A stretch of DNA of 64,000 nucleotides from NCBI RefSeq assembly GCF_947501385.1, contig NZ_CANMVP010000005.1, forward strand, positions 62,001 to 126,000, given 5' to 3'. The notes beneath the pieces were generated by a model, which was not told the origin of the DNA, ran no database searches, and saw only the letters and a list, made by a program, of their open reading frames with translations. This DNA comes from an uncultured Polaribacter sp. (lineage in GTDB: Bacteria > Bacteroidota > Bacteroidia > Flavobacteriales > Flavobacteriaceae). Below, piece after piece: positions 1-64,000 of the stretch (the first letter of the stretch is position 1; the number at the start of each line of letters is the position of its first letter). The translations under genes were made by a program, and so were the position numbers.

Positions 1-387
1 AGATGTTGATACTGTACTTTCTAGTCCTGTAAAAAACAACCCAATACTTTTAAGCTGGTTAAAACCTACATATTGTTGCCAAACAAAACCAATTCCTAAA
101 AATAATGTTACCACTAGCAATAGTAAAGATAATTGCCTTTTGTCTTGTTTTAAAAATCTTTTTGATAAAATTAATGTAATGCTACTTAATACAATTAAGA
201 CTGTACTTATATAAAACGCATCAGGTAAATCAAAAGTTACCCAATCATCTCTTTCCATACTAATTACATAGGCACTTGTTAATCCAGCAAAAAACATCAC
301 CATACTAATCATACCAACCCATAGCATTGGTTTTGCGGCTTTCTTTCTTGCAACTGTTAATTCTTGTTGTAATGCTTGTTCTTCCAT
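1..387 (-). CDS. Cytochrome c oxidase subunit III (partial, 3' end outside window)
   Basis: The reverse strand encodes 129 residues from an ATG at 387 without a stop before the window edge. The product begins MEEQALQQELTVARKKAAKP, followed by hydrophobic segments around residues 21-45, 59-76 and 86-106, which is how flavobacterial heme-copper oxidase subunit III proteins begin. The start lies 9 nt after the heme O synthase stop, so the two are co-transcribed, which fits terminal oxidase assembly and structure genes. The subunit III call rests on N-terminal resemblance and neighbourhood; the rest of the protein is not visible. Confidence 0.75.
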   Translation of the reverse strand, partial: MEEQALQQELTVARKKAAKPMLWVGMISMVMFFAGLTSAYVISMERDDWVTFDLPDAFYISTVLIVLSSITLILSKRFLKQDKRQLSLLLLVVTLFLGIGFVWQQYVGFNQLKSIGLFFTGLESTVSTS

Positions 388-396
388 CTTCCTTCT

Positions 397-1299
397 TTAA
401 TGTAAAAATTTATCTACTACATATATAACTTGCACAACAGTTATATACAAAACACTAGACAGCATTAATTTTCTTGCGTCTATATTTTGTTCACTTTTAT
501 AAAGTTTTATTCCATAATACAACATTACAATTCCTAATAAAGCAATAATTACTGCTGTTAATGGATAGATATAAAATGCTCCAGAAACTTTTAAAACTGG
601 GGCTATCGAAACCAAAATCATAATGAATGTGTAAAATATAATTTGTTTGATGGCTCCTTTATCTTTTTTGCCCATCGGCAACATATTAAAGCCTGCTTTT
701 TTATATTCTTCATATTGCAACCAACCAATTGCCCAAAAATGTGGAAACTGCCAGAAAAACTGAATCATAAATAAAAAACCTGCTTCGATCCCAAAATTAT
801 TGGTTGCTGCAACCCAACCTAACATAAACGGAATTGCTCCTGGAATTGCTCCTACAAAAACAGTTAAAGGTGTTACTGCCTTTAACGGAGTATAAGCACA
901 GGTATATAAAAATATAGAAATGGCACCAAATAAAGCAGATTTTGGATTGATACTATATAAAATTGCGATTCCAAGAATGGTAAATACTATGGCCGTTGCT
1001 AATGCTGTATTTACAGACATTCTACCTGTTGGCAAAGGCCTGTTTTGAGTACGTTTCATGATAGCATCAGTATCTTTCTCTATTATTTGGTTGAATGCAT
1101 TTGAAGCACCCACCATAAAAAAACCACCAAGCGCTAAAAGAAAAAGTGTTAGATAATTTACAGATTCTACCGCAAGAAGATACCCTGCAACAGCAGAAAA
1201 CACAACACTTAACGACAAGCCAACTTTGGTAAGTTGTTTAAAGTCTGAAATAATCGTTTGCATAGCTGTTTTCTTGTCTGAAATAACTGCTGTATTCAT
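397..1299 (-). CDS. ctaB: Protoheme IX farnesyltransferase (heme O synthase)
   Basis: This UbiA-family membrane prenyltransferase adds a farnesyl group to heme B, giving heme O for the terminal oxidase. The polar loop with N-x3-II-x2-D-x-D-x3-K-R-T (about residues 75-92) is the Mg/prenyl-diphosphate site, and a YTPLK motif follows; about eight hydrophobic helices are visible. The open frame extends to a TTG at 1320, but that TTG lies inside a TAnnTTTG promoter box, so I start at the ATG at 1299 (300 aa). It is followed after 9 nt by oxidase subunit III, the expected partner. Confidence 0.92.
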   Translation of the reverse strand: MNTAVISDKKTAMQTIISDFKQLTKVGLSLSVVFSAVAGYLLAVESVNYLTLFLLALGGFFMVGASNAFNQIIEKDTDAIMKRTQNRPLPTGRMSVNTALATAIVFTILGIAILYSINPKSALFGAISIFLYTCAYTPLKAVTPLTVFVGAIPGAIPFMLGWVAATNNFGIEAGFLFMIQFFWQFPHFWAIGWLQYEEYKKAGFNMLPMGKKDKGAIKQIIFYTFIMILVSIAPVLKVSGAFYIYPLTAVIIALLGIVMLYYGIKLYKSEQNIDARKLMLSSVLYITVVQVIYVVDKFLH

Positions 1300-1317
1300 A
1301 TTACCACAATTAGTTTG

Positions 1318-1325
1318 CAAAGATA
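1318..1325 (-). promoter_or_regulatory. Bacteroidota-type -7 box for ctaB
   Basis: The reverse strand reads TATCTTTG, a full match to TAnnTTTG, 18 nt upstream of the ATG at 1299. It overlaps the TTG that would start the longer frame and so decides the start. No clear -33 TTTG was found. Confidence 0.6.
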
Positions 1326-1386
1326 TTTGATATATCTGAATTTACCATAGCTTTTAAGGCTTTTGATGTTAAAATAAATAAAAAAA

Positions 1387-1408
1387 CCCACTCAATAAAT
1401 TGAGTGGG
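1387..1408 (-). terminator. Rho-independent terminator (second of tandem pair)
   Basis: An 8-9 bp stem (CCCACTCAA / TTGAGTGGG) is followed on the reverse strand by a run of seven or more T. It lies downstream of the RemB-like gene and 60 nt upstream of the ctaB promoter box. Confidence 0.85.
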
Positions 1409-1430
1409 AAAATTGCTATGAAAAAGAAAA

Positions 1431-1457
1431 AGTGTGATCCTTAAAAAGAATCACACT
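1431..1457 (-). terminator. Terminator-like hairpin (first of tandem pair)
   Basis: AGTGTGAT and ATCACACT form an 8 bp stem with an 11 nt loop, followed on the reverse strand by TTTTTCTTTTT. It is met first by transcripts leaving the gene at 1507-3585. Confidence 0.7.
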
Positions 1458-1506
1458 ACAAATATATGGATTATTTTTAAATAAAATATTAAAGAAATAC
1501 TAAATT

Positions 1507-3585
1507 TTAAAAATCTAAATACCAATTGAATAAATCTGCTCTAACACCTACAGAAAACCAAACTGTATTTCCCTCTGGGTAAGGAGTTGTTGATACTTTT
1601 GGAGAGAATTTCCTATAAGTAAAACCGCCAAAAAGATTTAAATTATTTGCTGGATTCAGTAAGTAATTTCCTTGAAAATCTGCTATAAATATAGTTGCTG
1701 TATTACCTTGTGCTAGTTCGTTGCCAGTATCTCCAAATCTATCTTCATACGATTGATAAATATTTCCCCCATAACTAATCGCTTCATCTTGAAAATCAAA
1801 ACCTTTTTTACCGAATGTTAATTTCCCATTAAAAGACCATCTATCTTTCTTATAACGTGCAATTGCAATAGCTTCGTAAAAATTTGCTCCCCATAAATGT
1901 CCCATGGGTTGGCTATAATTACCATAATTTAAAATAGGAGATTTGTGAGCAAAGGTATAAGGTCTTGCATAATTGTATTCAAATTGAAGAAATAAATCAT
2001 CCACATGAAAAGCATCAAAATATTTTACTCCTAATTGGTACGCAAATTTATTTTGCCACTTTCCGAGATCATCTAAATTTCCAATAGAAAATTCATCAAC
2101 AATTAGTTGAGCATATAAAGAGATATTATTATTTAATTTATATTTCCCTGTCAAACCAATAATGGCATTTCCAGAATCTTCACCTCTGTTAAACTCAACA
2201 GATCTGTAAAAAATAACCGGATTTAAAAAACCGGCATCAAAACCATTTTCTCCTGTAGAAATAGCAGTTTCAAAGAAACCAATATTTAGTTTTTTTGTAA
2301 GGTTTAAGCTTAAATAATGTGCTGCTATGTACTTTCTAGCATGTTCATTTGGGTTAGATACAGAAGAAATAGACGGTTCTGTATTCCACATCCAAACATT
2401 GGTATATTGCAATTTCCAAAAATCTACTTTCATTTTTAGATAGGTTGTTGGAGAAGAAACATCAGAAAGTATAAAAGACCTGTAACCGTCTCCTATAAAA
2501 TTTCTACCATTACCAAATTGAAACTGCATAAATTTATTGGGTTGAAATGCTAAATATCCTTCAGCAACAGGATAATCAAACGCATCTTCTTTAAATCCTT
2601 TTGCTTTTCCTCTTCCTGGAACCAAACCTTCAGAATTTTTTGGTCTTGTTAAAAGCGATTTATTTGAAATATAACTATTCACATACTCTGCAAATCTTGC
2701 CTGACTTTCATAAACGGTTGCTGAATATGAGAATTTATTACCCAAACCTCCATTAACACTTAAAATTCTAGAGTTATTATACGTATAAGAAGCATCTGAA
2801 TTGTCTTTTCCTATCTGAACATCCACCAAAAAATCTACGGTAAACCAAAAATCTTCTTTTTTAACCTGTAGCAAATGTTCATTCCAAATTTTATTACCAA
2901 CCCAAGACTTTACATTTGGCTTTAGAAATTTCTTTTTTTGTGCTGTTAAATCTAAATATTTATTTATTTCACTATAAATATAAGGTTTAGAAGCAGTGTG
3001 AGTTCCATTTGCTTTGTGCAAAGCAAATTCATAATCTACATATCTTTGATGAGTAAATGGAATGTTTAATTGACTATCGTGCTCTAAAAAAGCGGAATCT
3101 GCTATTCTATTTTTTTCTACAATTGCAAACAAGTCTTCTTTATTTTTTGCTGTATCTGAATTTAGGATTACCGTTTCTTCCGCATTGAGTTCTTTCGTAT
3201 TGATGGGAAATGAAATTGGCAGATTGAATTGCATCTCTATATCTCTATTATTGAACTTAGCAGGAGTAATTTTAGGGAAAATTTTAAAAGCGCTTTCCGC
3301 CTCTTTTTTTATTTCTTTATAGGGACTGTTTACGTAAATTATTTTAAAATTTCCTTTTTTTGTAACTACGAATAAAACATTTGCAGTACCAGTGTATTTT
3401 TCGTTTTCTACAATTGATGGTGTTTTAAATGCTGCAAAAAAGTGTTTTTTTGTGGTGTTGTAAAAACAATCTTCAATCGAAGTAATTTCTGAACCTTTAC
3501 AGCCATCGTAAACTGGGTACCTTTCTGTTTGTGAATAAAATATTGAAGGAAATAATAAAACTACTAATAAGTATTTTTTAAGCAT
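1507..3585 (-). CDS. RemB/Wzi-like outer-membrane protein with TonB-like N-terminal domain
   Basis: This is a 692-residue exported protein. After a signal peptide (about residues 1-18), residues 22-130 resemble a TonB C-terminal domain: PVYDGCKG, a second Cys, and the closing FNLPISFPI, all shared with the two TonB-like proteins at 4977 and 7816. The rest (about 180-692) is rich in aromatic alternating strands typical of an outer-membrane barrel and resembles the Wzi capsule-assembly group that includes the gliding protein RemB. It is last in an operon with deoC and an acyltransferase (1 nt gap), before tandem terminators. The barrel is fairly sure; the RemB name is tentative. Confidence 0.65.
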   Translation of the reverse strand: MLKKYLLVVLLFPSIFYSQTERYPVYDGCKGSEITSIEDCFYNTTKKHFFAAFKTPSIVENEKYTGTANVLFVVTKKGNFKIIYVNSPYKEIKKEAESAFKIFPKITPAKFNNRDIEMQFNLPISFPINTKELNAEETVILNSDTAKNKEDLFAIVEKNRIADSAFLEHDSQLNIPFTHQRYVDYEFALHKANGTHTASKPYIYSEINKYLDLTAQKKKFLKPNVKSWVGNKIWNEHLLQVKKEDFWFTVDFLVDVQIGKDNSDASYTYNNSRILSVNGGLGNKFSYSATVYESQARFAEYVNSYISNKSLLTRPKNSEGLVPGRGKAKGFKEDAFDYPVAEGYLAFQPNKFMQFQFGNGRNFIGDGYRSFILSDVSSPTTYLKMKVDFWKLQYTNVWMWNTEPSISSVSNPNEHARKYIAAHYLSLNLTKKLNIGFFETAISTGENGFDAGFLNPVIFYRSVEFNRGEDSGNAIIGLTGKYKLNNNISLYAQLIVDEFSIGNLDDLGKWQNKFAYQLGVKYFDAFHVDDLFLQFEYNYARPYTFAHKSPILNYGNYSQPMGHLWGANFYEAIAIARYKKDRWSFNGKLTFGKKGFDFQDEAISYGGNIYQSYEDRFGDTGNELAQGNTATIFIADFQGNYLLNPANNLNLFGGFTYRKFSPKVSTTPYPEGNTVWFSVGVRADLFNWYLDF

Positions 3586-3586
3586 T

Positions 3587-4159
3587 CTATAATTTTATAA
3601 CTGTATTATTTTTTAATTGATATTCTTGTTTGCTCTCTTTGCAAGTTGCAAATCCGTTTTTATCAAACTTTAATCTGTGACCATATTCACTCACCCAACC
3701 AATTTGTTTAGATGGATTGCCAACAACTAATGCAAAAGGTAAAACTTCTCTAGTTACCACAGCACCTGCACCAATAAAAGCATATTCACCAATAGCATTG
3801 CCGCAAACAATTGTTGCATTTGCACCAATACTTGCCCCTTTTTTAACGATTGTTTTTTGATATTCATCTTGTCTTATAATTGCACTTCGTGGATTCATTA
3901 CATTCGTAAAAACCATAGAAGGCCCTAAAAAAACATCGTCTTCACAAATAACACCTGTGTAAATAGAAACATTATTTTGCACTTTTACATTTTTACCTAA
4001 AATAACTTTAGGAGAAACTACTACATTCTGGCCAATATTACAACCTTCACCAATAATACAATGCGACATGATATGGCTAAAATGCCATATTTTGGTATCT
4101 TTTCCAATTTTACAATCTGCATCTATAACTGCAGTTTTATGTGCGAAAAATTCTTTCAA
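3587..4159 (-). CDS. Hexapeptide-repeat N/O-acetyltransferase (WlbB/WbpD-like)
   Basis: A 190-residue left-handed beta-helix acyltransferase. Isoleucine-patch hexapeptides run from about residue 14 to 145 (for example IGEGCNIG, VILGKNVKVQ, IGANATIVCG, IGEYAFIGAG). The segments KIWHFSHI and NPRSAI match the UDP-2-acetamido-3-amino-dideoxyglucuronate acetyltransferases of surface polysaccharide synthesis, although no sugar-modification cluster is nearby. It sits between deoC (2 nt) and the outer-membrane protein gene (1 nt). The substrate is inferred from resemblance only. Confidence 0.8.
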   Translation of the reverse strand: MKEFFAHKTAVIDADCKIGKDTKIWHFSHIMSHCIIGEGCNIGQNVVVSPKVILGKNVKVQNNVSIYTGVICEDDVFLGPSMVFTNVMNPRSAIIRQDEYQKTIVKKGASIGANATIVCGNAIGEYAFIGAGAVVTREVLPFALVVGNPSKQIGWVSEYGHRLKFDKNGFATCKESKQEYQLKNNTVIKL

Positions 4160-4161
4160 AA

Positions 4162-4908
4162 TTAGTAACTTGGGTTTGAGTTTTGTGTTTTATTAATTAT
4201 TTCTTTTGATGATGATGTGCCAATTCTATCAACACCTAAAGCAATCATTTTTAAAGCTGTTTTATAATCTCTTACACCACCAGCAGCTTTTATTTTTAGG
4301 GGTTTTGCATTTTTAGAAATCAATTTTATGGTTTCTAAAGTCGCGCCATTTGGTATATGATCTTCCGTTTTAAAAAAACCTGTGGACGATTTTACAAATA
4401 CATTTTTTGCATTTTCTTCGCCAAAATTTTCTAAAACAACTTTTTTTATCAGTTGTGAAATTACAATTATTTCTTCGTTTGTTAACGCAGCAACTTCTAT
4501 AATGAATTTTGCAACTTTGTAATGTGTAAGACAAAGCTTTACACAATCCGTTACTTCTTTATTTATTAAAGGAATGTTTCCTTCTTTAAAAGCTTGGTAA
4601 TTTATCACAAAATCTAATTCGTCTGCACCTAAATTAATTGCTTTTTTTGCTGCTTCTAATTTCTTTTCTACGGAATTGTTTCCTTTAGGAAAATCAATGA
4701 CAGTTCCTACAAGTATGTTAGAATTTGCTGCCCTCAGAGTTTTTTTTACTGTAAGAATATATTGAGCACGAATCATAATCAATTTGTAGTCGTAAAGCAT
4801 TGCTTCTTCTACAAGTTGTAAAACTTTTTGTAAATTTTCTTCTTCAGAAATACCTGCTTGTGTTGCTGTTTTTAAATGGGTAGCATCTAAAAATTGATTT
4901 ATTTTCAT
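4162..4908 (-). CDS. deoC: Deoxyribose-phosphate aldolase
   Basis: DeoC splits 2-deoxyribose 5-phosphate into glyceraldehyde 3-phosphate and acetaldehyde in deoxynucleoside catabolism. The 248-residue TIM barrel keeps the catalytic residues: Lys173 of FVKSSTGF (Schiff base), Asp99 in the ELDFVIN strand and Lys207 in IKAAGG. It is the first gene of an operon with the hexapeptide acyltransferase and the RemB-like protein. The ATG lies only 4 nt after a TACTTTTG promoter box, so the mRNA may be leaderless. Confidence 0.93.
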   Translation of the reverse strand: MKINQFLDATHLKTATQAGISEEENLQKVLQLVEEAMLYDYKLIMIRAQYILTVKKTLRAANSNILVGTVIDFPKGNNSVEKKLEAAKKAINLGADELDFVINYQAFKEGNIPLINKEVTDCVKLCLTHYKVAKFIIEVAALTNEEIIVISQLIKKVVLENFGEENAKNVFVKSSTGFFKTEDHIPNGATLETIKLISKNAKPLKIKAAGGVRDYKTALKMIALGVDRIGTSSSKEIINKTQNSNPSY

Positions 4909-4912
4909 GTGG

Positions 4913-4920
4913 CAAAAGTA
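4913..4920 (-). promoter_or_regulatory. -7 box for the deoC operon (likely leaderless)
   Basis: The reverse strand reads TACTTTTG (TAnnTTTG) and ends 4 nt before the deoC ATG. With the usual spacing, transcription would begin at or next to the start codon. Confidence 0.6.
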
Positions 4921-4946
4921 CTAAAATCTAAATTGCAGGTATAAAA

Positions 4947-4970
4947 AAACCCAACCATTTGGTTGGGTTT
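4947..4970 (-). terminator. Rho-independent terminator of the TonB-like gene
   Basis: A stem of AAACCCAACCA against GGTTGGGTTT is followed on the reverse strand by seven T. It begins just past the stop of the gene at 4977-5714. Confidence 0.88.
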
Positions 4971-4976
4971 GTATAT

Positions 4977-5714
4977 TTATTCTACACTAAAGGAAATGGG
5001 AAGTGTATACCTGACTCTTACAGGTTTTTTTCTTTGCATTCCTGGAGTGAATTTAGGGAGCTTTTTTATCAACCTATTGGTTTCTTTTTCTAGTTGTTTA
5101 TGTGGTGCTCTAATTTTTATATCTACAACATTGCCTTTAGCATCGATTAAAAATTGTGTCTGAATTTTATAACGTCCAGCATTTAAACCTAATTCGCTTG
5201 CCAAGCCTGCATCAAAATTTTGTTGTACGAATTGTTTCATTTTTTTATCAAAACAAACTTTATTTTCTTCTTTTGACAAGCCTTCACATCCTTTAAAAAC
5301 GGGTGCATCTTCAATATTGATAAAAGGAACTGTTTCTGGACCGATTTTTTCTGGTTCTTTAATTTCGACAAATGCATCTAAATTTATTTCTACAGGATCT
5401 ACTGCAGGTTCATCAATAACTGTTTCTATAATATCATCATCGCCTTTTTTTATTTCATCTGGAATGAAAACTTTAGGTTGATGAACTTGAGCTACAGGCT
5501 TTACCTTGACTTCTTTTTTAAAAAGGACTTCTGTATCGGGTTCAATATAAATTGTTGTTGTATTTTCTGAATCATAAACGGCTATCGTTTTCTGTTCGGT
5601 TTGGTGTTCTAATGTCACGTAAACAACAAAGAGCACTAATACAAGTCCTAACTGGGTAAAAATGTTAGAGAACTTTTCTAATTGTTTGGTTGGTAGTTTT
5701 TTCAGGTTTTTCAT
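4977..5714 (-). CDS. Energy transducer TonB family protein (copy 1)
   Basis: This 245-residue protein has one N-terminal membrane helix (about residues 15-33), a periplasmic Pro/Glu/Val-rich linker (about 60-120) and a C-terminal TonB-type domain closing with RVRYTLPISFSVE. The expected role is passing proton-motive energy to TonB-dependent outer-membrane transporters. The C-domain carries PVFKGCEG and a later Cys, a pair shared with the TonB-like gene at 7816 and with the N-terminus of the protein at 1507. It is a single-gene unit with its own terminator; no exbB/exbD is nearby. Confidence 0.85.
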   Translation of the reverse strand: MKNLKKLPTKQLEKFSNIFTQLGLVLVLFVVYVTLEHQTEQKTIAVYDSENTTTIYIEPDTEVLFKKEVKVKPVAQVHQPKVFIPDEIKKGDDDIIETVIDEPAVDPVEINLDAFVEIKEPEKIGPETVPFINIEDAPVFKGCEGLSKEENKVCFDKKMKQFVQQNFDAGLASELGLNAGRYKIQTQFLIDAKGNVVDIKIRAPHKQLEKETNRLIKKLPKFTPGMQRKKPVRVRYTLPISFSVE

Positions 5715-5772
5715 AATTAGAAAGTTTTATATGTTAAGACTTTGTTAAAACAAATAACATGCCAAAAAAAAC

Positions 5773-5793
5773 AGCATCAAAAAATTTGATGCT
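5773..5793 (-). terminator. Rho-independent terminator of the DUF3109 gene
   Basis: AGCATCAAA and TTTGATGCT pair around a 3 nt loop, followed on the reverse strand by GTTTTTTTT. It is 30 nt past the stop at 5824. Confidence 0.85.
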
Positions 5794-5823
5794 TTAATTA
5801 TGATTTTTATTAAAAAACTGAAT

Positions 5824-6393
5824 TTATTCTAAGTGTTTTGCTGCAACTTTTTCTAATTCGTCGTACCAATTTTGCCCAAACTTTCTTACTAAGGCTTGTT
5901 TTACAAACTTATAAATTGGTATTTGTAATTCTTTTCCTAGAGCACAAGCATCATCGCAAACTTCCCATTTATGATAATTTACCGCAGAAAATTCGCTATA
6001 ATCTTTTACTCTTATGGGGTATAAATGACAAGAAACAGGTTTTTTCCAGTCTATTGCTCCAGAATTATAGGCTTCTTCAATTCCGCAAAGTGCTGTCTTT
6101 TTTTCGTCAAAAATAACATACGCACAATCTTTTCCTCCAATTAATGGCGTTTCTAATTCGCCCCAATCACTTGTTACCCAAGTTCCGTTTTTTTCAATAA
6201 CCTCAATTCCTTCTTTGCGTAAAAAAGGTTTTACCTTTGGATAGATCTCTTCTAAGATTTTAGTCTCTTCTTTATCTAAGGGTGCACCTGCTTCACCCGC
6301 AACACAACAAGCGCCTTTACATGCAGAGAGATTGCAAAAAAAATCCTTTTCAATAATATCTTCTGAAATAATTGTTTTTCCTAACTGAAACAT
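5824..6393 (-). CDS. DUF3109 family cysteine-rich protein
   Basis: A 189-residue cytoplasmic protein of unknown function. Its N-terminus carries a Cys cluster (FFCNLSACKGACCVAGEAG), with further Cys residues in KDCAYVIF, TALCGIEEA, VSCHLYP and EVCDDACALG. This layout matches the DUF3109 (YkgJ-like) group, which is suspected of binding a metal or Fe-S cluster. It is transcribed alone, divergent from marC, and has its own terminator. The metal site is inferred from the conserved Cys spacing. Confidence 0.85.
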   Translation of the reverse strand: MFQLGKTIISEDIIEKDFFCNLSACKGACCVAGEAGAPLDKEETKILEEIYPKVKPFLRKEGIEVIEKNGTWVTSDWGELETPLIGGKDCAYVIFDEKKTALCGIEEAYNSGAIDWKKPVSCHLYPIRVKDYSEFSAVNYHKWEVCDDACALGKELQIPIYKFVKQALVRKFGQNWYDELEKVAAKHLE

Positions 6394-6451
6394 CTGGTAA
6401 AAATAAGGGTTTTTTTTTCTTTAAATTTACACTTTGATAAAGTTAGTTGAT

Positions 6452-6459
6452 TAATTTTG
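6452..6459 (+). promoter_or_regulatory. -7 box for marC
   Basis: TAATTTTG matches TAnnTTTG 19 nt upstream of the ATG at 6479. A TTTG at 6433-6436 is a possible -33 element with 15 nt spacing. Confidence 0.6.
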
Positions 6460-6478
6460 CAAAATAAAATACCCAAAC

Positions 6479-7063
6479 ATGAATTTTAACTTCAAAGAAA
6501 TTTTTACAGCCTTTATGATATTATTTGCTGTAATAGATATTATTGGAAACATTCCTATTATTATAGACTTACGTAAAAAAGTGGGTCATATTCAATCTGA
6601 AAAGGCCTCTTTAATTGCGGGTGTAATTATGGTTGTATTTCTTTTTTTAGGGCAAAGTTTATTAAGTTTAATAGGTATTGACGTAAACTCTTTTGCAGTT
6701 GCAGGTTCTTTTATTTTATTTTTTATTGCCTTAGAAATGATTTTAGGAATTACACTTTACAAAGATGATGCAGATTCTGGAGCTATAACGGCTACTGTTT
6801 TTCCTTTGGCTTTTCCATTAATTGCGGGTCCTGGAAGCTTAACAACATTACTTTCTCTACGTGCAGAATTTTCTATAGAAAATATAATAGTAGCGGTATT
6901 TCTTAATGTGATTGTTATTTATGGAGTATTAAAAACATCATCAAAAATAGAACGTGTAATTGGACCCACGGGAATTCAAATCATTAGAAAAGTTTTTGGT
7001 GTGATTCTATTAGCAATTGCTGTAAAATTATTTGCTGCGAACATTAAAGCTTTATTTATTTAA
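6479..7063 (+). CDS. MarC family integral membrane protein
   Basis: A 194-residue, six-helix inner-membrane protein of the MarC/UPF0056 family. The paired repeats are visible: FAVIDIIGNIPI near residue 17 and FPLAFPLIAGPGSLTTLL near residue 108, the family's hallmark loops. The biological role of MarC proteins is unsettled; the old link to antibiotic resistance in E. coli was not upheld. The next gene starts 1 nt after its stop. Confidence 0.9.
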   Translation: MNFNFKEIFTAFMILFAVIDIIGNIPIIIDLRKKVGHIQSEKASLIAGVIMVVFLFLGQSLLSLIGIDVNSFAVAGSFILFFIALEMILGITLYKDDADSGAITATVFPLAFPLIAGPGSLTTLLSLRAEFSIENIIVAVFLNVIVIYGVLKTSSKIERVIGPTGIQIIRKVFGVILLAIAVKLFAANIKALFI

Positions 7064-7064
7064 G

Positions 7065-7670
7065 ATGATTTTTGATGCGTTAGTTATTGGTGGTGGTGTT
7101 TCTGGAATGCAATGCGCGTTAGTACTTGGCTCTGCTAAAAACAAAGCGTTTGCTGCTGATAAAAATATCGGAATTATCATGCATCAAAAGACTTCTCACC
7201 TTCAAAATGCTTTGTTTAATAATGTGTTAGGTCTAAAGCCTAAAACCCTAGGAAAAGATATTTTAATTGACGGAAAAGAACAATTAGCAAACCTGTATGC
7301 TCATGTTTCTCAAATAGAAAACGAAAAAGTACTGTCTATTGCCAATTTTAATGGTGCATATAAGGTAACAACTAACAAAAACATTTATTTCTCTAAAATT
7401 GTAGTATTAGCACTCAATTATTCAAAACCTTTTACAATTAAAGGCTTCGAAAATTTTATTGAGCCTCATAAAAAAGCTCATCCTGAAAAGGACAGAATCC
7501 AACTAAAAAACACAAACTATTTCATTAAAAAAGGCTTGTATTGTTGTGGCACTATTGCTGGTGGCAGAAGTCAGTTTGCGATTGCTGCTGGCAGCGGTGC
7601 AAGTGTTGCCACAGATATTTTAACACTTTGGAATGATACTATTCCCACTAAAGTGCACGATAAAATATGA
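7065..7670 (+). CDS. NAD(P)/FAD-dependent oxidoreductase, thioredoxin-reductase-like
   Basis: A 201-residue flavoprotein with an N-terminal Rossmann dinucleotide motif (VIGGGVSGMQ) and a C-terminal FAD-binding segment (GLYCCGTIAGG...QFAIAAGSGA) like small thioredoxin reductases. No redox CxxC typical of thioredoxin reductase is present and the NADPH domain is reduced, so the substrate is unknown. The frame opens at a TTG at 7032 inside marC; the ATG at 7065, 1 nt after the marC stop, is the natural start and implies coupling. Confidence 0.8.
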   Translation: MIFDALVIGGGVSGMQCALVLGSAKNKAFAADKNIGIIMHQKTSHLQNALFNNVLGLKPKTLGKDILIDGKEQLANLYAHVSQIENEKVLSIANFNGAYKVTTNKNIYFSKIVVLALNYSKPFTIKGFENFIEPHKKAHPEKDRIQLKNTNYFIKKGLYCCGTIAGGRSQFAIAAGSGASVATDILTLWNDTIPTKVHDKI

Positions 7671-7815
7671 CCTTCATCATATTTTAACCTTTAAAAACTT
7701 TCTACCTTTAGTGTGAGCATTCATCTTGAGAGAGATTTTATCTCTCATTATATAATTCTCCGCGACTATTATTAAATAGCCTGTTTGTATTTTATAAAAA
7801 CTTAAAAGGGTTCAG

Positions 7816-8562
7816 ATGGAAGTTAAAAAATATCCCAGAAAACAATTAGAAAATTTTAGTAAAATTTTCCTTCAAATAGGGTTAGCACTCAGCTTATTTA
7901 CTATCTATGTCCTTATAGAACACAAAACTCACGAACATGCTGATGTTAAAAGTTTAGGCGAAGTTCATATGACCGATGAAATGAAAGAAGATATACCTAT
8001 CATTAAAATACCTAAAATGAAACCAACTCAAAAAAAAACACTTCCCCCACCAACCTATGATGATATAAAAGTAGTTGAAGATGATATAAAAGTAAACGAA
8101 ACCATTTTAGAGACTACCGAGACTAATGAAAATGAAGCTGTTACAAACGCTGTTATTACTACAGATAATATTTTTGAAGTTCAAGAAGGTGAAGAAATTG
8201 TAGAAGATGTGCCTTTTATTTTAATTGAAGATGTACCCGTTTTTCCTGGGTGTAAAGGAAATAATAAAGAATTAAAAGCCTGCTTTACAAAAAAAATTAC
8301 AGCATATTTTGCTTCAAGATTTGATGTAGATTTGGCAACAGAACTTGGTTTAAGTGAAGGTAAAAAAAGAATATTCGTAGTTTTTAAAATAGATAAAACG
8401 GGTATAGTGACAAATATAAAAGCGAGAGCACCTCATCCAAGATTAGAGAAAGAGGTTGTTGAAATTATTAGTTCATTACCAAAAATGCAACCTGGCAAAC
8501 AAAGAGGGATTCCTGTAACAGTTAGTTATAGCTTACCTATAACTTTTGAAGTAAGACAATAA
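7816..8562 (+). CDS. Energy transducer TonB family protein (copy 2)
   Basis: This 248-residue protein is a paralog of the TonB-like protein at 4977. Both start with K-x-P-x-K-Q-L-E-x-F-S-x-I-F, then a membrane helix (about 17-35), an acidic/Pro linker, a PVFPGCKG motif with a second Cys, and a C-terminus closing in VSYSLPITFEV. It stands alone between the flavoprotein gene and a terminator shared with glmS. The preceding 145 nt show no clear TAnnTTTG box. Two such copies within 4 kb on opposite strands suggest an old duplication. Confidence 0.85.
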   Translation: MEVKKYPRKQLENFSKIFLQIGLALSLFTIYVLIEHKTHEHADVKSLGEVHMTDEMKEDIPIIKIPKMKPTQKKTLPPPTYDDIKVVEDDIKVNETILETTETNENEAVTNAVITTDNIFEVQEGEEIVEDVPFILIEDVPVFPGCKGNNKELKACFTKKITAYFASRFDVDLATELGLSEGKKRIFVVFKIDKTGIVTNIKARAPHPRLEKEVVEIISSLPKMQPGKQRGIPVTVSYSLPITFEVRQ

Positions 8563-8583
8563 ATCCAGCATAAAGCTGGATTT
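8561..8583. terminator. Bidirectional terminator hairpin between TonB-like gene and glmS
   Basis: AAATCCAGC and GCTGGATTT form a 9 bp stem with a 5 nt loop between converging genes. T-tracts are short on both sides, so efficiency may be modest. Confidence 0.7.
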
Positions 8584-8610
8584 ATCTATAATTATTTATA
8601 CCCTAAAAAC

Positions 8611-10467
8611 TTATTCTACCGTAACCGATTTTGCTAAATTTCTTGGTTGATCTACGTTTTTATTTAACATCACTGCAATATGATAAGACAATAACTGAAA
8701 AGGAATGGTAGTTAAAAGCGGAGTGAATGCTTCTTCTGTCTCTGGAATTTCTATTACATGATCGGCAATCTCTTTCACTTGAGTATCACCTTCAGTTACA
8801 ATCGCTATAATTTTTCCAGCTCTAGATTTAATTTCTTGAATATTGCTTACCACTTTTTCATAATGCCCTTTATTTGTTGCAATCACAAAAATTGGCATAT
8901 TTTCATCAATTAAAGCAATTGGACCATGCTTCATTTCTGCCGCAGGATATCCTTCTGCATGTATATAAGAAATTTCTTTCAATTTCAAAGCACCTTCTAA
9001 AGCTACGGGGAAGTTAAATCCTCTACCTAAATACAAACAATTTGTTGCATCTTTATAAACAGCCGCAATTTCCTTTACTTTACCATCTATTTTTAATAGA
9101 TTTTCTATTTTACCAGGAATTAATTGCATTTTTTGCAACTGAGTTCTTAATTCAGGCTTAGAAATTTCTCCTTTTTTAGAGGCTAACTTTAAAGCGATTA
9201 ATGTTAACACTGTAATTTGTGTTGTAAATGCTTTTGTAGAAGCCACACCAATTTCTGGACCTGCATGTGTGTAAGCCCCAGCATCTGTTTCTCTAGCAAT
9301 AGATGAACCTACCACATTACAGATACCAAAGACAAATGCTCCTTTAGATTTTGCTAATTTAATAGCGGCTAATGTATCTGCTGTTTCTCCAGATTGAGAG
9401 ATTGCAATTACAATGTCTTTAGAAGTTACAATAGGATTTCTATATCTAAATTCTGATGCATATTCTACCTCAACAGGAATCCGTGCAAATTCTTCAATCA
9501 GATATTCTCCTACCAAACCAGCATGCCAAGAGGTACCACAGGCAACAATTATAATTCTTTCAGCATTTAAAAACCTGTTCATATGATCGTCTATACCAGA
9601 CATTCTTATGATTCCTTCATCTGCAAGCATTCTTCCACGATACGTATCGATGATGGCTTTTGGTTGCTCGTTAATTTCTTTTAACATAAAGTGATCGTAA
9701 CCACCTTTTTCTATTTGATCTAAACTGATTTGTAGTTCTTGAATATTTGCATCCACTAAACTATCATCATGAATTTTATGAATTACAATTCCTTTATCTA
9801 GTTTGATAATTGCCATTTCTTCATCTTCTAAATAAATAGCATCTTTGGTATATTCAATAAAAGGAGAAGCGTCTGAAGCTACAAAAAACTCTGAATTGTC
9901 TTTTCCTACTCCAATTGCAATTGGGCTTCCCAAACGAGCAACAATTATTTCATTTGGTTTTGTCTTGTCAAAAACAGCAATAGCATAAGCTCCTATTACG
10001 TTGTTTAAAGCGAGTTGTACAGCTTTTCCTAATTTACAACTTTCTTGTTTTTTTACCTCTTCAATTAAATTGATTAAAACTTCTGTATCCGTATCACTTT
10101 TAAAAATATATCCTCTTGAAGTTAGTTCTTTCTTTAAGGTATCATAATTTTCAATAATACCATTATGAACAATTACTAAATTTCCAGATTGAGAAAAATG
10201 AGGATGAGAATTTACGTCATTTGGTACACCGTGAGTTGCCCAACGCGTGTGACCCATACCAATTTTTCCTACTTTTCTTTCCTTTTCTTTGTTTGTAATA
10301 AGTTCTAAGTCAGCAACCTTACCTTTCGTTTTAGAAAGGTGGATATTTTTGCCATCAAACATCATGATTCCAGAACTATCGTATCCTCTATACTCAAGTC
10401 TTCTAAGACCATTAATTACGATAGGATAAGCATCTCTAAAACCTATATATCCTGTGATTCCACACAT
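8611..10467 (-). CDS. glmS: Glutamine--fructose-6-phosphate aminotransferase (isomerizing)
   Basis: GlmS makes glucosamine 6-phosphate from fructose 6-phosphate and glutamine, the first step to UDP-GlcNAc for peptidoglycan and LPS. The 618-residue protein starts MCGITGYIG, so Cys2 becomes the N-terminal nucleophile of the glutaminase domain (to about residue 230). Two SIS sugar-isomerase domains follow (ACGTSWHAG, SQSGETADT, then LGRGFNFPVALEGALKLKE), and it ends DQPRNLAKSVTVE as usual. It lies 26 nt downstream of the DUF4270 gene, in the same operon as the glycogen-synthase-like gene. No glmS ribozyme is seen. Confidence 0.97.
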   Translation of the reverse strand: MCGITGYIGFRDAYPIVINGLRRLEYRGYDSSGIMMFDGKNIHLSKTKGKVADLELITNKEKERKVGKIGMGHTRWATHGVPNDVNSHPHFSQSGNLVIVHNGIIENYDTLKKELTSRGYIFKSDTDTEVLINLIEEVKKQESCKLGKAVQLALNNVIGAYAIAVFDKTKPNEIIVARLGSPIAIGVGKDNSEFFVASDASPFIEYTKDAIYLEDEEMAIIKLDKGIVIHKIHDDSLVDANIQELQISLDQIEKGGYDHFMLKEINEQPKAIIDTYRGRMLADEGIIRMSGIDDHMNRFLNAERIIIVACGTSWHAGLVGEYLIEEFARIPVEVEYASEFRYRNPIVTSKDIVIAISQSGETADTLAAIKLAKSKGAFVFGICNVVGSSIARETDAGAYTHAGPEIGVASTKAFTTQITVLTLIALKLASKKGEISKPELRTQLQKMQLIPGKIENLLKIDGKVKEIAAVYKDATNCLYLGRGFNFPVALEGALKLKEISYIHAEGYPAAEMKHGPIALIDENMPIFVIATNKGHYEKVVSNIQEIKSRAGKIIAIVTEGDTQVKEIADHVIEIPETEEAFTPLLTTIPFQLLSYHIAVMLNKNVDQPRNLAKSVTVE

Positions 10468-10493
10468 AAAAGTTAATTATTAAAGTTGGTTGG

Positions 10494-12164
10494 TTAATTT
10501 AGTTTCTTGGTGTAAGATATTTTTAATCTCGCTTTTTTATCTCCATTTTCATTAAATAAAACAACAGATCTAGGATTCCAATTGTATTGTAAAACGTTCT
10601 GATTTAAAAATCCAGTAATTACAGGATTGTCTGTAACATTAAATACTTTTAGAACCAGTGGAGAAAAATCATCAGAAGAACGGTCCATAATATCAGAAAT
10701 ATAATCGGTTATTTTAAAAGTATAATCTTCAGGAACATCAGCATCGTTAGTAAACAAATTCCCATTAAAACTTGCACCTTCTTCATAAGAGTCTGATACA
10801 TGTGTAGGTGTTACTCCTCCATTGCCATTATCTTTATTTTGATACACATAAAGTCTTTGAGGTAAAACATCTGCGTTTGAACTTAACGCACTATTGACCA
10901 CAAAAGTTAAATCTGCATCATTTATTAAAAAACCAAATTCATTATTACCAACATCTTTTATAGAAGCTAATTCTTCTAAATCAAGGTAATTATTATTGTC
11001 TACATCTTTATTTGCATAGACTAAAAACGGATCCTCTGAATCTAAATTAGCTAAATTCACACCTAAAATCTTTATTTCGGCAGACAAACCAGCGGTTCCT
11101 TGAACTACAAAACTATTTGTTGGTTGCGGTATAATGTTGTCTGTTTTATACATATTATTTTGAATACCAGTTAAAGAAAAAGAATAATCTTCTTTTATAA
11201 TGGTATCTACAACTGCATCTTTTAAAATGGTCTTAGAATATAAAAAATCTATAGATGCCTCTGAATTTGAAGATAAATTAAACGGAACTAAAGCACCATC
11301 ACTACCTTTTGCTTTTAAAATAACGCCTCTAAAATAATCCTGAAATGCGTCTGACGAAGAAAACTCAGCTTCGTTAAACTTATCCCAAAACGTTGTTTTC
11401 ATTTTGTTTAAGTCTAGCGGAATTGCTAAAAAAGGAACAGGTACATTTGCAGCACCCATAACTTTAAGCGTATCTTTAACTGTGCTTGTGTTATTCACAT
11501 CTACACTTCTATCTATTCTGTCGAATTCAAAAATTGTGTCTGTAGCTGAAGGTGTAAAAGAAAAATCTGCTGCTGATAATAATTCTGTTTCTTGATAGTC
11601 GAAATTAGAAGGATAGGAATTTATTTTTGCAGGGTTTGCAGGATTCAAAACACTTAAAAATGTTGGATTTTGATATACTTCAATAGCTGTTGCAACAGCT
11701 GTATTTCCTAAAATTGAATCTAACCGATACGTAGTTATTCCTTCAGAATTTGCGCCTAATGAAACAGCCGTATAAGGAATTTTTAAAACGACTTGATCTA
11801 AGTTATAAATCGTATCTCCGTCAATAACATCTTCACTTGTTTTTAAAATAGAAGGAAGACTAATTTGAGAAACAAAACCAGCTTCTAAATTTTTAGCATT
11901 CTCTTTTTTATAGACTCCTAGCCAATAATCTACCTGAGGTCTGCTATTATTTTGTAATACAGGCAAGCCTATATTGTCTGCTATAATACTTTCTATATTT
12001 ATAGAACTTATTTCTAAATCTAATACAACTTCGCCTGTAGAGAATTTAGTATTACTTATTACCCCACTTTCAATATCTGTAAAGTCTTCTTCACATGAAA
12101 TAACAAAAGAAACAACAAATAATACAACACCTATGTAAACACTTTTTCTAATAAAATTTTTCAC
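10494..12164 (-). CDS. DUF4270 family lipoprotein
   Basis: A 556-residue lipoprotein: signal peptide with lipobox VVSFVISC, Cys24, followed by acidic EED, which in Bacteroidota favours export to the cell surface. The body is beta-rich with no catalytic motif I can name, and matches the DUF4270 family that in Flavobacteriaceae sits between a glycogen-synthase-like gene and glmS, as here (10 nt and 26 nt gaps). The function is unknown; its constant place beside glmS suggests a link to envelope sugar metabolism, which is inference. Confidence 0.85.
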   Translation of the reverse strand: MKNFIRKSVYIGVVLFVVSFVISCEEDFTDIESGVISNTKFSTGEVVLDLEISSINIESIIADNIGLPVLQNNSRPQVDYWLGVYKKENAKNLEAGFVSQISLPSILKTSEDVIDGDTIYNLDQVVLKIPYTAVSLGANSEGITTYRLDSILGNTAVATAIEVYQNPTFLSVLNPANPAKINSYPSNFDYQETELLSAADFSFTPSATDTIFEFDRIDRSVDVNNTSTVKDTLKVMGAANVPVPFLAIPLDLNKMKTTFWDKFNEAEFSSSDAFQDYFRGVILKAKGSDGALVPFNLSSNSEASIDFLYSKTILKDAVVDTIIKEDYSFSLTGIQNNMYKTDNIIPQPTNSFVVQGTAGLSAEIKILGVNLANLDSEDPFLVYANKDVDNNNYLDLEELASIKDVGNNEFGFLINDADLTFVVNSALSSNADVLPQRLYVYQNKDNGNGGVTPTHVSDSYEEGASFNGNLFTNDADVPEDYTFKITDYISDIMDRSSDDFSPLVLKVFNVTDNPVITGFLNQNVLQYNWNPRSVVLFNENGDKKARLKISYTKKLN

Positions 12165-12174
12165 TATAAAATAA

Positions 12175-12984
12175 TTAATTGGCCGAAACTAAATCAGCAT
12201 AAAAATTTAAATAACTTTCTTTAAGATTTTCTAGTTGATATCCTAAAACAGGCATCTCTTTATCTTCTATAAAAGAAGATAATTCTTCAGAAATATCTTC
12301 ACTACCATGAATAATTGCATCAGAATTTTCAATGGCACTTTTTAAAATATTAGTATGATTAGGTGTTTTAATAGTGGTTACTTTTTCTTCTTTATTTAAA
12401 TCGAATTTTACTTTATCTGCAAGATTTGTACTTAATTCGCCTTCAAATCCGTTATTATAAATAGAAGTTACAATTTTACTTTCGGTAAAAAGTGGTTCTT
12501 CGTTATAGAACTCTCTTAAATACAAAGGAAGTAAAGAAGCCATCCAACCATGAACATGAATAATGTCTGGTGCCCAGTTTAATTTTTTTACTGTTTCTAT
12601 CACTCCTTTTGCAAAGAAAATGGCACGTTCATCATTGTCTGAAAACAAATTGTCATCTTCATCTGTAAAAACGGCTTTTCTTTTAAAATATTCTTCGTTA
12701 TCAATAAAATAAACTTGCATTCTTTCTTTTGGTATAGAAGCCACTTTTATAATTAATGGCATGTCCATATCATTTACAACCAAGTTCATTCCAGAAAGAC
12801 GAATTACCTCATGTAATTGGTGTCTTCGTTCATTAATAACGCCATATCTTGGCATAAAGATTCTGGTTTGTACTCCTTTAGAATGTGCATTTTTTGCTGC
12901 AGTAAACGCAGTTGATGATAGTTCTGTTTCGGGTAAGTAAGGCACTACTTCAGACGAAACAAACAATATTCTCTTGTCCTTCAT
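12175..12984 (-). CDS. Glycogen/starch synthase N-terminal-domain protein (half-size)
   Basis: The 269-residue product starts KDKRILFVSSEVVPYLPETE and contains PDIIHVHGWMASLLPLYL, both typical of the N-terminal half of GT5 glycogen/starch synthases. The usual KxGGL lid loop is altered to PETELSS and the whole C-terminal ADP-glucose-binding domain is missing (full-length enzymes are about 470 aa). It is the first gene of the operon with DUF4270 and glmS, with a TATTTTTG promoter box 26 nt upstream. It probably lacks normal glycogen synthase activity; its real role is unknown. Confidence 0.85.
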   Translation of the reverse strand: MKDKRILFVSSEVVPYLPETELSSTAFTAAKNAHSKGVQTRIFMPRYGVINERRHQLHEVIRLSGMNLVVNDMDMPLIIKVASIPKERMQVYFIDNEEYFKRKAVFTDEDDNLFSDNDERAIFFAKGVIETVKKLNWAPDIIHVHGWMASLLPLYLREFYNEEPLFTESKIVTSIYNNGFEGELSTNLADKVKFDLNKEEKVTTIKTPNHTNILKSAIENSDAIIHGSEDISEELSSFIEDKEMPVLGYQLENLKESYLNFYADLVSAN

Positions 12985-13010
12985 TAATCAAACTCTTTTT
13001 ATGAGATTGG

Positions 13011-13018
13011 CAAAAATA
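13011..13018 (-). promoter_or_regulatory. -7 box for the glycogen-synthase-like/DUF4270/glmS operon
   Basis: The reverse strand reads TATTTTTG 26 nt upstream of the ATG at 12984. It lies only 32 nt from the divergent panC box. Confidence 0.6.
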
Positions 13019-13050
13019 CAAATTATTATGCTAATATCGTGTTAAAATGG

Positions 13051-13058
13051 TAAGTTTG
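13051..13058 (+). promoter_or_regulatory. -7 box for panC
   Basis: TAAGTTTG matches TAnnTTTG 23 nt upstream of the panC ATG and is divergent from the box at 13011. Confidence 0.6.
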
Positions 13059-13081
13059 CACGCTTTATCAATATTTTTAGA

Positions 13082-13930
13082 ATGAAAATTTTCAACAGTA
13101 AAAAAGATCTAAAAGACTGTATTTTAGAACATAAAAGGAATAAAAAAACAATTGGTTTTGTACCAACAATGGGTGCTTTACATCGAGGTCATTTATCTTT
13201 AATTGAAAAAGCTAAAGAGAAAAATGATATTGTTGTTATAAGTGTTTTTGTAAATCCTACACAGTTTGATAATATTGAGGATTTAAATAAGTACCCAAAA
13301 ACGCTAGAAAATGATATAAAGTTACTTGAGTCTGTTGCTACTGATGTTCTTTTTTGTCCTTCTGTGGAAGAAATTTATGCAGAAAACATCGTTTCTAAAA
13401 ACTTTAATTTTGATGGTTTAGAACACCAAATGGAAGGGAAGTTTAGAAAAGGTCATTTTGATGGTGTTGGCACCATTGTAAAAACACTCTTTGAAATTGT
13501 TGAGCCAAACAAAGCATATTTTGGGCAAAAAGATTTTCAGCAATTGCAGGTGATTAAAAAAATGGTTAAAAAGCATCATCTTCCAGTAAAAATCAAGGGT
13601 TGTCCAATTTTTAGAGAAGAAGATGGTTTGGCAATGAGTTCTAGAAATGCAAGATTGTCTAAAGAACATAGAGAAATTGTACCGTTCATTTATAAAACTC
13701 TTAAAAAAGTAAATAAGAAATTTGGTAAAGAAAACATCACTGATATTAACAATTGGGTAGAGAATCAGTTTAAAAACCAGCCTTTACTAGAATTAGAGTA
13801 TTTTACCATTGCTGAAGAAAAATCATTAGAAACTGTTAAAAAAGCAGCATCTAACAAGAAATACAGAGCTTTTATTGCTGTTTTTGCAGGAAAAATAAGA
13901 TTGATTGATAACATTCGTTTAAAAAATTAG
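13082..13930 (+). CDS. panC: Pantothenate synthetase (pantoate--beta-alanine ligase)
   Basis: PanC joins pantoate and beta-alanine with ATP to make pantothenate, the CoA precursor. The 282-residue protein has the HIGH-type nucleotide motif as PTMGALHRGHLSL (His34 and His37), VSVFVNPTQF, YFGQKDFQQLQV for pantoate/ATP binding and the KMSKS-like loop AMSSRNARLS. It is followed 27 nt later by panD, which supplies its beta-alanine, so two steps of the pathway are clustered. Confidence 0.97.
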   Translation: MKIFNSKKDLKDCILEHKRNKKTIGFVPTMGALHRGHLSLIEKAKEKNDIVVISVFVNPTQFDNIEDLNKYPKTLENDIKLLESVATDVLFCPSVEEIYAENIVSKNFNFDGLEHQMEGKFRKGHFDGVGTIVKTLFEIVEPNKAYFGQKDFQQLQVIKKMVKKHHLPVKIKGCPIFREEDGLAMSSRNARLSKEHREIVPFIYKTLKKVNKKFGKENITDINNWVENQFKNQPLLELEYFTIAEEKSLETVKKAASNKKYRAFIAVFAGKIRLIDNIRLKN

Positions 13931-13945
13931 TAACCAAAAAATCCC

Positions 13946-13953
13946 TATTTTTG
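13946..13953 (+). promoter_or_regulatory. Internal -7 box for panD (likely leaderless)
   Basis: TATTTTTG ends 4 nt before the panD ATG, within the panC-panD gap. It suggests a separate leaderless panD transcript in addition to read-through from panC. Confidence 0.5.
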
Positions 13954-13957
13954 TAGC

Positions 13958-14308
13958 ATGTTAGTACAAGTAGTAAAATCAAAAATCCACCGTGTAAAAG
14001 TTACAGGTGCAGATTTAAATTATATAGGAAGCATTACCATAGATGAAGACCTAATGGATGCTGCTGGAATTATTGAAGGCGAGCGCGTTCAAATAGTTAA
14101 TAATAACAACGGAAATCGCTTAGAAACCTATGCAATTCCTGGTCCTCGTGGAAGTGGAGAAATTACCTTAAATGGTGCTGCTTCTCGTTTGGTTGCTGTT
14201 GGAGATGTTTTAATTTTAATTGTGTATGCCTTTATGGAATTAGAAGAAGCAAAGGTTTTTAAACCTTCGTTGGTTTTTCCGAATGAAAAAGACAATACAC
14301 TAACGTAG
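13958..14308 (+). CDS. panD: Aspartate 1-decarboxylase (pyruvoyl enzyme)
   Basis: PanD decarboxylates L-aspartate to beta-alanine for pantothenate synthesis. The 116-residue proenzyme carries the self-cleavage site NYIGSITID, with Gly24-Ser25 as the scissile bond that yields the pyruvoyl group, and the later [14 protein letters not shown] and VIVYA-like strands of the double-psi barrel. It follows panC, and the next gene begins 1 nt after its stop. Confidence 0.96.
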
Positions 14309-14309
14309 T

Positions 14310-15260
14310 TTGAATTCTTCAGCAAAAAAAATAGTAAAAATTATATTACCTCTCGCATTGGGAGGTTTTTTAGTTTGGTACTCTTTGTCTGATATTTCTT
14401 TAGAAACGCTAGGGAAATACTTTAAAGAAGCGAATTATAGTTGGATTTTTCTTGGTTTATTCTTCGGTATTTTAAGTCACCTTTCTAGAGCATACAGATG
14501 GAAATTTATGTTAGAACCTCTTGGTTTTAAACCAAAATTTACAAATAGTATTTTGGCTGTCTTAGTTGCTTATTTGGTAAATTTAGCGTTGCCAAGAGCT
14601 GGAGAAATTTCAAGAGCAACTGTAATGACAAACTATGAAAAAATTCCCTTTGAAAAAGGCTTTGGAACCATTGTAGCAGAACGCATTGCAGATTTAATAA
14701 TGATGCTTTCCATTGTAGCAATCACACTTTTTGTACAGTTTGACTTTATTTATGATTTATTAACCAAAAACTTCGATCCTACTAAAATCATCATCGGTTT
14801 AGTTCTATTAATTATCGGTTTCTTTATTTTTAGGTCTTTTGTAAATAAGGCTACTTCTGGTTTTTTATTAAAAATTAAAACTTTTATTTCTGGTTTAATA
14901 GAAGGGGTTACCAGCATTTTTAAAATGAAAAACAAATGGGCATTTATTTTTCATACCGTTTTTATTTGGGTAATGTATGTGGCCATGTTTTGGGCAACAA
15001 TACCTGCAATTGAGGGTTTAGAAGTTCCTTTTGGTGGCATTTTGATTGGTTTTATTGCCGGCGGATTTTCTATTGCCGCAACAAATGGTGGCATTGGCTT
15101 ATACCCAATTGCAGTTGCTGGCGCTTTGGCTTTATTTGATATTCCAACAGAACCTGCCACCGCATTCGGTTGGATTATGTGGACAGCACAAACAGCCATG
15201 ATTATCGTTTTTGGTGGTTTGGCTTTTCTTATCCTTCCAATTTACAATAAAGAAAAGTAA
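14310..15260 (+). CDS. Lysylphosphatidylglycerol synthase TM-region / flippase-like membrane protein
   Basis: A 316-residue membrane protein of the UPF0104/AglD-like family with about eight helices. Family signatures are HLSRAYRWKFMLEPLG (about 56-72), LVNLALPRAGEISRA (about 88-103), and the glycine-rich G-x-NGGIG-x-YP near residue 255. Members lie in lipid or cell-wall pathways, but most have no proven substrate. The start is an unusual TTG at 14310, 1 nt after the panD stop; the next in-frame ATG (about residue 65) would delete the first helices, so TTG with coupling to panD is preferred. Confidence 0.82.
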   Translation: MNSSAKKIVKIILPLALGGFLVWYSLSDISLETLGKYFKEANYSWIFLGLFFGILSHLSRAYRWKFMLEPLGFKPKFTNSILAVLVAYLVNLALPRAGEISRATVMTNYEKIPFEKGFGTIVAERIADLIMMLSIVAITLFVQFDFIYDLLTKNFDPTKIIIGLVLLIIGFFIFRSFVNKATSGFLLKIKTFISGLIEGVTSIFKMKNKWAFIFHTVFIWVMYVAMFWATIPAIEGLEVPFGGILIGFIAGGFSIAATNGGIGLYPIAVAGALALFDIPTEPATAFGWIMWTAQTAMIIVFGGLAFLILPIYNKEK

Positions 15261-15261
15261 T

Positions 15262-15345
15262 TTTTTAGCGCCTGTCGGCCGCAGTTAGGTTCTCTGAAAA
15301 TGTCGCGCTTTCCATAATATCTTTCAATCGCTAACGCAACTATTT
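15262..15345. repeat. Degenerate copy of a dispersed intergenic repeat
   Basis: This gap is more GC-rich than its surroundings and contains TCGCGCTTTCCATAATATC, then TTTCAATCGCTAACGC. The pieces match in order the better copy near 57166 (GGCTTTC, then TTCAATCCTTAACGC). I see no gene in it. Confidence 0.4.
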
Positions 15346-15391
15346 GTCAACTTTAAGAAAATATTCATCAAAGGTATAATTTAAATATTAT

Positions 15392-15399
15392 TATCTTTG
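15392..15399 (+). promoter_or_regulatory. -7 box for the toxin-antitoxin operon
   Basis: TATCTTTG matches TAnnTTTG 15 nt before the ATG at 15415. It overlaps the TTG that would open the longer frame, so the ATG is the better start. Confidence 0.6.
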
Positions 15400-15414
15400 A
15401 TAAAAGCAATTGTT

Positions 15415-15684
15415 ATGAACTCGAAAGAAAAAAGAATCGCATTATCTAAATGGATTTTAGAAACAGATGAAAACGTTCTAAATGAAGTGGAAGCTATTTA
15501 TAATGTACATCAAAACGAGGAACACTCCTCTAAAATAGTTGGGTACACAATTGATGGTGAACCTTTAACCAAAAAAAACTACATAAAACATATTAATAGA
15601 ATTAGAACAGATGTTGATAATGGAGCAAAAACTTTCACAACATCAGAGGTTAGAGAACATGTTTTAAGCAATAGAAACTCTTAA
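15415..15684 (+). CDS. Putative antitoxin of a ParE-type toxin-antitoxin pair
   Basis: An 89-residue, charged protein with an N-terminal helical part (EKRIALSKWILETDE) and a middle segment VGYTIDGEPLTKKNYIKHI that resembles the GKPLT-type segment of small flavobacterial addiction antitoxins. It ends with TTSEVREHVLSN. It is followed directly by a RelE/ParE-like gene, the usual antitoxin-first order. It likely neutralises the toxin and may repress the shared promoter; both are inferred from context. Confidence 0.7.
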   Translation: MNSKEKRIALSKWILETDENVLNEVEAIYNVHQNEEHSSKIVGYTIDGEPLTKKNYIKHINRIRTDVDNGAKTFTTSEVREHVLSNRNS

Positions 15685-15981
15685 ATTTTAAAAGTTGTTT
15701 GGTCATCAAAATCTATGAATTCTCTTTTAGGAATTTATAATTATATATTTGAAAAAAGTCCTCAAAATGCTTTGATGGTTTTTAATAAATTAACAAAATT
15801 AGGTGATTCTCTATCTGATAATAATATTGAATATTCAAAAGACTTAATAATTAATGATGAAGCTGTAAGATTTGTTTCTAAATGGGATTATAAAATCATT
15901 TATGAAAGAAAAATAAATTATGTTTTAATTATTGACGTTTTTAGTAGCAAACAAAATCCCAACAAATTAATTTTAGATTGA
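15685..15981 (+). CDS. RelE/ParE family toxin, probable ATT start
   Basis: The first ATG is at 15715 (88 aa), but the same frame continues upstream to the antitoxin stop and encodes ILKVVWSSKS before that Met. A K-V-x-W-S strand is the conserved first beta strand of RelE/ParE toxins, so translation most likely starts at the ATT at 15685, directly after the antitoxin TAA (98 aa). The rest fits the fold: LLGIYNYIFEKSPQNA helices, then VRFVSKWDYKIIYERK and VLIIDVFSSKQNP. A rare start codon would keep toxin output low. Target (gyrase or ribosomal mRNA) cannot be told from sequence. Confidence 0.7.
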   Translation: MLKVVWSSKSMNSLLGIYNYIFEKSPQNALMVFNKLTKLGDSLSDNNIEYSKDLIINDEAVRFVSKWDYKIIYERKINYVLIIDVFSSKQNPNKLILD

Positions 15982-16087
15982 TTCCTCTTTTTTGTAAATT
16001 TTCACAAAGCTGATAAGTCTTTTTTTATCCCAAAAAATTAAAGTAAATTTACTAGATTTTCACAAATAAATATTGATAAGTTTAGCG

Positions 16088-16095
16088 TAAATTTG
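16088..16095 (+). promoter_or_regulatory. -7 box for radA
   Basis: TAAATTTG matches TAnnTTTG 16 nt before the radA ATG. Confidence 0.55.
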
Positions 16096-16111
16096 TGTTT
16101 TAAAATAAAAA

Positions 16112-17473
16112 ATGGCCAAAACCAAAACAACTTTTTTCTGTCAGAATTGTGGAACACAACATGCCAAATGGGTGGGGCAATGTGGCGCTTGTAAAGAATG
16201 GAATACGATTGTTGAAGAGGTTATTCAAAAAGAAGAAAAACGTGTTTGGAAACAATCTACAACGGCAAAACAAACCGTTAATAGACCTTTAAAAATTGCA
16301 GATATTCAGCTGAATCCTGAAGAAAGAGTGGTTACCAATAACAACGAATTAGATACGGTTTTAGGTGGCGGATTGGTAAAAGGTTCTGTAACACTTTTGG
16401 GGGGTGAACCTGGTATTGGAAAATCGACATTATTATTACAAGTTGCCTTAAATATAAGTCAGAAAGTTTTGTATGTTTCTGGTGAAGAAAGCCAATCTCA
16501 AATAAAAATGAGAGCAGACAGGTTAGAAGTAAATAATTCTAATTGTCTAATTCTTACCGAAACGAACACGCAACAAATCTTTAAAAATATTGAAGAAACC
16601 GAGCCTGAAGTCTTGGTAATCGATTCAATACAAACTTTACACACCAATCATATAGAAGCTTCTCCTGGAAGCATTTCTCAAATTAGAGAAACTGCAGCAG
16701 AATTGATCAAATTTGCAAAAGAAACTGCAACTCCTGTTTTACTAATTGGTCATATTAATAAAGAAGGAAACATTGCCGGCCCAAAAATTTTAGAACACAT
16801 GGTAGATGTGGTTTTACAGTTTGAAGGTGATAGAAATCATACCTACAGAATTTTAAGATCACAAAAAAACAGGTTTGGTTCTACCTCCGAATTGGGTATT
16901 TATGAAATGCTTTCTAGCGGGTTAAGAGAAATCTCCAATCCGTCTGAAATTTTAATTTCTAAAAAAGATGCAGATTTAAGCGGCACAGCAATTGCTTCCA
17001 CATTAGAAGGCATTCGACCTTTAATGATCGAAATTCAAGCGTTGGTTTCTACGGCAGTTTATGGAACTCCACAACGTTCTACAACGGGTTATAATCTAAA
17101 ACGTCTCAACATGATTTTGGCTGTTTTAGAAAAACGTGCAGGTTTTAAATTGGGCGCAAAAGATGTATTTTTAAATATTACTGGCGGCATAAATGTAGAT
17201 GATCCTGCTATAGATTTGGCGGTTGTTGCGGCCATTTTATCATCCAATCAAGATATTGCGATCAACCCGAATGTGTGTTTTGCGGCAGAAGTTGGTTTGG
17301 CAGGAGAAATTAGACCCGTTTCTAAAATAGATCAACGAATTTTAGAAGCAGAAAAGTTAGGTTATAGAACTTTTGTGGCTTCTAAATACAATAAGATTTC
17401 TTCTAAAAACCATGGAATAAAATTGCTTTTAGTGGGTAAAATAGAAGAGGCTTTTGCTACTTTGTTTGCTTAA
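16112..17473 (+). CDS. radA: DNA repair protein RadA (Sms)
   Basis: RadA is a RecA-like ATPase/helicase that drives branch migration during recombinational repair. In 453 residues the order is a four-Cys zinc finger (Cys10, 13, 24, 27), the Walker A motif GGEPGIGKST (about 97-106), Walker B EVLVIDSIQT, the RadA-specific KNRFGS motif, and a C-terminal Lon-protease-like domain (GGINVDDPAIDLAV). It is a single-gene unit facing hemD, with a palindrome between them. Confidence 0.96.
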   Translation: MAKTKTTFFCQNCGTQHAKWVGQCGACKEWNTIVEEVIQKEEKRVWKQSTTAKQTVNRPLKIADIQLNPEERVVTNNNELDTVLGGGLVKGSVTLLGGEPGIGKSTLLLQVALNISQKVLYVSGEESQSQIKMRADRLEVNNSNCLILTETNTQQIFKNIEETEPEVLVIDSIQTLHTNHIEASPGSISQIRETAAELIKFAKETATPVLLIGHINKEGNIAGPKILEHMVDVVLQFEGDRNHTYRILRSQKNRFGSTSELGIYEMLSSGLREISNPSEILISKKDADLSGTAIASTLEGIRPLMIEIQALVSTAVYGTPQRSTTGYNLKRLNMILAVLEKRAGFKLGAKDVFLNITGGINVDDPAIDLAVVAAILSSNQDIAINPNVCFAAEVGLAGEIRPVSKIDQRILEAEKLGYRTFVASKYNKISSKNHGIKLLLVGKIEEAFATLFA

Positions 17474-17482
17474 CTGGCATTA

Positions 17483-17502
17483 CAAGGGGTTTAAACCCCT
17501 TG
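17483..17502. repeat. 20-bp perfect palindrome between radA and hemD
   Basis: CAAGGGGTTTAAACCCCTTG is its own reverse complement. It sits between converging genes and may form a terminator-like hairpin, although the T-tracts are poor. Confidence 0.6.
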
Positions 17503-17541
17503 CAAAACGGTTTTTATCAATATTATCAACTTAAAATAAGT

Positions 17542-18288
17542 TTATCTTTTATTTGCTTCTTTAATATATTTCTCTAAAGCCATAGTCATAGAAGGAGTTT
17601 CTGGACTTGGCGCATGAATATCGCACCTTAAACCAGCTTCTTTTACAGCGTTTACAGTAGAAGTACCAAAAGCGGCAATTCTGGTGTCGTTTTGTTTAAA
17701 ATCTGGGAAATTTTGAAATAATGATTCGATTCCAGAAGGACTAAAAAACACTAAAATATCATAAAAAACATCTTCCAAATCAGACAGATCGCTAACAACC
17801 GTTCTATACAAATCTAAACGTGTCCATTTTACACCTAAAGCATCTAACTCTTCTGGAATTAATGGTTTCAATTTATCTGAAGAAGGCAATAAGTAATTTT
17901 CTGTTTTATGTTTCTTAATTAACTTTGTTAATTCCGTAAACGTTCTATTACCCACATAAATTTTACGTTTTCTATAGACTACGTATTTTTGCAAGTAATA
18001 AGCAACAGCTTCAGACTGACAGAAATACTTCATATCGTCTGGCACTTTAAAACGCATTTCTTCTGCAATTTTAAAGAAATAATCTACAGCATTTCTGCTT
18101 GTTAAGATAATAGCCGTAAAATTTTTAAAATCAATTTTTTGAGTTCTAATTTCTTTGACAGAAATACCTTCTACATGAATAAAAGATCTAAAATCAATTT
18201 TTACTTTTTGTTTATCAGACAAGTCAAAATAAGGAGAAGTTTCTGTCTTTGGTACAGGTTGTGACACTAAAATCGTTTTCACTTTCAT
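17542..18288 (-). CDS. hemD: Uroporphyrinogen-III synthase
   Basis: HemD cyclises hydroxymethylbilane to uroporphyrinogen III in heme synthesis. The 248-residue protein shows the loosely conserved family marks: VLVSQP-like start, FTAIILTSRNAVDYFF (about 57-72), YLLPSSD, DILVFFSPSGIESLF (about 175-190) and AAFGTSTVNAVKEAGL. It lies 18 nt downstream of a DUF4271 gene, a pairing common in Flavobacteriaceae. No other heme gene is beside it apart from the distant ctaB. Confidence 0.9.
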   Translation of the reverse strand: MKVKTILVSQPVPKTETSPYFDLSDKQKVKIDFRSFIHVEGISVKEIRTQKIDFKNFTAIILTSRNAVDYFFKIAEEMRFKVPDDMKYFCQSEAVAYYLQKYVVYRKRKIYVGNRTFTELTKLIKKHKTENYLLPSSDKLKPLIPEELDALGVKWTRLDLYRTVVSDLSDLEDVFYDILVFFSPSGIESLFQNFPDFKQNDTRIAAFGTSTVNAVKEAGLRCDIHAPSPETPSMTMALEKYIKEANKR

Positions 18289-18306
18289 ACGCTTTTGTTT
18301 TTTAAT

Positions 18307-18948
18307 TTAAAGCATCAATTTATATAGTGTTAATAGCGGTGCTATTTCAGAGGCGCAAATGTACAAAATAAAATAAAATAACTGACTAAAAATCAGCTTT
18401 TTGTTATTCCTTACGTGAAATACAAATCTTAATAAAAAGAAAAAGAGTGCTACATACATAAAGAATGAGGCTTCCAATGGGCTATATTCAAATATGATAA
18501 AAGAAATGAACAGAAAAAAACTAATAGAATACAGATAGCTAAACTTAGAAACTAAATAAAATCGAACCTGTTTTTTAATCAAAAACATTCTTGAAATGGC
18601 AATCTCTAAAAAACTTTTAATTGTAAAGTAACCAAATACAACTCCTAAAATAGAAAGAAAATAGGAAAAACTCAACTGAATTTCTGCATCTCTTTCCACA
18701 ATAATTAAACTTATTGCCAACGCTAAAACTGTAGATGAAAAAACAAATAACAAACTGTAAAAAGAATTAAAAAAAGACGTGTCTTCTTCTACTTCAGAAT
18801 CTATAAAACCCTTATTAAAAAGTGTAAATACATAGCCCTTTAGTTTTTCTGCATCAATTACTTTAAGTACAGCAATAATAGCCAATAGAAATACCAAAAT
18901 AACAGGTATCCAATTTGTAGTTGCTATGTTTTTTTCTAGTGCTTGCAC
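18307..18948 (-). CDS. DUF4271 family membrane protein
   Basis: A 213-residue membrane protein with about six hydrophobic helices and no soluble domain. It corresponds to the DUF4271 family that precedes hemD in Bacteroidota; the function is unknown. No ATG precedes the conserved part, and the start is a GTG at 18948 (MQALEKNIATTNW), with AAGAAAAAAA just upstream and a TAATTTTG promoter box 25 nt away. Confidence 0.75.
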   Translation of the reverse strand: MQALEKNIATTNWIPVILVFLLAIIAVLKVIDAEKLKGYVFTLFNKGFIDSEVEEDTSFFNSFYSLLFVFSSTVLALAISLIIVERDAEIQLSFSYFLSILGVVFGYFTIKSFLEIAISRMFLIKKQVRFYLVSKFSYLYSISFFLFISFIIFEYSPLEASFFMYVALFFFLLRFVFHVRNNKKLIFSQLFYFILYICASEIAPLLTLYKLML

Positions 18949-18973
18949 TTTTTTTCTTAGATTAAGATTAACA

Positions 18974-18981
18974 CAAAATTA
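18974..18981 (-). promoter_or_regulatory. -7 box for DUF4271-hemD
   Basis: The reverse strand reads TAATTTTG, 25 nt before the GTG start at 18948 and divergent from the box at 18996. Confidence 0.55.
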
Positions 18982-18995
18982 GTAATTAAAAAATG

Positions 18996-19003
18996 TATAT
19001 TTG
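18996..19003 (+). promoter_or_regulatory. -7 box for the glycosyltransferase-pyrC operon
   Basis: TATATTTG matches TAnnTTTG, 24 nt before the ATG at 19028. It overlaps the TTG that opens the longer frame and so supports the internal ATG. Confidence 0.6.
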
Positions 19004-19027
19004 TATTTACCACATGAAATTTCATTT

Positions 19028-19759
19028 ATGTCAGACGCTTTAGTTATCATCCCCACTTATAACGAAAAAGAAAACATAGAAGCTATAATTAGAGCCGTTT
19101 TTAATGAAAAGAAAGTATTTCATATTCTAGTTGTAGATGATAATTCTCCTGACGGAACCTCCGAAATTGTAGAAAAACTAATTACCGAGTTTCCAACACA
19201 ACTTTTTATCGAAAAAAGGAATGGAAAAAATGGTTTAGGAACTGCTTATATTCACGGTTTTAAATGGGCCTTAGCAAAAACTTACAATTATATTATAGAA
19301 ATGGATGCTGATTTTTCTCACAATCCTAAAGATCTGATTCGTTTATACAATGCGTGCGAGAATGAAGGCGGAGATGTCTCTGTAGGTTCAAGGTATGTAG
19401 ACAATCAAGTAAACGTTGTAAATTGGGATATTAAAAGGTTATTACTTTCTTATTTTGCTTCAAAATATGTGCGTTTAATTACTAGAATTCCTGTTTTTGA
19501 TACCACCGCTGGTTTTGTTTGTTGGAAAAGAAAAGTATTAGAAACCATTCATTTAGATAAAATTAAATTCGTTGGCTACGCTTTTCAAATAGAAATGAAG
19601 TTCAAAGCATGGAAACATAAATTTAAAATTAAAGAAGTTTCTGTAGTTTTTACAGACAGAGACTTAGGTGCTTCTAAAATGAGTGGAAATATTGTTTCTG
19701 AAGCTTTATTTGGAGTGATAAAAATGAAAATAAAAGGATTGCCAAAAGAAAATTTATGA
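19028..19759 (+). CDS. Polyprenol monophosphomannose synthase-like glycosyltransferase (GT2)
   Basis: A 243-residue GT-A fold family 2 enzyme with IIPTYNEKENI, VVDDNSPDGTSEIVEKL, the metal-binding EMDADFSHNP and a VGSRYV motif, the pattern of dolichyl/polyprenyl-phosphate mannose synthases. It would transfer a sugar from a nucleotide donor to a lipid phosphate at the inner membrane; it has no C-terminal membrane anchor. Its TGA overlaps the ATG of the GNAT gene by 4 nt, and pyrC and a DUF4296 gene follow. Confidence 0.88.
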   Translation: MSDALVIIPTYNEKENIEAIIRAVFNEKKVFHILVVDDNSPDGTSEIVEKLITEFPTQLFIEKRNGKNGLGTAYIHGFKWALAKTYNYIIEMDADFSHNPKDLIRLYNACENEGGDVSVGSRYVDNQVNVVNWDIKRLLLSYFASKYVRLITRIPVFDTTAGFVCWKRKVLETIHLDKIKFVGYAFQIEMKFKAWKHKFKIKEVSVVFTDRDLGASKMSGNIVSEALFGVIKMKIKGLPKENL

Positions 19760-20220
19760 CAAATGCTATTTCTCTTAGAGCTGCAAATTTAGCAGATCTA
19801 AATACATTACTTCAATTTGAACAAGGAATTATTGAAACAGAAAAACCTTTAGATCCTTTTTTAGCTGCTGGTGAATTATTCTATTACAACATTCCAGAAA
19901 TGATTGCAGCTAAAAATATTCATTTAATTGTGGCTGTTATTCATGAAGAATTGGTCGCTTCTGGGTATTTAAGAATAGAAAACGGTAAGCATTATCATAA
20001 AAACCTGAAACATGGTTATATCGGTTTTATGTATGTAAAACCTTCTTTTAGAGGACAAAGAATAAGCAATGTAATTTTAGAATCTTTAAAAGATTGGGCA
20101 AAAAAAGAAAATCTTAAAGAAGTAAGGTTAGATGTGTATAGCAATAATAATGGCGCCATAAAATCTTACGAACGCTTTGGATTCACCAAAGGTTTGGTAA
20201 ATATGAAAATGGATATATAA
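19756..20220 (+). CDS. GNAT family N-acetyltransferase
   Basis: A 154-residue acetyltransferase. The acetyl-CoA site is KPSFRGQRISNVILESL (R/Q-x-x-G-x-G/A type), followed by VRLDVYSNNNGAIKSYERFGF, the usual beta5-alpha5 ending. The substrate is unknown. It overlaps the glycosyltransferase stop (ATGA) and is 8 nt from dihydroorotase. Confidence 0.88.
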   Translation: MTNAISLRAANLADLNTLLQFEQGIIETEKPLDPFLAAGELFYYNIPEMIAAKNIHLIVAVIHEELVASGYLRIENGKHYHKNLKHGYIGFMYVKPSFRGQRISNVILESLKDWAKKENLKEVRLDVYSNNNGAIKSYERFGFTKGLVNMKMDI

Positions 20221-20228
20221 AAAGAAAA

Positions 20229-21569
20229 ATGACAAAATTAACGTTAATAAAAAACGCAACTATTGTTAATGAAAACAGCACTTTTGTAGGTGATGTTTTG
20301 ATTGAAAACGAAATGATAAAAGAAATTTCTTCTGAAATTTCTGCAAAAGAAAACACAGAGGTTATAGAAGCAAATGGAAATTATTTGATTCCTGGTTTTA
20401 TTGATGATCAAGTGCATTTTAGAGAGCCTGGTCTAACTCACAAAGCAAATATCGCTTCAGAAAGTAGGGCCGCAGTTGCAGGCGGAATTACTACATTTAT
20501 AGAGATGCCCAACACAGTTCCGCAAGCAACTACACAAGAATTATTAGAAGATAAATTTCAGATTGCCGCCAAAGATTCTTATGCAAACTATTCTTTTATG
20601 TTTGGTGGTACAAACAATAATTTAAAAGAATTACTAAAAACAGATCCTCAAAAAGTAGCCGGAATTAAATTATTTTTAGGCTCTTCTACAGGTGATATGC
20701 TAGTAGATGACGAAGCGGTTTTAGAGAAAATTTTCTCTTCTACAAAAATGATTATCTCTGTACATTGTGAAGATGAAGCAACCATCAAAAAAAACACTAC
20801 CGCTTATAAAGAAAAGTTTGGTGAAGACATTCCAATCAAATACCATCCTATAATTAGAAGCGAAGAGGCCTGTTATTTATCTTCTTCAAAAGCAATTGAA
20901 TTGGCAAAAAAAACGGGCGCAAGATTGCATGTTTTTCATTTATCAACAGCAAAAGAAACAGACTTATTTAGAAATGATATTCCTTTAGAAGAAAAACAAA
21001 TTACAGCAGAAGTATGTATTCACCATTTATGGTTTTCAGACAAAGATTATAAAGAAAAAGGAACGCACATTAAGTGGAATCCTGCTGTAAAAACAGAAAA
21101 AGACAGATTGGGTTTGTGGAAAGCTTTGTTAGATGACAGAATAGATGTTTTAGCAACAGATCATGCTCCACATACTTTAGAAGAAAAATCGAATACCTAT
21201 TTAAAAGCACCAAGTGGTGGTCCTTTAGTGCAGCATGCTATAAATGCTATTTTAGAAAAAGTGAAAGAAGGCGTAATTCCTATTGAAAAAGCCGTTGAAA
21301 AAATGAGCCATAATCCTGCAATCTTGTTTCAAATTGAGAAAAGAGGTTTTATCAGAGAAGGGTATTTTGCAGATTTGGTTTTAATAGACCCGAATCAATC
21401 ATACACTGTTTCTAAAAAGAATCTTTTATACAAATGTGGTTGGTCTCCGTTTGAAGGAACTACATTTTCATCTACCATTACACATACTTTTGTAAACGGA
21501 AATTTAATGTATCATAAAGGTGTGTTTAACAATAAGATTAAAGGTAAAAGAATAACATTCAATAGATAA
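20229..21569 (+). CDS. pyrC: Dihydroorotase
   Basis: This enzyme closes carbamoyl-aspartate to dihydroorotate in pyrimidine synthesis. The 446-residue amidohydrolase has the metal-site motif D-Q-V-H-F-REPG (about 62-72), a probable carboxylated Lys in GIKLFLGSSTGD, His in VHCEDE and HVFHLSTAKE, and the catalytic Asp in ATDHAPHTLEEK. The size and motifs indicate the class I type. It shares an operon with a lipid-sugar transferase and a DUF4296 lipoprotein, with no other pyr gene nearby. Confidence 0.93.
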   Translation: MTKLTLIKNATIVNENSTFVGDVLIENEMIKEISSEISAKENTEVIEANGNYLIPGFIDDQVHFREPGLTHKANIASESRAAVAGGITTFIEMPNTVPQATTQELLEDKFQIAAKDSYANYSFMFGGTNNNLKELLKTDPQKVAGIKLFLGSSTGDMLVDDEAVLEKIFSSTKMIISVHCEDEATIKKNTTAYKEKFGEDIPIKYHPIIRSEEACYLSSSKAIELAKKTGARLHVFHLSTAKETDLFRNDIPLEEKQITAEVCIHHLWFSDKDYKEKGTHIKWNPAVKTEKDRLGLWKALLDDRIDVLATDHAPHTLEEKSNTYLKAPSGGPLVQHAINAILEKVKEGVIPIEKAVEKMSHNPAILFQIEKRGFIREGYFADLVLIDPNQSYTVSKKNLLYKCGWSPFEGTTFSSTITHTFVNGNLMYHKGVFNNKIKGKRITFNR

Positions 21570-21570
21570 A

Positions 21571-22083
21571 ATGAAAAAATTACGCTACCTATTTATTGTT
21601 CTCTTTTTAGTTTCTTGTACTAGTAACACTATTTTTGAAAAACCAAAAGACTTAATTCCTAAAGACACCATGAGTCTTTTATTACAAGAATTAATGATTG
21701 CTTCAAGCGCAAAATTTATAAATAACAAGAATCAGCAAAAGAATATTAATTACATGCCTTTTGTGTATGAAAAATTTAAAATCGATAGCACTCGTTTTGA
21801 AACTAGCAATTATTATTATATGTCTAAAATAGATATATATCAAGAAATTTTAGAGGGAGCAAAAACCAGTTTAGAAAAAAGAAGTGATTTTTTTAAAAAC
21901 ATTCAAACAAGGCTAGATTCTATTAGAAAAGATTCTACAGATCGAGTAAGAAATATACAGAAAGAATTAGATAGTCTAAAAACATTAGATTTTCCAGACA
22001 CTTTAATGCACAAAGGTAAAATTTTAGATACTTTTGAAATACAAGAAGAAAATTTACTAAAAAGAGCTAGACCAAACATATAA
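21571..22083 (+). CDS. DUF4296 family lipoprotein
   Basis: A 170-residue lipoprotein with lipobox LFLVSC (Cys16). The body is mainly helical and charged, with KDTMSLLLQELMIASSAK near the start and a long coiled-coil-like stretch (about 95-150) rich in Lys, Arg, Asp and Glu. It resembles DUF4296, unknown in function. It starts 1 nt after pyrC, ends the operon, and its stop lies 5 nt from the converging epimerase gene. Confidence 0.8.
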   Translation: MKKLRYLFIVLFLVSCTSNTIFEKPKDLIPKDTMSLLLQELMIASSAKFINNKNQQKNINYMPFVYEKFKIDSTRFETSNYYYMSKIDIYQEILEGAKTSLEKRSDFFKNIQTRLDSIRKDSTDRVRNIQKELDSLKTLDFPDTLMHKGKILDTFEIQEENLLKRARPNI

Positions 22084-22088
22084 GTAAG

Positions 22089-23087
22089 CTAATTTTTATA
22101 ATCAATACAAACTTGTTTTATAACGCTATTGATGTCTTCAAATTGAAAATGAATACTTTTCTTAATTTTTTCTGAAGAATATTTAGAAGTGCTATGCGCA
22201 CTTCTTGCTGAATACTTGCTTAGCAAAGGCGCAACTCCTGTAATTTTAGAGACAAAAGCAGAAAAGCGCCAAAGAATACTTGTTTGCCAAGAATTTATTT
22301 TTTTTGACGGTCTTTTTTTTCCAAAATCATCAGCGATAGAAAACAGCACATCTTTAAATGTTTTATTTTCTGAAACTAAAATAAAACGTTCATTTTTAAC
22401 TTCAGAATTCATAAGTAACATCATGGCTTTTACTACATCTCTTACACCAACAAAACCAGTAATTCCTTCGGTGTAATAGTTGAATCCGTTAGCAACTTGA
22501 TTGAATAATTTTCCCGAACCAGATTTAAAAAAACCACTTCCTAAAATAATTCCAGGGTTTACAATAACAACCGCTACTTCTTCTTGACTTGCGCGCCAAA
22601 CTTCCATTTCTGCACCAAATTTAGTGATAGAATACCCGCTGTTATCCACCTCTTTGTTCCATTCATTTTCTTCTGTAATAAAACCTCCATCTACAGCATC
22701 GCCAACGGAAGCAATAGAACCTACAAAACAAATTTTTTCTACTTTTGCATCAATAGAGAGGTTTACAATTATTGCAGTTCCGTGAATATTCACTTTTCGC
22801 ATTTCTCTATAATCTTTGGGGTTAAAAGAAATAAATGCGGCACAGTGATACACTTTTTGAACGCCTACAAAAGCAGGAATCATGGCTGGAACCTCAGTAA
22901 TGTCTGCTTGAAACCATTCAATTTTAGAAATTAAAGAAATATCCTCTGTATAATAGGAAAAAACTTTTTTTACAGCGTCAATTTTTTCTTTAGATCGATA
23001 AATGGCGCGTACTTTTTCATCATTTTTAACTAAATGATATAATAAATGTGCTCCAACCAAACCGGTTCCTCCAGTAACTAAAATCAT
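22089..23087 (-). CDS. NAD-dependent epimerase/dehydratase family protein
   Basis: A 332-residue extended short-chain dehydrogenase. The NAD-binding motif is VTGGTGLVGAHLLYHL (about 4-19), the catalytic Tyr-Lys pair is NSGYSITKFGAE (YxxxK), and CFVGSIASVGD contains the supporting Ser. Members of this type include 3-beta-hydroxysteroid-dehydrogenase-like and dihydroflavonol-reductase-like proteins; the substrate is unknown. A near-match promoter box (TAACTTCG) lies about 8 nt upstream. Confidence 0.85.
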   Translation of the reverse strand: MILVTGGTGLVGAHLLYHLVKNDEKVRAIYRSKEKIDAVKKVFSYYTEDISLISKIEWFQADITEVPAMIPAFVGVQKVYHCAAFISFNPKDYREMRKVNIHGTAIIVNLSIDAKVEKICFVGSIASVGDAVDGGFITEENEWNKEVDNSGYSITKFGAEMEVWRASQEEVAVVIVNPGIILGSGFFKSGSGKLFNQVANGFNYYTEGITGFVGVRDVVKAMMLLMNSEVKNERFILVSENKTFKDVLFSIADDFGKKRPSKKINSWQTSILWRFSAFVSKITGVAPLLSKYSARSAHSTSKYSSEKIKKSIHFQFEDINSVIKQVCIDYKN

Positions 23088-23120
23088 ACAACGAAGTTAT
23101 GGTTTTTTGATTGATAAGTT

Positions 23121-23128
23121 TATCTTTG
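23121..23128 (+). promoter_or_regulatory. -7 box for tyrS
   Basis: TATCTTTG matches TAnnTTTG and would give a leader of about 120 nt before tyrS. The leader contains a degenerate dispersed repeat and no recognisable riboswitch. Confidence 0.5.
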
Positions 23129-23166
23129 TGGGCTTAAAAAGGTTTTCTAAATTATAGAATGTCTTA

Positions 23167-23228
23167 TCGAGCACAGTCGAGAGATATTAAAATATCTGAT
23201 TGTTAAAATAGTTCTCGTACTGACATAA
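23167..23228. repeat. Degenerate copy of the TCGAGC-x-CAGTCGAG dispersed repeat
   Basis: TATCGAGCACAGTCGAGA and a second arm GTTCTCGTACTGACA match the ends of the clearer inverted repeat at 60890-60945. It lies in the tyrS leader. Confidence 0.45.
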
Positions 23229-23254
23229 AACCTTCCTAAAAACTTAAGCTTACA

Positions 23255-24547
23255 ATGAAAAATTTTATTGAAGAATTACAATGGAGAGGAATGTTACACG
23301 ACAGCATGCCAAACACAGAAGAGCATTTGTTAGAAAGCATGAGAAGTGCCTATGTGGGTTTTGATCCTACTTCAGATTCTTTGCATATCGGAAATTTAGT
23401 ACCTATTATGTTGCTAGCACATTTTCAAAGATGTGGTCATAAACCCATTGCTTTGGTTGGTGGTGCAACAGGTATGATTGGAGATCCTTCAGGAAAATCT
23501 TCTGAACGTAATTTATTAGATGAAAAAACATTACGCTACAACCAAGAAGCCATAAAAGGGCAATTGAGTCATTTTTTAGACTTTACTTCTAATGCAGAGA
23601 ATGCAGCGGTTTTGGTAAATAATTACGACTGGATGAAAGATTTTTCTTTCCTAGAGTTTATTAGAGATGTTGGGAAACACATTACTGTAAATTATATGAT
23701 GGCGAAAGATTCTGTAAAAAACAGAATTGGTTCTGAATCGAAAGAGGGCATGTCTTTTACCGAATTTACCTATCAATTAGTGCAAGGATATGATTTTTTG
23801 CATTTGTATAAAAACAACAATGCTTCTATACAAATGGGGGGTTCAGATCAATGGGGAAATATTACCACAGGAACAGAACTAATTAGAAGAGTTGGTGGTG
23901 GAAAAGGCTACGCAATTACATGTCCTTTAATTACAAAATCTGACGGAACAAAATTTGGGAAATCTGAAGGAGGAAATGTTTGGTTAGAAGCGAAGAGAAC
24001 ATCACCTTATAAATTCTACCAATATTGGTTGAATGCTTCTGATGAGGACGCTGAAAAATATATTAAAATTTTTACATTTTTAGATCAAGAAACCATTGAT
24101 ATTTTAATTGCAGCACATAAAGAAACGCCTCATTTGCGTGTTTTACAAAAGAAAATTGGTGAAGAAGTAACCCTGTTGGTGCACGGACAAGAAGCGTATA
24201 AAAACGCAATTAAAGCTTCTAATATTTTATTTGGAAAATCTACCGCTTCAGATTTAAAATCTTTAGACGAACAAACATTTTTAGATGTTTTTGACGGCGT
24301 GCCACAAGCAACTGTTTCAATTGCAGCTGTTGAAGAAGGTTTAGATATGATTGCTGCCTTGGCTGCAAAAACAAACTTTTTAGCGTCTAATGGTGAAGCA
24401 AGAAGAGCTTTAAAAGAAAATGCAATTTCTGTAAATAAAGAAAAAGTAAAAGAAGATTTTACAATTTCTAAGGAAGATCTAATCGCGAATAAATATGTGC
24501 TTTTACAAAGAGGTAAAAAGACCTATTATTTATTAGTTGTAAATTAA
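23255..24547 (+). CDS. tyrS: Tyrosyl-tRNA synthetase
   Basis: TyrS charges tRNA-Tyr. The 430-residue class I synthetase has the HIGH motif as HIGN (44-47) in [14 protein letters not shown], the tyrosine pocket [11 protein letters not shown], the KMSKS loop as KFGKSEGG, and a C-terminal S4 RNA-binding domain ([19 protein letters not shown]). It is followed 9 nt later by a hydroxylase-family gene. Confidence 0.97.
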
Positions 24548-24556
24548 TAATTAGCT

Positions 24557-25324
24557 ATGGAAGAATCAATTCTAAAAATTGATTTTAGTAATGTATTGGT
24601 AATTCTACTTTCAATAGTGGTCTTTGCCCTAATTATTTTTGTGCGATATTTAATCGTGTCTCGTGTATATCATTGGGTTTTCTTCAAAAGGTTTGGTAAA
24701 GTATTTCCGAATAGAATTTTAAATAAAAAACCTTTAAAAAAGAAACAAATTATTAAAGAAATTTATTGGTCTTTAATAAGTGGGTTTATTTTTGGCGGAA
24801 TTGCCGTTTTTATTTATTATTTATGGTCTATTAATTATACCGCAATTTATATAGATCCTAAAAAATATTCTTTGTGGTATATTCCGCTAAGCATTCTTGC
24901 TTTTTTGTGTATTCAAGATACGTATTATTATTGGATTCATAGATGGATGCACATTCCTAAATTTTACAAATTCTTTCATAAAACACATCATAAAAGTGTG
25001 CATACAACTGTATTTACCTCTTTCTCTTTTCATCCTTATGAAACGCTTCTACAAGCAATTTACTTACCTTTTGTATTAGTATTTTTACCTTTACACATAT
25101 ATGCGCTATTAGCTGTCTTATTAATAATGACGCTTTCTGCAACTATAAATCATGCGGGTATTGAAGTATACCCTTCAGGAAAATTTGGCAATAAGTTTAA
25201 AAAATGGATTATTGGCGCAACGCATCATGATGCTCATCACACAAAATTCAATTATAACTACGGTTTGTATTTTACCTTTTGGGATCGATTGATGAGAACA
25301 GAATTAGAAGAAAAACAGCCCTGA
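24557..25324 (+). CDS. Sterol desaturase / fatty acid hydroxylase family protein
   Basis: A 255-residue membrane di-iron enzyme with four hydrophobic segments. The histidine clusters are HRWMH, HKTHHKSVH, a lone His in SATINHAGIE, and HHDAHH, the pattern of the sterol desaturase/fatty acid hydroxylase superfamily. It would hydroxylate or desaturate a lipid, possibly a carotenoid or fatty acyl chain. It lies 9 nt after tyrS and ends in a terminator. The substrate is not predictable from the sequence. Confidence 0.87.
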   Translation: MEESILKIDFSNVLVILLSIVVFALIIFVRYLIVSRVYHWVFFKRFGKVFPNRILNKKPLKKKQIIKEIYWSLISGFIFGGIAVFIYYLWSINYTAIYIDPKKYSLWYIPLSILAFLCIQDTYYYWIHRWMHIPKFYKFFHKTHHKSVHTTVFTSFSFHPYETLLQAIYLPFVLVFLPLHIYALLAVLLIMTLSATINHAGIEVYPSGKFGNKFKKWIIGATHHDAHHTKFNYNYGLYFTFWDRLMRTELEEKQP

Positions 25325-25342
25325 ATATTTCAAAGCTGTTTT
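25312..25342 (+). terminator. Terminator overlapping the hydroxylase stop codon
   Basis: AAAACAGC and GCTGTTTT pair across a loop with a small inner TGAA/TTCA stem, followed by TTAATTTT. The left arm lies in the last codons of the gene at 24557. Confidence 0.6.
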
Positions 25343-25379
25343 AATTTTCATCATTCACAAACTCCCCCAAGATTGCTTT

Positions 25380-25826
25380 CTATTGCTTTTCTTTTATAAT
25401 TTTTAGCCAATTCTCATCTGCTTTTTGCTGAAGTTTTGCTGCGCCTTCTTTTTGCCACAATTCTAGTGTATTTGTTCCCCAAGAATTGTAAAACAAATAT
25501 AATTTACCGCCTCTAATTTCAAAAGTTTCTGGATCTACGGATACTTTTTTTGCTTTTGCTCCAATTGCATATGCACAATACCCACCATAAGCAGGTATGT
25601 ATTTTTTGGGTGATTTTTTAAAAATTTCTAAATTTTCTTGAGATGAAAACTTAAATTTTACACCATCATATATTGTCGTGAATTTTTTATTTCCTTCTTT
25701 TGCCTCACTCTTAAAATAAGCAACCACATCATAACCTTCTGCGATAAAACCTTTTTTAGTGTTATACTCTTGTGCTAAAAATGCTGTGGAAATGGTAAGA
25801 AATAAAATAGTGATTAGATATTTCAT
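25380..25826 (-). CDS. YHS domain-containing exported protein
   Basis: A 148-residue protein with a signal peptide (about 1-18), then GYDVVAYFKSEAKEGNKKF, F-x-Y-DGVKFKFSS, and the YHS-type GGYCAYAIGAKAKKVSVDP. Such proteins may bind copper or another metal in the periplasm, but the role is unknown. It is a lone gene with no clear promoter box. Confidence 0.85.
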   Translation of the reverse strand: MKYLITILFLTISTAFLAQEYNTKKGFIAEGYDVVAYFKSEAKEGNKKFTTIYDGVKFKFSSQENLEIFKKSPKKYIPAYGGYCAYAIGAKAKKVSVDPETFEIRGGKLYLFYNSWGTNTLELWQKEGAAKLQQKADENWLKIIKEKQ

Positions 25827-26036
25827 CGAGTTTGGTTTTTTAATTGGTCGATGAAAGGGTTGGGAAATTACATTTTTTTGCGAGGATTTTTCAAATTAAA
25901 AATCATAAGTTGAGGGATAATAAAAACCTATAAACCTAGCCTAAAGTTGTGTTTTTTATATGGTTTTTAATTTATTGATATTAGCAATTAATTTCTGCCC
26001 AAGAATTAAACTGTTTATTTGTTTTATTTAAAGTTC

Positions 26037-26219
26037 TTAAATTTGTTCTAATATGAAATCTAGGTATATCTTTTTGTGACCCCAAAAAGTAATTGTTCTA
26101 AAGCAATTTGGGCATTTCCAATGATGATGCGTACCATCTTCTCGTTCGAAATTACAACCTAAACTTTTTAAATAAGCTTCCCAACATTTCGTAGGTACAG
26201 GATTATTATATTTTGTCAT
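26037..26219 (-). CDS. HicA-like toxin
   Basis: A 60-residue protein with the small dsRBD-like HicA outline: CWEAYLKSLGCNFERED, then GTHHHWKCP containing the catalytic-type His, then TITFWGHKKI. HicA toxins are mRNA ribonucleases. It lies 2 nt after a HicB-like gene, in the antitoxin-first order. The two Cys around the His (KCPNC) are unlike classical HicA and hint at a metal-binding variant. Confidence 0.7.
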   Translation of the reverse strand: MTKYNNPVPTKCWEAYLKSLGCNFEREDGTHHHWKCPNCFRTITFWGHKKIYLDFILEQI

Positions 26220-26221
26220 AT

Positions 26222-26581
26222 TTAAACTGCAATAGACATCTGTTCTACTTCAGTCTCATCTGGTAAGTTAAATTGTTTTTTTATATCATCAAAAGTAGTC
26301 TCGCTTAAGTTTACCATTCTCTTTTTCAGGTATTTGTTACGCTCCCAACCTAAATCAGATAAGAAAGATTGTATCTTTTCTTCACTTAAGGAAAGTAAAT
26401 CTTTAGAGAATTGTTTGAGAATTTCTGTCATTAAGTCATGAGCTTCTTTAATAGAGTCCCCATAAGAAGATAATTCCAAACTAGGTATATATAGGACATC
26501 AGAATCTCCCTCTTTAAAACCAACAGCACTAAGGGTACCTTTTATTCTAATTTTACTGATATTTAAATTTTCTCTTTTCAT
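26222..26581 (-). CDS. HicB-like antitoxin
   Basis: A 119-residue protein with an N-terminal partial RNase-H-like fold of HicB type (GFKEGDSDVLYIPSLELSSYGDS, then SIKEAHDLMTEILKQF) and a C-terminal helical part that may bind DNA. It would neutralise the HicA-like toxin 2 nt downstream and may repress the pair. A TATTTTTG box ends 8 nt before the ATG. Confidence 0.7.
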   Translation of the reverse strand: MKRENLNISKIRIKGTLSAVGFKEGDSDVLYIPSLELSSYGDSIKEAHDLMTEILKQFSKDLLSLSEEKIQSFLSDLGWERNKYLKKRMVNLSETTFDDIKKQFNLPDETEVEQMSIAV

Positions 26582-26589
26582 TATTTACA

Positions 26590-26597
26590 CAAAAATA
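26590..26597 (-). promoter_or_regulatory. -7 box for hicBA
   Basis: The reverse strand reads TATTTTTG, ending 8 nt before the HicB-like ATG, so the leader would be very short or absent. Confidence 0.5.
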
Positions 26598-26786
26598 AAT
26601 GTTAAAATGACTGTAAGATTATACATTTTTCTTCCTCTCACTCAATTAGTTCGCTCCTTGAAATCAGATTTAAATTGCTAATATTAAACAAAAATGATAG
26701 ACGAATGTAATCTATTTTCAATGATATATATTTAGTATCATCAAAGCTATCAGAAAATAAGTTTAGAAAAAAACTACATTATTTTT

Positions 26787-27245
26787 CTAATTTCTCTCCG
26801 CCAAAACCTTCATTAAATACTCATTTTGTTTTTCTAAAAGCTCGTTGGTTCTGTTCATCAACTCAATATTTTTTGGTGTCACCACTTCTTTATTTTTAGG
26901 GTCATCTGCTTTTTTCCTCATGGAGTTCATCATTTTTACAACCACAAACACTGTAAAAGTAATGACTAAAAAATCGATTCCAGCTTCTACCAATTTTCCA
27001 TAACCAATGGCTATTTCTTCTGGTTTCGATACGCCGTTTGTAATCATGGCTTCTCTTAAAATTAGCTTTTTATTTTCCCAATTGGTACCATCTGTCATAA
27101 AAGATAATGGAGGCATCAACACCTCTTTTACCAAAACATTTACTACTTTGTTAAATGCCGCACCAATAATTACACCAATGGCAATATCGATCATATTCCC
27201 TTTTACTGCAAACTCCTTAAATTCTTCTAATAGCTTAAATTTCAT
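26787..27245 (-). CDS. mscL: Large-conductance mechanosensitive channel
   Basis: MscL opens under membrane tension and releases solutes during osmotic downshock. The 152-residue protein starts MKFKLLEEFKEFAVKGNMID, with the first helix IAIGVIIGAAFNKVVNVLVKE (pore-lining, conserved GAAF), VLMPPLSF, a periplasmic loop, a second helix (about 88-107) and a Glu/Lys-rich cytoplasmic helix. It is downstream of the LuxE-like gene with a 40 nt gap. Confidence 0.95.
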   Translation of the reverse strand: MKFKLLEEFKEFAVKGNMIDIAIGVIIGAAFNKVVNVLVKEVLMPPLSFMTDGTNWENKKLILREAMITNGVSKPEEIAIGYGKLVEAGIDFLVITFTVFVVVKMMNSMRKKADDPKNKEVVTPKNIELMNRTNELLEKQNEYLMKVLAERN

Positions 27246-27285
27246 CTCTATTCTCTTTAATCTTTGTTCTCTTTTCTTTTTTTTT

Positions 27286-28260
27286 TTACAAAACCATTAA
27301 GTTACATCCTCTAATATCAGAATTGTCGAAGCGCCCAATAATTTCAAAGGTTCCGTTTTCATGTACTTTTCCTAAATCTTGTGTCGCTATAAATGAACAT
27401 GAATTGTAATTTGCCAAATCTATCACATTAATTCCACCATTTTTTGCAGGAGCATTTATTGTAAGTGCATCTTCGGTATCTCTTGTTAAAATTTTCATCC
27501 AAGGTGGTGTTTTAAAGATCCCATTTCCTTTAGAATATGCCTGACTTAACAATTCTGTCATTCCGTATTCTGAATGAATTTGAGACACTCCAAAACCCTT
27601 TCCTAAAATACGGTGCAATTCTTCTCTAATTAATTCTTTTCTTCTTCCTTTCATTCCACCAGTTTCCATAATTATGGTATTTTTCAGGTTGAATTGTTGC
27701 ATTTCAACTAAATCTAACAGAGCGAAAGAAACCCCAATTAAAAGTGTTTTTTGTCCGTTTTTGTCTAAAGCGATTAGTTTTTTAGCCAACTCCTCTAAAG
27801 TATCGAGATAAAAGCCACTTTCTGCATTTTTAGATTTCCGAATTAAATCATCTACCATAAAAACCAAAGAAGAACCTTTTCTTTCTAAATAATTGGGCAA
27901 TAAAGCCAAAACTGTGTAGTCTTCTATGTTTTCATAGAAATGAGCGAAACCTTTTAAATAACTTTCTTTGTAAACCTCAATATCTGTAACAAAATGTTTG
28001 CTTGTGATACTTCCTGTTGTACCCGAACTTGTAAAAATTTCTTCGACTTCATCTAAAGAGGAAATTATTTTTTTACTTTTAAAAAACTGAATGGGCAAAA
28101 AAGGAATTTCTTCGACCTTCGAAATATCAGAAGGATGAATGTATAATAGATCACAAAAAGAACGGTACACTTTATTATTATTAAATTGATGTTTAAAAAC
28201 CGCTAAAGCGCATGCTGTAAATTCTTGCTCGTTTTGTATGTTAAAAATGCTATGCTTCAT
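27286..28260 (-). CDS. LuxE/PaaK-like acyl-protein synthetase
   Basis: A 324-residue member of the ANL (adenylate-forming) superfamily, related to LuxE acyl-protein synthetase. The P-loop is IFTSSGTTGSITSKH (about 76-90); the later HSEYGMTELLSQAYS is the adenylate-binding region, and it ends in a short C-terminal part (IGRFDNSDIRGCNLMVL) that lacks the full swinging domain. It probably activates an acyl or aryl acid; in flavobacteria the gene is often near surface-glycan or aromatic-lipid genes, but nothing here shows the substrate. Confidence 0.78.
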   Translation of the reverse strand: MKHSIFNIQNEQEFTACALAVFKHQFNNNKVYRSFCDLLYIHPSDISKVEEIPFLPIQFFKSKKIISSLDEVEEIFTSSGTTGSITSKHFVTDIEVYKESYLKGFAHFYENIEDYTVLALLPNYLERKGSSLVFMVDDLIRKSKNAESGFYLDTLEELAKKLIALDKNGQKTLLIGVSFALLDLVEMQQFNLKNTIIMETGGMKGRRKELIREELHRILGKGFGVSQIHSEYGMTELLSQAYSKGNGIFKTPPWMKILTRDTEDALTINAPAKNGGINVIDLANYNSCSFIATQDLGKVHENGTFEIIGRFDNSDIRGCNLMVL

Positions 28261-28338
28261 AATATTTGGTAAAAATAATACTTATGTACGCAACCTTTTG
28301 CATCTTTTTACATCTTGTAAGAAAGAATTATACATAGT

Positions 28339-29556
28339 ATGAAAAAAAATATTTTTTTTGTAAATTTTCTATTCCTTTTTTTACTGTTTTTTAACTGTGA
28401 AAAAAATGATGAGAAAAAGAATCCTTTTAGCACCGTTTTAAAAGGAGAAGAATTTGTGACAGCCAACAATAAGTTTGCTTTTGATATTTTTAAAAAAATA
28501 TCTAACGAAGAAAATAAAGAAAACTATATGATTTCTCCTGTAAGTCTTTCACTAGCTTTAGGAATGACATACAATGGCGCAGAAAATAGCACAAAAACAG
28601 CATTCGAAAGCACCTTAAACTACACTTCTTTTTTACCCGAAGAAATTAATACAATCAATAAAGAAATTATAACTAATTTGTCTGATAATTCTGCAGGTTC
28701 TACTTTTAAAATTGCAAATTCTATTTGGATTGAAAATTCATTTCCGGTAAAAGAAAACTTTACAAATATCAATGCAAATTACTACAGTGCAGCTGTTGAA
28801 AAATTAGATTTTTCTAATCCCAATTCAGTAAATATCATTAACAATTGGGTTTCTGATAAAACCTATCAAAAAATTTCAAAAATTATTGATATTATAAACG
28901 CAGATGATATCATGTTTTTAATCAATGCTATTTATTTTAAAAGTGATTGGAAATACAGTTTTAATCCTTCAGAAACAACAGCACTTCCTTTTTACGGAAA
29001 GAATAATACTCAAGATGTAAAAACGATGCAGTTAACAGCTGACTTAGATTTTTATGAAAACACAAATTTTACAGCCGTTAAATTACCTTATAAAAACGAC
29101 AAATATGCAATGACCCTTTTACTTCCTAAAGACGGAAAAAATATAGAGGATATTTCTAATCTACTAAACACAGAGAATTGGGGAAATTGGAATGCAAATT
29201 TCAGTAAAAAAGAAGTAGCACTCAAAATGCCAAAGTTTACATTTTCTTATGAAAAAGAATTGAAAGAACAACTTACTGACTTAGGTTTAGGTGTTGCTTT
29301 TACAAATTCTGCAGATTTTAGTAATATAAGTGATGTACCGCTTTCAATTTCTTTTGTATTGCAAAAAACATTTATTGAAGTAAATGAATTAGGAACAGAA
29401 GCTGCGGCTGTTACAGCAGTTGGAATAGGAGTAACATCTGTTGATCTATCTAAAAAAAGTGTGGCACTAAACAAACCTTTTCTATTTGCAATCACAGAAA
29501 AAGAAACAAACTCTATTTGCTTTATTGGTAAGATAGGAATGCCAAATATTGAATAA
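28339..29556 (+). CDS. Serpin family lipoprotein (serine protease inhibitor)
   Basis: A 405-residue serpin. After a lipoprotein signal (Cys20, then EKNDEKK, acidic enough for surface export) it shows MISPVSLSLALGMTYNGA, NAIYFKSDWKYSF, and the reactive-loop hinge LGTEAAAVTAVGIGV followed by NKPFLFAITEKET. The hinge is rich in small residues, so the inhibitory loop insertion should work. It starts a dense operon: the next gene begins 1 nt later, and an ECF sigma factor lies at the far end. It likely guards against external or self proteases. Confidence 0.93.
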   Translation: MKKNIFFVNFLFLFLLFFNCEKNDEKKNPFSTVLKGEEFVTANNKFAFDIFKKISNEENKENYMISPVSLSLALGMTYNGAENSTKTAFESTLNYTSFLPEEINTINKEIITNLSDNSAGSTFKIANSIWIENSFPVKENFTNINANYYSAAVEKLDFSNPNSVNIINNWVSDKTYQKISKIIDIINADDIMFLINAIYFKSDWKYSFNPSETTALPFYGKNNTQDVKTMQLTADLDFYENTNFTAVKLPYKNDKYAMTLLLPKDGKNIEDISNLLNTENWGNWNANFSKKEVALKMPKFTFSYEKELKEQLTDLGLGVAFTNSADFSNISDVPLSISFVLQKTFIEVNELGTEAAAVTAVGIGVTSVDLSKKSVALNKPFLFAITEKETNSICFIGKIGMPNIE

Positions 29557-29557
29557 T

Positions 29558-29968
29558 ATGAATATAAAAAAACTACCTTTATTTTTCTCTTTTTTATTGC
29601 TAAGCATAGTATTCATAAGCTGTGAAAGCAACGAAGCGAACAGTTTAATAGCAGGTAAATGGAATGTCACAGAGATGATTGGGGGCTTTTCTAAACCAAA
29701 AAACTATAAGATTGGGAGTATTACTTGGACGTTTGATACTGATAAAAAAATACTTTCTATTAAAAACAACTTAATTGTTACAAATACCACAAATAACGAT
29801 TTCACAAAGAACGAAACTGGAGATTACAATTACAAAATTGAAACTGAAAACGAAATTGATTATCTCATTATAAAAAATAGAAAAGGCGCTATAAAATCTA
29901 ATGAAGATGGCTTCATGATCGATTTTGGAATCGCTTATGATGATATTGGGTATATTTTAAAACGATAA
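29558..29968 (+). CDS. Small lipoprotein, lipocalin-like
   Basis: A 136-residue lipoprotein (Cys22 in VFISCESNE) with LIAGKWNVTEMIGG and alternating strands ending GYILKR, resembling the short lipocalin-like lipoproteins of flavobacteria. A TTG nine bases upstream opens the frame, but the ATG at 29558 gives a proper signal peptide. It is 1 nt from the serpin stop and abuts the next gene. Function unknown. Confidence 0.75.
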   Translation: MNIKKLPLFFSFLLLSIVFISCESNEANSLIAGKWNVTEMIGGFSKPKNYKIGSITWTFDTDKKILSIKNNLIVTNTTNNDFTKNETGDYNYKIETENEIDYLIIKNRKGAIKSNEDGFMIDFGIAYDDIGYILKR

Positions 29969-30340
29969 ATGATGAAGTTAAAAACAACTTATTTATTACT
30001 ATTTATTGGCATTTTTACTTTTTCTTTTTGTGATGAAAGTAAAACGATTGCTACCGTTTGTAATGTAGAAAATCCATTAGAAGACTTCGCTTTTTTAAAA
30101 GAAGCTAAAAATTCGATTGACGTTATAGATTGTGGTGGTAAGAGCTCAATTACACAATACACCTACAATTCAGAAATTGTTTTTGAAGTAAATATTTGTG
30201 ATCAAATTGCAGACGGACAAACCATAGTTTACAACTGTTCTGGAGAAACGGTTTGTATTTTTGGTGGAATTGCAGGTCAAAATACCTGTCCCGACTTTGA
30301 GGATAATGCAACCAATAAAATTCTTTTGTATGGAAACTAA
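29969..30340 (+). CDS. Small cysteine-rich lipoprotein, unknown
   Basis: A 123-residue lipoprotein with lipobox TFSFC (Cys21) then DES. The mature part begins NVENPLEDFAFLKEAKN and holds a YTYNSEIVFEVNICDQIADG segment with YNCSGETVCIFGGIAGQNTC, so at least five Cys. I know similar sequences as uncharacterised Bacteroidota lipoproteins. It directly follows the previous gene and overlaps the next by 11 nt. Confidence 0.75.
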   Translation: MMKLKTTYLLLFIGIFTFSFCDESKTIATVCNVENPLEDFAFLKEAKNSIDVIDCGGKSSITQYTYNSEIVFEVNICDQIADGQTIVYNCSGETVCIFGGIAGQNTCPDFEDNATNKILLYGN

Positions 30341-30698
30341 AAAACGCTTTTTTAGAGTTATTTTGATTGCTTTTTCTGTGATTTTATTTTTCGCTTCTTG
30401 TGAAAATTCTAATGATGTATCAGAGATAGAAAAAACATACATTATTGCTTCTAAACAAATAGATTGTCAAGGCGTTGGGCCTCAAAAATGTTTTTTAATA
30501 AAAGAAAACCAACAAGAGAGTTGGCAAAATTTTTACAGCGCTATTAGTGGCTTTGAATATGAAGAAGGGTTTGAATATGAGATTTTAGTTTCTGAAAAAG
30601 AAATCGAAAATCCACCACAAGACAGTTCTTCAATAGCATATACATTAATTAAAGTGATTTCTAAAGTTGAAAAAACTTCAGAAAATTTACCAAATTAA
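30330..30698 (+). CDS. DUF4377-like lipoprotein
   Basis: A 122-residue lipoprotein; the frame runs upstream to 30261, but the ATG at 30330 gives a normal signal with Cys24 (FFASCENSND). The segment QSWQ-like ESWQNFYSAISGFEYEEGFEYEIL is the DUF4377 pattern. It overlaps the end of the preceding gene by 11 nt, so the two are translationally coupled. Function unknown. Confidence 0.78.
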   Translation: METKKRFFRVILIAFSVILFFASCENSNDVSEIEKTYIIASKQIDCQGVGPQKCFLIKENQQESWQNFYSAISGFEYEEGFEYEILVSEKEIENPPQDSSSIAYTLIKVISKVEKTSENLPN

Positions 30699-30708
30699 AA
30701 CATAAAAA

Positions 30709-31404
30709 ATGAAAAGTAATTATTTCTTATTTCTATTATTTACAGTAACGTTATTTTCTTGCGAGCAAAATAAAGAAATACATATTGATGAAAGTAACTT
30801 ATTAATTGGTGTATGGGAAAAACCAATTTACGAAGGAGAAAGAGTCACATTTTTAAGAACTTCCGCACTACCAAAAGAAGCTTACGGAATAGCATTCGAA
30901 AACAATGGTATTTTTAGAGAACGAACGTCTGGTTGGTGCGGAACACCTCCATTAAGTTTTTTTAATATTGATGGCAATTTTAAATTAGAAAATACGCTTA
31001 TAAATATTGTTACACAAAATTATCCATCAAATTATAGTTGGCAAATTATTTCGCTAACAGAAAACGAATTGGTAGTTGAAAGCGTAATTACAGATCAAGA
31101 AAAAGACCATAGAAATTTACTAGAACTTTTTGACGAAATTTCTAATTTGGCTTATTCAGCAAGCTGTGTAAATACAGCAGATTGGACTTTTGTTGGTTAC
31201 GGCGCTAAAGCTTGTGGTGGCTTCCAAGGCTATATGCCGTATTCAAAAAATATAGACACTATTGCTTTTCTTAAAAAAATTGATGCATACACGAAAGCAG
31301 AAAAAGAATACAACATCCAATGGAATATTGTTTCTGACTGTGCCTTGGTTGCTCCCCCAACCGCTGTACAATGTCAGAATGGATATCCAGCACTCATTTA
31401 TTAA
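30709..31404 (+). CDS. Lipoprotein of unknown function
   Basis: A 231-residue lipoprotein with lipobox TLFSC (Cys18). Residues 30-130 look lipocalin-like (LLIGVWEKP, later NYSWQIISLTENELVVES). The C-terminal part (about 155-231) is different: five Cys and the motifs TFVGYGAKACGGFQGYMPY and PPTAVQCQNG, which recall a short domain seen in other flavobacterial secreted proteins. I do not recognise a named family. It lies 10 nt after the DUF4377-like gene. Confidence 0.72.
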   Translation: MKSNYFLFLLFTVTLFSCEQNKEIHIDESNLLIGVWEKPIYEGERVTFLRTSALPKEAYGIAFENNGIFRERTSGWCGTPPLSFFNIDGNFKLENTLINIVTQNYPSNYSWQIISLTENELVVESVITDQEKDHRNLLELFDEISNLAYSASCVNTADWTFVGYGAKACGGFQGYMPYSKNIDTIAFLKKIDAYTKAEKEYNIQWNIVSDCALVAPPTAVQCQNGYPALIY

Positions 31405-31424
31405 CAACTATAAAATTTAAAAAC

Positions 31425-31826
31425 ATGAAAAAATTAGCATTTTTAACCTTGGGAGTTATTTTATTTTCATCTTGTTTAAATGATGATACTCCAAATTTTA
31501 CGTATGGGTTTGTAGCCATAGATGAAGCTACTACTCCAACAAGTTTTACATATGGTGAAAAAGATACCATTTATCTAAAATATACATTGCCTAATAGCTG
31601 TTATCATTTTAACGATGTTTATTATGAATATGAAGATACAACAAGAATTGTAGCAGTGCGAGCTTTTATTGATTTAGATGTTGAGTGTATCGAAGAAGAA
31701 ATTGAGAAAGAATACGAATTAATTGTAAATGTAACCCAGGAAGAAGATTATCTTTTCAAATTTTATAAAGGAAAAGATATTGATGGAGAAAACATTTTTG
31801 AAGAAGTTGTAATTCCTGTAAATTAA
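31425..31826 (+). CDS. Small lipoprotein of unknown function
   Basis: A 133-residue lipoprotein (Cys17 in LFSSCLNDD, the DD favouring surface export). The mature part is acidic and beta-rich, with paired Cys in PNSCYHFND and LDVECIEEE. The frame extends to 31371, but the ATG at 31425 gives the signal peptide. It is directly followed by, and may overlap, the ECF sigma gene. Confidence 0.75.
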   Translation: MKKLAFLTLGVILFSSCLNDDTPNFTYGFVAIDEATTPTSFTYGEKDTIYLKYTLPNSCYHFNDVYYEYEDTTRIVAVRAFIDLDVECIEEEIEKEYELIVNVTQEEDYLFKFYKGKDIDGENIFEEVVIPVN

Positions 31827-32373
31827 AAACATCAACCTTAAAGAACTCATAAAAGGGTGCTGTAATCAAAATTTAACAGCACAATCTGAAGTTTATCAGT
31901 TATTTGCTGATAAACTCTTTCCCCTTTGTCTAAAATATTCAAGAAATTATCAAGATGCAGAAGACACCTTGCAAGATAGTTTTTTAACCATTTTTAGTAA
32001 AATAAAACAATACAAACATCAGGGTTCTTTTGAAGGTTGGTTAAAACGAGTTACCATAAATACCGCACTTCAAAAATATAGAAAAAAAGCCCCTTTAGAA
32101 ATCATAAAAGAAATTTCTGACTATGATGAAATTGAAGAAGTTTCTTTAGAAAGTAAATTATTTAGTTTAGATATCTTATTAGAATTTATTCAACAATTAC
32201 CAGACAGGTATCGGTTGGTTTTTAATTTGTATGTATTAGATAACTATGCGCATAAAGAAATTGCAACACTTTTAAATATTTCTGAAAACACGTCTAAATC
32301 TAATTTATCTAGGGCAAGAAAAATTTTAAAAAACAAGTTAGAGATGTATCAACAAACAGCTCAAAAAGCGTAA
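31822..32373 (+). CDS. ECF RNA polymerase sigma factor, non-ATG start
   Basis: The frame has sigma region 2 with YQDAEDTLQDSFLTIF and WLKRVTINTALQKYRK, and region 4 with LPDRYRLVFNLYVLDNYAHK, IATLLNIS and SNLSRARKILKNKL. Starting at the TTG at 31969 would delete the first helix of region 2. The conserved N-terminus (NLKELIKGC, then SEVYQLFADKLFPLCLKYS) is in frame upstream, where no ATG, GTG or TTG exists before a stop. I therefore place the start at ATT 31822 (183 aa), which overlaps the lipoprotein stop, or ATC 31831. The next gene is its probable anti-sigma factor. Confidence 0.8.
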   Translation: MKNINLKELIKGCCNQNLTAQSEVYQLFADKLFPLCLKYSRNYQDAEDTLQDSFLTIFSKIKQYKHQGSFEGWLKRVTINTALQKYRKKAPLEIIKEISDYDEIEEVSLESKLFSLDILLEFIQQLPDRYRLVFNLYVLDNYAHKEIATLLNISENTSKSNLSRARKILKNKLEMYQQTAQKA

Positions 32374-32376
32374 GAA

Positions 32377-33702
32377 ATGGATCACAAAAATATTGATAGA
32401 TTGTTTCAGGAAAAACTCAAAAATTTGGAAGCTTCTCCAAATAAAAGGGTTTGGAGCGCTATTGAAAGTAAATTGGATAAAAAGAAACGAAGAGTACTTC
32501 CCTTTTGGTGGTTTTCTGGCGGAATTGCAGCCTTATTTATATTGGGTCTTTTGCTATTTCCCTTTTCTGAAAAACAACATAATATCAATAACAATCCCAT
32601 TATTGTTACTGAAAAACAAATTGAAGAAAGTGATGATTCTAATAAAACTATTTTAGATTCTGTTGCGAATAAAAGCATTCAAAAAGAAACCATTTTAATT
32701 GCAGATGAAAAAAACAACAAGAAAAAAACAATAAAAAAGAACAAACAGGTAAACAAGCAACCTTTTTTTATGGCTGGTAATAATGTTATAAAAGAAAAAC
32801 TAGTAAAAGAAAAAAGCAAGCAAAAGAATTTTAAAATTGATAGCAATGCCATTAAAAATGAAAAAATCATCACTTCTAAAAAACAGGATCCCGTTTCTAA
32901 AAAATCGAATGCTAGTGAAGGTTTAAAACCGAAAAAGGATTTTCTTACGGTTGTAAAAAAGGAAAAAGACAAAGAAACAGAAGCCATCAAAGAAACAGAT
33001 AATGCTTGGTCTGTAAGCCCTGTTGTGGCAATTTTAAATTCAAATTCTTTTTCAGATACCTCACCAATAGACAACAATTTATTAAACTCTACTTCTGGTA
33101 AAAACTCCTTCTCGTACGGTGTGCAAGTTTCCTATAAAATAAATAAAAAATGGAGCATTCAGTCAGGAATTCATCAACAAAAAATGAGGTACGAAAACAA
33201 TAATATTTCGGTATCAAACACATCTACTTCTAGTAGGTCTTCTGCTGTTTTTAGCACAGGTAATTCATTCAATTTTGATGGCAACAGAAATGTAGAGTCT
33301 TTTAGTGTTTCTAATGTTTCTCTAACAAATACGGTAAGTTCTAATGGAGAGTTATTGCAAGAATATGGTTATATCGAAATTCCTTTAGAAATAAAGTATA
33401 ATGTCTCTAACAATCAAAAATTTAACACACAACTTGTGGCGGGTTTTAGTTCTTTGTTTTTAAACAGAAATAATTTAGAATTGAATACGAATACTGTGAA
33501 TCAGTTTGGAAATGCAGACAATTTAAACGCTATAAACTTTAGCGGTAATTTTGGAGTAGATTTTAACTATTTTTTAGATAAAAAATGGTCTATACATATC
33601 AATCCTATGTTTAAAGCGCAACTAAATACATTTAGTGAAAACTCAAATGGCTTTTCTCCTTTTAATATTGGTGTCTATTCTGGAGTTAAATATAATTTTT
33701 AG
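32377..33702 (+). CDS. Probable anti-sigma factor fused to an outer-membrane beta-barrel
   Basis: This 441-residue protein starts 3 nt after the sigma gene. Residues 1-43 are a charged cytoplasmic segment (KNIDRLFQEKLKNLEASP, VWSAIESKLDKKKRR) like the sigma-binding N-termini of Bacteroidota anti-sigma proteins. Residues 44-64 form one membrane helix (FWWFSGGIAALFILGLLL), 65-215 a Lys/Asn-rich linker long enough to cross the periplasm, and 217-441 alternating strands ending YSGVKYNF, a barrel-type C-terminal Phe. One chain may thus connect outer membrane and sigma factor. No FecR domain or zinc finger is present. Confidence 0.75.
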   Translation: MDHKNIDRLFQEKLKNLEASPNKRVWSAIESKLDKKKRRVLPFWWFSGGIAALFILGLLLFPFSEKQHNINNNPIIVTEKQIEESDDSNKTILDSVANKSIQKETILIADEKNNKKKTIKKNKQVNKQPFFMAGNNVIKEKLVKEKSKQKNFKIDSNAIKNEKIITSKKQDPVSKKSNASEGLKPKKDFLTVVKKEKDKETEAIKETDNAWSVSPVVAILNSNSFSDTSPIDNNLLNSTSGKNSFSYGVQVSYKINKKWSIQSGIHQQKMRYENNNISVSNTSTSSRSSAVFSTGNSFNFDGNRNVESFSVSNVSLTNTVSSNGELLQEYGYIEIPLEIKYNVSNNQKFNTQLVAGFSSLFLNRNNLELNTNTVNQFGNADNLNAINFSGNFGVDFNYFLDKKWSIHINPMFKAQLNTFSENSNGFSPFNIGVYSGVKYNF

Positions 33703-33776
33703 TGAGTGCTTTTAACATTTTAAAAAAAAACGTATTGTCAACCTTGAATATTTTTAACCCTAATTAAAAAAAAATA

Positions 33777-34121
33777 ATGAATTTTATAACAAATACATAC
33801 AGAACTTTAAGCGGAATAAAAAAAGTTGTAGAACTTCCTGTTAAAAAAGATTATCAATGGGTTATTTATCAAGATAACAAGCCTGCATATTTTGTAGATT
33901 ATTTCGATTTAGAGAAAGAATCTAATGCAATGATGAATATTTTGGTTTTATGTTCGGATAATTCTTTAAACGACGTTTTAAAAATTATTAGCAAACGTAA
34001 TAATATTTATTTATCTGTTCCTAAGGTCTCTAGAATTGGACTTCAAAAAAAAATAAAATCCGAAATTATAGACTTAGATCTACAACCAATACCTAAAAAA
34101 TGGTTGGCTTATTCTTTATAA
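33777..34121 (+). CDS. Hypothetical protein
   Basis: A 114-residue soluble protein with no signal peptide, membrane segment or known motif. It has mixed helix/strand character with a SDNSLNDVLKIISKRNNIYLSV segment. The ATG follows an A-rich stretch (AAAAAAAATA). Its last 13 nt overlap the converging asparaginase gene, with the stop codons on opposite strands. I do not recognise the family. Confidence 0.6.
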   Translation: MNFITNTYRTLSGIKKVVELPVKKDYQWVIYQDNKPAYFVDYFDLEKESNAMMNILVLCSDNSLNDVLKIISKRNNIYLSVPKVSRIGLQKKIKSEIIDLDLQPIPKKWLAYSL

Positions 34122-35161
34122 ATTTTTACAATTAATTCGCTTTTATCATTCATAGAGGCTCTATACATTCCAGCAGTATTAAACTCGAAAGACATATTTC
34201 CATTTTTATCTAAAGCCACAACACCACCGGTTCCACCAAGCTTTGTTAATTTATTTTGAATGACATCTGATGTGGCTTCTTTCAACGTTTTTTGTTGATA
34301 TTCCATTTGTGCAGAAATATCATATGCAACCTGATTTCTAATAAAGTATTCTCCCCAACCTGTAGAGGAAACTCCGCAAGTTAAATTATTGGCATAAGTA
34401 CCAGAGCCAATAATTGGCGCATCACCAATTCTTCCCCAACGTTTATTTGTCATGCCTCCAGTAGAAGTTCCCGCAGCTATGTTTCCATCTTTATCTAGCG
34501 CAACACAACCCACCGTTCCAAATTTTGAATTTTTTATATCTGCATCGTAAAAAGCTGCATTTTTATCATTAGAATCTAATTCCGTTTTATTTCTATTTTT
34601 TATTCTTTGTAAAGATTGAAATCTTCTTTCTGTATAAAAGTAACTTGGATCTACCATGTCCAACCCTTTCTCTTTTGCAAATATAGATGCTCCTTTCCCA
34701 GAAAGCATTACATGATCTGAATCTGTCATTATTTTTATGGCCAATTCAATGGGGCTTTTTACATTGGTCACTCCAGCAACTGCACCAGCATTTAAAGTTT
34801 CTCCATCCATAAACGAAGCATCTAATTCATTGGTTTCTTCATGGGTAAAAACAGCTCCTTTACCGGCATTAAACAATGGCGATTCTTCCATAACCTGAAT
34901 CGTCTTCTTTACAGCTTCTGTACTTGTTCCACCGTTTTTAAGAATTGTATGTCCAGTTTTAATTGCTTCTTCTAGCTTTGCTATGTATGCTGCTTCTTTT
35001 TCGTCAGACATATTTTTCTTTAAAATAGTTCCTGCACCTCCGTGTATAATAATCGCAAAATCATTTATCTTCTTAGGTTTTTCTTTCTCTGGTGAGGTTT
35101 CATTGGTTTTACATCCAAAAGAAATCAATACCATTGCTACAATAAAAAAAAGTTTGTTCAT
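34109..35161 (-). CDS. Isoaspartyl peptidase / L-asparaginase (plant type, Ntn hydrolase), lipoprotein
   Basis: The 350-residue precursor has a lipoprotein signal (Cys17 in LISFGCKTN) and the Ntn-hydrolase outline: IIIHGGAGTILKK, SPLFNAGKGAVF, DASFMDG, and the autocleavage site FGTVGCVALD where Thr216 becomes the N-terminal nucleophile of the beta chain, followed by AGTSTGGMTNKRWGRIGDAPIIGSG. It hydrolyses asparagine or isoaspartyl dipeptides, here outside the cytoplasm. It is divergent from the ALDH gene. Confidence 0.92.
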   Translation of the reverse strand: MNKLFFIVAMVLISFGCKTNETSPEKEKPKKINDFAIIIHGGAGTILKKNMSDEKEAAYIAKLEEAIKTGHTILKNGGTSTEAVKKTIQVMEESPLFNAGKGAVFTHEETNELDASFMDGETLNAGAVAGVTNVKSPIELAIKIMTDSDHVMLSGKGASIFAKEKGLDMVDPSYFYTERRFQSLQRIKNRNKTELDSNDKNAAFYDADIKNSKFGTVGCVALDKDGNIAAGTSTGGMTNKRWGRIGDAPIIGSGTYANNLTCGVSSTGWGEYFIRNQVAYDISAQMEYQQKTLKEATSDVIQNKLTKLGGTGGVVALDKNGNMSFEFNTAGMYRASMNDKSELIVKIYKE

Positions 35162-35274
35162 GATTGGTTTGTTTAAAATTAAACAATAATTTGTCTTTTT
35201 GTTTAATTTATTTATTTATTAAATAATTCGTAATTTCGTTCCTCGAATTTAAACAACTAAAACGAAACTGCAAA

Positions 35275-36816
35275 ATGACAGATTTTGGGATTAAAGAAGC
35301 CTTATTAGAATTAGGCCTAAAAGACATAAATAACGGAACCTCTACGGGTTCTGATAATTTTTCTAACGGAACAGTAATTGAAAGCTATTCTCCTGTAGAT
35401 GGAAAACTAATTGGTAAAGTAAAAACAACCACAAAAGAAGACTATGAAAAAGTGATGGAAAAAGCGACAAAAGCTTTTAAATCATTTAGACACATGCCTG
35501 CTCCGCAAAGAGGAGAAATTGTACGTCAGTTTGGAAATAAATTAAGAGAAAAGAAAGAAGCACTTGGAAAATTGGTTTCTTATGAAATGGGAAAATCATA
35601 CCAAGAAGGTTTGGGTGAAGTACAAGAAATGATAGACATCTGTGATTTTGCAGTAGGTTTGTCAAGACAATTAAACGGACAAACGATTCCTTCTGAACGT
35701 CCAGGGCATGTTATGAGAGAGCAGTGGCATCCAATTGGTGTTGTTGGTATAATTTCTGCATTTAATTTTCCAGTGGCCGTGTGGGCTTGGAATACAGCTT
35801 TGGCTTGGATCTGTGGTGACGTTTGTGTATGGAAAGGTTCTGAAAAAGCACCTTTATGTACAGTAGCTTGTCAGAATATTATTGCTGAAATATTAAAAGA
35901 AAATAATTTACCAGAAGGTATTTCTTGTATCATCAATGGAGATTATAAGGTTGGCGAAATGATGACTACAGATGCTAGAATTCCTTTGGTTTCAGCAACA
36001 GGCTCAACAAGAATGGGAAGAATTGTTGGTGCAACAGTTGCCGAACGTTTTGGGAAATCTTTATTAGAATTGGGAGGAAATAATGCCATTATTATTACAC
36101 CAACGGCAGACTTAAAAGTGGTTGTACCAGGTGCTGTATTTGGTGCTGTAGGAACTTGTGGACAACGTTGTACATCTACCAGGAGATTAATTATTCACGA
36201 ATCTGTGTACGACAAAGTAAGAGATGCCATTGTTGGCGCTTATGGTCAAATTAAAATAGGAAATCCTTTAGACGAAACAAATCATGTGGGTCCTTTAATT
36301 GATAAAGATGCTGTAAACACGTATTTAGCCGCGATTGAAAAAGCAAAAGCTGAGGGTGGAAACGTATTGGTTGAAGGTGGTGTTTTAGAAGGAGAAGGTT
36401 ACGAAAGTGGTTGCTACGTAAAACCAGCAATTATCGAAGCTAAAAATCATTTTGAGATTGTACAACATGAAACTTTTGCACCTATTTTATATGTAATGAA
36501 ATATTCTGGAGATGTAGAAAATGCGATTGAACAACAAAATGGTGTTGTGCAAGGGTTGTCTTCTGCGATTATGACAAATGAATTGAAAGAAGCTGAAAAA
36601 TTCTTGTCTTATGCAGGTTCTGATTGTGGAATTGCCAATGTAAATATTGGAACTTCTGGCGCAGAAATTGGTGGTGCTTTTGGAGGTGAAAAAGAAACTG
36701 GTGGTGGTCGTGAATCTGGCTCTGATGCTTGGAAAGTATATATGCGTAGACAAACAAATACTATTAATTATTCAGATGAATTGCCTTTAGCACAAGGAAT
36801 TAAGTTTGATTTGTAG
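35275..36816 (+). CDS. Aldehyde dehydrogenase, ALDH7/AmaB type (alpha-aminoadipic semialdehyde)
   Basis: A 513-residue NAD-dependent dehydrogenase. The ALDH7 marks are VFGAVGTCGQRCTSTRR with the catalytic Cys in GQRC, LLELGGNNAI with the general-base Glu, SAFNFPVAVWAWN, and GGEKETGGGRESGSDAWK near the C-terminus. ALDH7 enzymes oxidise alpha-aminoadipic semialdehyde in lysine breakdown; no other lysine gene is here, so the substrate is inferred. A near-match promoter box (TAATTTCG) lies at 35231-35238. Confidence 0.9.
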   Translation: MTDFGIKEALLELGLKDINNGTSTGSDNFSNGTVIESYSPVDGKLIGKVKTTTKEDYEKVMEKATKAFKSFRHMPAPQRGEIVRQFGNKLREKKEALGKLVSYEMGKSYQEGLGEVQEMIDICDFAVGLSRQLNGQTIPSERPGHVMREQWHPIGVVGIISAFNFPVAVWAWNTALAWICGDVCVWKGSEKAPLCTVACQNIIAEILKENNLPEGISCIINGDYKVGEMMTTDARIPLVSATGSTRMGRIVGATVAERFGKSLLELGGNNAIIITPTADLKVVVPGAVFGAVGTCGQRCTSTRRLIIHESVYDKVRDAIVGAYGQIKIGNPLDETNHVGPLIDKDAVNTYLAAIEKAKAEGGNVLVEGGVLEGEGYESGCYVKPAIIEAKNHFEIVQHETFAPILYVMKYSGDVENAIEQQNGVVQGLSSAIMTNELKEAEKFLSYAGSDCGIANVNIGTSGAEIGGAFGGEKETGGGRESGSDAWKVYMRRQTNTINYSDELPLAQGIKFDL

Positions 36817-36867
36817 GAGCTTTAAACAAAGCAAGGGAACATGCTCCCTTGTTAACGCCTAATTTAA

Positions 36868-36893
36868 AAAACCACCTCAATTGAGGTGGTTTT
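36868..36893. terminator. Bidirectional terminator between ALDH gene and atpG
   Basis: AAACCACCTCAA and its reverse complement form a perfect 13 bp stem with no loop bases, flanked by A/T runs on both sides. It separates converging transcripts. Confidence 0.85.
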
Positions 36894-36930
36894 ATATTTT
36901 TGTGAATGTCAAAAAATGTTTTAATTATTT

Positions 36931-37050
36931 AAAGCTTCCCGTCTTTTGAAAATTTAACTCTACTACGCTTCGTCTAATTCTTCAAAGCTTCCGCTATTTT
37001 TGAAAATTTGACTCCGCTTACGCTTCGTCTAATTCTTTAAAGCTTCCGCT
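36931..37050. repeat. Tandem duplication of the atpG 3' end
   Basis: Units starting at 36931 (53 nt), 36984 (55 nt) and 37039 begin AAAGCTTCC and share ACGCTTCGTCTAATTCTT. The third unit is the true 3' end of atpG, coding for AEALKN and the stop codon; the other two are non-coding copies downstream of it. Confidence 0.85.
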
Positions 37051-37895
37051 CCACCAACAATTTCTAAAATTTCGTTTGTAATTGCTGCTTGACGTGCTTT
37101 GTTATATTTTAATAACAATTCGTCTCTTAAATCTGTTGCGTTGTCTGTTGCCTTGTGCATCGCCGTCATACGTGCGCCATGTTCTGAAGCAAAACTATCT
37201 CTTAACGATTTGTATAATTGTGTTTTTAAAGATTTCGGTATTAAAGCTAATACAATTTCTTCTTTAGATGGCTCAAAAATATAATCTGAGTTTACCGCAT
37301 TTGCATCTCCTCCTTCAATTGGCTTAATAGGTAAGAATTGTTCTACCTGAGGCAATTGTGTTGCTGCATTCTTAAACCGATTGTAGATAATTTCAATTTT
37401 ATCATACGTACCGTCAACATACATATCCATTAACTTTTCTGCAACCAATGCTACATTGTCAAAAGTTAAATCATCATAAATATCATTTCTTGTGGCTACC
37501 ACATTATATCCTTTAGATAAAACGTCTGTTCCTTTTTTACCAATGGTAAATAAATCTATAGGTATACCACTGTATTTTTCATTGATGATATTTACAGTTT
37601 TCTTTGTGATAGAAGAATTAAAACCACCACATAAGCCTCTATTAGATGTAATTACAACTAATAAAACTTTAGAAACTTCTCTTTGTGCTGAATATGCTCC
37701 TCCACTATCACTATCTAAAGTTGCACTTAAGTTTTGTAACAACTCCGTTAGTTTAGATGAATAAGGTCTCATTGCTACAATAGCATCTTGCGCCTTTTTC
37801 AACTTTGCAGCAGATACCATTTTCATGGCAGATGTAATCTGCATTGTAGAACCTATAGAGGTAATTCTATTTCGTATTTCTTTTAAGTTTGCCAT
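37029..37895 (-). CDS. atpG: ATP synthase F1 gamma subunit
   Basis: The 288-residue central-stalk subunit couples rotation of the c-ring to catalysis. The N-terminal coiled coil starts MANLKEIRNRITSIGSTMQITSAMKMVSAAKLKKAQ, recognised by IRNRI and MKMVSAAKL, with SNRGLCGGFNSS in the Rossmann-like part and the C-terminal helix ending KARQAAITNEILEIVGGAEA. It is the last gene of the operon, and its 3' end is partly duplicated downstream. Confidence 0.97.
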   Translation of the reverse strand: MANLKEIRNRITSIGSTMQITSAMKMVSAAKLKKAQDAIVAMRPYSSKLTELLQNLSATLDSDSGGAYSAQREVSKVLLVVITSNRGLCGGFNSSITKKTVNIINEKYSGIPIDLFTIGKKGTDVLSKGYNVVATRNDIYDDLTFDNVALVAEKLMDMYVDGTYDKIEIIYNRFKNAATQLPQVEQFLPIKPIEGGDANAVNSDYIFEPSKEEIVLALIPKSLKTQLYKSLRDSFASEHGARMTAMHKATDNATDLRDELLLKYNKARQAAITNEILEIVGGAEALKN

Positions 37896-37967
37896 TCTAT
37901 TGGAATTTTGAAATTCCCGTGTTTACTGAAACAAGTTCAAAACAAGCACGGGAACGACAACTATATG

Positions 37968-39545
37968 TTAAGCAAAATGCTTTGAAATTTCTTTAGCTGC
38001 AGCTTCTAAAACACCCGTAGCTTCGGCTGTTAATTTTCCTGACTTTAATACGTCTAAAGTATCTCTATGTTTTGCATTTAAGTAATCGATATAATCTTTC
38101 TCGAATTTCTTTACTTGGTTTACAGGAACATCTTTTAATAAGTTCTTAGAACCTGCATAAATGATTGCAATTTGATCTTCTACGGAAAAAGGATCATTTT
38201 GAGCTTGTTTTAAAATTTCAACATTACGTTGTCCTTTAGAAATTACACTCATTGTAGCGGCATCTAAATCTGAACCAAACTTAGCAAACGCTTCTAATTC
38301 ACGATACTGTGCTTGATCTAATTTTAAAGTACCAGATACTTTCTTCATCGCTTTAATCTGAGCGTTACCACCCACACGAGATACAGAAATACCTACGTTA
38401 ATTGCTGGACGAACACCAGAGTTAAATAAATCTCCATCTAAGAAAATTTGACCATCTGTAATTGAAATTACGTTGGTAGGTATGTATGCTGATACATCTC
38501 CTGCTTGTGTTTCAATAATTGGTAATGCTGTTAAAGAACCTCCACCTTTTACAATTGCTGTTAAAGAATCTGGTAAATCGTTCATTTCACTTGCAATCTT
38601 GTCATCATTGATTACTTTTGCAGCTCTTTCTAATAATCTTGAGTGTAAATAAAATACATCACCAGGATAAGCCTCACGTCCTGGAGGTCTTCTTAATAAT
38701 AAAGAAATCTCACGGTATGCAACAGCTTGTTTTGATAAGTCATCAAAAACAATTAAAGCAGGTCTACCCGTATCTCTAAAAAACTCTCCAATTGCAGCTC
38801 CGGCAAATGGTGCATAAACTTGCATTGCTGCAGGATCTGATGCATTTGCAGCTACAATTGTAGTATAGGCCATTGCTCCTTTTTCTTCTAACATATTTGC
38901 AATTGCTGCAACTGTAGAAGCTTTCTGACCGATCGCAACATAAATACAATATACTGGCTCACCAGCATCGTAAAATTCTTTCTGATTTAAAATAGTATCT
39001 AAAGCAACTGTAGACTTCCCTGTTTGACGGTCTCCAATAATCAACTCACGCTGACCTCTTCCTACAGGAATCATCGCATCAATAGATTTAATACCAGTCT
39101 GTAATGGTTCTGTTACAGGCTCTCTATAAATAACCCCTGGAGCTCTTCGCTCTAGTGGCATTTCATAAGTAACTCCAGTAATAGGACCTTTACCATCAAT
39201 TGGACTTCCTAAAGTATCTACAACTCTTCCTACAATTCCTTCACCTGCTCTTAAAGAAGCAATACGTTCTGTACGTTTTACTGTAGAACCTTCTTTAATA
39301 GAAGTAGAAGCTCCTAACAATACAACACCTGCATTGTCTTCTTCTAAGTTTAATACGATACCTTCTAATCCGTTTTCGAATTCGACCAATTCACCATATT
39401 GAACATTAGAAAGACCGTACACACGAGCAATACCATCTCCTACTTGTAAAACAGTTCCCACTTCGTTTAAAGTAGCTTTTGCTTCGAAATTTGTTAATTG
39501 TTGTTTTAAAATTGCTGATACTTCAGCTGGTTTAATACTTGCCAT
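37968..39545 (-). CDS. atpA: ATP synthase F1 alpha subunit
   Basis: The 525-residue non-catalytic nucleotide-binding subunit has the Walker A motif [15 protein letters not shown], the alpha-type [45 protein letters not shown] and the arginine-finger region [11 protein letters not shown]. It lies between atpH (21 nt) and atpG (72 nt). The partner beta subunit gene is not in this window. Confidence 0.98.
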
Positions 39546-39566
39546 CTTTTATGATTTGATGTATAA

Positions 39567-40124
39567 TTAAATTTTTGGAATGTAATGACTATTGTCAAAT
39601 TCCTTTTTCAATTCGTTTAAATAGTTAGAGATACTTGCATCATATTGTACATCTCCAACACGTAAGATAAAACCACCTAAAATAGCTGGATTTATAACGT
39701 TTTCTAAATTTGCTTTTTCGCCTGTTAAAGCAATAATTTTATTTAGAACTTGTGCTTCTACTTCTTTTGTTAAAGGAACAGCGGTAGTAACTTTTGCTAC
39801 TTGTGTACTTTTTAAATGATCAAAAACAATTGCATATTTTTTAGAAATAGACTCTAACATTGCAATTCTTTTGTTGTCTTGTAACAAATGAAATAAGCCT
39901 AATGTAATGTTATTTACCTTCCCGTCAAACAGGGCGTTTAAGACATTCATTTTGTCGGAAGCTTTCACAATAGGACTTCTTAACATCACCTCTAATTCAG
40001 CATTCTCAGCAATTGTAGCGGCAATGAATGACATATCATCATTTACTGCAGTTTCTGAATTAGAATCTGTTGCAAGATTTAATATTGCTTTGGCGTAACG
40101 TAATGCTGCTCTTGCGTCTTTCAT
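39567..40124 (-). CDS. atpH: ATP synthase F1 delta subunit
   Basis: The 185-residue peripheral-stalk subunit joins F1 to the b subunits. It starts MKDARAALRYAKAILNLA, the usual RYA start, and ends with ILGGFILRVGDVQYDASISNYLNEL, the conserved C-terminal motif. It lies 6 nt from atpF and 21 nt from atpA. Confidence 0.94.
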   Translation of the reverse strand: MKDARAALRYAKAILNLATDSNSETAVNDDMSFIAATIAENAELEVMLRSPIVKASDKMNVLNALFDGKVNNITLGLFHLLQDNKRIAMLESISKKYAIVFDHLKSTQVAKVTTAVPLTKEVEAQVLNKIIALTGEKANLENVINPAILGGFILRVGDVQYDASISNYLNELKKEFDNSHYIPKI

Positions 40125-40130
40125 TTCTAC

Positions 40131-40631
40131 TTAATTTAAAGTAACATCTTTTAAGATTTCTTCAACTAATTTAAGTTGGTCTTCTTTGTTAGATAATTCT
40201 TTTCTAATAACAGTTTCTGCAATACCTATAGATAATTCTGCAACGTTCTTTTTTATTTCGGCTAAAGCGGCTTGTTTTTCTTGAATAATAGAAGCTTGTG
40301 CTTTTTCTATTAAAACGGCAGTAACTTCTTTAGCCCCTTCTTTAGCTTCTGAAATAATATTATTGCTAATATCTCTTGCTTCTTTCATTAGGGCATCTCT
40401 TTCTGCTCTTGCTTCTTTAATTAACCTTTGGTTGTCTGCTTGTAAATTTTGCATTTCTTTACGTGCATTTTCTGCAGCTGCCAATGCATTTTCTATTCCA
40501 GATTCTCTTTCTTCAAGAGAATTTAAAATTGGTTTCCAAGCAAACTTTACCATTAAAGCAATTAAAGCTAATAGTAAAATTGTAGAGACTGCAAATAACC
40601 CTGGTGAAAAATCGTTTAATAAAGTTTCCAT
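40131..40631 (-). CDS. atpF: ATP synthase Fo b subunit
   Basis: The 166-residue stator subunit has one N-terminal membrane helix (about 11-30, LFAVSTILLLALIALMVKFAW is in it) and then a long Ala/Glu/Lys coiled coil to about 150. The KPILNSLEERE segment after the helix is typical of subunit b. It follows atpE in the operon. Confidence 0.94.
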   Translation of the reverse strand: METLLNDFSPGLFAVSTILLLALIALMVKFAWKPILNSLEERESGIENALAAAENARKEMQNLQADNQRLIKEARAERDALMKEARDISNNIISEAKEGAKEVTAVLIEKAQASIIQEKQAALAEIKKNVAELSIGIAETVIRKELSNKEDQLKLVEEILKDVTLN

Positions 40632-40728
40632 TTTATAAACTAATTATATATTTTTTTCTTTTTTGTTTCATAAAAACACCTTCTGTAACCAACCGTTACA
40701 GAATGGTGTTTTGTTGTTTTTGTTTGGA

Positions 40729-40929
<201 letters not shown>

Positions 40930-40952
40930 TTATGTTAATTAAACAATTTGCA

Positions 40953-42089
40953 TTAATGAGCCTCAGCATGATCATCTACCGCCATACCAATAAATAATGC
41001 GGAAAGCATTGTAAAGATATACGCTTGTAAAAAAGCAACTAAAACCTCAATTAATAATATAAAAAATGATAACACGAAAGACAATCCTGTTGCACCAACA
41101 ACCCCTAAAGATTCTTTTAGTGTAAACATAATTGCAATTAGACTCATTACCACAATATGACCTGCTGAAATGTTTGCGAACAAACGTACTAATAATGAAA
41201 ATGGCTTAATAATTAAAGCTCCAGCCAATTCTATAATTGCTAAAATTGGGCGAATTAAAATTGGAACTCCTGGCATCCACAACATGTGCATCCAATATCC
41301 TTTTGTACCACTTGCACTATAAATTATTAATGTAAAGATTGCCAAACAAGCTGTAACTGCTAATTGACCTGTAACATTAAATCCTAAAGGTGTTAAACCC
41401 GCTAAGTTTAATACCCAAATAAAGAAAAAGACCGTTAATAAATATCCTGTAAATCTTCTGTAATGTTTATCACCAATATTTGGTCTCGCAATTTCATCAC
41501 GAACATATAAAACCAAAGGCTCTAAAACTCTAGCAAAACCAGTTGGCACTTGCTTTGTTTTGTATTGCTTTGCCAATCTAGAAAACCAGAATAACAATAA
41601 TAAACCTATTAATATGATCCCAAAAACACTTTTAGTTATTGAAAAATCTAAAACTTTATGCGCGTTTGTTGCATGATGGTCTGCATCAAAAGAAACCGTA
41701 GTGGCTTCTTGATCTAATTCGTAGATTTTAGAATGAATTTTTGCAAATTTTAAGCCTTTCTTTTCAACAATTACATGACCATCGTCATTATGATGAAATT
41801 CTGAAGACATAAAAGTCACCAAACCTTCTGTTGTCCAAATAATGATTGGTAGCGGAAAACCGACGTGTTTTCTTTCTCCTGCATCATTGGTGTAAGACCA
41901 TAAAGAAAAATCGTGAGAATCTTTAATGTGATGTAGAATATATGCATCTACTTCATTTTTCGTATTTACACGTCCGCCGTCGTTTTCAGTGTCGTGTTTT
42001 TGATCAGAGTTTACTGCAAAACTAGCCGTTGTAAAAAGGGCTATGGCTGTTATTGTAAGAAACTTGATTGTTTTTTGTGCAATCTTCAT
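40953..42089 (-). CDS. atpB: ATP synthase Fo a subunit with periplasmic N-terminal extension
   Basis: The 378-residue subunit is much longer than the 270 or so of E. coli. A signal-like first helix (MKIAQKTIKFLTITAIALF) is followed by about 120 residues of His- and Asp-rich periplasmic sequence, an extension common in Bacteroidota. The channel part contains the essential Arg in SLLVRLFANISAGH and the QAYIFTMLSALFIGMAV final helix. It precedes atpE. Confidence 0.95.
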   Translation of the reverse strand: MKIAQKTIKFLTITAIALFTTASFAVNSDQKHDTENDGGRVNTKNEVDAYILHHIKDSHDFSLWSYTNDAGERKHVGFPLPIIIWTTEGLVTFMSSEFHHNDDGHVIVEKKGLKFAKIHSKIYELDQEATTVSFDADHHATNAHKVLDFSITKSVFGIILIGLLLLFWFSRLAKQYKTKQVPTGFARVLEPLVLYVRDEIARPNIGDKHYRRFTGYLLTVFFFIWVLNLAGLTPLGFNVTGQLAVTACLAIFTLIIYSASGTKGYWMHMLWMPGVPILIRPILAIIELAGALIIKPFSLLVRLFANISAGHIVVMSLIAIMFTLKESLGVVGATGLSFVLSFFILLIEVLVAFLQAYIFTMLSALFIGMAVDDHAEAH

Positions 42090-42169
42090 TGTAAAAATAC
42101 GCTTTCTAAATTCCGCGCAAAGGTACGCAATAAATCAAAACTACAAACCATTTTTTATTGAATAATTTT

Positions 42170-42559
42170 TTATTCTTTTTGGTTGAGTATTTTCAACACA
42201 AAAATTGCTTCTGTTAACAAAAAAATGAAGAGTGGAAACACTAACGAAGTTTTTTCTGCTAAACTAAAGGAATCTATAGTAAATAGCGGGTTGTAGAAAA
42301 ATATTACGAATAGAATTAGCTTGACAACCAAGGTACTTAAATAGATGAAACCTAGTTGTGGAAAAAGTTTATCAACAGTAGAAACTACTCTTAGATTCAC
42401 ACAAATTAACCCTGAAAAGAAGGCGTGAAAGAGGTAGATTTTCTCAAGAGAAAAAGAAACTTTAAGCTCTAAATATGCTAATAAAAACTGATGTGTATAA
42501 AAGCCAACTAAAAACAACCCAACAAAAACTAGTATGTAACGAAATAGCGCTTTATTCAT
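42170..42559 (-). CDS. Small membrane protein of the ATP synthase operon (DUF6168-like)
   Basis: A 129-residue protein with four hydrophobic helices. Its position between the AtpZ/AtpI-like gene (8 nt overlap) and atpB corresponds to the AtpI-type assembly protein of other bacteria, but the sequence shows no clear AtpI motif. It probably belongs to an uncharacterised Bacteroidota family (DUF6168 is my best match from memory). Confidence 0.7.
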   Translation of the reverse strand: MNKALFRYILVFVGLFLVGFYTHQFLLAYLELKVSFSLEKIYLFHAFFSGLICVNLRVVSTVDKLFPQLGFIYLSTLVVKLILFVIFFYNPLFTIDSFSLAEKTSLVFPLFIFLLTEAIFVLKILNQKE

Positions 42560-42770
42560 TAATTTTATTGGCTTGTTTTATCAATGAGTACATGGCTAAA
42601 AATATGGCTAACAATGTGATGGTTTCTGTTAAAAAGGTCAATTCGAATTTTTTATCTAACCATGCTCCCAAAAGAAAGCCTAAATAAATGGTCAAACCCA
42701 TTTGTAAGCCTGCTCCAGAGAGTTGTAACGCTTTATTAAGCGGTTTTTTCTGAGGGTTTTTCTGCTTCAT
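42552..42770 (-). CDS. AtpZ/AtpI family protein
   Basis: A 72-residue protein with two helices; the segment LSGAGLQMGLTIYLGFLLGAWLDKKF has the G-x-x-x-G-x-W-L-D pattern of AtpZ. AtpZ/AtpI proteins help assemble the c-ring and may carry Mg or Ca. The start overlaps the end of the bactofilin gene by 35 nt, an unusually long overlap that implies tight coupling. Confidence 0.82.
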   Translation of the reverse strand: MKQKNPQKKPLNKALQLSGAGLQMGLTIYLGFLLGAWLDKKFELTFLTETITLLAIFLAMYSLIKQANKINE

Positions 42771-43155
42771 TTTCGGTATTTAATTCTTTTACAGCGCCTT
42801 TCATTGCGCAAGTTGCATTAAAAGTTGCGCCTGGTTCTATAGAAAGTTTACCAATAGTAACATCACCAGAAATATCTGCAGTGCCTTTTATGGTTAAAGT
42901 TTTGGCTACCGTTAGCTGACCAGAAAATGTACCTTCTATATCTGCATTTGTAGCTTCTACGGTTCCTTTTATAGAACCTTCTGTACCAATGATAACTCTG
43001 CCTGCTGTTTTTAAGGTTCCTTCTAAGAAACCGTCTATTCGAAAATCTCCATCAGATTTGATATCTCCAACAAAAGTTGAGTTTTTTGCAATTACATTTC
43101 TTTCCATAGTTCTGGTATTTACTTTTTCTTGATTTTTCTCTTTACTGTTAAACAT
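42736..43155 (-). CDS. Bactofilin (polymer-forming cytoskeletal protein)
   Basis: A 139-residue protein: disordered N-terminus, a beta-helix core (about 20-115) built of repeats such as STFVGDIKSDGDFRIDG, LKTAGRVIIG and TADISGDVTIGKL, and an acidic tail. Bactofilins polymerise without nucleotide at the membrane and place cell-wall or motility factors. It lies 2 nt after sprE and overlaps the AtpZ-like gene. Confidence 0.92.
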   Translation of the reverse strand: MFNSKEKNQEKVNTRTMERNVIAKNSTFVGDIKSDGDFRIDGFLEGTLKTAGRVIIGTEGSIKGTVEATNADIEGTFSGQLTVAKTLTIKGTADISGDVTIGKLSIEPGATFNATCAMKGAVKELNTENEAEKPSEKTA

Positions 43156-43157
43156 GC

Positions 43158-45389
43158 TTATTTGTTTAATTGTTTTAAGATTTCTTTCGCTTTCTTACCT
43201 TCTTCTGAATTTCCATAGTTAATAGCCACAAACTCTAATGCGTCTTTATAAATTTCTTTGTCTAAATATTTACCAATTGCGTACGCTTTTAAAAGCTCGA
43301 ACTTAGGCTTTAATTTAGAGTTTGTAAGGCTTGGTAGCATATCATTAATGCCAATTAAAACATTTCTATACTCTCCTTTTTTATATAAATAATATAATTT
43401 TTTATATGATTTTTCTACTTCACTTACTTTGACATCTTCTTCAAATTTTTCCTCTGGATTCTTTATCATTTGAGCAAAAGCTGTATTTGGATACTGTGTA
43501 AGAATTACATTTTTATATTTTTCGGCAGTTTCCATCTCATTTAAATCTTTATAAACTTGGTATAAATGCCAGTTTATAGGCAAAATAAGTTCTTTTCTGG
43601 GGTTTAAAGTGGAAACTCTCTCTAACCTTTGTATGGCTAATTTCGGATCTTTAAATTGCTCTTTATAAATTAAACCCAACTCATACAAAGCCTGATTCCT
43701 ATCCATTTTTAAAGTGTCTATTTTTTGTTTTTCTGTAGGAATGGTTGCTAAATAACTAGCCAAATCATAGCGTACATCTTTTTGAATGGTTGCTACAGAA
43801 TCTATCGCTGTTCCACCAAAAATAACACTAGAAGACCAACGCCAATTGTCTTCCAATTTTCTATTTCCCCAGATTTTCTGGAACTCTGTTTTACCAAAAC
43901 CTAATGTTTGCGAATTGTAGAAATACCATTTTCCCTTATTTACAGATTGTAAAGAATTGCCAGAAACACCACCAAAAGCAATCTGATTCAACCTTAATTG
44001 TGCAGCTGCTTCGTCGTTCTTTTTTAAATTATCAATATAATTTTGAAAGTATTCTTCTTGTGCTGGTTTCGATAAAGAAGCAATTCTAACAATGCTATCG
44101 TTTGTAGCAACTACGTTTTCAAACTTAATTAAAGAAGCTAAATTTTTATATTTTCTTTTTACTCTTCGAACTCTTAGGTCTAAGGTATCATTTGCAGAAA
44201 CATTTAAAACACTGTCATAATAGCTACTTGCCAATAGATATTCTGAATCTTTAAAATATAAATTTCCTAAGTTTTCATAAGTGAAACTTTTTTGTTTGTC
44301 GATTCCGTTTTCGGCTCTTAAAGATTTGTTATAGAATTCTTTTGCAAGGTCTATACTGTCATATTTTTGATGAATAAGTCCTACTTGAAAATACAATTCA
44401 TCTAAATAAGGTCTGTTTTCTCTATTTTTGATAAGTTTTCTCAACCTTTCTAAAACTGTTGATGAAACAGAATCATTAGGCGAATTCTTAGCCAATTCAA
44501 TGATTGAATGGATTCTATATTTATACGGTGCTTTTTTAAATTGACTTAATCTATTAAAAACAATTGCTGCAGAATCTTTCTTATTTTCTTGAGCATAAAT
44601 TTGCCCTAATACAAACATATTTCTTGCTGCTTGAGACCTGTTTTCTTGGGTTCTTGTTGCTAATTTTAGGTGTTTTTTTACTTTTTGTAAACTATCTGCT
44701 TGCATATACGCCATTGCCAAAGCAGTGTGTCCTTTTTCTTTAATTTCATCAGACAAGTCAGCTTCTAACGTGTCTTTTACCACCAACAAGAGCTTCATCG
44801 ATTCTATCGCAAACTCTTCATTATTCATTCTAATATTTGCTTTGGCTCTCCAAACTTTGGTTTCTGCAATTAAATTTGCATCTGGGTAATTGGCTATTAC
44901 ATAATTAAAAGCTTCTACCGCAGGCACAAAACGCTGCGAATAATAACGAGCTTTTCCTAACAATAAATACGCATCGTCTATTTGACGGTTTCGTTCTAAA
45001 CCGTCAATATTCATCCCGTGTTTTTGAATTGCTTTTACGGCTTTCTCTTCGGCTTTATCAAAAGGGCCTTGCGGTTTTTCTTCTGCATCTTCTTTTTCTG
45101 TTCTGCCAAAACCAGCACCTGGACCGTTATTTTTAAAAGTTGGTGCTACAATTTTACGATCATCAAATTCGATGGGTTCTATAATTAATTGTTGAAACCA
45201 ATCGTCTTTATAACTATCTCTTATCCCTTGCAAACCTTTTTCAAAAGCTTCTTCACCGTTAAATAAAATATTATATTTAGAGGTGAGCGCGTGATAATTT
45301 CTATTGATAACAGTGTCCTTTTTTGTGCTACAAGCATACATGGCTCCAAAAAGAAGGGTGAAAAAAAGTATTTTTTTGATGTGTTTCAT
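43158..45389 (-). CDS. sprE: Type IX secretion / gliding lipoprotein SprE (PorW), TPR protein
   Basis: A 743-residue lipoprotein (Cys20 in FGAMYACSTKKD) with many tetratricopeptide-like helical repeats. The early segment INRNYHALTSKYNILFNG and the AYLLLGKARYYSQRFVPAVEAF repeat are typical of SprE/PorW, needed in Flavobacterium for type IX secretion and gliding. Its position beside a bactofilin and the ATP synthase genes recurs in the family as far as I recall. The upstream region shows no exact TAnnTTTG box. Confidence 0.88.
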   Translation of the reverse strand: MKHIKKILFFTLLFGAMYACSTKKDTVINRNYHALTSKYNILFNGEEAFEKGLQGIRDSYKDDWFQQLIIEPIEFDDRKIVAPTFKNNGPGAGFGRTEKEDAEEKPQGPFDKAEEKAVKAIQKHGMNIDGLERNRQIDDAYLLLGKARYYSQRFVPAVEAFNYVIANYPDANLIAETKVWRAKANIRMNNEEFAIESMKLLLVVKDTLEADLSDEIKEKGHTALAMAYMQADSLQKVKKHLKLATRTQENRSQAARNMFVLGQIYAQENKKDSAAIVFNRLSQFKKAPYKYRIHSIIELAKNSPNDSVSSTVLERLRKLIKNRENRPYLDELYFQVGLIHQKYDSIDLAKEFYNKSLRAENGIDKQKSFTYENLGNLYFKDSEYLLASSYYDSVLNVSANDTLDLRVRRVKRKYKNLASLIKFENVVATNDSIVRIASLSKPAQEEYFQNYIDNLKKNDEAAAQLRLNQIAFGGVSGNSLQSVNKGKWYFYNSQTLGFGKTEFQKIWGNRKLEDNWRWSSSVIFGGTAIDSVATIQKDVRYDLASYLATIPTEKQKIDTLKMDRNQALYELGLIYKEQFKDPKLAIQRLERVSTLNPRKELILPINWHLYQVYKDLNEMETAEKYKNVILTQYPNTAFAQMIKNPEEKFEEDVKVSEVEKSYKKLYYLYKKGEYRNVLIGINDMLPSLTNSKLKPKFELLKAYAIGKYLDKEIYKDALEFVAINYGNSEEGKKAKEILKQLNK

Positions 45390-45836
45390 AAATTGAAAAA
45401 ACTCTTATCTACAACTATATTCTTCTGAAAATAGTATACATAAGAGTGTAAAAATAGTAATATTTAAAGAATAGTCTAAAATGTAGGAACTATTTGTTTC
45501 TTTATTTTGAATAAGTTCTCGATATAATTCCGGTGAAAAAATAGGGATTACTAACATTGATATGGTTTATAATTAATTATTTTTCAGTAAACCAATTGTT
45601 CTCGGCTCCGCTACCATTGACCTAGCTTGTAAGTTGCTGTTTTACAAATTATTAATATATGTCTGGTCGAGCGCAGTCGAGACCTCATTAAAACCTCTCG
45701 ATAGCTTCGCTAGCTACTTTCAATGAAAATGTATTTTCATTTCAGTAATGCTCGAGGAGACATTACGTCATTCCAACCGCTTGATAAAAATTTTTCTCGG
45801 GTCTCAAACTGACATTGAGCTATTTTATAATTTTTT
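45390..45836. other. Gene-free stretch with dispersed repeat
   Basis: This 447 nt gap upstream of sprE has no convincing gene. It contains one copy of the dispersed repeat (45664-45684) and, between about 45695 and 45760, hairpin-prone sequence (CTCGATAGCTTCGCTAGCTA, then GAAAATGTATTTTCATTTC). Confidence 0.6.
45664..45812. repeat. Copy of the TCGAGC-x-CAGTCGAG dispersed repeat
   Basis: TCGAGCGCAGTCGAGACC matches the arms of the inverted repeat at 60890. A degenerate far arm (GGGTCTCAAACTGACATTGAG) ends the unit near 45812. Confidence 0.5.
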
Positions 45837-46019
45837 TTAGTGATTTATAATATACAAAAATTCACCTAAAACTTTTCCACCACTATAAAAATTTCCAATT
45901 AAAATAAATAGTAAATACATACCTAAGCATAAATTAATAATTGATTTTTCTTTTTTTGATAACGATTGATATTTGAAAATAAGCGTATCAATAAGAAATT
46001 CATTTTCTTTAGCTTTCAT
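45837..46019 (-). CDS. Hypothetical small membrane protein
   Basis: A 60-residue frame with an ATG, a charged N-terminus (KAKENEFLIDTLIF), and one hydrophobic helix (IINLCLGMYLLFILIGNFY). It lies 53 nt downstream of the ABC ATPase gene on the same strand. There is no family match I can name, and small size makes it uncertain. Confidence 0.45.
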   Translation of the reverse strand: MKAKENEFLIDTLIFKYQSLSKKEKSIINLCLGMYLLFILIGNFYSGGKVLGEFLYIINH

Positions 46020-46072
46020 AATACTTTTCTTATTTATTTAATTTTTCAACAATTTAAAACAATAATAATTAT

Positions 46073-46768
46073 CTACAGTGCAAAATAGCTTTCTAATTCT
46101 TTTAAAGTTTCTGCTGATGTTTCTGTGTCTTTTACCACATTTCCTTTGTCTAAAACTACAATTCTTTCGCAAACTTCGGTTACGTGCGTTAAATCGTGAC
46201 TAGAAACTAACACCGTAATTTCTCTGTTCTCTGTCAGTTTTTTTATAATTTGTTTTAGCCTGATTTGTGTTGTTGGATCTAAATTTGCAAACGGTTCATC
46301 TAAGATAACCACTTGCGGATTTCCCATTAATGCGGCAACAATTCCTGCTTTTTTCTGATTTCCTTTGCTTAAATCTCGTAAGTATTTTTTCTTCCCAACA
46401 ATTTCATCATTAAAAAACTCATCAAACTGCGCTAAGAATTTCTTTACGTCTGCTTTGTTCATACCTCTTAAATCGCCAATAAAATCGAAATATTCTTCAG
46501 GCGTTAAGTAGGTAATTAGAAAAGATTCGTCTATAAAAGAGCCTGTAAAATTTTTCCATTCTTCGCTTGAATTCACCACAATATCATGGTTGGTAATTGC
46601 GCCAGTTGTTGGTCTAATTAAATCTAAAAGAATGTTGAATAGTGTTGTTTTTCCTGCGCCGTTATTCCCAACCAATCCAAAACTTTGTCCTTTGGGTATT
46701 ACTATCGATGGTACATTTAAAACTTCTGCTTTTCCGTATTTTTTTGATATGGTATCTATTGTAATCAT
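46073..46768 (-). CDS. ABC transporter ATP-binding protein
   Basis: A 231-residue ATPase with Walker A GLVGNNGAGKTTL, signature LSKGNQKKAG (a variant of LSGGQ, as in ABC-2 exporters), Walker B VVILDEPFANLDP and the switch His in VSSHDLTHV. It works with the permease encoded 22 nt upstream. The substrate is unknown; ABC-2-type exporters of this kind move lipids, drugs or polymers. Confidence 0.92.
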   Translation of the reverse strand: MITIDTISKKYGKAEVLNVPSIVIPKGQSFGLVGNNGAGKTTLFNILLDLIRPTTGAITNHDIVVNSSEEWKNFTGSFIDESFLITYLTPEEYFDFIGDLRGMNKADVKKFLAQFDEFFNDEIVGKKKYLRDLSKGNQKKAGIVAALMGNPQVVILDEPFANLDPTTQIRLKQIIKKLTENREITVLVSSHDLTHVTEVCERIVVLDKGNVVKDTETSAETLKELESYFAL

Positions 46769-46790
46769 TGTGTTTTTTGTTAAGTTGAAA

Positions 46791-48257
46791 TTATGCTTCT
46801 TTTCCGAAAGCGTTAATCATCAAATATTTATCTCGTATGTATTTTTTCTCTATATAATTCATCACATATTTTTTACAAAGAAGGCTAATAATTCCTATAG
46901 AAGCAACCACTATATACCCAGCATTGCCGCCAACATATGTATCGAATAACCAAAATAACAACATGGGGATTCCCATGATTGGAATGATAATAATAAACTG
47001 TGTGGCGCTGGTACCTTGTGTGTTTCCAAAACCACCTTTGTTTAAATCTATTCTCTTTCTATTGAAAGAACCTGCATACAATAAAAAAAGTGAGTTAAAA
47101 CCAACATTGAATATCGCGCCAGCCGTAATCATTAAAAAAATATCTAAACCGAAATATAAATAGGGGAAACTTAATACGTATAGGAATGAAGTCATTACCA
47201 CCATTAAAATCCATTTAGATTCTAAGAATTTTCTGTATTTAAAACTCTGACTCATTAACATTTTGTAATGTGCGCTGTCCCAAGCAGGAATAAACTGACC
47301 ATAATTTAATGCAAAACCACCCGTAATAAATAAAGAGGCAAACATTAACATTGCTGGCATTTCTTTATATGTTTTTTGAGTGAAGAAAATTAAGCCATAA
47401 AAAAGAAATAAGAAAGACATTAAAAAAACGGTTTTTGTTCTTTTATTTCTCCAAATTAAACGAATGTCATTTTTAATAAACGGCGCCACATCACCCAACT
47501 TGTTTGCAAAAGACAAGTCTGCAGATTTTGCCTCTTCTACTTTTTGCGAAACAGCTTCGTCTAAATACACCAAGTTTCTTAATTGCTTGTAATTTAGATG
47601 GTATAAAACCGCTAAAATAGCAACACCAATGAAAGAATAGATGGGATTTGCATAAATGCCATCAAATATCTGACCTCCAAAAGCAGTAACGTCATAAATA
47701 TCAAATTTTTGCAAACCAATCAAGGTCCCTAAAATTGCCACGATGATCACCAAGGCAACATTATTTTTATTGATTAAAAAGTTTAAGAAATTTGCAGACT
47801 GAATAATTAGAATAATAGCAAATAACCAGCCTAAAACACCCGTAGTGTTATAGCCTTCTTTTATTAAAACAATGGCAAAAGGAATGTAGAAAAACAGTCC
47901 TAAAATATTAAAGAAAGAAGCCGACGATTTTGCCAACACATAATGCACCAATTTGCTTTTTTTAATGGGTAAAATAAGCAGTGGTTTGATATTCATTATG
48001 GGCAACTTCTGCATCAAATATCTAAAAATTAGATCTCCTAAAATGGCAAAAAGCAAATAAGAGTTTACCAATTGTAAAGGATCAGATTCTGGGTATTCTT
48101 TCTTTAAAATAAAATAGCCTCCAACACCAATTGCTAAAAAAATACCGATAAAATAGAGGGCGAAAATGACCATAACTATTTTTAGAGCAATTCCTTTTTG
48201 CCAATGAGAAGAACGGAAATATTGTTTCCATTCTAAATTAAAAAAACGTGAAATCAT
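46791..48257 (-). CDS. DUF5687 family ABC-2-type permease
   Basis: A 488-residue protein with about twelve hydrophobic segments and a conserved start MISRFFNLEWKQYFRS. It belongs to DUF5687, which I take to be the membrane partner of the ATPase 22 nt downstream. It follows the PadR-linked genes on the same strand with a 118 nt gap, so it may or may not share their control. Confidence 0.85.
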   Translation of the reverse strand: MISRFFNLEWKQYFRSSHWQKGIALKIVMVIFALYFIGIFLAIGVGGYFILKKEYPESDPLQLVNSYLLFAILGDLIFRYLMQKLPIMNIKPLLILPIKKSKLVHYVLAKSSASFFNILGLFFYIPFAIVLIKEGYNTTGVLGWLFAIILIIQSANFLNFLINKNNVALVIIVAILGTLIGLQKFDIYDVTAFGGQIFDGIYANPIYSFIGVAILAVLYHLNYKQLRNLVYLDEAVSQKVEEAKSADLSFANKLGDVAPFIKNDIRLIWRNKRTKTVFLMSFLFLFYGLIFFTQKTYKEMPAMLMFASLFITGGFALNYGQFIPAWDSAHYKMLMSQSFKYRKFLESKWILMVVMTSFLYVLSFPYLYFGLDIFLMITAGAIFNVGFNSLFLLYAGSFNRKRIDLNKGGFGNTQGTSATQFIIIIPIMGIPMLLFWLFDTYVGGNAGYIVVASIGIISLLCKKYVMNYIEKKYIRDKYLMINAFGKEA

Positions 48258-48375
48258 AAGTTTGGTAAGTTAGTTTGTCCCATTTGTCCTTTGGACATTT
48301 TCCCAAAGGGAAAAATTATGGAGTTTTTATTATAATTGTTGATTTAATTAATTAGTATCAGAATTAATCATTTTG

Positions 48376-49074
48376 TTACAGGTTTTTTACAATTTTATAT
48401 TCAGGATATGTTTCTTGTAGCAATTCTTCTGCTTTTTGTGGAATCACTACTAATGTTACATAAGAAAAGATAATTGCCAAAGTAATTAAGCTTGCAAACA
48501 AAATTTTTGCATAGATGGATATTATATTGTCAGAAAAATTTGACAGGTGAAAAAAGTTAGAAAAAATAATAATTGAGTTGAAAGAACCTGTTCTAAAAAT
48601 TAGATCTTCTAATAAATATTTTCTGCCTTTTACTTTGAATCTTTTACTTGCTTTTTTAATAAGTCTTCGCGCTAAAAAAACATCACATATTGCTAAACCT
48701 AGCATTATTGCTAGAAAAACAACTTTATTTATTTTAACATCTAATAATGTATAAAAAATGAAGAAAATTAGAAAAGTTAAAATTAGTTTAGGCAAGGAAA
48801 ACCATTCTTTTAAAAAACTCCATAAAATTTTGCCACACTTTTTACTCAAATTTTTTTGTTTGGCTTCCACAACACTCATAAAACCAAAAACACCAAACTT
48901 TTTAAAGGATCTGTCTCGCGCATCTTGGAATGACAACTGTGGCTGTGCCACCCAAATTTCTTCAATATTATTGGCCAAATGATCTACCAATTCTGTTTGC
49001 ACATCATAATGTTCTACATAATGTTTTCTAGTGAATTTGTAGAGTTGGTCTATTTGAGAGTTTGTTAGTTTCAT
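48376..49074 (-). CDS. PadR-associated membrane protein, paralog C
   Basis: A 232-residue protein. Residues 1-60 form a soluble N-domain (LTNSQIDQLYKF, YDVQTELVDHLANNIEEIW), then four helices, and an ending EELLQETYPEYKIV. The N-domain and ending recur in the two genes upstream, so the three are tandem paralogs. The N-domain resembles the helical prefix found on permeases next to PadR regulators. Its ATG is 2 nt after the stop of the broken paralog B. Confidence 0.7.
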   Translation of the reverse strand: MKLTNSQIDQLYKFTRKHYVEHYDVQTELVDHLANNIEEIWVAQPQLSFQDARDRSFKKFGVFGFMSVVEAKQKNLSKKCGKILWSFLKEWFSLPKLILTFLIFFIFYTLLDVKINKVVFLAIMLGLAICDVFLARRLIKKASKRFKVKGRKYLLEDLIFRTGSFNSIIIFSNFFHLSNFSDNIISIYAKILFASLITLAIIFSYVTLVVIPQKAEELLQETYPEYKIVKNL

Positions 49075-49076
49075 AT

Positions 49077-49756
49077 CTATACAATTATATTCGGATATTG
49101 TTTTTGAACTTCCTTTTTATTTTGATTAAATACAGAATTACAAGACCAAAATGACAAAATTAAAAGTATAAAAACAATTATAATGAATATTGTTATGAAT
49201 TGGATTTAGAAAGCTTTCATCACTCCTAAATGTGGTTGCATTCGCAAAATAAGTTGATGAAAAATTTACAAATAGGAAAAAAGTATGATTCATATCTGTT
49301 TTTAGAAATATTTCTTTTTTCTTTCTTTTGATAAAAAAACTAAAAAGCAGCACCATAACTACTGCAAAGATTAAGTAACTCATTTAAGCCAAAGAAATCA
49401 TCTTTGACTACAAACCAATTCATTAAAACATACAAACCATAAAATAAACCTACTGAAATTTTAATTTTCGGCAACTTAAAAAAAGTAATAAAATGCTTAA
49501 AAGATGCTTTGTAAAACTTTTTTTGAACAGATTTCGTTTTCTCTTTTAGTAATTTACTAAAACCTCTATCACTAAAATTTCTGTGGATGTTTTCTATTTC
49601 TCTTTTAAAATTTAAATCTGGGTTTTTAGCTAGCTTTTGCTCTAAAATATTTGCAAAATGATCAACAATTTCTGTTCGAACATCATAATATTGAATGCCA
49701 CAAACATACATATAGTTGTCTATTTGTAAAAGTTGTTCTTTAGTTAGTTCTATCAT
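49077..49756 (-). pseudogene. PadR-associated membrane protein, paralog B, broken by two frameshifts
   Basis: The first frame (49756 to 49340, 138 aa) holds the N-domain (LTKEQLLQIDNY, YDVRTEIVDHFANILEQ) and first helix, then stops. A second frame continues the helix LIFAVVMVLLFSFFIKRKKKE. A third frame (about 49077-49206) gives a last helix and KKEVQKQYPNIIV, matching the ETYPEYKIV ending of paralog C, before a stop at 49077-49079. All three pieces are co-linear with the intact paralogs, so this is one gene with two frameshifts. Confidence 0.7.
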
Positions 49757-49757
49757 C

Positions 49758-50405
49758 TTAAAGAGCTTTAAACTTTTTTATAGCATATTGATGTTTTTTG
49801 TAAAAATGGAAATAACTATACGTTGAAAACGCAAATGTGCAAAACAAACCAATGTTAATTCCATTTAATTCTTTTGGTTTGGTCATGAAAATCAAAACCG
49901 TAAATAAACCAACAAATAATCCCAAACCTTGTGTTTTTAAAATAAAACCATAAGTTGTTTCAACTTTATTTTCTTTCTTTAAAAACATTACTAAAAATGC
50001 GATTATACATAAAACGATAAATATTTTACTAATTAGAAATAGAAAATCTTCTGAAGGATTTTGAATGGTAAAATCAAAATGAGTCAATACTAATAAAGGT
50101 AAAAAATAGGAAGTTAAAAGTATCAGATAGTATTTTGTGTATATTTTTTTAGCTTTAACAATAATCATTTTTGGAGCAGTAAAGCCTAAACCAAAATACA
50201 TACTAGAAGTTTCCTTTAATTGCGGATTCCATTTCTGTTTAACTTCCTCTAAAGCACTGTTAAAAGTTTTGTTTTCAGTATTTATTATTTCTTCTATATC
50301 AGAAACTATGTGATCTAAAATCTCAAAACGAACATCTATGTATGTAATATTTTTTACATTTAAGTAATGTTCTATGCTCTGAATTTGTTGTTTTGTTAAT
50401 TCCAT
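49758..50405 (-). CDS. PadR-associated membrane protein, paralog A
   Basis: A 215-residue protein with the same N-domain (LTKQQIQSIEHYL, YIDVRFEILDHIVSDIEE) and four or five helices, ending KKHQYAIKKFKAL. It starts 1 nt after the PadR stop and ends 1 nt before paralog B, a tight operon. Function unknown. Confidence 0.7.
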   Translation of the reverse strand: MELTKQQIQSIEHYLNVKNITYIDVRFEILDHIVSDIEEIINTENKTFNSALEEVKQKWNPQLKETSSMYFGLGFTAPKMIIVKAKKIYTKYYLILLTSYFLPLLVLTHFDFTIQNPSEDFLFLISKIFIVLCIIAFLVMFLKKENKVETTYGFILKTQGLGLFVGLFTVLIFMTKPKELNGINIGLFCTFAFSTYSYFHFYKKHQYAIKKFKAL

Positions 50406-50406
50406 A

Positions 50407-50745
50407 TTACTCCAAACTAAATTTAGGATTTACCAAACGTTGCATCGTCTTTAAAAACTCTTGCATTTCTAACAACTTATTGGCAGTTTCTTTGGTGCCA
50501 CTTTCCGTTAATTTGTAGTACTTTCTAAGTCTGTTGCCTACTTTCGCAACCTCAACATCTAACAAACCATCTGCCTCTAATTTGTGCAATGCAGGATACA
50601 AAGCACCTTCTGTAATTTGTAATTCGCCTTTGGTGAGTTCTTTTACTTTTTGAGTAATTTCATACCCATACATTTTATCGTTACTTTCTAATAACTTTAA
50701 AATAATGGTTTGTAAAGAACCTTTGTATAATTTCTGATTTCCCAT
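50407..50745 (-). CDS. PadR family transcriptional regulator
   Basis: A 112-residue winged-helix repressor. KGSLQTIILKLLESNDKMYGYEITQ and TEGALYPALHKLEADGLL are the PadR marks, with LRKYYKLTESG as the wing. The longer frame opens at a TTG at 50790, but the ATG at 50745 follows CAGGAA, a good ribosome site. It probably represses its own operon; a dyad overlaps the upstream promoter. Confidence 0.92.
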   Translation of the reverse strand: MGNQKLYKGSLQTIILKLLESNDKMYGYEITQKVKELTKGELQITEGALYPALHKLEADGLLDVEVAKVGNRLRKYYKLTESGTKETANKLLEMQEFLKTMQRLVNPKFSLE

Positions 50746-50842
50746 TTCCTGATGTGTAATCGTGTAACTGTTTATTTGCTTATTCGTCAAACTGTTTTCA
50801 CTGCCACTTCGAGTGTCAGGCTTTTTCAGCGTGATGTATTTA

Positions 50843-50860
50843 TAAGTTTTTTAAAACTTA
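50843..50860. promoter_or_regulatory. Palindrome in the padR leader
   Basis: TAAGTTTT and AAAACTTA form an inverted repeat separated by TT, between the promoter and the padR start. It may be an operator or a leader hairpin. Confidence 0.35.
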
Positions 50861-50880
50861 AAAAAAAGTATTCCTAATTA

Positions 50881-50910
50881 CAAATATACATAATTTTCTA
50901 ATGCATCAAA
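50881..50910 (-). promoter_or_regulatory. padR operon promoter (-33 TTTG, -7 TATATTTG)
   Basis: On the reverse strand TTTG (50907-50910), an 18 nt spacer, then TATATTTG (50881-50888) give both halves of a Bacteroidota sigma-A promoter. It is the most complete promoter in the window. Confidence 0.7.
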
Positions 50911-50921
50911 TACTTATGTAT
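50886..50921. promoter_or_regulatory. Candidate PadR operator overlapping the promoter
   Basis: ATACATAA (50886-50893) and TTATGTAT (50914-50921) are perfect inverted arms 20 nt apart, enclosing the -33 element and touching the -7 box. ATGTAT/ATACAT half-sites are known for PadR repressors. Confidence 0.5.
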
Positions 50922-50935
50922 CATTTTTTTCTATA

Positions 50936-50968
50936 AAAAAACCTGAAAAGTTCATTTTCAGGTTTTTT
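50936..50968. terminator. Bidirectional terminator, likely for the thioredoxin gene
   Basis: A 14 bp stem (AAAAAACCTGAAAA / TTTTCAGGTTTTTT) around a 5 nt loop, with T-runs in both directions. It lies 96 nt downstream of the thioredoxin stop. Confidence 0.8.
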
Positions 50969-51035
50969 GTTGATTTTATTTATATCAATAAGATTACCAC
51001 ATCATACTTCTTCACAATCATAAAGAGTATGAGTT

Positions 51036-51052
51036 CCTTCCCTTTGGGAAGG
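51036..51052. repeat. Small palindrome downstream of thioredoxin gene
   Basis: CCTTCCC and GGGAAGG pair around TTT, close to the stop of the thioredoxin gene. It lacks a T-tract, so it is probably not a terminator. Confidence 0.4.
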
Positions 51053-51064
51053 TTAGGAAAGGCT

Positions 51065-51424
51065 TTATTTTGTCACTTTTAAAACATCTGCAATCATGCG
51101 TTCTAAATCTGCTTTTGGCAACGCGCCATTTGCCATTTGTGGTGCTCCTTCTGCAGGACAAAACAACATCGAAGGGATGCTTCTAATTCCGAAAGCTGCA
51201 GCTAATTCTTGCTCAGCTTCCGTATCAATTTTATAAATGTCTAGTTTATCGCCATATTCTCCAGAAAGTTGTTCTAAAACTGGTGCAATCATTTTACAAG
51301 GGCCACACCAATCTGCATAAAAATCTATCAATGCGGGTCTTTTTCCTTCAAATTTCCACTCTTTATTTTCTTCAAAATTAAACACCTTTTCTAAAAAGGC
51401 TGCTTTTGTTAAGTTTTCTGTCAT
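51065..51424 (-). CDS. Thioredoxin family protein
   Basis: A 119-residue cytoplasmic thioredoxin fold with the active site DWCGPCKMIAP and cis-Pro in IRSIPSMLF. A short N-terminal extension precedes LIDFYADWCGPC. The preceding residues (KEWKFEGKRPALIDFY) are usual in flavobacterial thioredoxins. It reduces protein disulfides; no partner gene is adjacent. Confidence 0.93.
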   Translation of the reverse strand: MTENLTKAAFLEKVFNFEENKEWKFEGKRPALIDFYADWCGPCKMIAPVLEQLSGEYGDKLDIYKIDTEAEQELAAAFGIRSIPSMLFCPAEGAPQMANGALPKADLERMIADVLKVTK

Positions 51425-51564
51425 CTTTATAATTTCTAATTTTTATAAACGTTTTTACTCCCAAATTAGTCGTTATAAAGCTTATATGATTACAAAAAGT
51501 GAGTATTTAAAAGTTCTGAAGTGTTAAAAATCTTTAAAATACTCTAAATGTGATAGATAACTGT

Positions 51565-51572
51565 TAATTTTG
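51565..51572 (+). promoter_or_regulatory. -7 box for the prolyl oligopeptidase gene
   Basis: TAATTTTG matches TAnnTTTG, 23 nt upstream of the ATG at 51596. Confidence 0.55.
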
Positions 51573-51595
51573 AGAGTAATCAAATCCAAATACTT

Positions 51596-53758
51596 ATGAA
51601 AAATAAATTTCTCACACTCGTTGTTTTTGCAAGTGCAATTTTTGTTTCTTGCAAAGAAGAAATCAAAAAAAGAAATATTGAAGTGAAATATCCAAAAACA
51701 GCAAAAAACCCAGTTACAGATAATTATTTTGGTGAAGAAGTAGTTGACAATTATCGTTGGTTAGAAGATGATAAAAGTGAGGAAACCGAAAATTGGGTAA
51801 AAGCAGAAAACGAAGTTACATTCGATTATTTGAGTAAAATCCCCTATCGCGAACAAATTAAAGACAGATTAACGGAATTATGGAACTACGAAAAAATTGG
51901 CTCCCCTTTTAAAGAAGGCAATTACATTTATTTTTCTAAAAATGACGGTTTGCAAAATCAATCTGTGTATTACAGAAAAAAAGGTGAAGATGGAGAGGAA
52001 GAGGTTTTTTTAGACCCTAATACATTCTCAGAAGATGCAACAACTTCTTTGGGTTCGTTATCTTTTTCTGAAAACGGAAAAATTACAGCATATGCTATTT
52101 CTAAAGGAGGCTCTGACTGGCGAAAAATAATTATTATGGATGCCGAATCTAAAGAAATTAAAGAAGATACCTTAATTGACGTAAAGTTTTCTGGAATTTC
52201 TTGGTTAAATAATGATGGATTTTTCTATTCCAGTTACGACAAGCCAGAAGGAAGTGAATTGTCTGCAAAAACAGATCAGCATAAATTATATTACCATAAA
52301 TTAGGTACCTCTCAAAAAGATGATACCATAATTTTTGGCGAAAAAGCAGATGAAAAACATCGTTACGTTGGTGGATATGTTACTGAAGATAACAGATATT
52401 TGGTTGTAACAGCATCGACATCAACTTCTGGAAATAAATTATTTATTAAAGATTTAGAAGCAAAAAACGCAACATTAATTCCAATAATCAATAATTTTGA
52501 TAGCGATTCTTATGTGATAGACACTCGTGGAAGCAAACTATATATTGTTACAAATTTAAACGCACCGAATAAAAAAGTAGTTACTGTTGATGCTAAAAAC
52601 CCAACATCAGAAAATTGGGTAGATTTTATTTCAGAAACAGAAAATGTATTAAATCCTTCAACTGGTGGCGGATATTTCTTCACCAATTACATGGTTGATG
52701 CTGTTTCTAAAGTAATGCAATACGATTTTGATGGAAATTTAATTCGTGAAGTAAAACTACCAGGTGTTGGTTCTGCAGGAGGTTTTGGTGGAAAAACAGA
52801 TGCAGAAGAGCTCTATTTTTCTTTTACGAACTACAATACGCCAAGCTCAATCTACAAGTTTATTCCTGAAAGCGGAACGTACGATTTGTATAGAAAATCT
52901 GCCATAAACTTTAATGCAGATGATTATACAAGTGAACAAGTTTTTTATACTTCAAAAGACGGCACAAAAATTCCAATGATTATTACACACAAAAAAGGAA
53001 TTGAATTAAATGGAAAAAATCCAACTATTTTATATGGTTATGGAGGATTTAATGTGAGTTTAACACCAAGTTTTAGTATCACCAATGCCATTTGGATGGA
53101 ACAAGGTGGTATTTATGCAGTGCCTAATTTACGTGGTGGAGGTGAGTATGGAAAAAAATGGCACGATGCAGGCACACAATTAAAAAAGCAAAATGTGTTT
53201 GATGATTTTATTGCAGCTGCAGAATATTTAATTGACAAGAAATATACTTCGAAAGAATTTTTAGCCATTCGTGGCGGTTCTAATGGCGGATTACTAGTTG
53301 GCGCAACGATGACACAAAGACCAGATTTAATGCAAGTGGCGCTGCCTGCAGTTGGTGTTTTAGACATGTTACGTTATCACACATTTACAGCTGGAGCTGG
53401 TTGGGCCTATGATTATGGAACGGCAAATGACAGTAAAGAAATGTTTGAGTACTTAAAAGGATATTCGCCGGTTCATAATGTAAAAAATAATACAGAATAT
53501 CCTGCAACTTTAGTAACCACAGGAGATCATGACGATCGAGTTGTACCCGCACATAGTTTTAAATTTGCAGCAGAATTACAAGAAAAACAAAGTGGAGAGC
53601 ATCCTGTTTTAATACGAATAGAAACCAATGCTGGTCATGGTGCAGGAACTCCTGTTGCCAAAACCATTGAACAATATGCAGATATTTTTGGTTTTACCTT
53701 ATTTAACATGGGTTTTGAGCAATTACCAAATCCGCCAAAAAGTAAAATAAAACCTTAA
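51596..53758 (+). CDS. Prolyl oligopeptidase family serine peptidase (S9A), lipoprotein
   Basis: A 720-residue peptidase that cuts short peptides after proline. A lipoprotein signal (Cys19 in IFVSCKEE) is followed by the propeller domain (about 80-440) and a C-terminal alpha/beta-hydrolase domain with nucleophile Ser562 in RGGSNGGLL, Asp in GDHDDRVVP and His in NAGHGAG. The WLEDD start and LYGYGGFN are typical of S9A. It is followed 64 nt later by an M13 peptidase gene; both may be surface-bound for peptide use. Confidence 0.95.
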
Positions 53759-53822
53759 CGTTAAAAAATGTAACAATTTTAATATCTTGTAACTAATATT
53801 TCAATAATCAAACACATCATAT

Positions 53823-55898
53823 ATGAAAAAAATTAAAAAAGTCCTTTTTACAACTGCAATTGCTTCTTTGGCATTTGTAGCTTGTAATGATGATAAAAAA
53901 GAAGAAAGATCTGCAGGTATCGTTTTAGAAAATATGGATACTTCCGTAAAACCAACAGATGATTTCTTTAGACACGTAAACGGAACTTGGCTCGATAAAA
54001 CTGAAATTCCTGATGATCGAACTTCTTGGGGTGGTTTTGCGCAACTCCGAAAAAAAACAGATGCAGATGTATTGGTTATTTTAAATCAAGCAATTGAAGA
54101 AAGAGATTTCCCGAAAGTAAAAGATGCACAAGGAAATGAAATTGATTCAGATCAAGAAAAAGCAGTAAACTATTACCAAACCATAATGGATACGGTTGCT
54201 AGAAACAAACAAGGAAAAGCGCCTGTAATGCCTTTTTTAGCAAAAGTTGATGAAATAAAAACCAAAAAAGATGTAGAAAACTACATTACTAACATGGCGC
54301 CTTACGGTGGTGGCGGTTTTTACGGTTTTGGTGTTTACAACGATTTAAAAAACAGTAGCGAATATGCTGGTTATTTAGGTGGTGGTTCACTTGGTTTATC
54401 AAGAGATTATTATGTGGATGAAAAAGTTGCTGATAAACTCGCAAAGTATCAAGAGTTTGTAGCAAAAATGTTTCAAGAATTTGGTGATGATGCAGCAACG
54501 GCAAAAAAGAACGCTGCTACAATTGTTGCGTTCGAGAAAAGTCTGGCAGCACCAATGATGACCAAAGAAGAAAGAAGAGATACTCGTAAAATGTACAATC
54601 CAATGTCTGTTGCTGAACTTTCAGAATTGGCTCCTGCAATTGATTGGAAAGCGCATTTAACAGGAATTGGTGTTGCTGATTTAGACAGAGTTATTGTTAC
54701 AGACCCTGGCTATTTTAAAGCAATGAGTACCGTTTTTCAGAAGCGCTCTGTAGAAGATATCAAATTATTATTACGTTGGAATACCATCAACAGTTCTTTG
54801 GGTTCTTTATCTACAGATTTAGAAACTGCAAATTGGGAATTTTACTCTAAAGAAATGCGTGGTGCCAAAAAACAACGTGCTAGAGATGAACGTGCATTAG
54901 GAAACTTAAATGGCGCAATTGGTGAAGCTTTAGGGAAATTGTATGTAGAAAAAATGTTTCCACCAGAGGCAAAAGCGAAAGCAGAAGAAATGATAGACAA
55001 CGTAATGCTTGGTTTTGAAGCTAGAATTGCACAATTGCCTTGGATGAGTGAAGTTACCAAAGAAAAAGCATTAGAAAAATTGCATAAATTAACGGTAAAA
55101 ATTGCCTATCCAGATGTTTGGAAAGATTATGCTGAGTTAGATGTAAAAGGCTTAGAAAATGGAGGTTCTTATTTTGAAAACGCTATTAATGTTACCAAAT
55201 GGAACTATGACAAAAATATGGCTAAATTAGGGAAAGAAGTAGACAGAACAGAATGGGGAATGTCTCCACAAACAGTAAATGCTTACTTTAATCCTGTAAA
55301 TAATGAAATCGTTTTTCCAGCAGCAATTTTACAACCGCCTTTTTACGATTATAAAGCAGATGAAGCTGTAAATTATGGCGGAATTGGAGCGGTGATTGGT
55401 CATGAAATTTCTCATAGTTTCGATGATTCTGGAGCTCGTTTTGATGGCGATGGAAATCTTAAAAACTGGTGGACGGATGAAGATTCCGAAAAATTCGGCG
55501 TTATTGGTAAGAAATTGGTAAAACAATACAGCGATATTATTGCAATTGATAGTATGCATTTAAATGGTGAATATACGTTAGGAGAAAATATTGGCGATTT
55601 AGGAGGTGTACAAGCAGCTTACGAAGGTTTACAAATCTTTTTAAACAAGAATGGAAGACCAGGAGAAATAGATGGTTATACGCCAGAACAACGTTTTTTC
55701 CTTTCTTGGGGAACCATTTGGAGAACCAAAATGCGTGATGAAGCATTAAAAAACTTAATTATGACAAATACACATTCACCTGGAATGTACAGAGCATATA
55801 TGCCTTTAAAAAACGTAGATGCTTTTTACAAAGCTTTTGATGTTAAAGAAGCAGATAAAATGTACTTAAAACCAGAAGAAAGAGTTAGAATCTGGTAA
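53823..55898 (+). CDS. M13 family metallopeptidase (neprilysin-like), lipoprotein
   Basis: A 691-residue zinc endopeptidase with a lipoprotein signal (Cys21 in AFVACNDDKKEE). The zinc site is VIGHEISHSFDD (HEISH at 527-531) and the third ligand is in ENIGDLGGVQAAYEG (ExxxD). NAYFNPVNNEIVFPAAILQPPF and the terminal RVRIW are typical of M13. It likely degrades peptides outside the cell, along with the preceding peptidase. Confidence 0.95.
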   Translation: MKKIKKVLFTTAIASLAFVACNDDKKEERSAGIVLENMDTSVKPTDDFFRHVNGTWLDKTEIPDDRTSWGGFAQLRKKTDADVLVILNQAIEERDFPKVKDAQGNEIDSDQEKAVNYYQTIMDTVARNKQGKAPVMPFLAKVDEIKTKKDVENYITNMAPYGGGGFYGFGVYNDLKNSSEYAGYLGGGSLGLSRDYYVDEKVADKLAKYQEFVAKMFQEFGDDAATAKKNAATIVAFEKSLAAPMMTKEERRDTRKMYNPMSVAELSELAPAIDWKAHLTGIGVADLDRVIVTDPGYFKAMSTVFQKRSVEDIKLLLRWNTINSSLGSLSTDLETANWEFYSKEMRGAKKQRARDERALGNLNGAIGEALGKLYVEKMFPPEAKAKAEEMIDNVMLGFEARIAQLPWMSEVTKEKALEKLHKLTVKIAYPDVWKDYAELDVKGLENGGSYFENAINVTKWNYDKNMAKLGKEVDRTEWGMSPQTVNAYFNPVNNEIVFPAAILQPPFYDYKADEAVNYGGIGAVIGHEISHSFDDSGARFDGDGNLKNWWTDEDSEKFGVIGKKLVKQYSDIIAIDSMHLNGEYTLGENIGDLGGVQAAYEGLQIFLNKNGRPGEIDGYTPEQRFFLSWGTIWRTKMRDEALKNLIMTNTHSPGMYRAYMPLKNVDAFYKAFDVKEADKMYLKPEERVRIW

Positions 55899-55966
55899 GT
55901 ACACAGACCTTTTTTGTAGGATTCTCTTTGTGAGGAGTTCTATAATAAAAATCATATTTTTAAATT

Positions 55967-55992
55967 AAAACCGATGCGAAAGTGTCGGTTTT
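55967..55992. terminator. Terminator between the M13 peptidase and flavoprotein genes
   Basis: AAAACCGA and TCGGTTTT form an 8 bp stem with a 10 nt loop, followed by TTAATTTTT on the plus strand. It touches the stop of the converging gene. Confidence 0.7.
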
Positions 55993-57029
55993 TAATTTTT
56001 AGAAAAATAATTACTCAAATACTTAGCATCTCTTTTAACGCCCCCTAAAGTAGCAGAACCTCGTGTATACAACCAAGGAAGCCCTAAAAAATAAAGTCCT
56101 TCAATAGCACTTACACCTCTATAGTTTTTCGGGTAATGACTTTCATCTAATTCAACACCTTCAATCCAATTAAAATTAGGTTTAAATCCTGTAGCCCAAA
56201 CAATATTTTTAATATCGGTATTCTTTTGCTTTTCAAAAATAATGGTTTGATCGCTGGCATCCACCGTTCTACCAACACAAGTCACATTTTTCTTTTTAAA
56301 TATTTCTTTTGCGTTTGTTCCAATAACTGGTTGCCCACCTTTACTTAGTTTATGACCAATCCAAGAATATTTATGTACGGTTAAAAATCCTGTTTTACGA
56401 AACCACCACCACAATGTTTTTCCTAATATTTCTTGCGGAATTGAGGTGATGTTTGTGTTCCCTGAAAAATAAACAAGTTTCCCTGTTTTTGAAATTTCAT
56501 TCAATATCTGAACTCCAGAATCTCCAGCACCAACAGCCAATATTGGTCCTTTTTGTAACTGATCGGGACTTTTGTAATATTCACTATGAATCTGTATAAT
56601 CTCTTTTGATATTTTTGTGTGGCAACTTGGGGTAAAAGGTTTGTGAAATGGCCCCGTGGCAATAATCACATTTTTTGCTTCAAACTTCTTACGATCACTT
56701 TCTAACTTAAAAACACCATTTTCTTTTTTCAGAGCTTTTATTTTGTGATTAAATTCAATAGGAATCTTAAATTTAGAAACATAAGATTTTAAATATTTTG
56801 CCACTTCATACTTATCTGCATAATGCCCCTTTTCATGAGGAAAATCCATCCCAGGAAGATTATTAAATTCAGAAGGCGTAAATAGTTTTAAAGAATCCCA
56901 TCTTTTTAACCAAGGAGCACCTGTTTCTGAGTTCGCATCAACTATTAGGTAATTCGCTTTCTTTTGATATAAGTAATACGCAATTGCTAAGCCAGATTGA
57001 CCAGCTCCAATAATTATATAATCCTTCAT
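55992..57029 (-). CDS. NAD(P)/FAD-dependent oxidoreductase (flavin monooxygenase-like)
   Basis: A 345-residue flavoprotein with an FAD motif IIIGAGQSGLAIAYYL, a central NADPH motif LAVGAGDSGVQI and the ATG motif IVWATGFKPNF. This two-Rossmann order is that of CzcO/YhpG-like putative monooxygenases. The FxGxxxH-like monooxygenase signature is present in modified form (FSGNTNITS), so activity is uncertain. A TAGCTTTG promoter box lies 18 nt upstream. Confidence 0.85.
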   Translation of the reverse strand: MKDYIIIGAGQSGLAIAYYLYQKKANYLIVDANSETGAPWLKRWDSLKLFTPSEFNNLPGMDFPHEKGHYADKYEVAKYLKSYVSKFKIPIEFNHKIKALKKENGVFKLESDRKKFEAKNVIIATGPFHKPFTPSCHTKISKEIIQIHSEYYKSPDQLQKGPILAVGAGDSGVQILNEISKTGKLVYFSGNTNITSIPQEILGKTLWWWFRKTGFLTVHKYSWIGHKLSKGGQPVIGTNAKEIFKKKNVTCVGRTVDASDQTIIFEKQKNTDIKNIVWATGFKPNFNWIEGVELDESHYPKNYRGVSAIEGLYFLGLPWLYTRGSATLGGVKRDAKYLSNYFSKN

Positions 57030-57047
57030 GAGTCTTTATTGCAGCGA

Positions 57048-57055
57048 CAAAGCTA
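57048..57055 (-). promoter_or_regulatory. -7 box for the flavoprotein gene at 55992
   Basis: The reverse strand reads TAGCTTTG (TAnnTTTG), 18 nt before the ATG at 57029. Confidence 0.55.
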
Positions 57056-57165
57056 AACTATTTAAAAGCTATAACCTTGTATTAGAGAATTAGTTCGACA
57101 ATAAAATGATGATCAAATAAAAATTAAAATCCTAGTGTAAAAGTGTTGTTTTTATTATTGTTTGG

Positions 57166-57250
57166 GCGTTACCACAAGGGTCAGGCTTTCATTACTCGCT
57201 TTGCGCAAAAAAGCGCAAGAGCTCAAACATGCCATTCAATCCTTAACGCA
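57166..57250. repeat. Dispersed intergenic repeat
   Basis: The sequence begins GGGCGTTACCACAAGGGTCA, then GGCTTTC, a GCGCAAAAAAGCGC hairpin and CAATCCTTAACGC. This pattern recalls a common flavobacterial intergenic repeat; a degenerate copy lies at 15262-15345. Confidence 0.5.
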
Positions 57251-57413
57251 AATTGCAAACCTAAAAGACAAATAATTTAAATTTACAAAAAGGGAACATT
57301 TCAGACCCTTCAAAGCTCAAAACGGGATTCAAACCCTTTATAGAATGTTTTATATCGAAAAAAATTCAGATTTTTAAGATATGGGAAAGATATTTTTAAT
57401 TCACAAGAATCCC

Positions 57414-57421
57414 TATTTTTG
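57414..57421 (+). promoter_or_regulatory. -7 box for the ABC ATPase gene (likely leaderless)
   Basis: TATTTTTG, preceded by CCC, ends 4 nt before the ATG at 57426, the same arrangement as at panD. It lies inside the longer frame from 57381 and argues against that start. Confidence 0.6.
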
Positions 57422-57425
57422 TGGA

Positions 57426-58388
57426 ATGCTACAAGTCCAAAATATTTCTTTCGGATATTCTAAAAATAAAACTGTGCTACACAATTTTAACTTCATATTA
57501 AATGAAGGAGAACATTTGTGCGTAATGGGAGAAAGCGGTTGCGGAAAATCGACACTTTTAAAAGCCATTTATGGTTTGTTAGATTTAAAAAAAGGAACTA
57601 TTTTCTGGAAAGAAAATCAAGTTTTAGGTCCCGAGTTTCATTTAGTTCCTGGAATGGATTTTTTTAAATACGTTGCACAAGATTTCGATTTAATGCCTTA
57701 TATTTCTGTAGCGGAAAATATTAAAAAATTCTTATCTCGTTTTTATCCTGAAGAAAGTGAAAAACGAATGCAAGAATTATTAGAAGTCATAGAAATGACC
57801 GCTTTTGAAAACACCAAGGTAAAAAATCTAAGTGGCGGACAAAAACAACGTGTAGCCATTGCTAGAGCTTTAGCAAAAGCACCCGAGTTATTATTGTTAG
57901 ATGAACCTTTTGGACAGATTGATAATTTTAAAAAAAACTCTTTAAGAAGAAAGTTATTTACCTATTTAAAAGAAAAAAATATCGCGTGTATGGTTGCTAC
58001 ACATGATAAAAATGATGCACTTTCTTTTGCTGATAAATTAATTGTAATTCGTAATAAAAAAATCATTGCAAATAATTCTCCAAAAGAAATTTACAACAAT
58101 CCAAAAGAGAAATATATAGCAGCTTTGTTTGATGATGTAAACGAAATTACTATTGATGGAAAAACTGTTTTATTATATCCACATCAAATAAAAATAGCTA
58201 AAAATTCAGTTTCAGAAACGAGTTCAGTACTAGAGAATAAAGTAACAGTAATTAACTCTTACTTCAAAGGTGCTTATTGGTTAATTGAAGCTGATTTTAA
58301 AGAGCAAAAAGTATTTTTTAATCATCAACAGAACCTCAAAGAAAATACACAAATAAACCTCTTATTTGAGAATGCTTCTTTGAAGTAA
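57426..58388 (+). CDS. ABC transporter ATP-binding protein
   Basis: A 320-residue ATPase with Walker A MGESGCGKSTL, Q-loop YVAQDFDLM, signature LSGGQKQRVAIARAL and Walker B LLLLDEPFGQID. A C-terminal extension of about 100 residues (LYPHQIKIAKNS, then beta-rich) resembles a TOBE domain of importer ATPases. No permease gene is adjacent, so it may serve a permease encoded elsewhere. The start was chosen from the promoter box and family alignment (MLQVQNISFGYS). Confidence 0.9.
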   Translation: MLQVQNISFGYSKNKTVLHNFNFILNEGEHLCVMGESGCGKSTLLKAIYGLLDLKKGTIFWKENQVLGPEFHLVPGMDFFKYVAQDFDLMPYISVAENIKKFLSRFYPEESEKRMQELLEVIEMTAFENTKVKNLSGGQKQRVAIARALAKAPELLLLDEPFGQIDNFKKNSLRRKLFTYLKEKNIACMVATHDKNDALSFADKLIVIRNKKIIANNSPKEIYNNPKEKYIAALFDDVNEITIDGKTVLLYPHQIKIAKNSVSETSSVLENKVTVINSYFKGAYWLIEADFKEQKVFFNHQQNLKENTQINLLFENASLK

Positions 58389-58420
58389 ATTCCTTTTAAA
58401 AGAAAGAATAATTTTAATTT

Positions 58421-59620
58421 ATGAAAAAAAAAGTATCAATTATTGGTGGTGGAGCTTCGGCATTGTTTGTGGCCGCTTTTTTAGATCACCAAAAATTCGA
58501 TATTACTATTTACGAAAAAAATAAAACAGTAGGAAGAAAGTTTTTAGTCGCAGGAAAAGGAGGCTTTAATTTGACACATTCAGAAAATATAACAGCATTT
58601 ATTGAGCGTTATACACCTTCTAAATTTCTAAAAAAAGCATTCGTAAATTTTGACAATCTTCAATTTCAAAATTGGTTAAACGCAATCGGAATTAAAACAT
58701 TTATAGGAAGTAGTAAACGTGTCTACCCAGAAAAAGGTATAAAACCTATTGAAGTTTTAAACGCAATGCTGGCTGTTCTAAAAAAGAAAGAAGTTTGTAT
58801 AAAGTACAATCATACTTGGTTGGGCTGGACTACTGAAAAACAACTTCTTTTTAACAATCATTTTGAAATAAAATCAGATTATACCATTTTTTCATTGGGT
58901 GGCGCAAGCTGGAAGGTAACAGGCTCAGACGGAAGCTGGTTAAACACCTTTAACAACCAGAAAGTTTTAACAACTCCTTTTCAGGTTTCTAATTGTGCTT
59001 TTGGTATCGACTGGAAACATCTATTTATAGAAAAATTTGAAGGAAGTCCGTTAAAAAACATCGCTATTAGTTGTAGAAATAAAGAACAAAAAGGCGAAGT
59101 TGTCATCACAAATTTTGGTATCGAAGGAAATGCTATTTATGCCTTAAGTCCAGAAATTAGAAAAGAGTTAGAATCGCATCATAAAGCTAAAATTTATATG
59201 GACTTAAAACCTATTTTTAGCGAAGAAATTCTTCAAAATAAAATAAAACAATCTAACTTTAGAAACACTACAGAAATTCTAAAAAAAGAACTAAAATTAA
59301 GTGAAGTACAAATTGGTTTGCTAAAAAATTACTTGACAAAAGAGCAGTTTTTAAATGAAGAGTTATTGGTGAAGTACATCAAAAACTTTCCTTTAGAAAT
59401 TATAGAAACGGCGAATTTAGACGAAGCAATTTCTACTGTTGGTGGTATTTCTTTACAAGCTGTTGATGAGAACTTTGAGCTCAAAAAATTAAAAACTCAA
59501 TACTGTATTGGTGAAATGTTAGATTGGGATGCACCAACTGGTGGCTATTTATTACAAGCTTGTGCAAGTATGGGAGCTTCTCTTGCGAAGCATCTAAATG
59601 AGAAAATTATTGAATCTTAA
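58421..59620 (+). CDS. NAD(P)/FAD-dependent oxidoreductase, HI0933/TIGR03862-like
   Basis: A 399-residue flavoprotein with IIGGGASALFVAAFL, VGRKFLVAGKGGFNLTHSE and the C-terminal GGISLQAVDENFELKK and DAPTGGYLLQACASMGA motifs of the HI0933/BaiN group. The family's physiological substrates are unclear. Its last 14 nt overlap the converging GreA-like gene. It is 32 nt after the ABC ATPase gene and may share its transcript. Confidence 0.87.
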   Translation: MKKKVSIIGGGASALFVAAFLDHQKFDITIYEKNKTVGRKFLVAGKGGFNLTHSENITAFIERYTPSKFLKKAFVNFDNLQFQNWLNAIGIKTFIGSSKRVYPEKGIKPIEVLNAMLAVLKKKEVCIKYNHTWLGWTTEKQLLFNNHFEIKSDYTIFSLGGASWKVTGSDGSWLNTFNNQKVLTTPFQVSNCAFGIDWKHLFIEKFEGSPLKNIAISCRNKEQKGEVVITNFGIEGNAIYALSPEIRKELESHHKAKIYMDLKPIFSEEILQNKIKQSNFRNTTEILKKELKLSEVQIGLLKNYLTKEQFLNEELLVKYIKNFPLEIIETANLDEAISTVGGISLQAVDENFELKKLKTQYCIGEMLDWDAPTGGYLLQACASMGASLAKHLNEKIIES

Positions 59621-60068
59621 GAATTTTTATTGAATTTCCATTAAAACTAAATATTTCATTCTCTTGTTTCCCTAACAATAATTTTCCAATAGGAGAAGCA
59701 GCTGAAACTGCAAAATACTGCTTGCCTGCAACTGTTAGTTGTCCTGCAGAAATACTTAAAAAGTAATGTGCTTTTTCTGTAAAGATGACACTTCCTAAAT
59801 GCGCATTTTTAACTGTTGAAGTTCCTGTATTGGTAAAATCAATTTTTGCTAAAACCTCTTTCATTTGAGAAATTCCTGCCAATTGCTGACTCGCTTTTTC
59901 CATTTCTAATTGCAACATGGCACGTCCGGTTTCATGCTTGTCACCTGCAGAACTTTTCGTTTCAGATTGCAATGCTTTTTGATTGGATGCAATAATTTCT
60001 TCTACTGTTTGTAACCGCTTATTTACAAACATTTCACATTGAATAAAAAGTTCCTCTTTAAGATTCAT
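59607..60068 (-). CDS. GreA/GreB-like small protein at the end of the polyketide cluster
   Basis: A 153-residue protein with an N-terminal helical hairpin (about 1-70, charged, with KHETGRAMLQLEMEKASQQL) and a C-terminal beta domain ending PIGKLLLGKQENEIFSFNG, like the FKBP-type half of GreA. Databases often label flavobacterial relatives as 3-oxoacyl-ACP synthase, but no ketosynthase motif is present. Its start overlaps the PPTase gene end by 11 nt. The function is unclear. Confidence 0.65.
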   Translation of the reverse strand: MNLKEELFIQCEMFVNKRLQTVEEIIASNQKALQSETKSSAGDKHETGRAMLQLEMEKASQQLAGISQMKEVLAKIDFTNTGTSTVKNAHLGSVIFTEKAHYFLSISAGQLTVAGKQYFAVSAASPIGKLLLGKQENEIFSFNGNSIKILKIQ

Positions 60069-60624
60069 TTTCTAATATAAAAGCAAAAGCTCCATAATTT
60101 CCATGGTGAGAAATTGAGCAAGACTTGGTGAGTAGTTTTTCTTTGTGATAATACAAAGGCGCTCCAATAGTAGATTTCTGCTGTGTTATTTGTTCGGATA
60201 CAAATCCTGTTACTTCAGAAAGCTTTAACTTTATGTCTTTATCAACTGTTTTTGGAGATCCTATCACTGAGAAAAAAGGAACATTTTCTTGAGATTTCTG
60301 AGCAATTGTAGATACATAAGATGAACTAAAAAACGTTGTTGTATAAAACTGATGATTCTCAAAAGTTACAACTCCTTCATCTTTAGAGACTAAAGTACAT
60401 TCAAATTTTTGAGGCGCAAAAAAGCGTTTTAAATGCTTTTGTGTATAACATTTGTAGGCGGCTTCTTTCATGCTCCAAAATAGCCAAACACATAAAAAAG
60501 AAGCATCTGATTTTAAAATGATTTCTTGCTCTTTTTGGGTGAACTGTTTCTCTAAAAAACCTTTGCGTTGCCAATTACTTTGGGTTTTCGCAAGTGTTAA
60601 ATCAACAATATCATTCCCAATCAT
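60058..60624 (-). CDS. 4'-phosphopantetheinyl transferase superfamily protein
   Basis: A 188-residue enzyme that loads the 4'-phosphopantetheine arm on a carrier protein. GNDIVDL near the start (metal-binding Asp) and WSMKEAAYKCY (Glu/Lys motif) are the AcpS/Sfp signatures. Its ATG overlaps the stop of the ACP gene by 1 nt, so it very likely modifies that ACP. Confidence 0.88.
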   Translation of the reverse strand: MIGNDIVDLTLAKTQSNWQRKGFLEKQFTQKEQEIILKSDASFLCVWLFWSMKEAAYKCYTQKHLKRFFAPQKFECTLVSKDEGVVTFENHQFYTTTFFSSSYVSTIAQKSQENVPFFSVIGSPKTVDKDIKLKLSEVTGFVSEQITQQKSTIGAPLYYHKEKLLTKSCSISHHGNYGAFAFILENES

Positions 60625-60875
60625 TATGCAGCTTGTTTCTCTTGAATAATGATAACAACAGCTTTTACAGACAACATTTTTTCCATAGAATCATTGTCAA
60701 TTTCTATGTTGAATTCGTCTTCGACATCTAACACAATGTCTACTAAATTTGCTGAGTTTATTTCTAAATCGTTTATAAAGTCTGTGTCTTCGTTCAGATT
60801 TTTAAAGGCCTCTTCATTTTGAACATACGGCTTTACAATTTTTGTAAGCTTTTTTATGATTTCTTCTTTTGTCAT
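60624..60875 (-). CDS. Acyl carrier protein (NSA-type attachment site)
   Basis: An 83-residue ACP with the attachment Ser in DLEINSANLVDIVLDVEDEF. The usual DSL is NSA, a variant I associate with carrier proteins of flavobacterial pigment and polyketide clusters rather than fatty-acid AcpP. It sits between a ketosynthase and the PPTase that probably activates it. Confidence 0.9.
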   Translation of the reverse strand: MTKEEIIKKLTKIVKPYVQNEEAFKNLNEDTDFINDLEINSANLVDIVLDVEDEFNIEIDNDSMEKMLSVKAVVIIIQEKQAA

Positions 60876-60889
60876 GAATCTATATATTT

Positions 60890-60945
60890 GTCACGTTGAG
60901 CGGAGTCGAAACGTTTTATTAGTTCTCGACTCCGCTCGAACTGAC
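60890..60945. repeat. Inverted repeat, best copy of the dispersed TCGAGC-x-CAGTCGAG family
   Basis: Arms 60890-60909 (GTCACGTTGAGCGGAGTCGA) and 60926-60945 (TCGACTCCGCTCGAACTGAC) are 20 nt imperfect inverted repeats, 16 nt apart. It is between the ACP and ketosynthase genes. Confidence 0.7.
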
Positions 60946-60958
60946 GTTAATTAGTATT

Positions 60959-62233
60959 TTATTCTGAATATTTTTTAAAGATAACACAAGCATTTACATC
61001 ACCAAAACCAAAACTTGCTTTTGCTAAAATATGAATGTCTGTTTTAAGCATTTTAGTAGGGATTTTATCCTCAGAAATAAAATCTGAAATTTCTGGATGA
61101 ATGTCTTCACAGTTTATATTCGGAAACAAAAATTGTTCTTTAATCTGTAAAACAGAAGCTACAGATTCTATTGCTCCAGCAGCAGCCAAGCAATGCCCAA
61201 CCATAGATTTTAGTGAATTTATATAAGGGAAATCTGCTCCTTTTCTTTGCAATGCTTTTGTCCAATTTTCGATTTCTAACGCGTCTTTTGAAGTTGCCGT
61301 TAAATGACCATTAATCGCATCAATTTCATTGGAAGAAATTTCTGAATCTAACAAGGCATCCGTTATGCATTTCTGAACAGCTTCTGCATTTGGTGCAGTC
61401 AAAGTGCCGCCGTTTCTTTGTCCGCCAGAATTGATATTACCACCTAAGACCTCTGCGTAAATGGTTGCTTTTCTTTCTAAAGCACTTTCTAACGATTCTA
61501 AAACGAGCGCTCCTGCGCCACTTCCTGGCACAAATCCAGAAGCAGTTTCACTCATGGGTCTAGAGCCTTTTTCTGGAGATTCATTATGCTTGTAAGACAT
61601 TACGCGCATGGCATCAAATCCGCCCCAAGTATACAAACTGCTATCGCTAGAACTACCCACCAACATTCGTTTTGCTTTTCCGTTTTTAATACGTTCAAAA
61701 CCCATTAATAAGGCCTCTGTTCCAGTTGTACAAGCAGATGAATTTGTTGTCACTTGATTTCCTAAGCCTAAAATTCCGCCCAAATATGCAGAAATGCCAC
61801 TTGCCATGGTTTGTACCACAGAAGTACTTCCTAAACGTCTTACTTTTTGCTCATCAATTTGGTAAATAGCTTCTCTAAATTTCTCAATTCCCGATGTTCC
61901 AGTTCCGAAAATCAACCCTGAATCATAGTCTAAATTCGAATTTTCATCCACAGAAAAACCAGCATCTTTCCAAGCATCCATTCCTGCCATACAGCCATAT
62001 AAAATAGATGTACTATTGAAGCCGCGCAGCTGTAAAGGCGTTAAATACTCGCGTTTTTTTTCTTCGGAAATTGGTGGAATTCCGCCAATACAACAAGAAA
62101 ATCCTTTGTCTTTTAAATTCTGATAAAAGGTAATTCCTGAGGTTCCAGATTTTATGGCTTTTGTAAAGTCTTTTAACCCAACACCATTTGGTGCAACAAC
62201 TCCTAAACCTGTAATTACGACTCTATTTTTCAT
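60959..62233 (-). CDS. Beta-ketoacyl-[ACP] synthase family protein
   Basis: A 424-residue FabF-like ketosynthase. The catalytic Cys is in TTNSSACTTGTEALLMG, the two His in INGHLTATSKDALE and SMVGHCLAAAGAIESV, and the Gly-rich end is ASFGFGDVNACVIF. It condenses ACP-bound chains with malonyl-ACP. It lies between the HotDog dehydratase and the ACP gene in the polyketide cluster. Confidence 0.92.
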   Translation of the reverse strand: MKNRVVITGLGVVAPNGVGLKDFTKAIKSGTSGITFYQNLKDKGFSCCIGGIPPISEEKKREYLTPLQLRGFNSTSILYGCMAGMDAWKDAGFSVDENSNLDYDSGLIFGTGTSGIEKFREAIYQIDEQKVRRLGSTSVVQTMASGISAYLGGILGLGNQVTTNSSACTTGTEALLMGFERIKNGKAKRMLVGSSSDSSLYTWGGFDAMRVMSYKHNESPEKGSRPMSETASGFVPGSGAGALVLESLESALERKATIYAEVLGGNINSGGQRNGGTLTAPNAEAVQKCITDALLDSEISSNEIDAINGHLTATSKDALEIENWTKALQRKGADFPYINSLKSMVGHCLAAAGAIESVASVLQIKEQFLFPNINCEDIHPEISDFISEDKIPTKMLKTDIHILAKASFGFGDVNACVIFKKYSE

Positions 62234-62314
62234 ATATGCTGAACTTATTTCAGTATCTTTTTTTAAACACAGATTTCACAGTTTAAAAATAGTTTGTTTA
62301 CTTGTAATTTTTTC

Positions 62315-62347
62315 AGACCTCACAGGTTTTAAAAACCTGTGAGGTCT
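62315..62347. repeat. REP-like palindrome, copy 1
   Basis: AGACCTCACAGGTTTT, a single A, then its exact complement gives a 16 bp perfect stem. The same palindrome recurs at 62803 and 63418. It lies between the ketosynthase and HotDog genes. Confidence 0.85.
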
Positions 62348-62786
62348 ATATTGGTTTTATCATTCCGGAAATAGTTCCCCTACAAACCAGTTCATTATTA
62401 GCATTCAACATTTTAACGTTGCATTTTAGTTTGTGAAATCTAAAATACGTCTTTTCTGAAATTACGGTTACTTTTTCGTTTGGTAAAACTGGTAAAAAGA
62501 AATCAACCTGATTGGAAGTTAATGCAATTTGTGGCTTTTTATCTAATGAAATTTCTTTTTTTAATAAAAAAACACCTAAACAAACAACGCCAATTTGTGC
62601 CATTGTTTCCGTTAAAATTACTCCTGGCGTTATCGGATTATCTTTAAAATGACCCTGATAAAAAAATTCATTTTCTTTATATGTGTAATTTCCTGTAACT
62701 CCGTTTTCTGAAATTTTTGTGAGTTTATCCACAAACAAAAATGGTTTTTGATACGGCAAATGCTTTATGATTTCTTCTTGTTTCAT
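62346..62786 (-). CDS. FabZ-like 3-hydroxyacyl-ACP dehydratase (HotDog fold)
   Basis: A 146-residue HotDog protein with the FabZ signature YQGHFKDNPITPGVILTETMAQ, in which His and Glu are the catalytic pair. It would dehydrate 3-hydroxyacyl-ACP in the chain-building cycle. Its stop touches the first palindrome, and the second lies 17 nt upstream of its start. Confidence 0.88.
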   Translation of the reverse strand: MKQEEIIKHLPYQKPFLFVDKLTKISENGVTGNYTYKENEFFYQGHFKDNPITPGVILTETMAQIGVVCLGVFLLKKEISLDKKPQIALTSNQVDFFLPVLPNEKVTVISEKTYFRFHKLKCNVKMLNANNELVCRGTISGMIKPI

Positions 62787-62802
62787 TTTTGCTTTCTTAA
62801 CC

Positions 62803-62835
62803 AGACCTCACAGGTTTTAGAAACCTGTGAGGTCT
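62803..62835. repeat. REP-like palindrome, copy 2 (3' flank of RAYT gene)
   Basis: AGACCTCACAGGTTT, a TAG loop, then the exact complement. It is 6 nt past the stop of the transposase gene at 62842 and differs from copy 1 only at the loop. Confidence 0.9.
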
Positions 62836-62841
62836 TTCTTA

Positions 62842-63402
62842 TTACTCTAAAGTTATAGATTCTAAAATAGATACTTCTTTAATTTTATGGGCGTCAATAA
62901 AGTTTTGTTTATCATCAAAAAGAGCAATAACAAACTCTCTTAACAAATCTGTAGATTTATCTGATAAAATTGAATGATATGAAGAGTATTTATAATTTCT
63001 AAAATCATCAATAAAATTATGATGCGTTGGATTTAAGTGAATATACAAAACCAAATTTTTTAGATATGCTTCACTATCCAACTTAATTCTTGAAAAGCGA
63101 TCTTTAAATAAACTTCCACTTCTTCCGTATTTTTTATTGATGCTTTTTGAATAGGCATTAAAAAGATTAGAAAATGATTGAGATATTTCTCTGGATAAAA
63201 CTCCCTCTTTTGTTCTAATAATGAAATGAAAATGATTTCTTAATAAGCAATATACTAAAATATCAGAAGTTTTTGTGAGGTGTTTTTTTACTAATTTTAA
63301 AAAATATAGATAATTCTGTCCTTCAATAAAAATATCTTCTTTATTGTTTCCACAGTTATAAATATGGTAAAAAGAATCTTCTACTAATACTTCATATTTC
63401 AT
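62842..63402 (-). CDS. REP-associated tyrosine transposase (RAYT, IS200-like)
   Basis: A 186-residue Y1-type transposase of the TnpA-REP group. The HUH motif is LLRNHFHFIIRTKEG (His57 and His59), and YIHLNPTHHNFIDD matches the YIHxNP box of RAYTs; GRSGSLFKDRF is also typical. The frame opens at a GTG within the flanking palindrome, but the ATG at 63402 follows AAAAGTAAAAAA and is chosen. It sits between near-identical palindromes, its likely substrates, inside a biosynthetic cluster. Confidence 0.88.
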   Translation of the reverse strand: MKYEVLVEDSFYHIYNCGNNKEDIFIEGQNYLYFLKLVKKHLTKTSDILVYCLLRNHFHFIIRTKEGVLSREISQSFSNLFNAYSKSINKKYGRSGSLFKDRFSRIKLDSEAYLKNLVLYIHLNPTHHNFIDDFRNYKYSSYHSILSDKSTDLLREFVIALFDDKQNFIDAHKIKEVSILESITLE

Positions 63403-63417
63403 TTTTTTACTTTTAAC

Positions 63418-63450
63418 AGACCTCACAGGTTTTAGAAACCTGTGAGGTCT
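63418..63450. repeat. REP-like palindrome, copy 3 (5' flank of RAYT gene)
   Basis: It is identical over 33 nt to copy 2, including the TAG loop. It is 15 nt upstream of the RAYT start codon and 12 nt past the stop of the type III PKS gene. Confidence 0.9.
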
Positions 63451-63462
63451 TGTGACTCTAAC

Positions 63463-64000
63463 TTACCACTCTAATAAAATTCTTTGTGCAGAAAAACCAG
63501 GGCCAAAACTCAGCATAATTCCTCGTTCTCCTTTCGCGGGATTTCGATCCATAAATCGTTCTAAAACATATAAAACGGTTGCACTCGACATGTTTCCATA
63601 CAAACGTAAAACTTCTTTTGTATCGTCTATATTTTTTCCTAAAACACCAAATAAATCTTCGACAGTCTGTACAATTTTCTTTCCTCCAGGATGAAAAATT
63701 AAATGATCTATAGCATCAATTGTCAAATTATTTTTCTCTAAAAACGGGTGAATAATCGCTGGAAAATGGTCTGATATTTTCTTTGGCACTTCTTTGTCTA
63801 AAATCATTTGCAACCCTGAATTCACCAAATTAAACCCCATCATGGTTGTAGCGTCGTAAAAATGATACATGGCTTCATCTACAATTGCTGGTCCTTTATC
63901 CTCTTCGTAAGAAGACAAAATAACAGCAGACGCCCCATCACCAAAAATTGCAGCGCTTACAATATTTGTCATCGAATAGTCTTCTAATTGAAACGTTGCT
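63463..64000 (-). CDS. Type III polyketide synthase, C-terminal part (5' end outside window)
   Basis: About 179 residues are visible, open at the window edge. IFGDGASAVIL, the catalytic His in LIFHPGGKK, Asn in GNMSSATVLYVL and the LSFGPGFSAQ loop are the chalcone/stilbene synthase C-terminal marks. Such enzymes extend a starter acyl-CoA with malonyl-CoA and cyclise it to a resorcinol or pyrone. The catalytic Cys lies outside the window. The adjoining ACP, KS and dehydratase could supply the starter. Confidence 0.8.
   Translation of the reverse strand, partial: ATFQLEDYSMTNIVSAAIFGDGASAVILSSYEEDKGPAIVDEAMYHFYDATTMMGFNLVNSGLQMILDKEVPKKISDHFPAIIHPFLEKNNLTIDAIDHLIFHPGGKKIVQTVEDLFGVLGKNIDDTKEVLRLYGNMSSATVLYVLERFMDRNPAKGERGIMLSFGPGFSAQRILLEW

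Follow-up and report, generated by a model that had tools for sequence, protein, structure and literature searches.

The window, the whole 64,000-nucleotide stretch of DNA from an uncultured Polaribacter sp. that we analyzed, carries eight genes that we interpret, with a probability of roughly 0.65, as an envelope-sensing operon of the Das/Dma type with a lipoprotein cassette. Open reading frames and a profile search of the window place all eight genes on the + strand in the order given in a preliminary description of this DNA, and this gene order can be read directly from the sequence. The genes are tightly packed, with intergenic distances down the operon of 1, 3, -11, 10, 20, 4, and 3 nt if the sigma gene starts at 31831 (Table 1). 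The preliminary description considered separate transcripts ended by internal terminators; a scan of the + strand found no terminator-like site between genes inside the operon, and the sites at 30509 and 33528 both lie within coding sequence. It also described six lipoproteins with acidic residues after the lipobox Cys, and in the serpin and the five small proteins we read acidic or polar residues at that place. Judged from the residues after the Cys alone, these lipoproteins may be exported to the surface. The serpin, DUF6970, DUF4377, and both sigma regions (r2 and r4) exceed their Pfam cutoffs, and 23 nt separate the end of the promoter motif from the serpin ATG.

Table 1. Features of the operon and its promoter (positions in the window)
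Feature	Position	Strand	Evidence or detail
ECF-type promoter motif	28288..28315	+	ACGCAACC at 28288-28295, 15-nt spacer, CATCT at 28311-28315
Lipoprotein serpin, 405 aa	28339..29556	+	PF00079, 354 bits; hinge alignment
LipA lipoprotein, 136 aa, weakly lipocalin-like	29558..29968	+	Lipocalin_8, E 3e-4, below cutoff
DUF6970 lipoprotein, 122 aa	29972..30340	+	PF22311, 53.9 bits
DUF4377 lipoprotein, 122 aa, overlapping the DUF6970 gene	30330..30698	+	PF14302, 104.7 bits
LipD lipoprotein, 231 aa, weakly lipocalin-like	30709..31404	+	Lipocalin_4, E 0.0058, below cutoff
LipE lipoprotein, 133 aa	31425..31826	+	Alignment A1, n = 42
ECF sigma factor, 180 aa, ATC start at 31831-31833	31831..32373	+	Sigma70_r4_2, 60.7 bits; r2, 44.9 bits
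Dma-like anti-sigma protein, 441 aa, ATG start	32377..33702	+	Alignment A2; OMP_b-brl_2

The sigma factor matches generic sigma-70/ECF families in the profile search, and sequence supports its pairing with a trans-envelope inhibitor, as previously suggested. The anti-sigma protein consists of an N-terminal part (32377 to 32496), one membrane helix (approximately 32497 to 32565; the hydrophobic stretch read from the sequence covers residues 41 to 63), a variable tether, and a C-terminal barrel (approximately 33007 to 33699). In alignment A2, the N-terminus, which we propose binds the sigma factor, is conserved, and residues 45 to 210 contain no invariant column, as expected for the single helix and long, variable tether of the Dma family. 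The barrel family OMP_b-brl_2 was matched in 21 of 22 Dma members at an E value of 0.01 (best 1.4e-9), and the protein in the window scored 23.7 bits, below the 27-bit cutoff. A sigma frame lies just upstream of Dma in 51 of the 57 loci labeled as Dma and in five more read by hand; L113 is a Dma remnant without a sigma frame.

An ECF sigma factor beside a protein with an N-terminal anti-sigma part, one helix, a long tether, and a C-terminal barrel is also the arrangement of Dma1/Das1 and Dma2/Das2 of Bacteroides thetaiotaomicron (PMC13088901). By sequence, the pair has the Das/Dma anatomy of Bacteroides and is no new kind, and the statement that no described system has this set of genes is true of the whole set only. 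No account of this operon, its motif, or its sigma start codon appeared among the top-ranked matches of a search of mainly open-access literature. The system described here differs from those of B. thetaiotaomicron (PMC13088901) in its host family (Flavobacteriaceae), in the lipoprotein cassette, serpin, DUF4377, and DUF6970 included, that separates the promoter from the sigma gene, in LipE, in the AUH start of the sigma gene, and in having a defined promoter motif.

Conservation of the arrangement, also raised in the preliminary description, extends to a core of LipE, sigma, and Dma that recurs in other genera, but not to the eight-gene unit. Among 34 loci in the genus, the serpin is present at 3, LipA at 4, DUF6970 at 9, DUF4377 at 13, LipD at 26, and LipE at 30, making LipE the most constant companion of the sigma/anti-sigma pair. 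In these comparisons the lipoproteins upstream of the core are a variable cassette, and the recurrence of the core together with a shared promoter motif is more than chance.

The 42 LipE sequences of alignment A1 have two invariant Cys in addition to the lipobox Cys. LipE has 840 relatives, and PF27154 is marked on most of the 120 among the matches listed. In the Pfam copy used, the LipE of the window matched no family and the other 41 members gave scattered weak matches; a profile search of the PDB returned nothing convincing (the best match, with an E value of 0.0023, spanned 31 residues of a SUMO chain). NigD1/NigD2 offer a parallel in setting, with a small lipoprotein near an ECF sigma gene at 4 of 18 NigD loci scanned (L242, L243, L244, and L260). 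A relationship of LipE to NigD was unsupported, however: an hhalign probability of 90 spans only 47 signal and lipobox columns, with no homology found beyond them, and NCBIfam NigD matches occur in 17 of the 42 members (best 5.9e-4), with 16.3 bits for the LipE of the window against a 60-bit cutoff.

The promoter motif precedes the first gene of the operon, whatever gene that is. Accepting NATCT at the second element and searching up to 5.5 kb upstream of Dma, we found it at 46 of 57 Dma loci (32 of 37 in the same genus and 14 of 20 others) and the reversed motif at none; 11 loci lack it. Across 58 genomes of the genus, the N15 spacing yielded 58 sites and its reverse 0, compared with 4 sites at N9-13 and 3 at N17-21. 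For these two control ranges the reversed patterns produced 29 and 13 hits, respectively, which puts chance at up to approximately 6 per spacing, fewer than 58 though not zero.

Sites outside the operon point to a candidate regulon. In related genomes, a lipoprotein is the first gene behind 17 of 27 such sites, compared with 73 of 553 other genes (Fisher P = 1e-8, under a lipoprotein rule written after the protein list had been seen), and seven protein families were found repeatedly behind the motif in different genomes. The conservation and spacing of the motif, and this enrichment, are read from sequence, and we infer that the sigma factor of this operon recognizes the motif. The motif is also present in 5 of 22 genomes of the genus without this Dma, so another sigma factor may use the same promoter; non-operon sites are in weak excess where Dma is present (26 in 36 genomes versus 5 in 22, P = 0.045).

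The serpin has the small-residue hinge of inhibitory serpins (GTEAAAVT in the hinge alignment) in addition to its PF00079 match. The predicted P1-P1' pair is Thr-Ser (29434 to 29439), with P1 placed by counting from the P15 Gly. The closest solved chains are miropin-type entries (best, PDB 5ncs); miropin, from Tannerella forsythia, is likewise a Bacteroidota serpin, and the serpin described here differs from it in its predicted P1 Thr and its sigma-linked operon. Serpins are rare, occurring in 2 of 58 genomes of the genus and, counting any match, in 18 of 397 of the family, yet two further Flavobacteriaceae lineages also have one at this locus, for a total of three. The motif lies before 6 of the 7 serpins found at Dma loci and before 6 of the 13 located elsewhere, each six including one variant (TATCT in L146, a 14-nt spacer in L140), and the reversed motif before 0 of 19 scanned. 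For the Cerina serpin (L139/L147), the motif is present in L147. Comparative evidence thus supports a non-random association of serpin and operon. This association and the single sigma-type motif before the lipoproteins favor the earlier idea of a regulated set; the accompanying idea of protease defence we retain as a putative role, the hinge being of the inhibitory type and any protease target putative.

The sigma frame is open from 31822 to a stop that ends at 32373, and its earliest in-frame ATG, GTG, or TTG, at 31969, falls within region 2. The preliminary description missed this absence of a canonical start codon. The aligned start is ATC, ATT, or ATA at all 36 loci of the Polaribacter/Tenacibaculum group and TTG, ATG, or GTG at all 20 loci of other Flavobacteriaceae. 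Script alignment gave ATC 24, ATT 7, and ATA 2 at 33 genus loci and TTG 11, ATG 6, and GTG 1 at 18 others, and five more loci read by hand fit the pattern. There are two exceptions: at L108 an ATG lies six codons before the aligned start, and at L099 an in-frame stop follows that start by seven codons. Dma starts with ATG at 51 of 51 loci, as called by a script that favors ATG. In a tree, the shift to a non-canonical sigma start is a single change (support 99/98). The codon changed at least five more times afterwards without ever becoming a canonical start; the codons and their single origin are shown by sequence.

In the mechanism that we propose, the N-terminus of the trans-envelope protein would hold the sigma factor at the inner membrane at rest, while the barrel sits in the outer membrane. 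When that membrane or the cell surface is disturbed or meets a ligand, the tether would relay the signal inward and release the sigma factor, which would transcribe its own operon from ACGCAACC-N15-CATCT as well as other motif-bearing genes, for the most part lipoproteins. The cassette between promoter and LipE would be swapped among species, and the serpin in this strain's cassette may act at the cell surface as a trap for serine proteases; the signal, the surface location, and the serpin's target are all putative. Because the sigma factor would be translated from AUC and the anti-sigma protein from AUG, we propose that the inhibitor is kept in excess, the poor start codon probably acting as a throttle that holds sigma below anti-sigma. 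A promoter motif and candidate targets are now given for a Das/Dma-type system of marine flavobacteria, a bacterial serpin is linked to a sigma system of the envelope, and a whole clade provides a natural case of a sigma factor that lacks a canonical start codon; together they make it testable how one mRNA sets sigma/anti-sigma stoichiometry.

The locus could instead serve mainly to control outer membrane vesicles (OMV), as Dma1/Das1 do in B. thetaiotaomicron; once active, the sigma factor would increase vesiculation by way of the lipoproteins, and the vesicles would carry the serpin as cargo. The sigma/anti-sigma anatomy is identical in kind, mutation of dma1 or dma2 increases vesiculation in B. 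thetaiotaomicron (PMC13088901), and a miropin ortholog was detected in a T. forsythia OMV study (PMC4604654). We nevertheless consider vesicle control rather unlikely. The match of LipE to the NigD profile is confined to the signal peptide and lipobox, and in the Dma2 case, where the operon itself and its neighbors are among the most induced genes, the induced neighbors were dispensable for vesiculation (PMC13088901). It is less probable still that a tolerant insertion site picked up the serpin and the small lipoproteins as passengers that share no function with the sigma pair. The strongly varying cassette and the rarity of serpins would fit such a chance neighborhood, but three lineages have a serpin at the same locus, the motif also precedes serpins unlinked to it, and unlinked motif sites likewise favor lipoproteins.

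A further alternative concerns translation: ribosomes that translate LipE might enter the sigma frame by a +1 frameshift or by coupling, so that the product is fused or coupled and the near-cognate codon of the sigma gene goes unused. The LipE stop in the window does overlap the open sigma frame. At L101 to L104, however, LipE follows the anti-sigma gene and the aligned sigma start is still ATA or ATT; at L102, L104, and L111 the aligned start lies one or two codons from the upstream stop, with no possible start among them; and 10 of 14 database relatives fetched begin at the same residue as the ATC start. We regard this route as very improbable; reinitiation at the AUH codon would be compatible with the envelope-sensing interpretation.

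Under that interpretation, the start codon invites comparison with Streptomyces sigR, which has a GTC start and is subject to IF3 repression (PMC5472188). As in sigR/rsrA, a non-canonical sigma start is conserved genus-wide (L108 and L099 excepted), and the anti-sigma gene, here with an ATG start, lies directly downstream; the phylum, the codons (GTC versus AUH), and the anti-sigma architecture differ. The AUH case arose independently of sigR. Tentatively, and at less than even odds, the AUH codon of Polaribacter/Tenacibaculum, fixed once and then kept, would make the amount of sigma factor depend on IF3, and lower IF3 per ribosome would bring out a protective lipoprotein coat that includes the serpin. 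If true, control of a sigma/anti-sigma switch through a start codon would have been invented a second time, independently, and in bacteria that lack Shine-Dalgarno initiation. As in the sigR case, infC in this genome likewise has a non-canonical start.

We confirmed in the window the eight-gene operon of the preliminary description, and the finding is real. As far as the literature we searched shows, what is new is the combination of a lipoprotein cassette containing a serpin behind a defined promoter motif with a non-canonical sigma start found across the clade. The window (G000:C5, 62001-126000) belongs to the Polaribacter/Tenacibaculum group: the nearest named relatives are in P. glomeratus for the serpin (64%), P. 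batillariae for LipE (70%), and T. ovolyticum for the sigma factor (82%), and the closest rows in the sigma tree are loci L080, L083, L081, and L062. The genus set used for our counts comprises Polaribacter and Tenacibaculum (58 genomes).

Coordinates of the features discussed, in window positions unless a contig is named
Feature	Position	Orientation	Remark
Operon (serpin, LipA, DUF6970, DUF4377, LipD, LipE, ECF sigma, Dma-like anti-sigma)	28339-33702	+	
ECF-type promoter motif	28288-28315		upstream of serpin
LuxE-like acyl-protein synthetase	27286-28260	divergent from operon	62 bits to PF04443
114-aa protein	33777-34121		no convincing family
infC	G000:C47:11714-12217		L240, in the genome of the window (G000)

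In the anti-sigma protein, the conserved N-terminus is followed by a single hydrophobic helix, then by a variable middle part and, at the C-terminal end, a barrel. The same anatomy is described (PMC13088901) for Bacteroides Dma proteins, the partners that hold sigma factors of the ECF21 group; by this predicted anatomy, the sigma half of the operon belongs with the Dma/Das systems. With an E-value limit of 0.001, the Dma query matched in 128/149 family (Flavobacteriaceae) genomes and in 42/58 genus genomes, several of the latter matches being weak or partial.

Genes in 52 surrounding regions were predicted by a script based on codon bias. The gene-content count was entered by 37 genus loci, of which L110, L111, and L113 were dropped (no full Dma by the rule used). 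In the remaining 34, the core consists of Dma (34), the sigma gene (called in 32), and LipE (30, placed behind the anti-sigma gene in L101-L104 and L107); the cassette genes are LipD (26), DUF4377 (13), DUF6970 (9), LipA (4), and the serpin (3). Thirty of these loci share the divergent LuxE-like gene, and in 16 the gene for the 114-aa protein lies directly 3' of the anti-sigma gene. L113, which has no sigma gene, shows a sign of decay: a LipD-like start there shares its reading frame with an anti-sigma C-terminus. NigD-family genes of other Bacteroidia (L242, L243, L244, and L260) have a window-like ECF sigma gene within the fetched flank.

At most listed loci, the motif ACGCAACC-N15-CATCT lies between the LuxE-like gene and the first operon gene, whichever gene is first. 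With NATCT allowed, it was detected within 5.5 kb upstream of Dma in 32/37 genus loci and 14/20 other loci, and its reversed control in 0/57. The strict N15 motif has 58 sites in 36 genus genomes (reversed, 0); the spacing controls, which covered 9-13 and 17-21 in the same genomes, gave four sites (reversed, 29) and three sites (reversed, 13), respectively. Within G000, GCAACC-N14-16-CATCT occurs at 10 sites (reversed, 2). At the level of sequence, the proposed joint regulation of the operon genes is well supported.

We inspected 49 of the 58 motif sites; 31 lie outside the operon, 27 of them with an ATG frame of at least 60 codons within 160 nt. The first genes at these 27 sites, which are not independent because seven protein families recur, encode lipoproteins in 17 cases, compared to 73/553 other genes (p 1e-8), by a rule that was drawn up after the proteins had been seen and that misses some likely lipoproteins. 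Ten non-operon products compared with Pfam gave LVIVD, LRR, M43 peptidase, META, DUF3575, and a marginal Lipocalin_4 (one each), and no family for four. A motif site is also present in 5/22 genus genomes without this Dma, which argues against a strict one-sigma reading. Two Aureibaculum operons (L148, L149) carry two motif copies, one before the serpin and one approximately 1.2 kb before Dma near LipE. A sign of decay is also seen at L215, in a genome without this Dma, where the motif is followed after 113 nt by the next conserved gene.

The window sigma frame reaches its first ATG, GTG, or TTG 46 codons past the aligned start. The aligned start codon is ATC (24), ATT (7), or ATA (2) in 33/33 aligned genus loci, and TTG (11), ATG (6), or GTG (1) in 18/18 other family loci. 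Five loci missed by the alignment script were read by hand: L099 and L109 (ATC) and L108 (ATT) in the genus, and L067 (TTG) and L077 (TTG with one extra codon) among the others. Two are exceptional, L108 with an ATG six codons upstream and L099 with an in-frame stop seven codons past the aligned start, a decay sign. A TTG or ATG lies 14 codons downstream in 12/33 genus loci, and the other 21 frames have no canonical codon before codon 23; at L102, L104, and L111, the aligned start is separated from the upstream stop by just one or two codons, none of which could serve as a start. On the tree, the switch to a non-canonical start is one change (99/98 support), followed by at least five codon changes, none to a canonical start. 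Ten of fourteen database relatives start at exactly the aligned residue, and the remaining four start elsewhere, at apparent other near-cognate codons.

As a control, we used the 41 sigma-region-2 matches in G000, with loci for 30, the window sigma among them. In each of the other 29, region 2 is preceded by a canonical codon, which in 10/29 (loci among L160-L189) is only TTG or GTG and never ATG; sigma genes with weak starts may be common in this genome. The infC frame lacks an ATG, GTG, or TTG start and reads GTC ATA GCA ATA, so its start is likely ATA. A tested precedent is Streptomyces sigR, whose GTC start is repressed by IF3 and keeps the anti-sigma in excess (PMC5472188); the sigma start here might likewise be linked to IF3. 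Genus start regions have A at -3 in 19/33 and at -6 in 23/33, positions where A is described as favourable in F. johnsoniae (PMC6847099).

Serpins are rare, being present in 2/58 genus genomes and, counting any match, in 18/397 family genomes (16 near full length). Three of these 16 sit at a Dma operon (the window, G059, and G176), as do four further serpins, from G013, P. glomeratus, and two Aureibaculum species. When 20 serpins are placed on a tree, two changes explain which of them lie at a Dma locus, compared to 6.1 in shuffles, indicating an old association that was then lost, or one gained on two occasions, and not a scattered one. An inhibitory hinge is retained in the reactive loop, with Thr-Ser as the predicted P1-P1' in the window, and the nearest solved sequences to the window serpin are miropin entries; the protective role suggested in the preliminary description is conceivable. 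The motif lies upstream of 12/20 serpins (6/7 at Dma loci and 6/13 elsewhere), and its reverse before 0/19 scanned. Loci L136, L137, L138, and L140 form a second shared neighbourhood of flavobacterial serpins, away from Dma, where the same motif is present.
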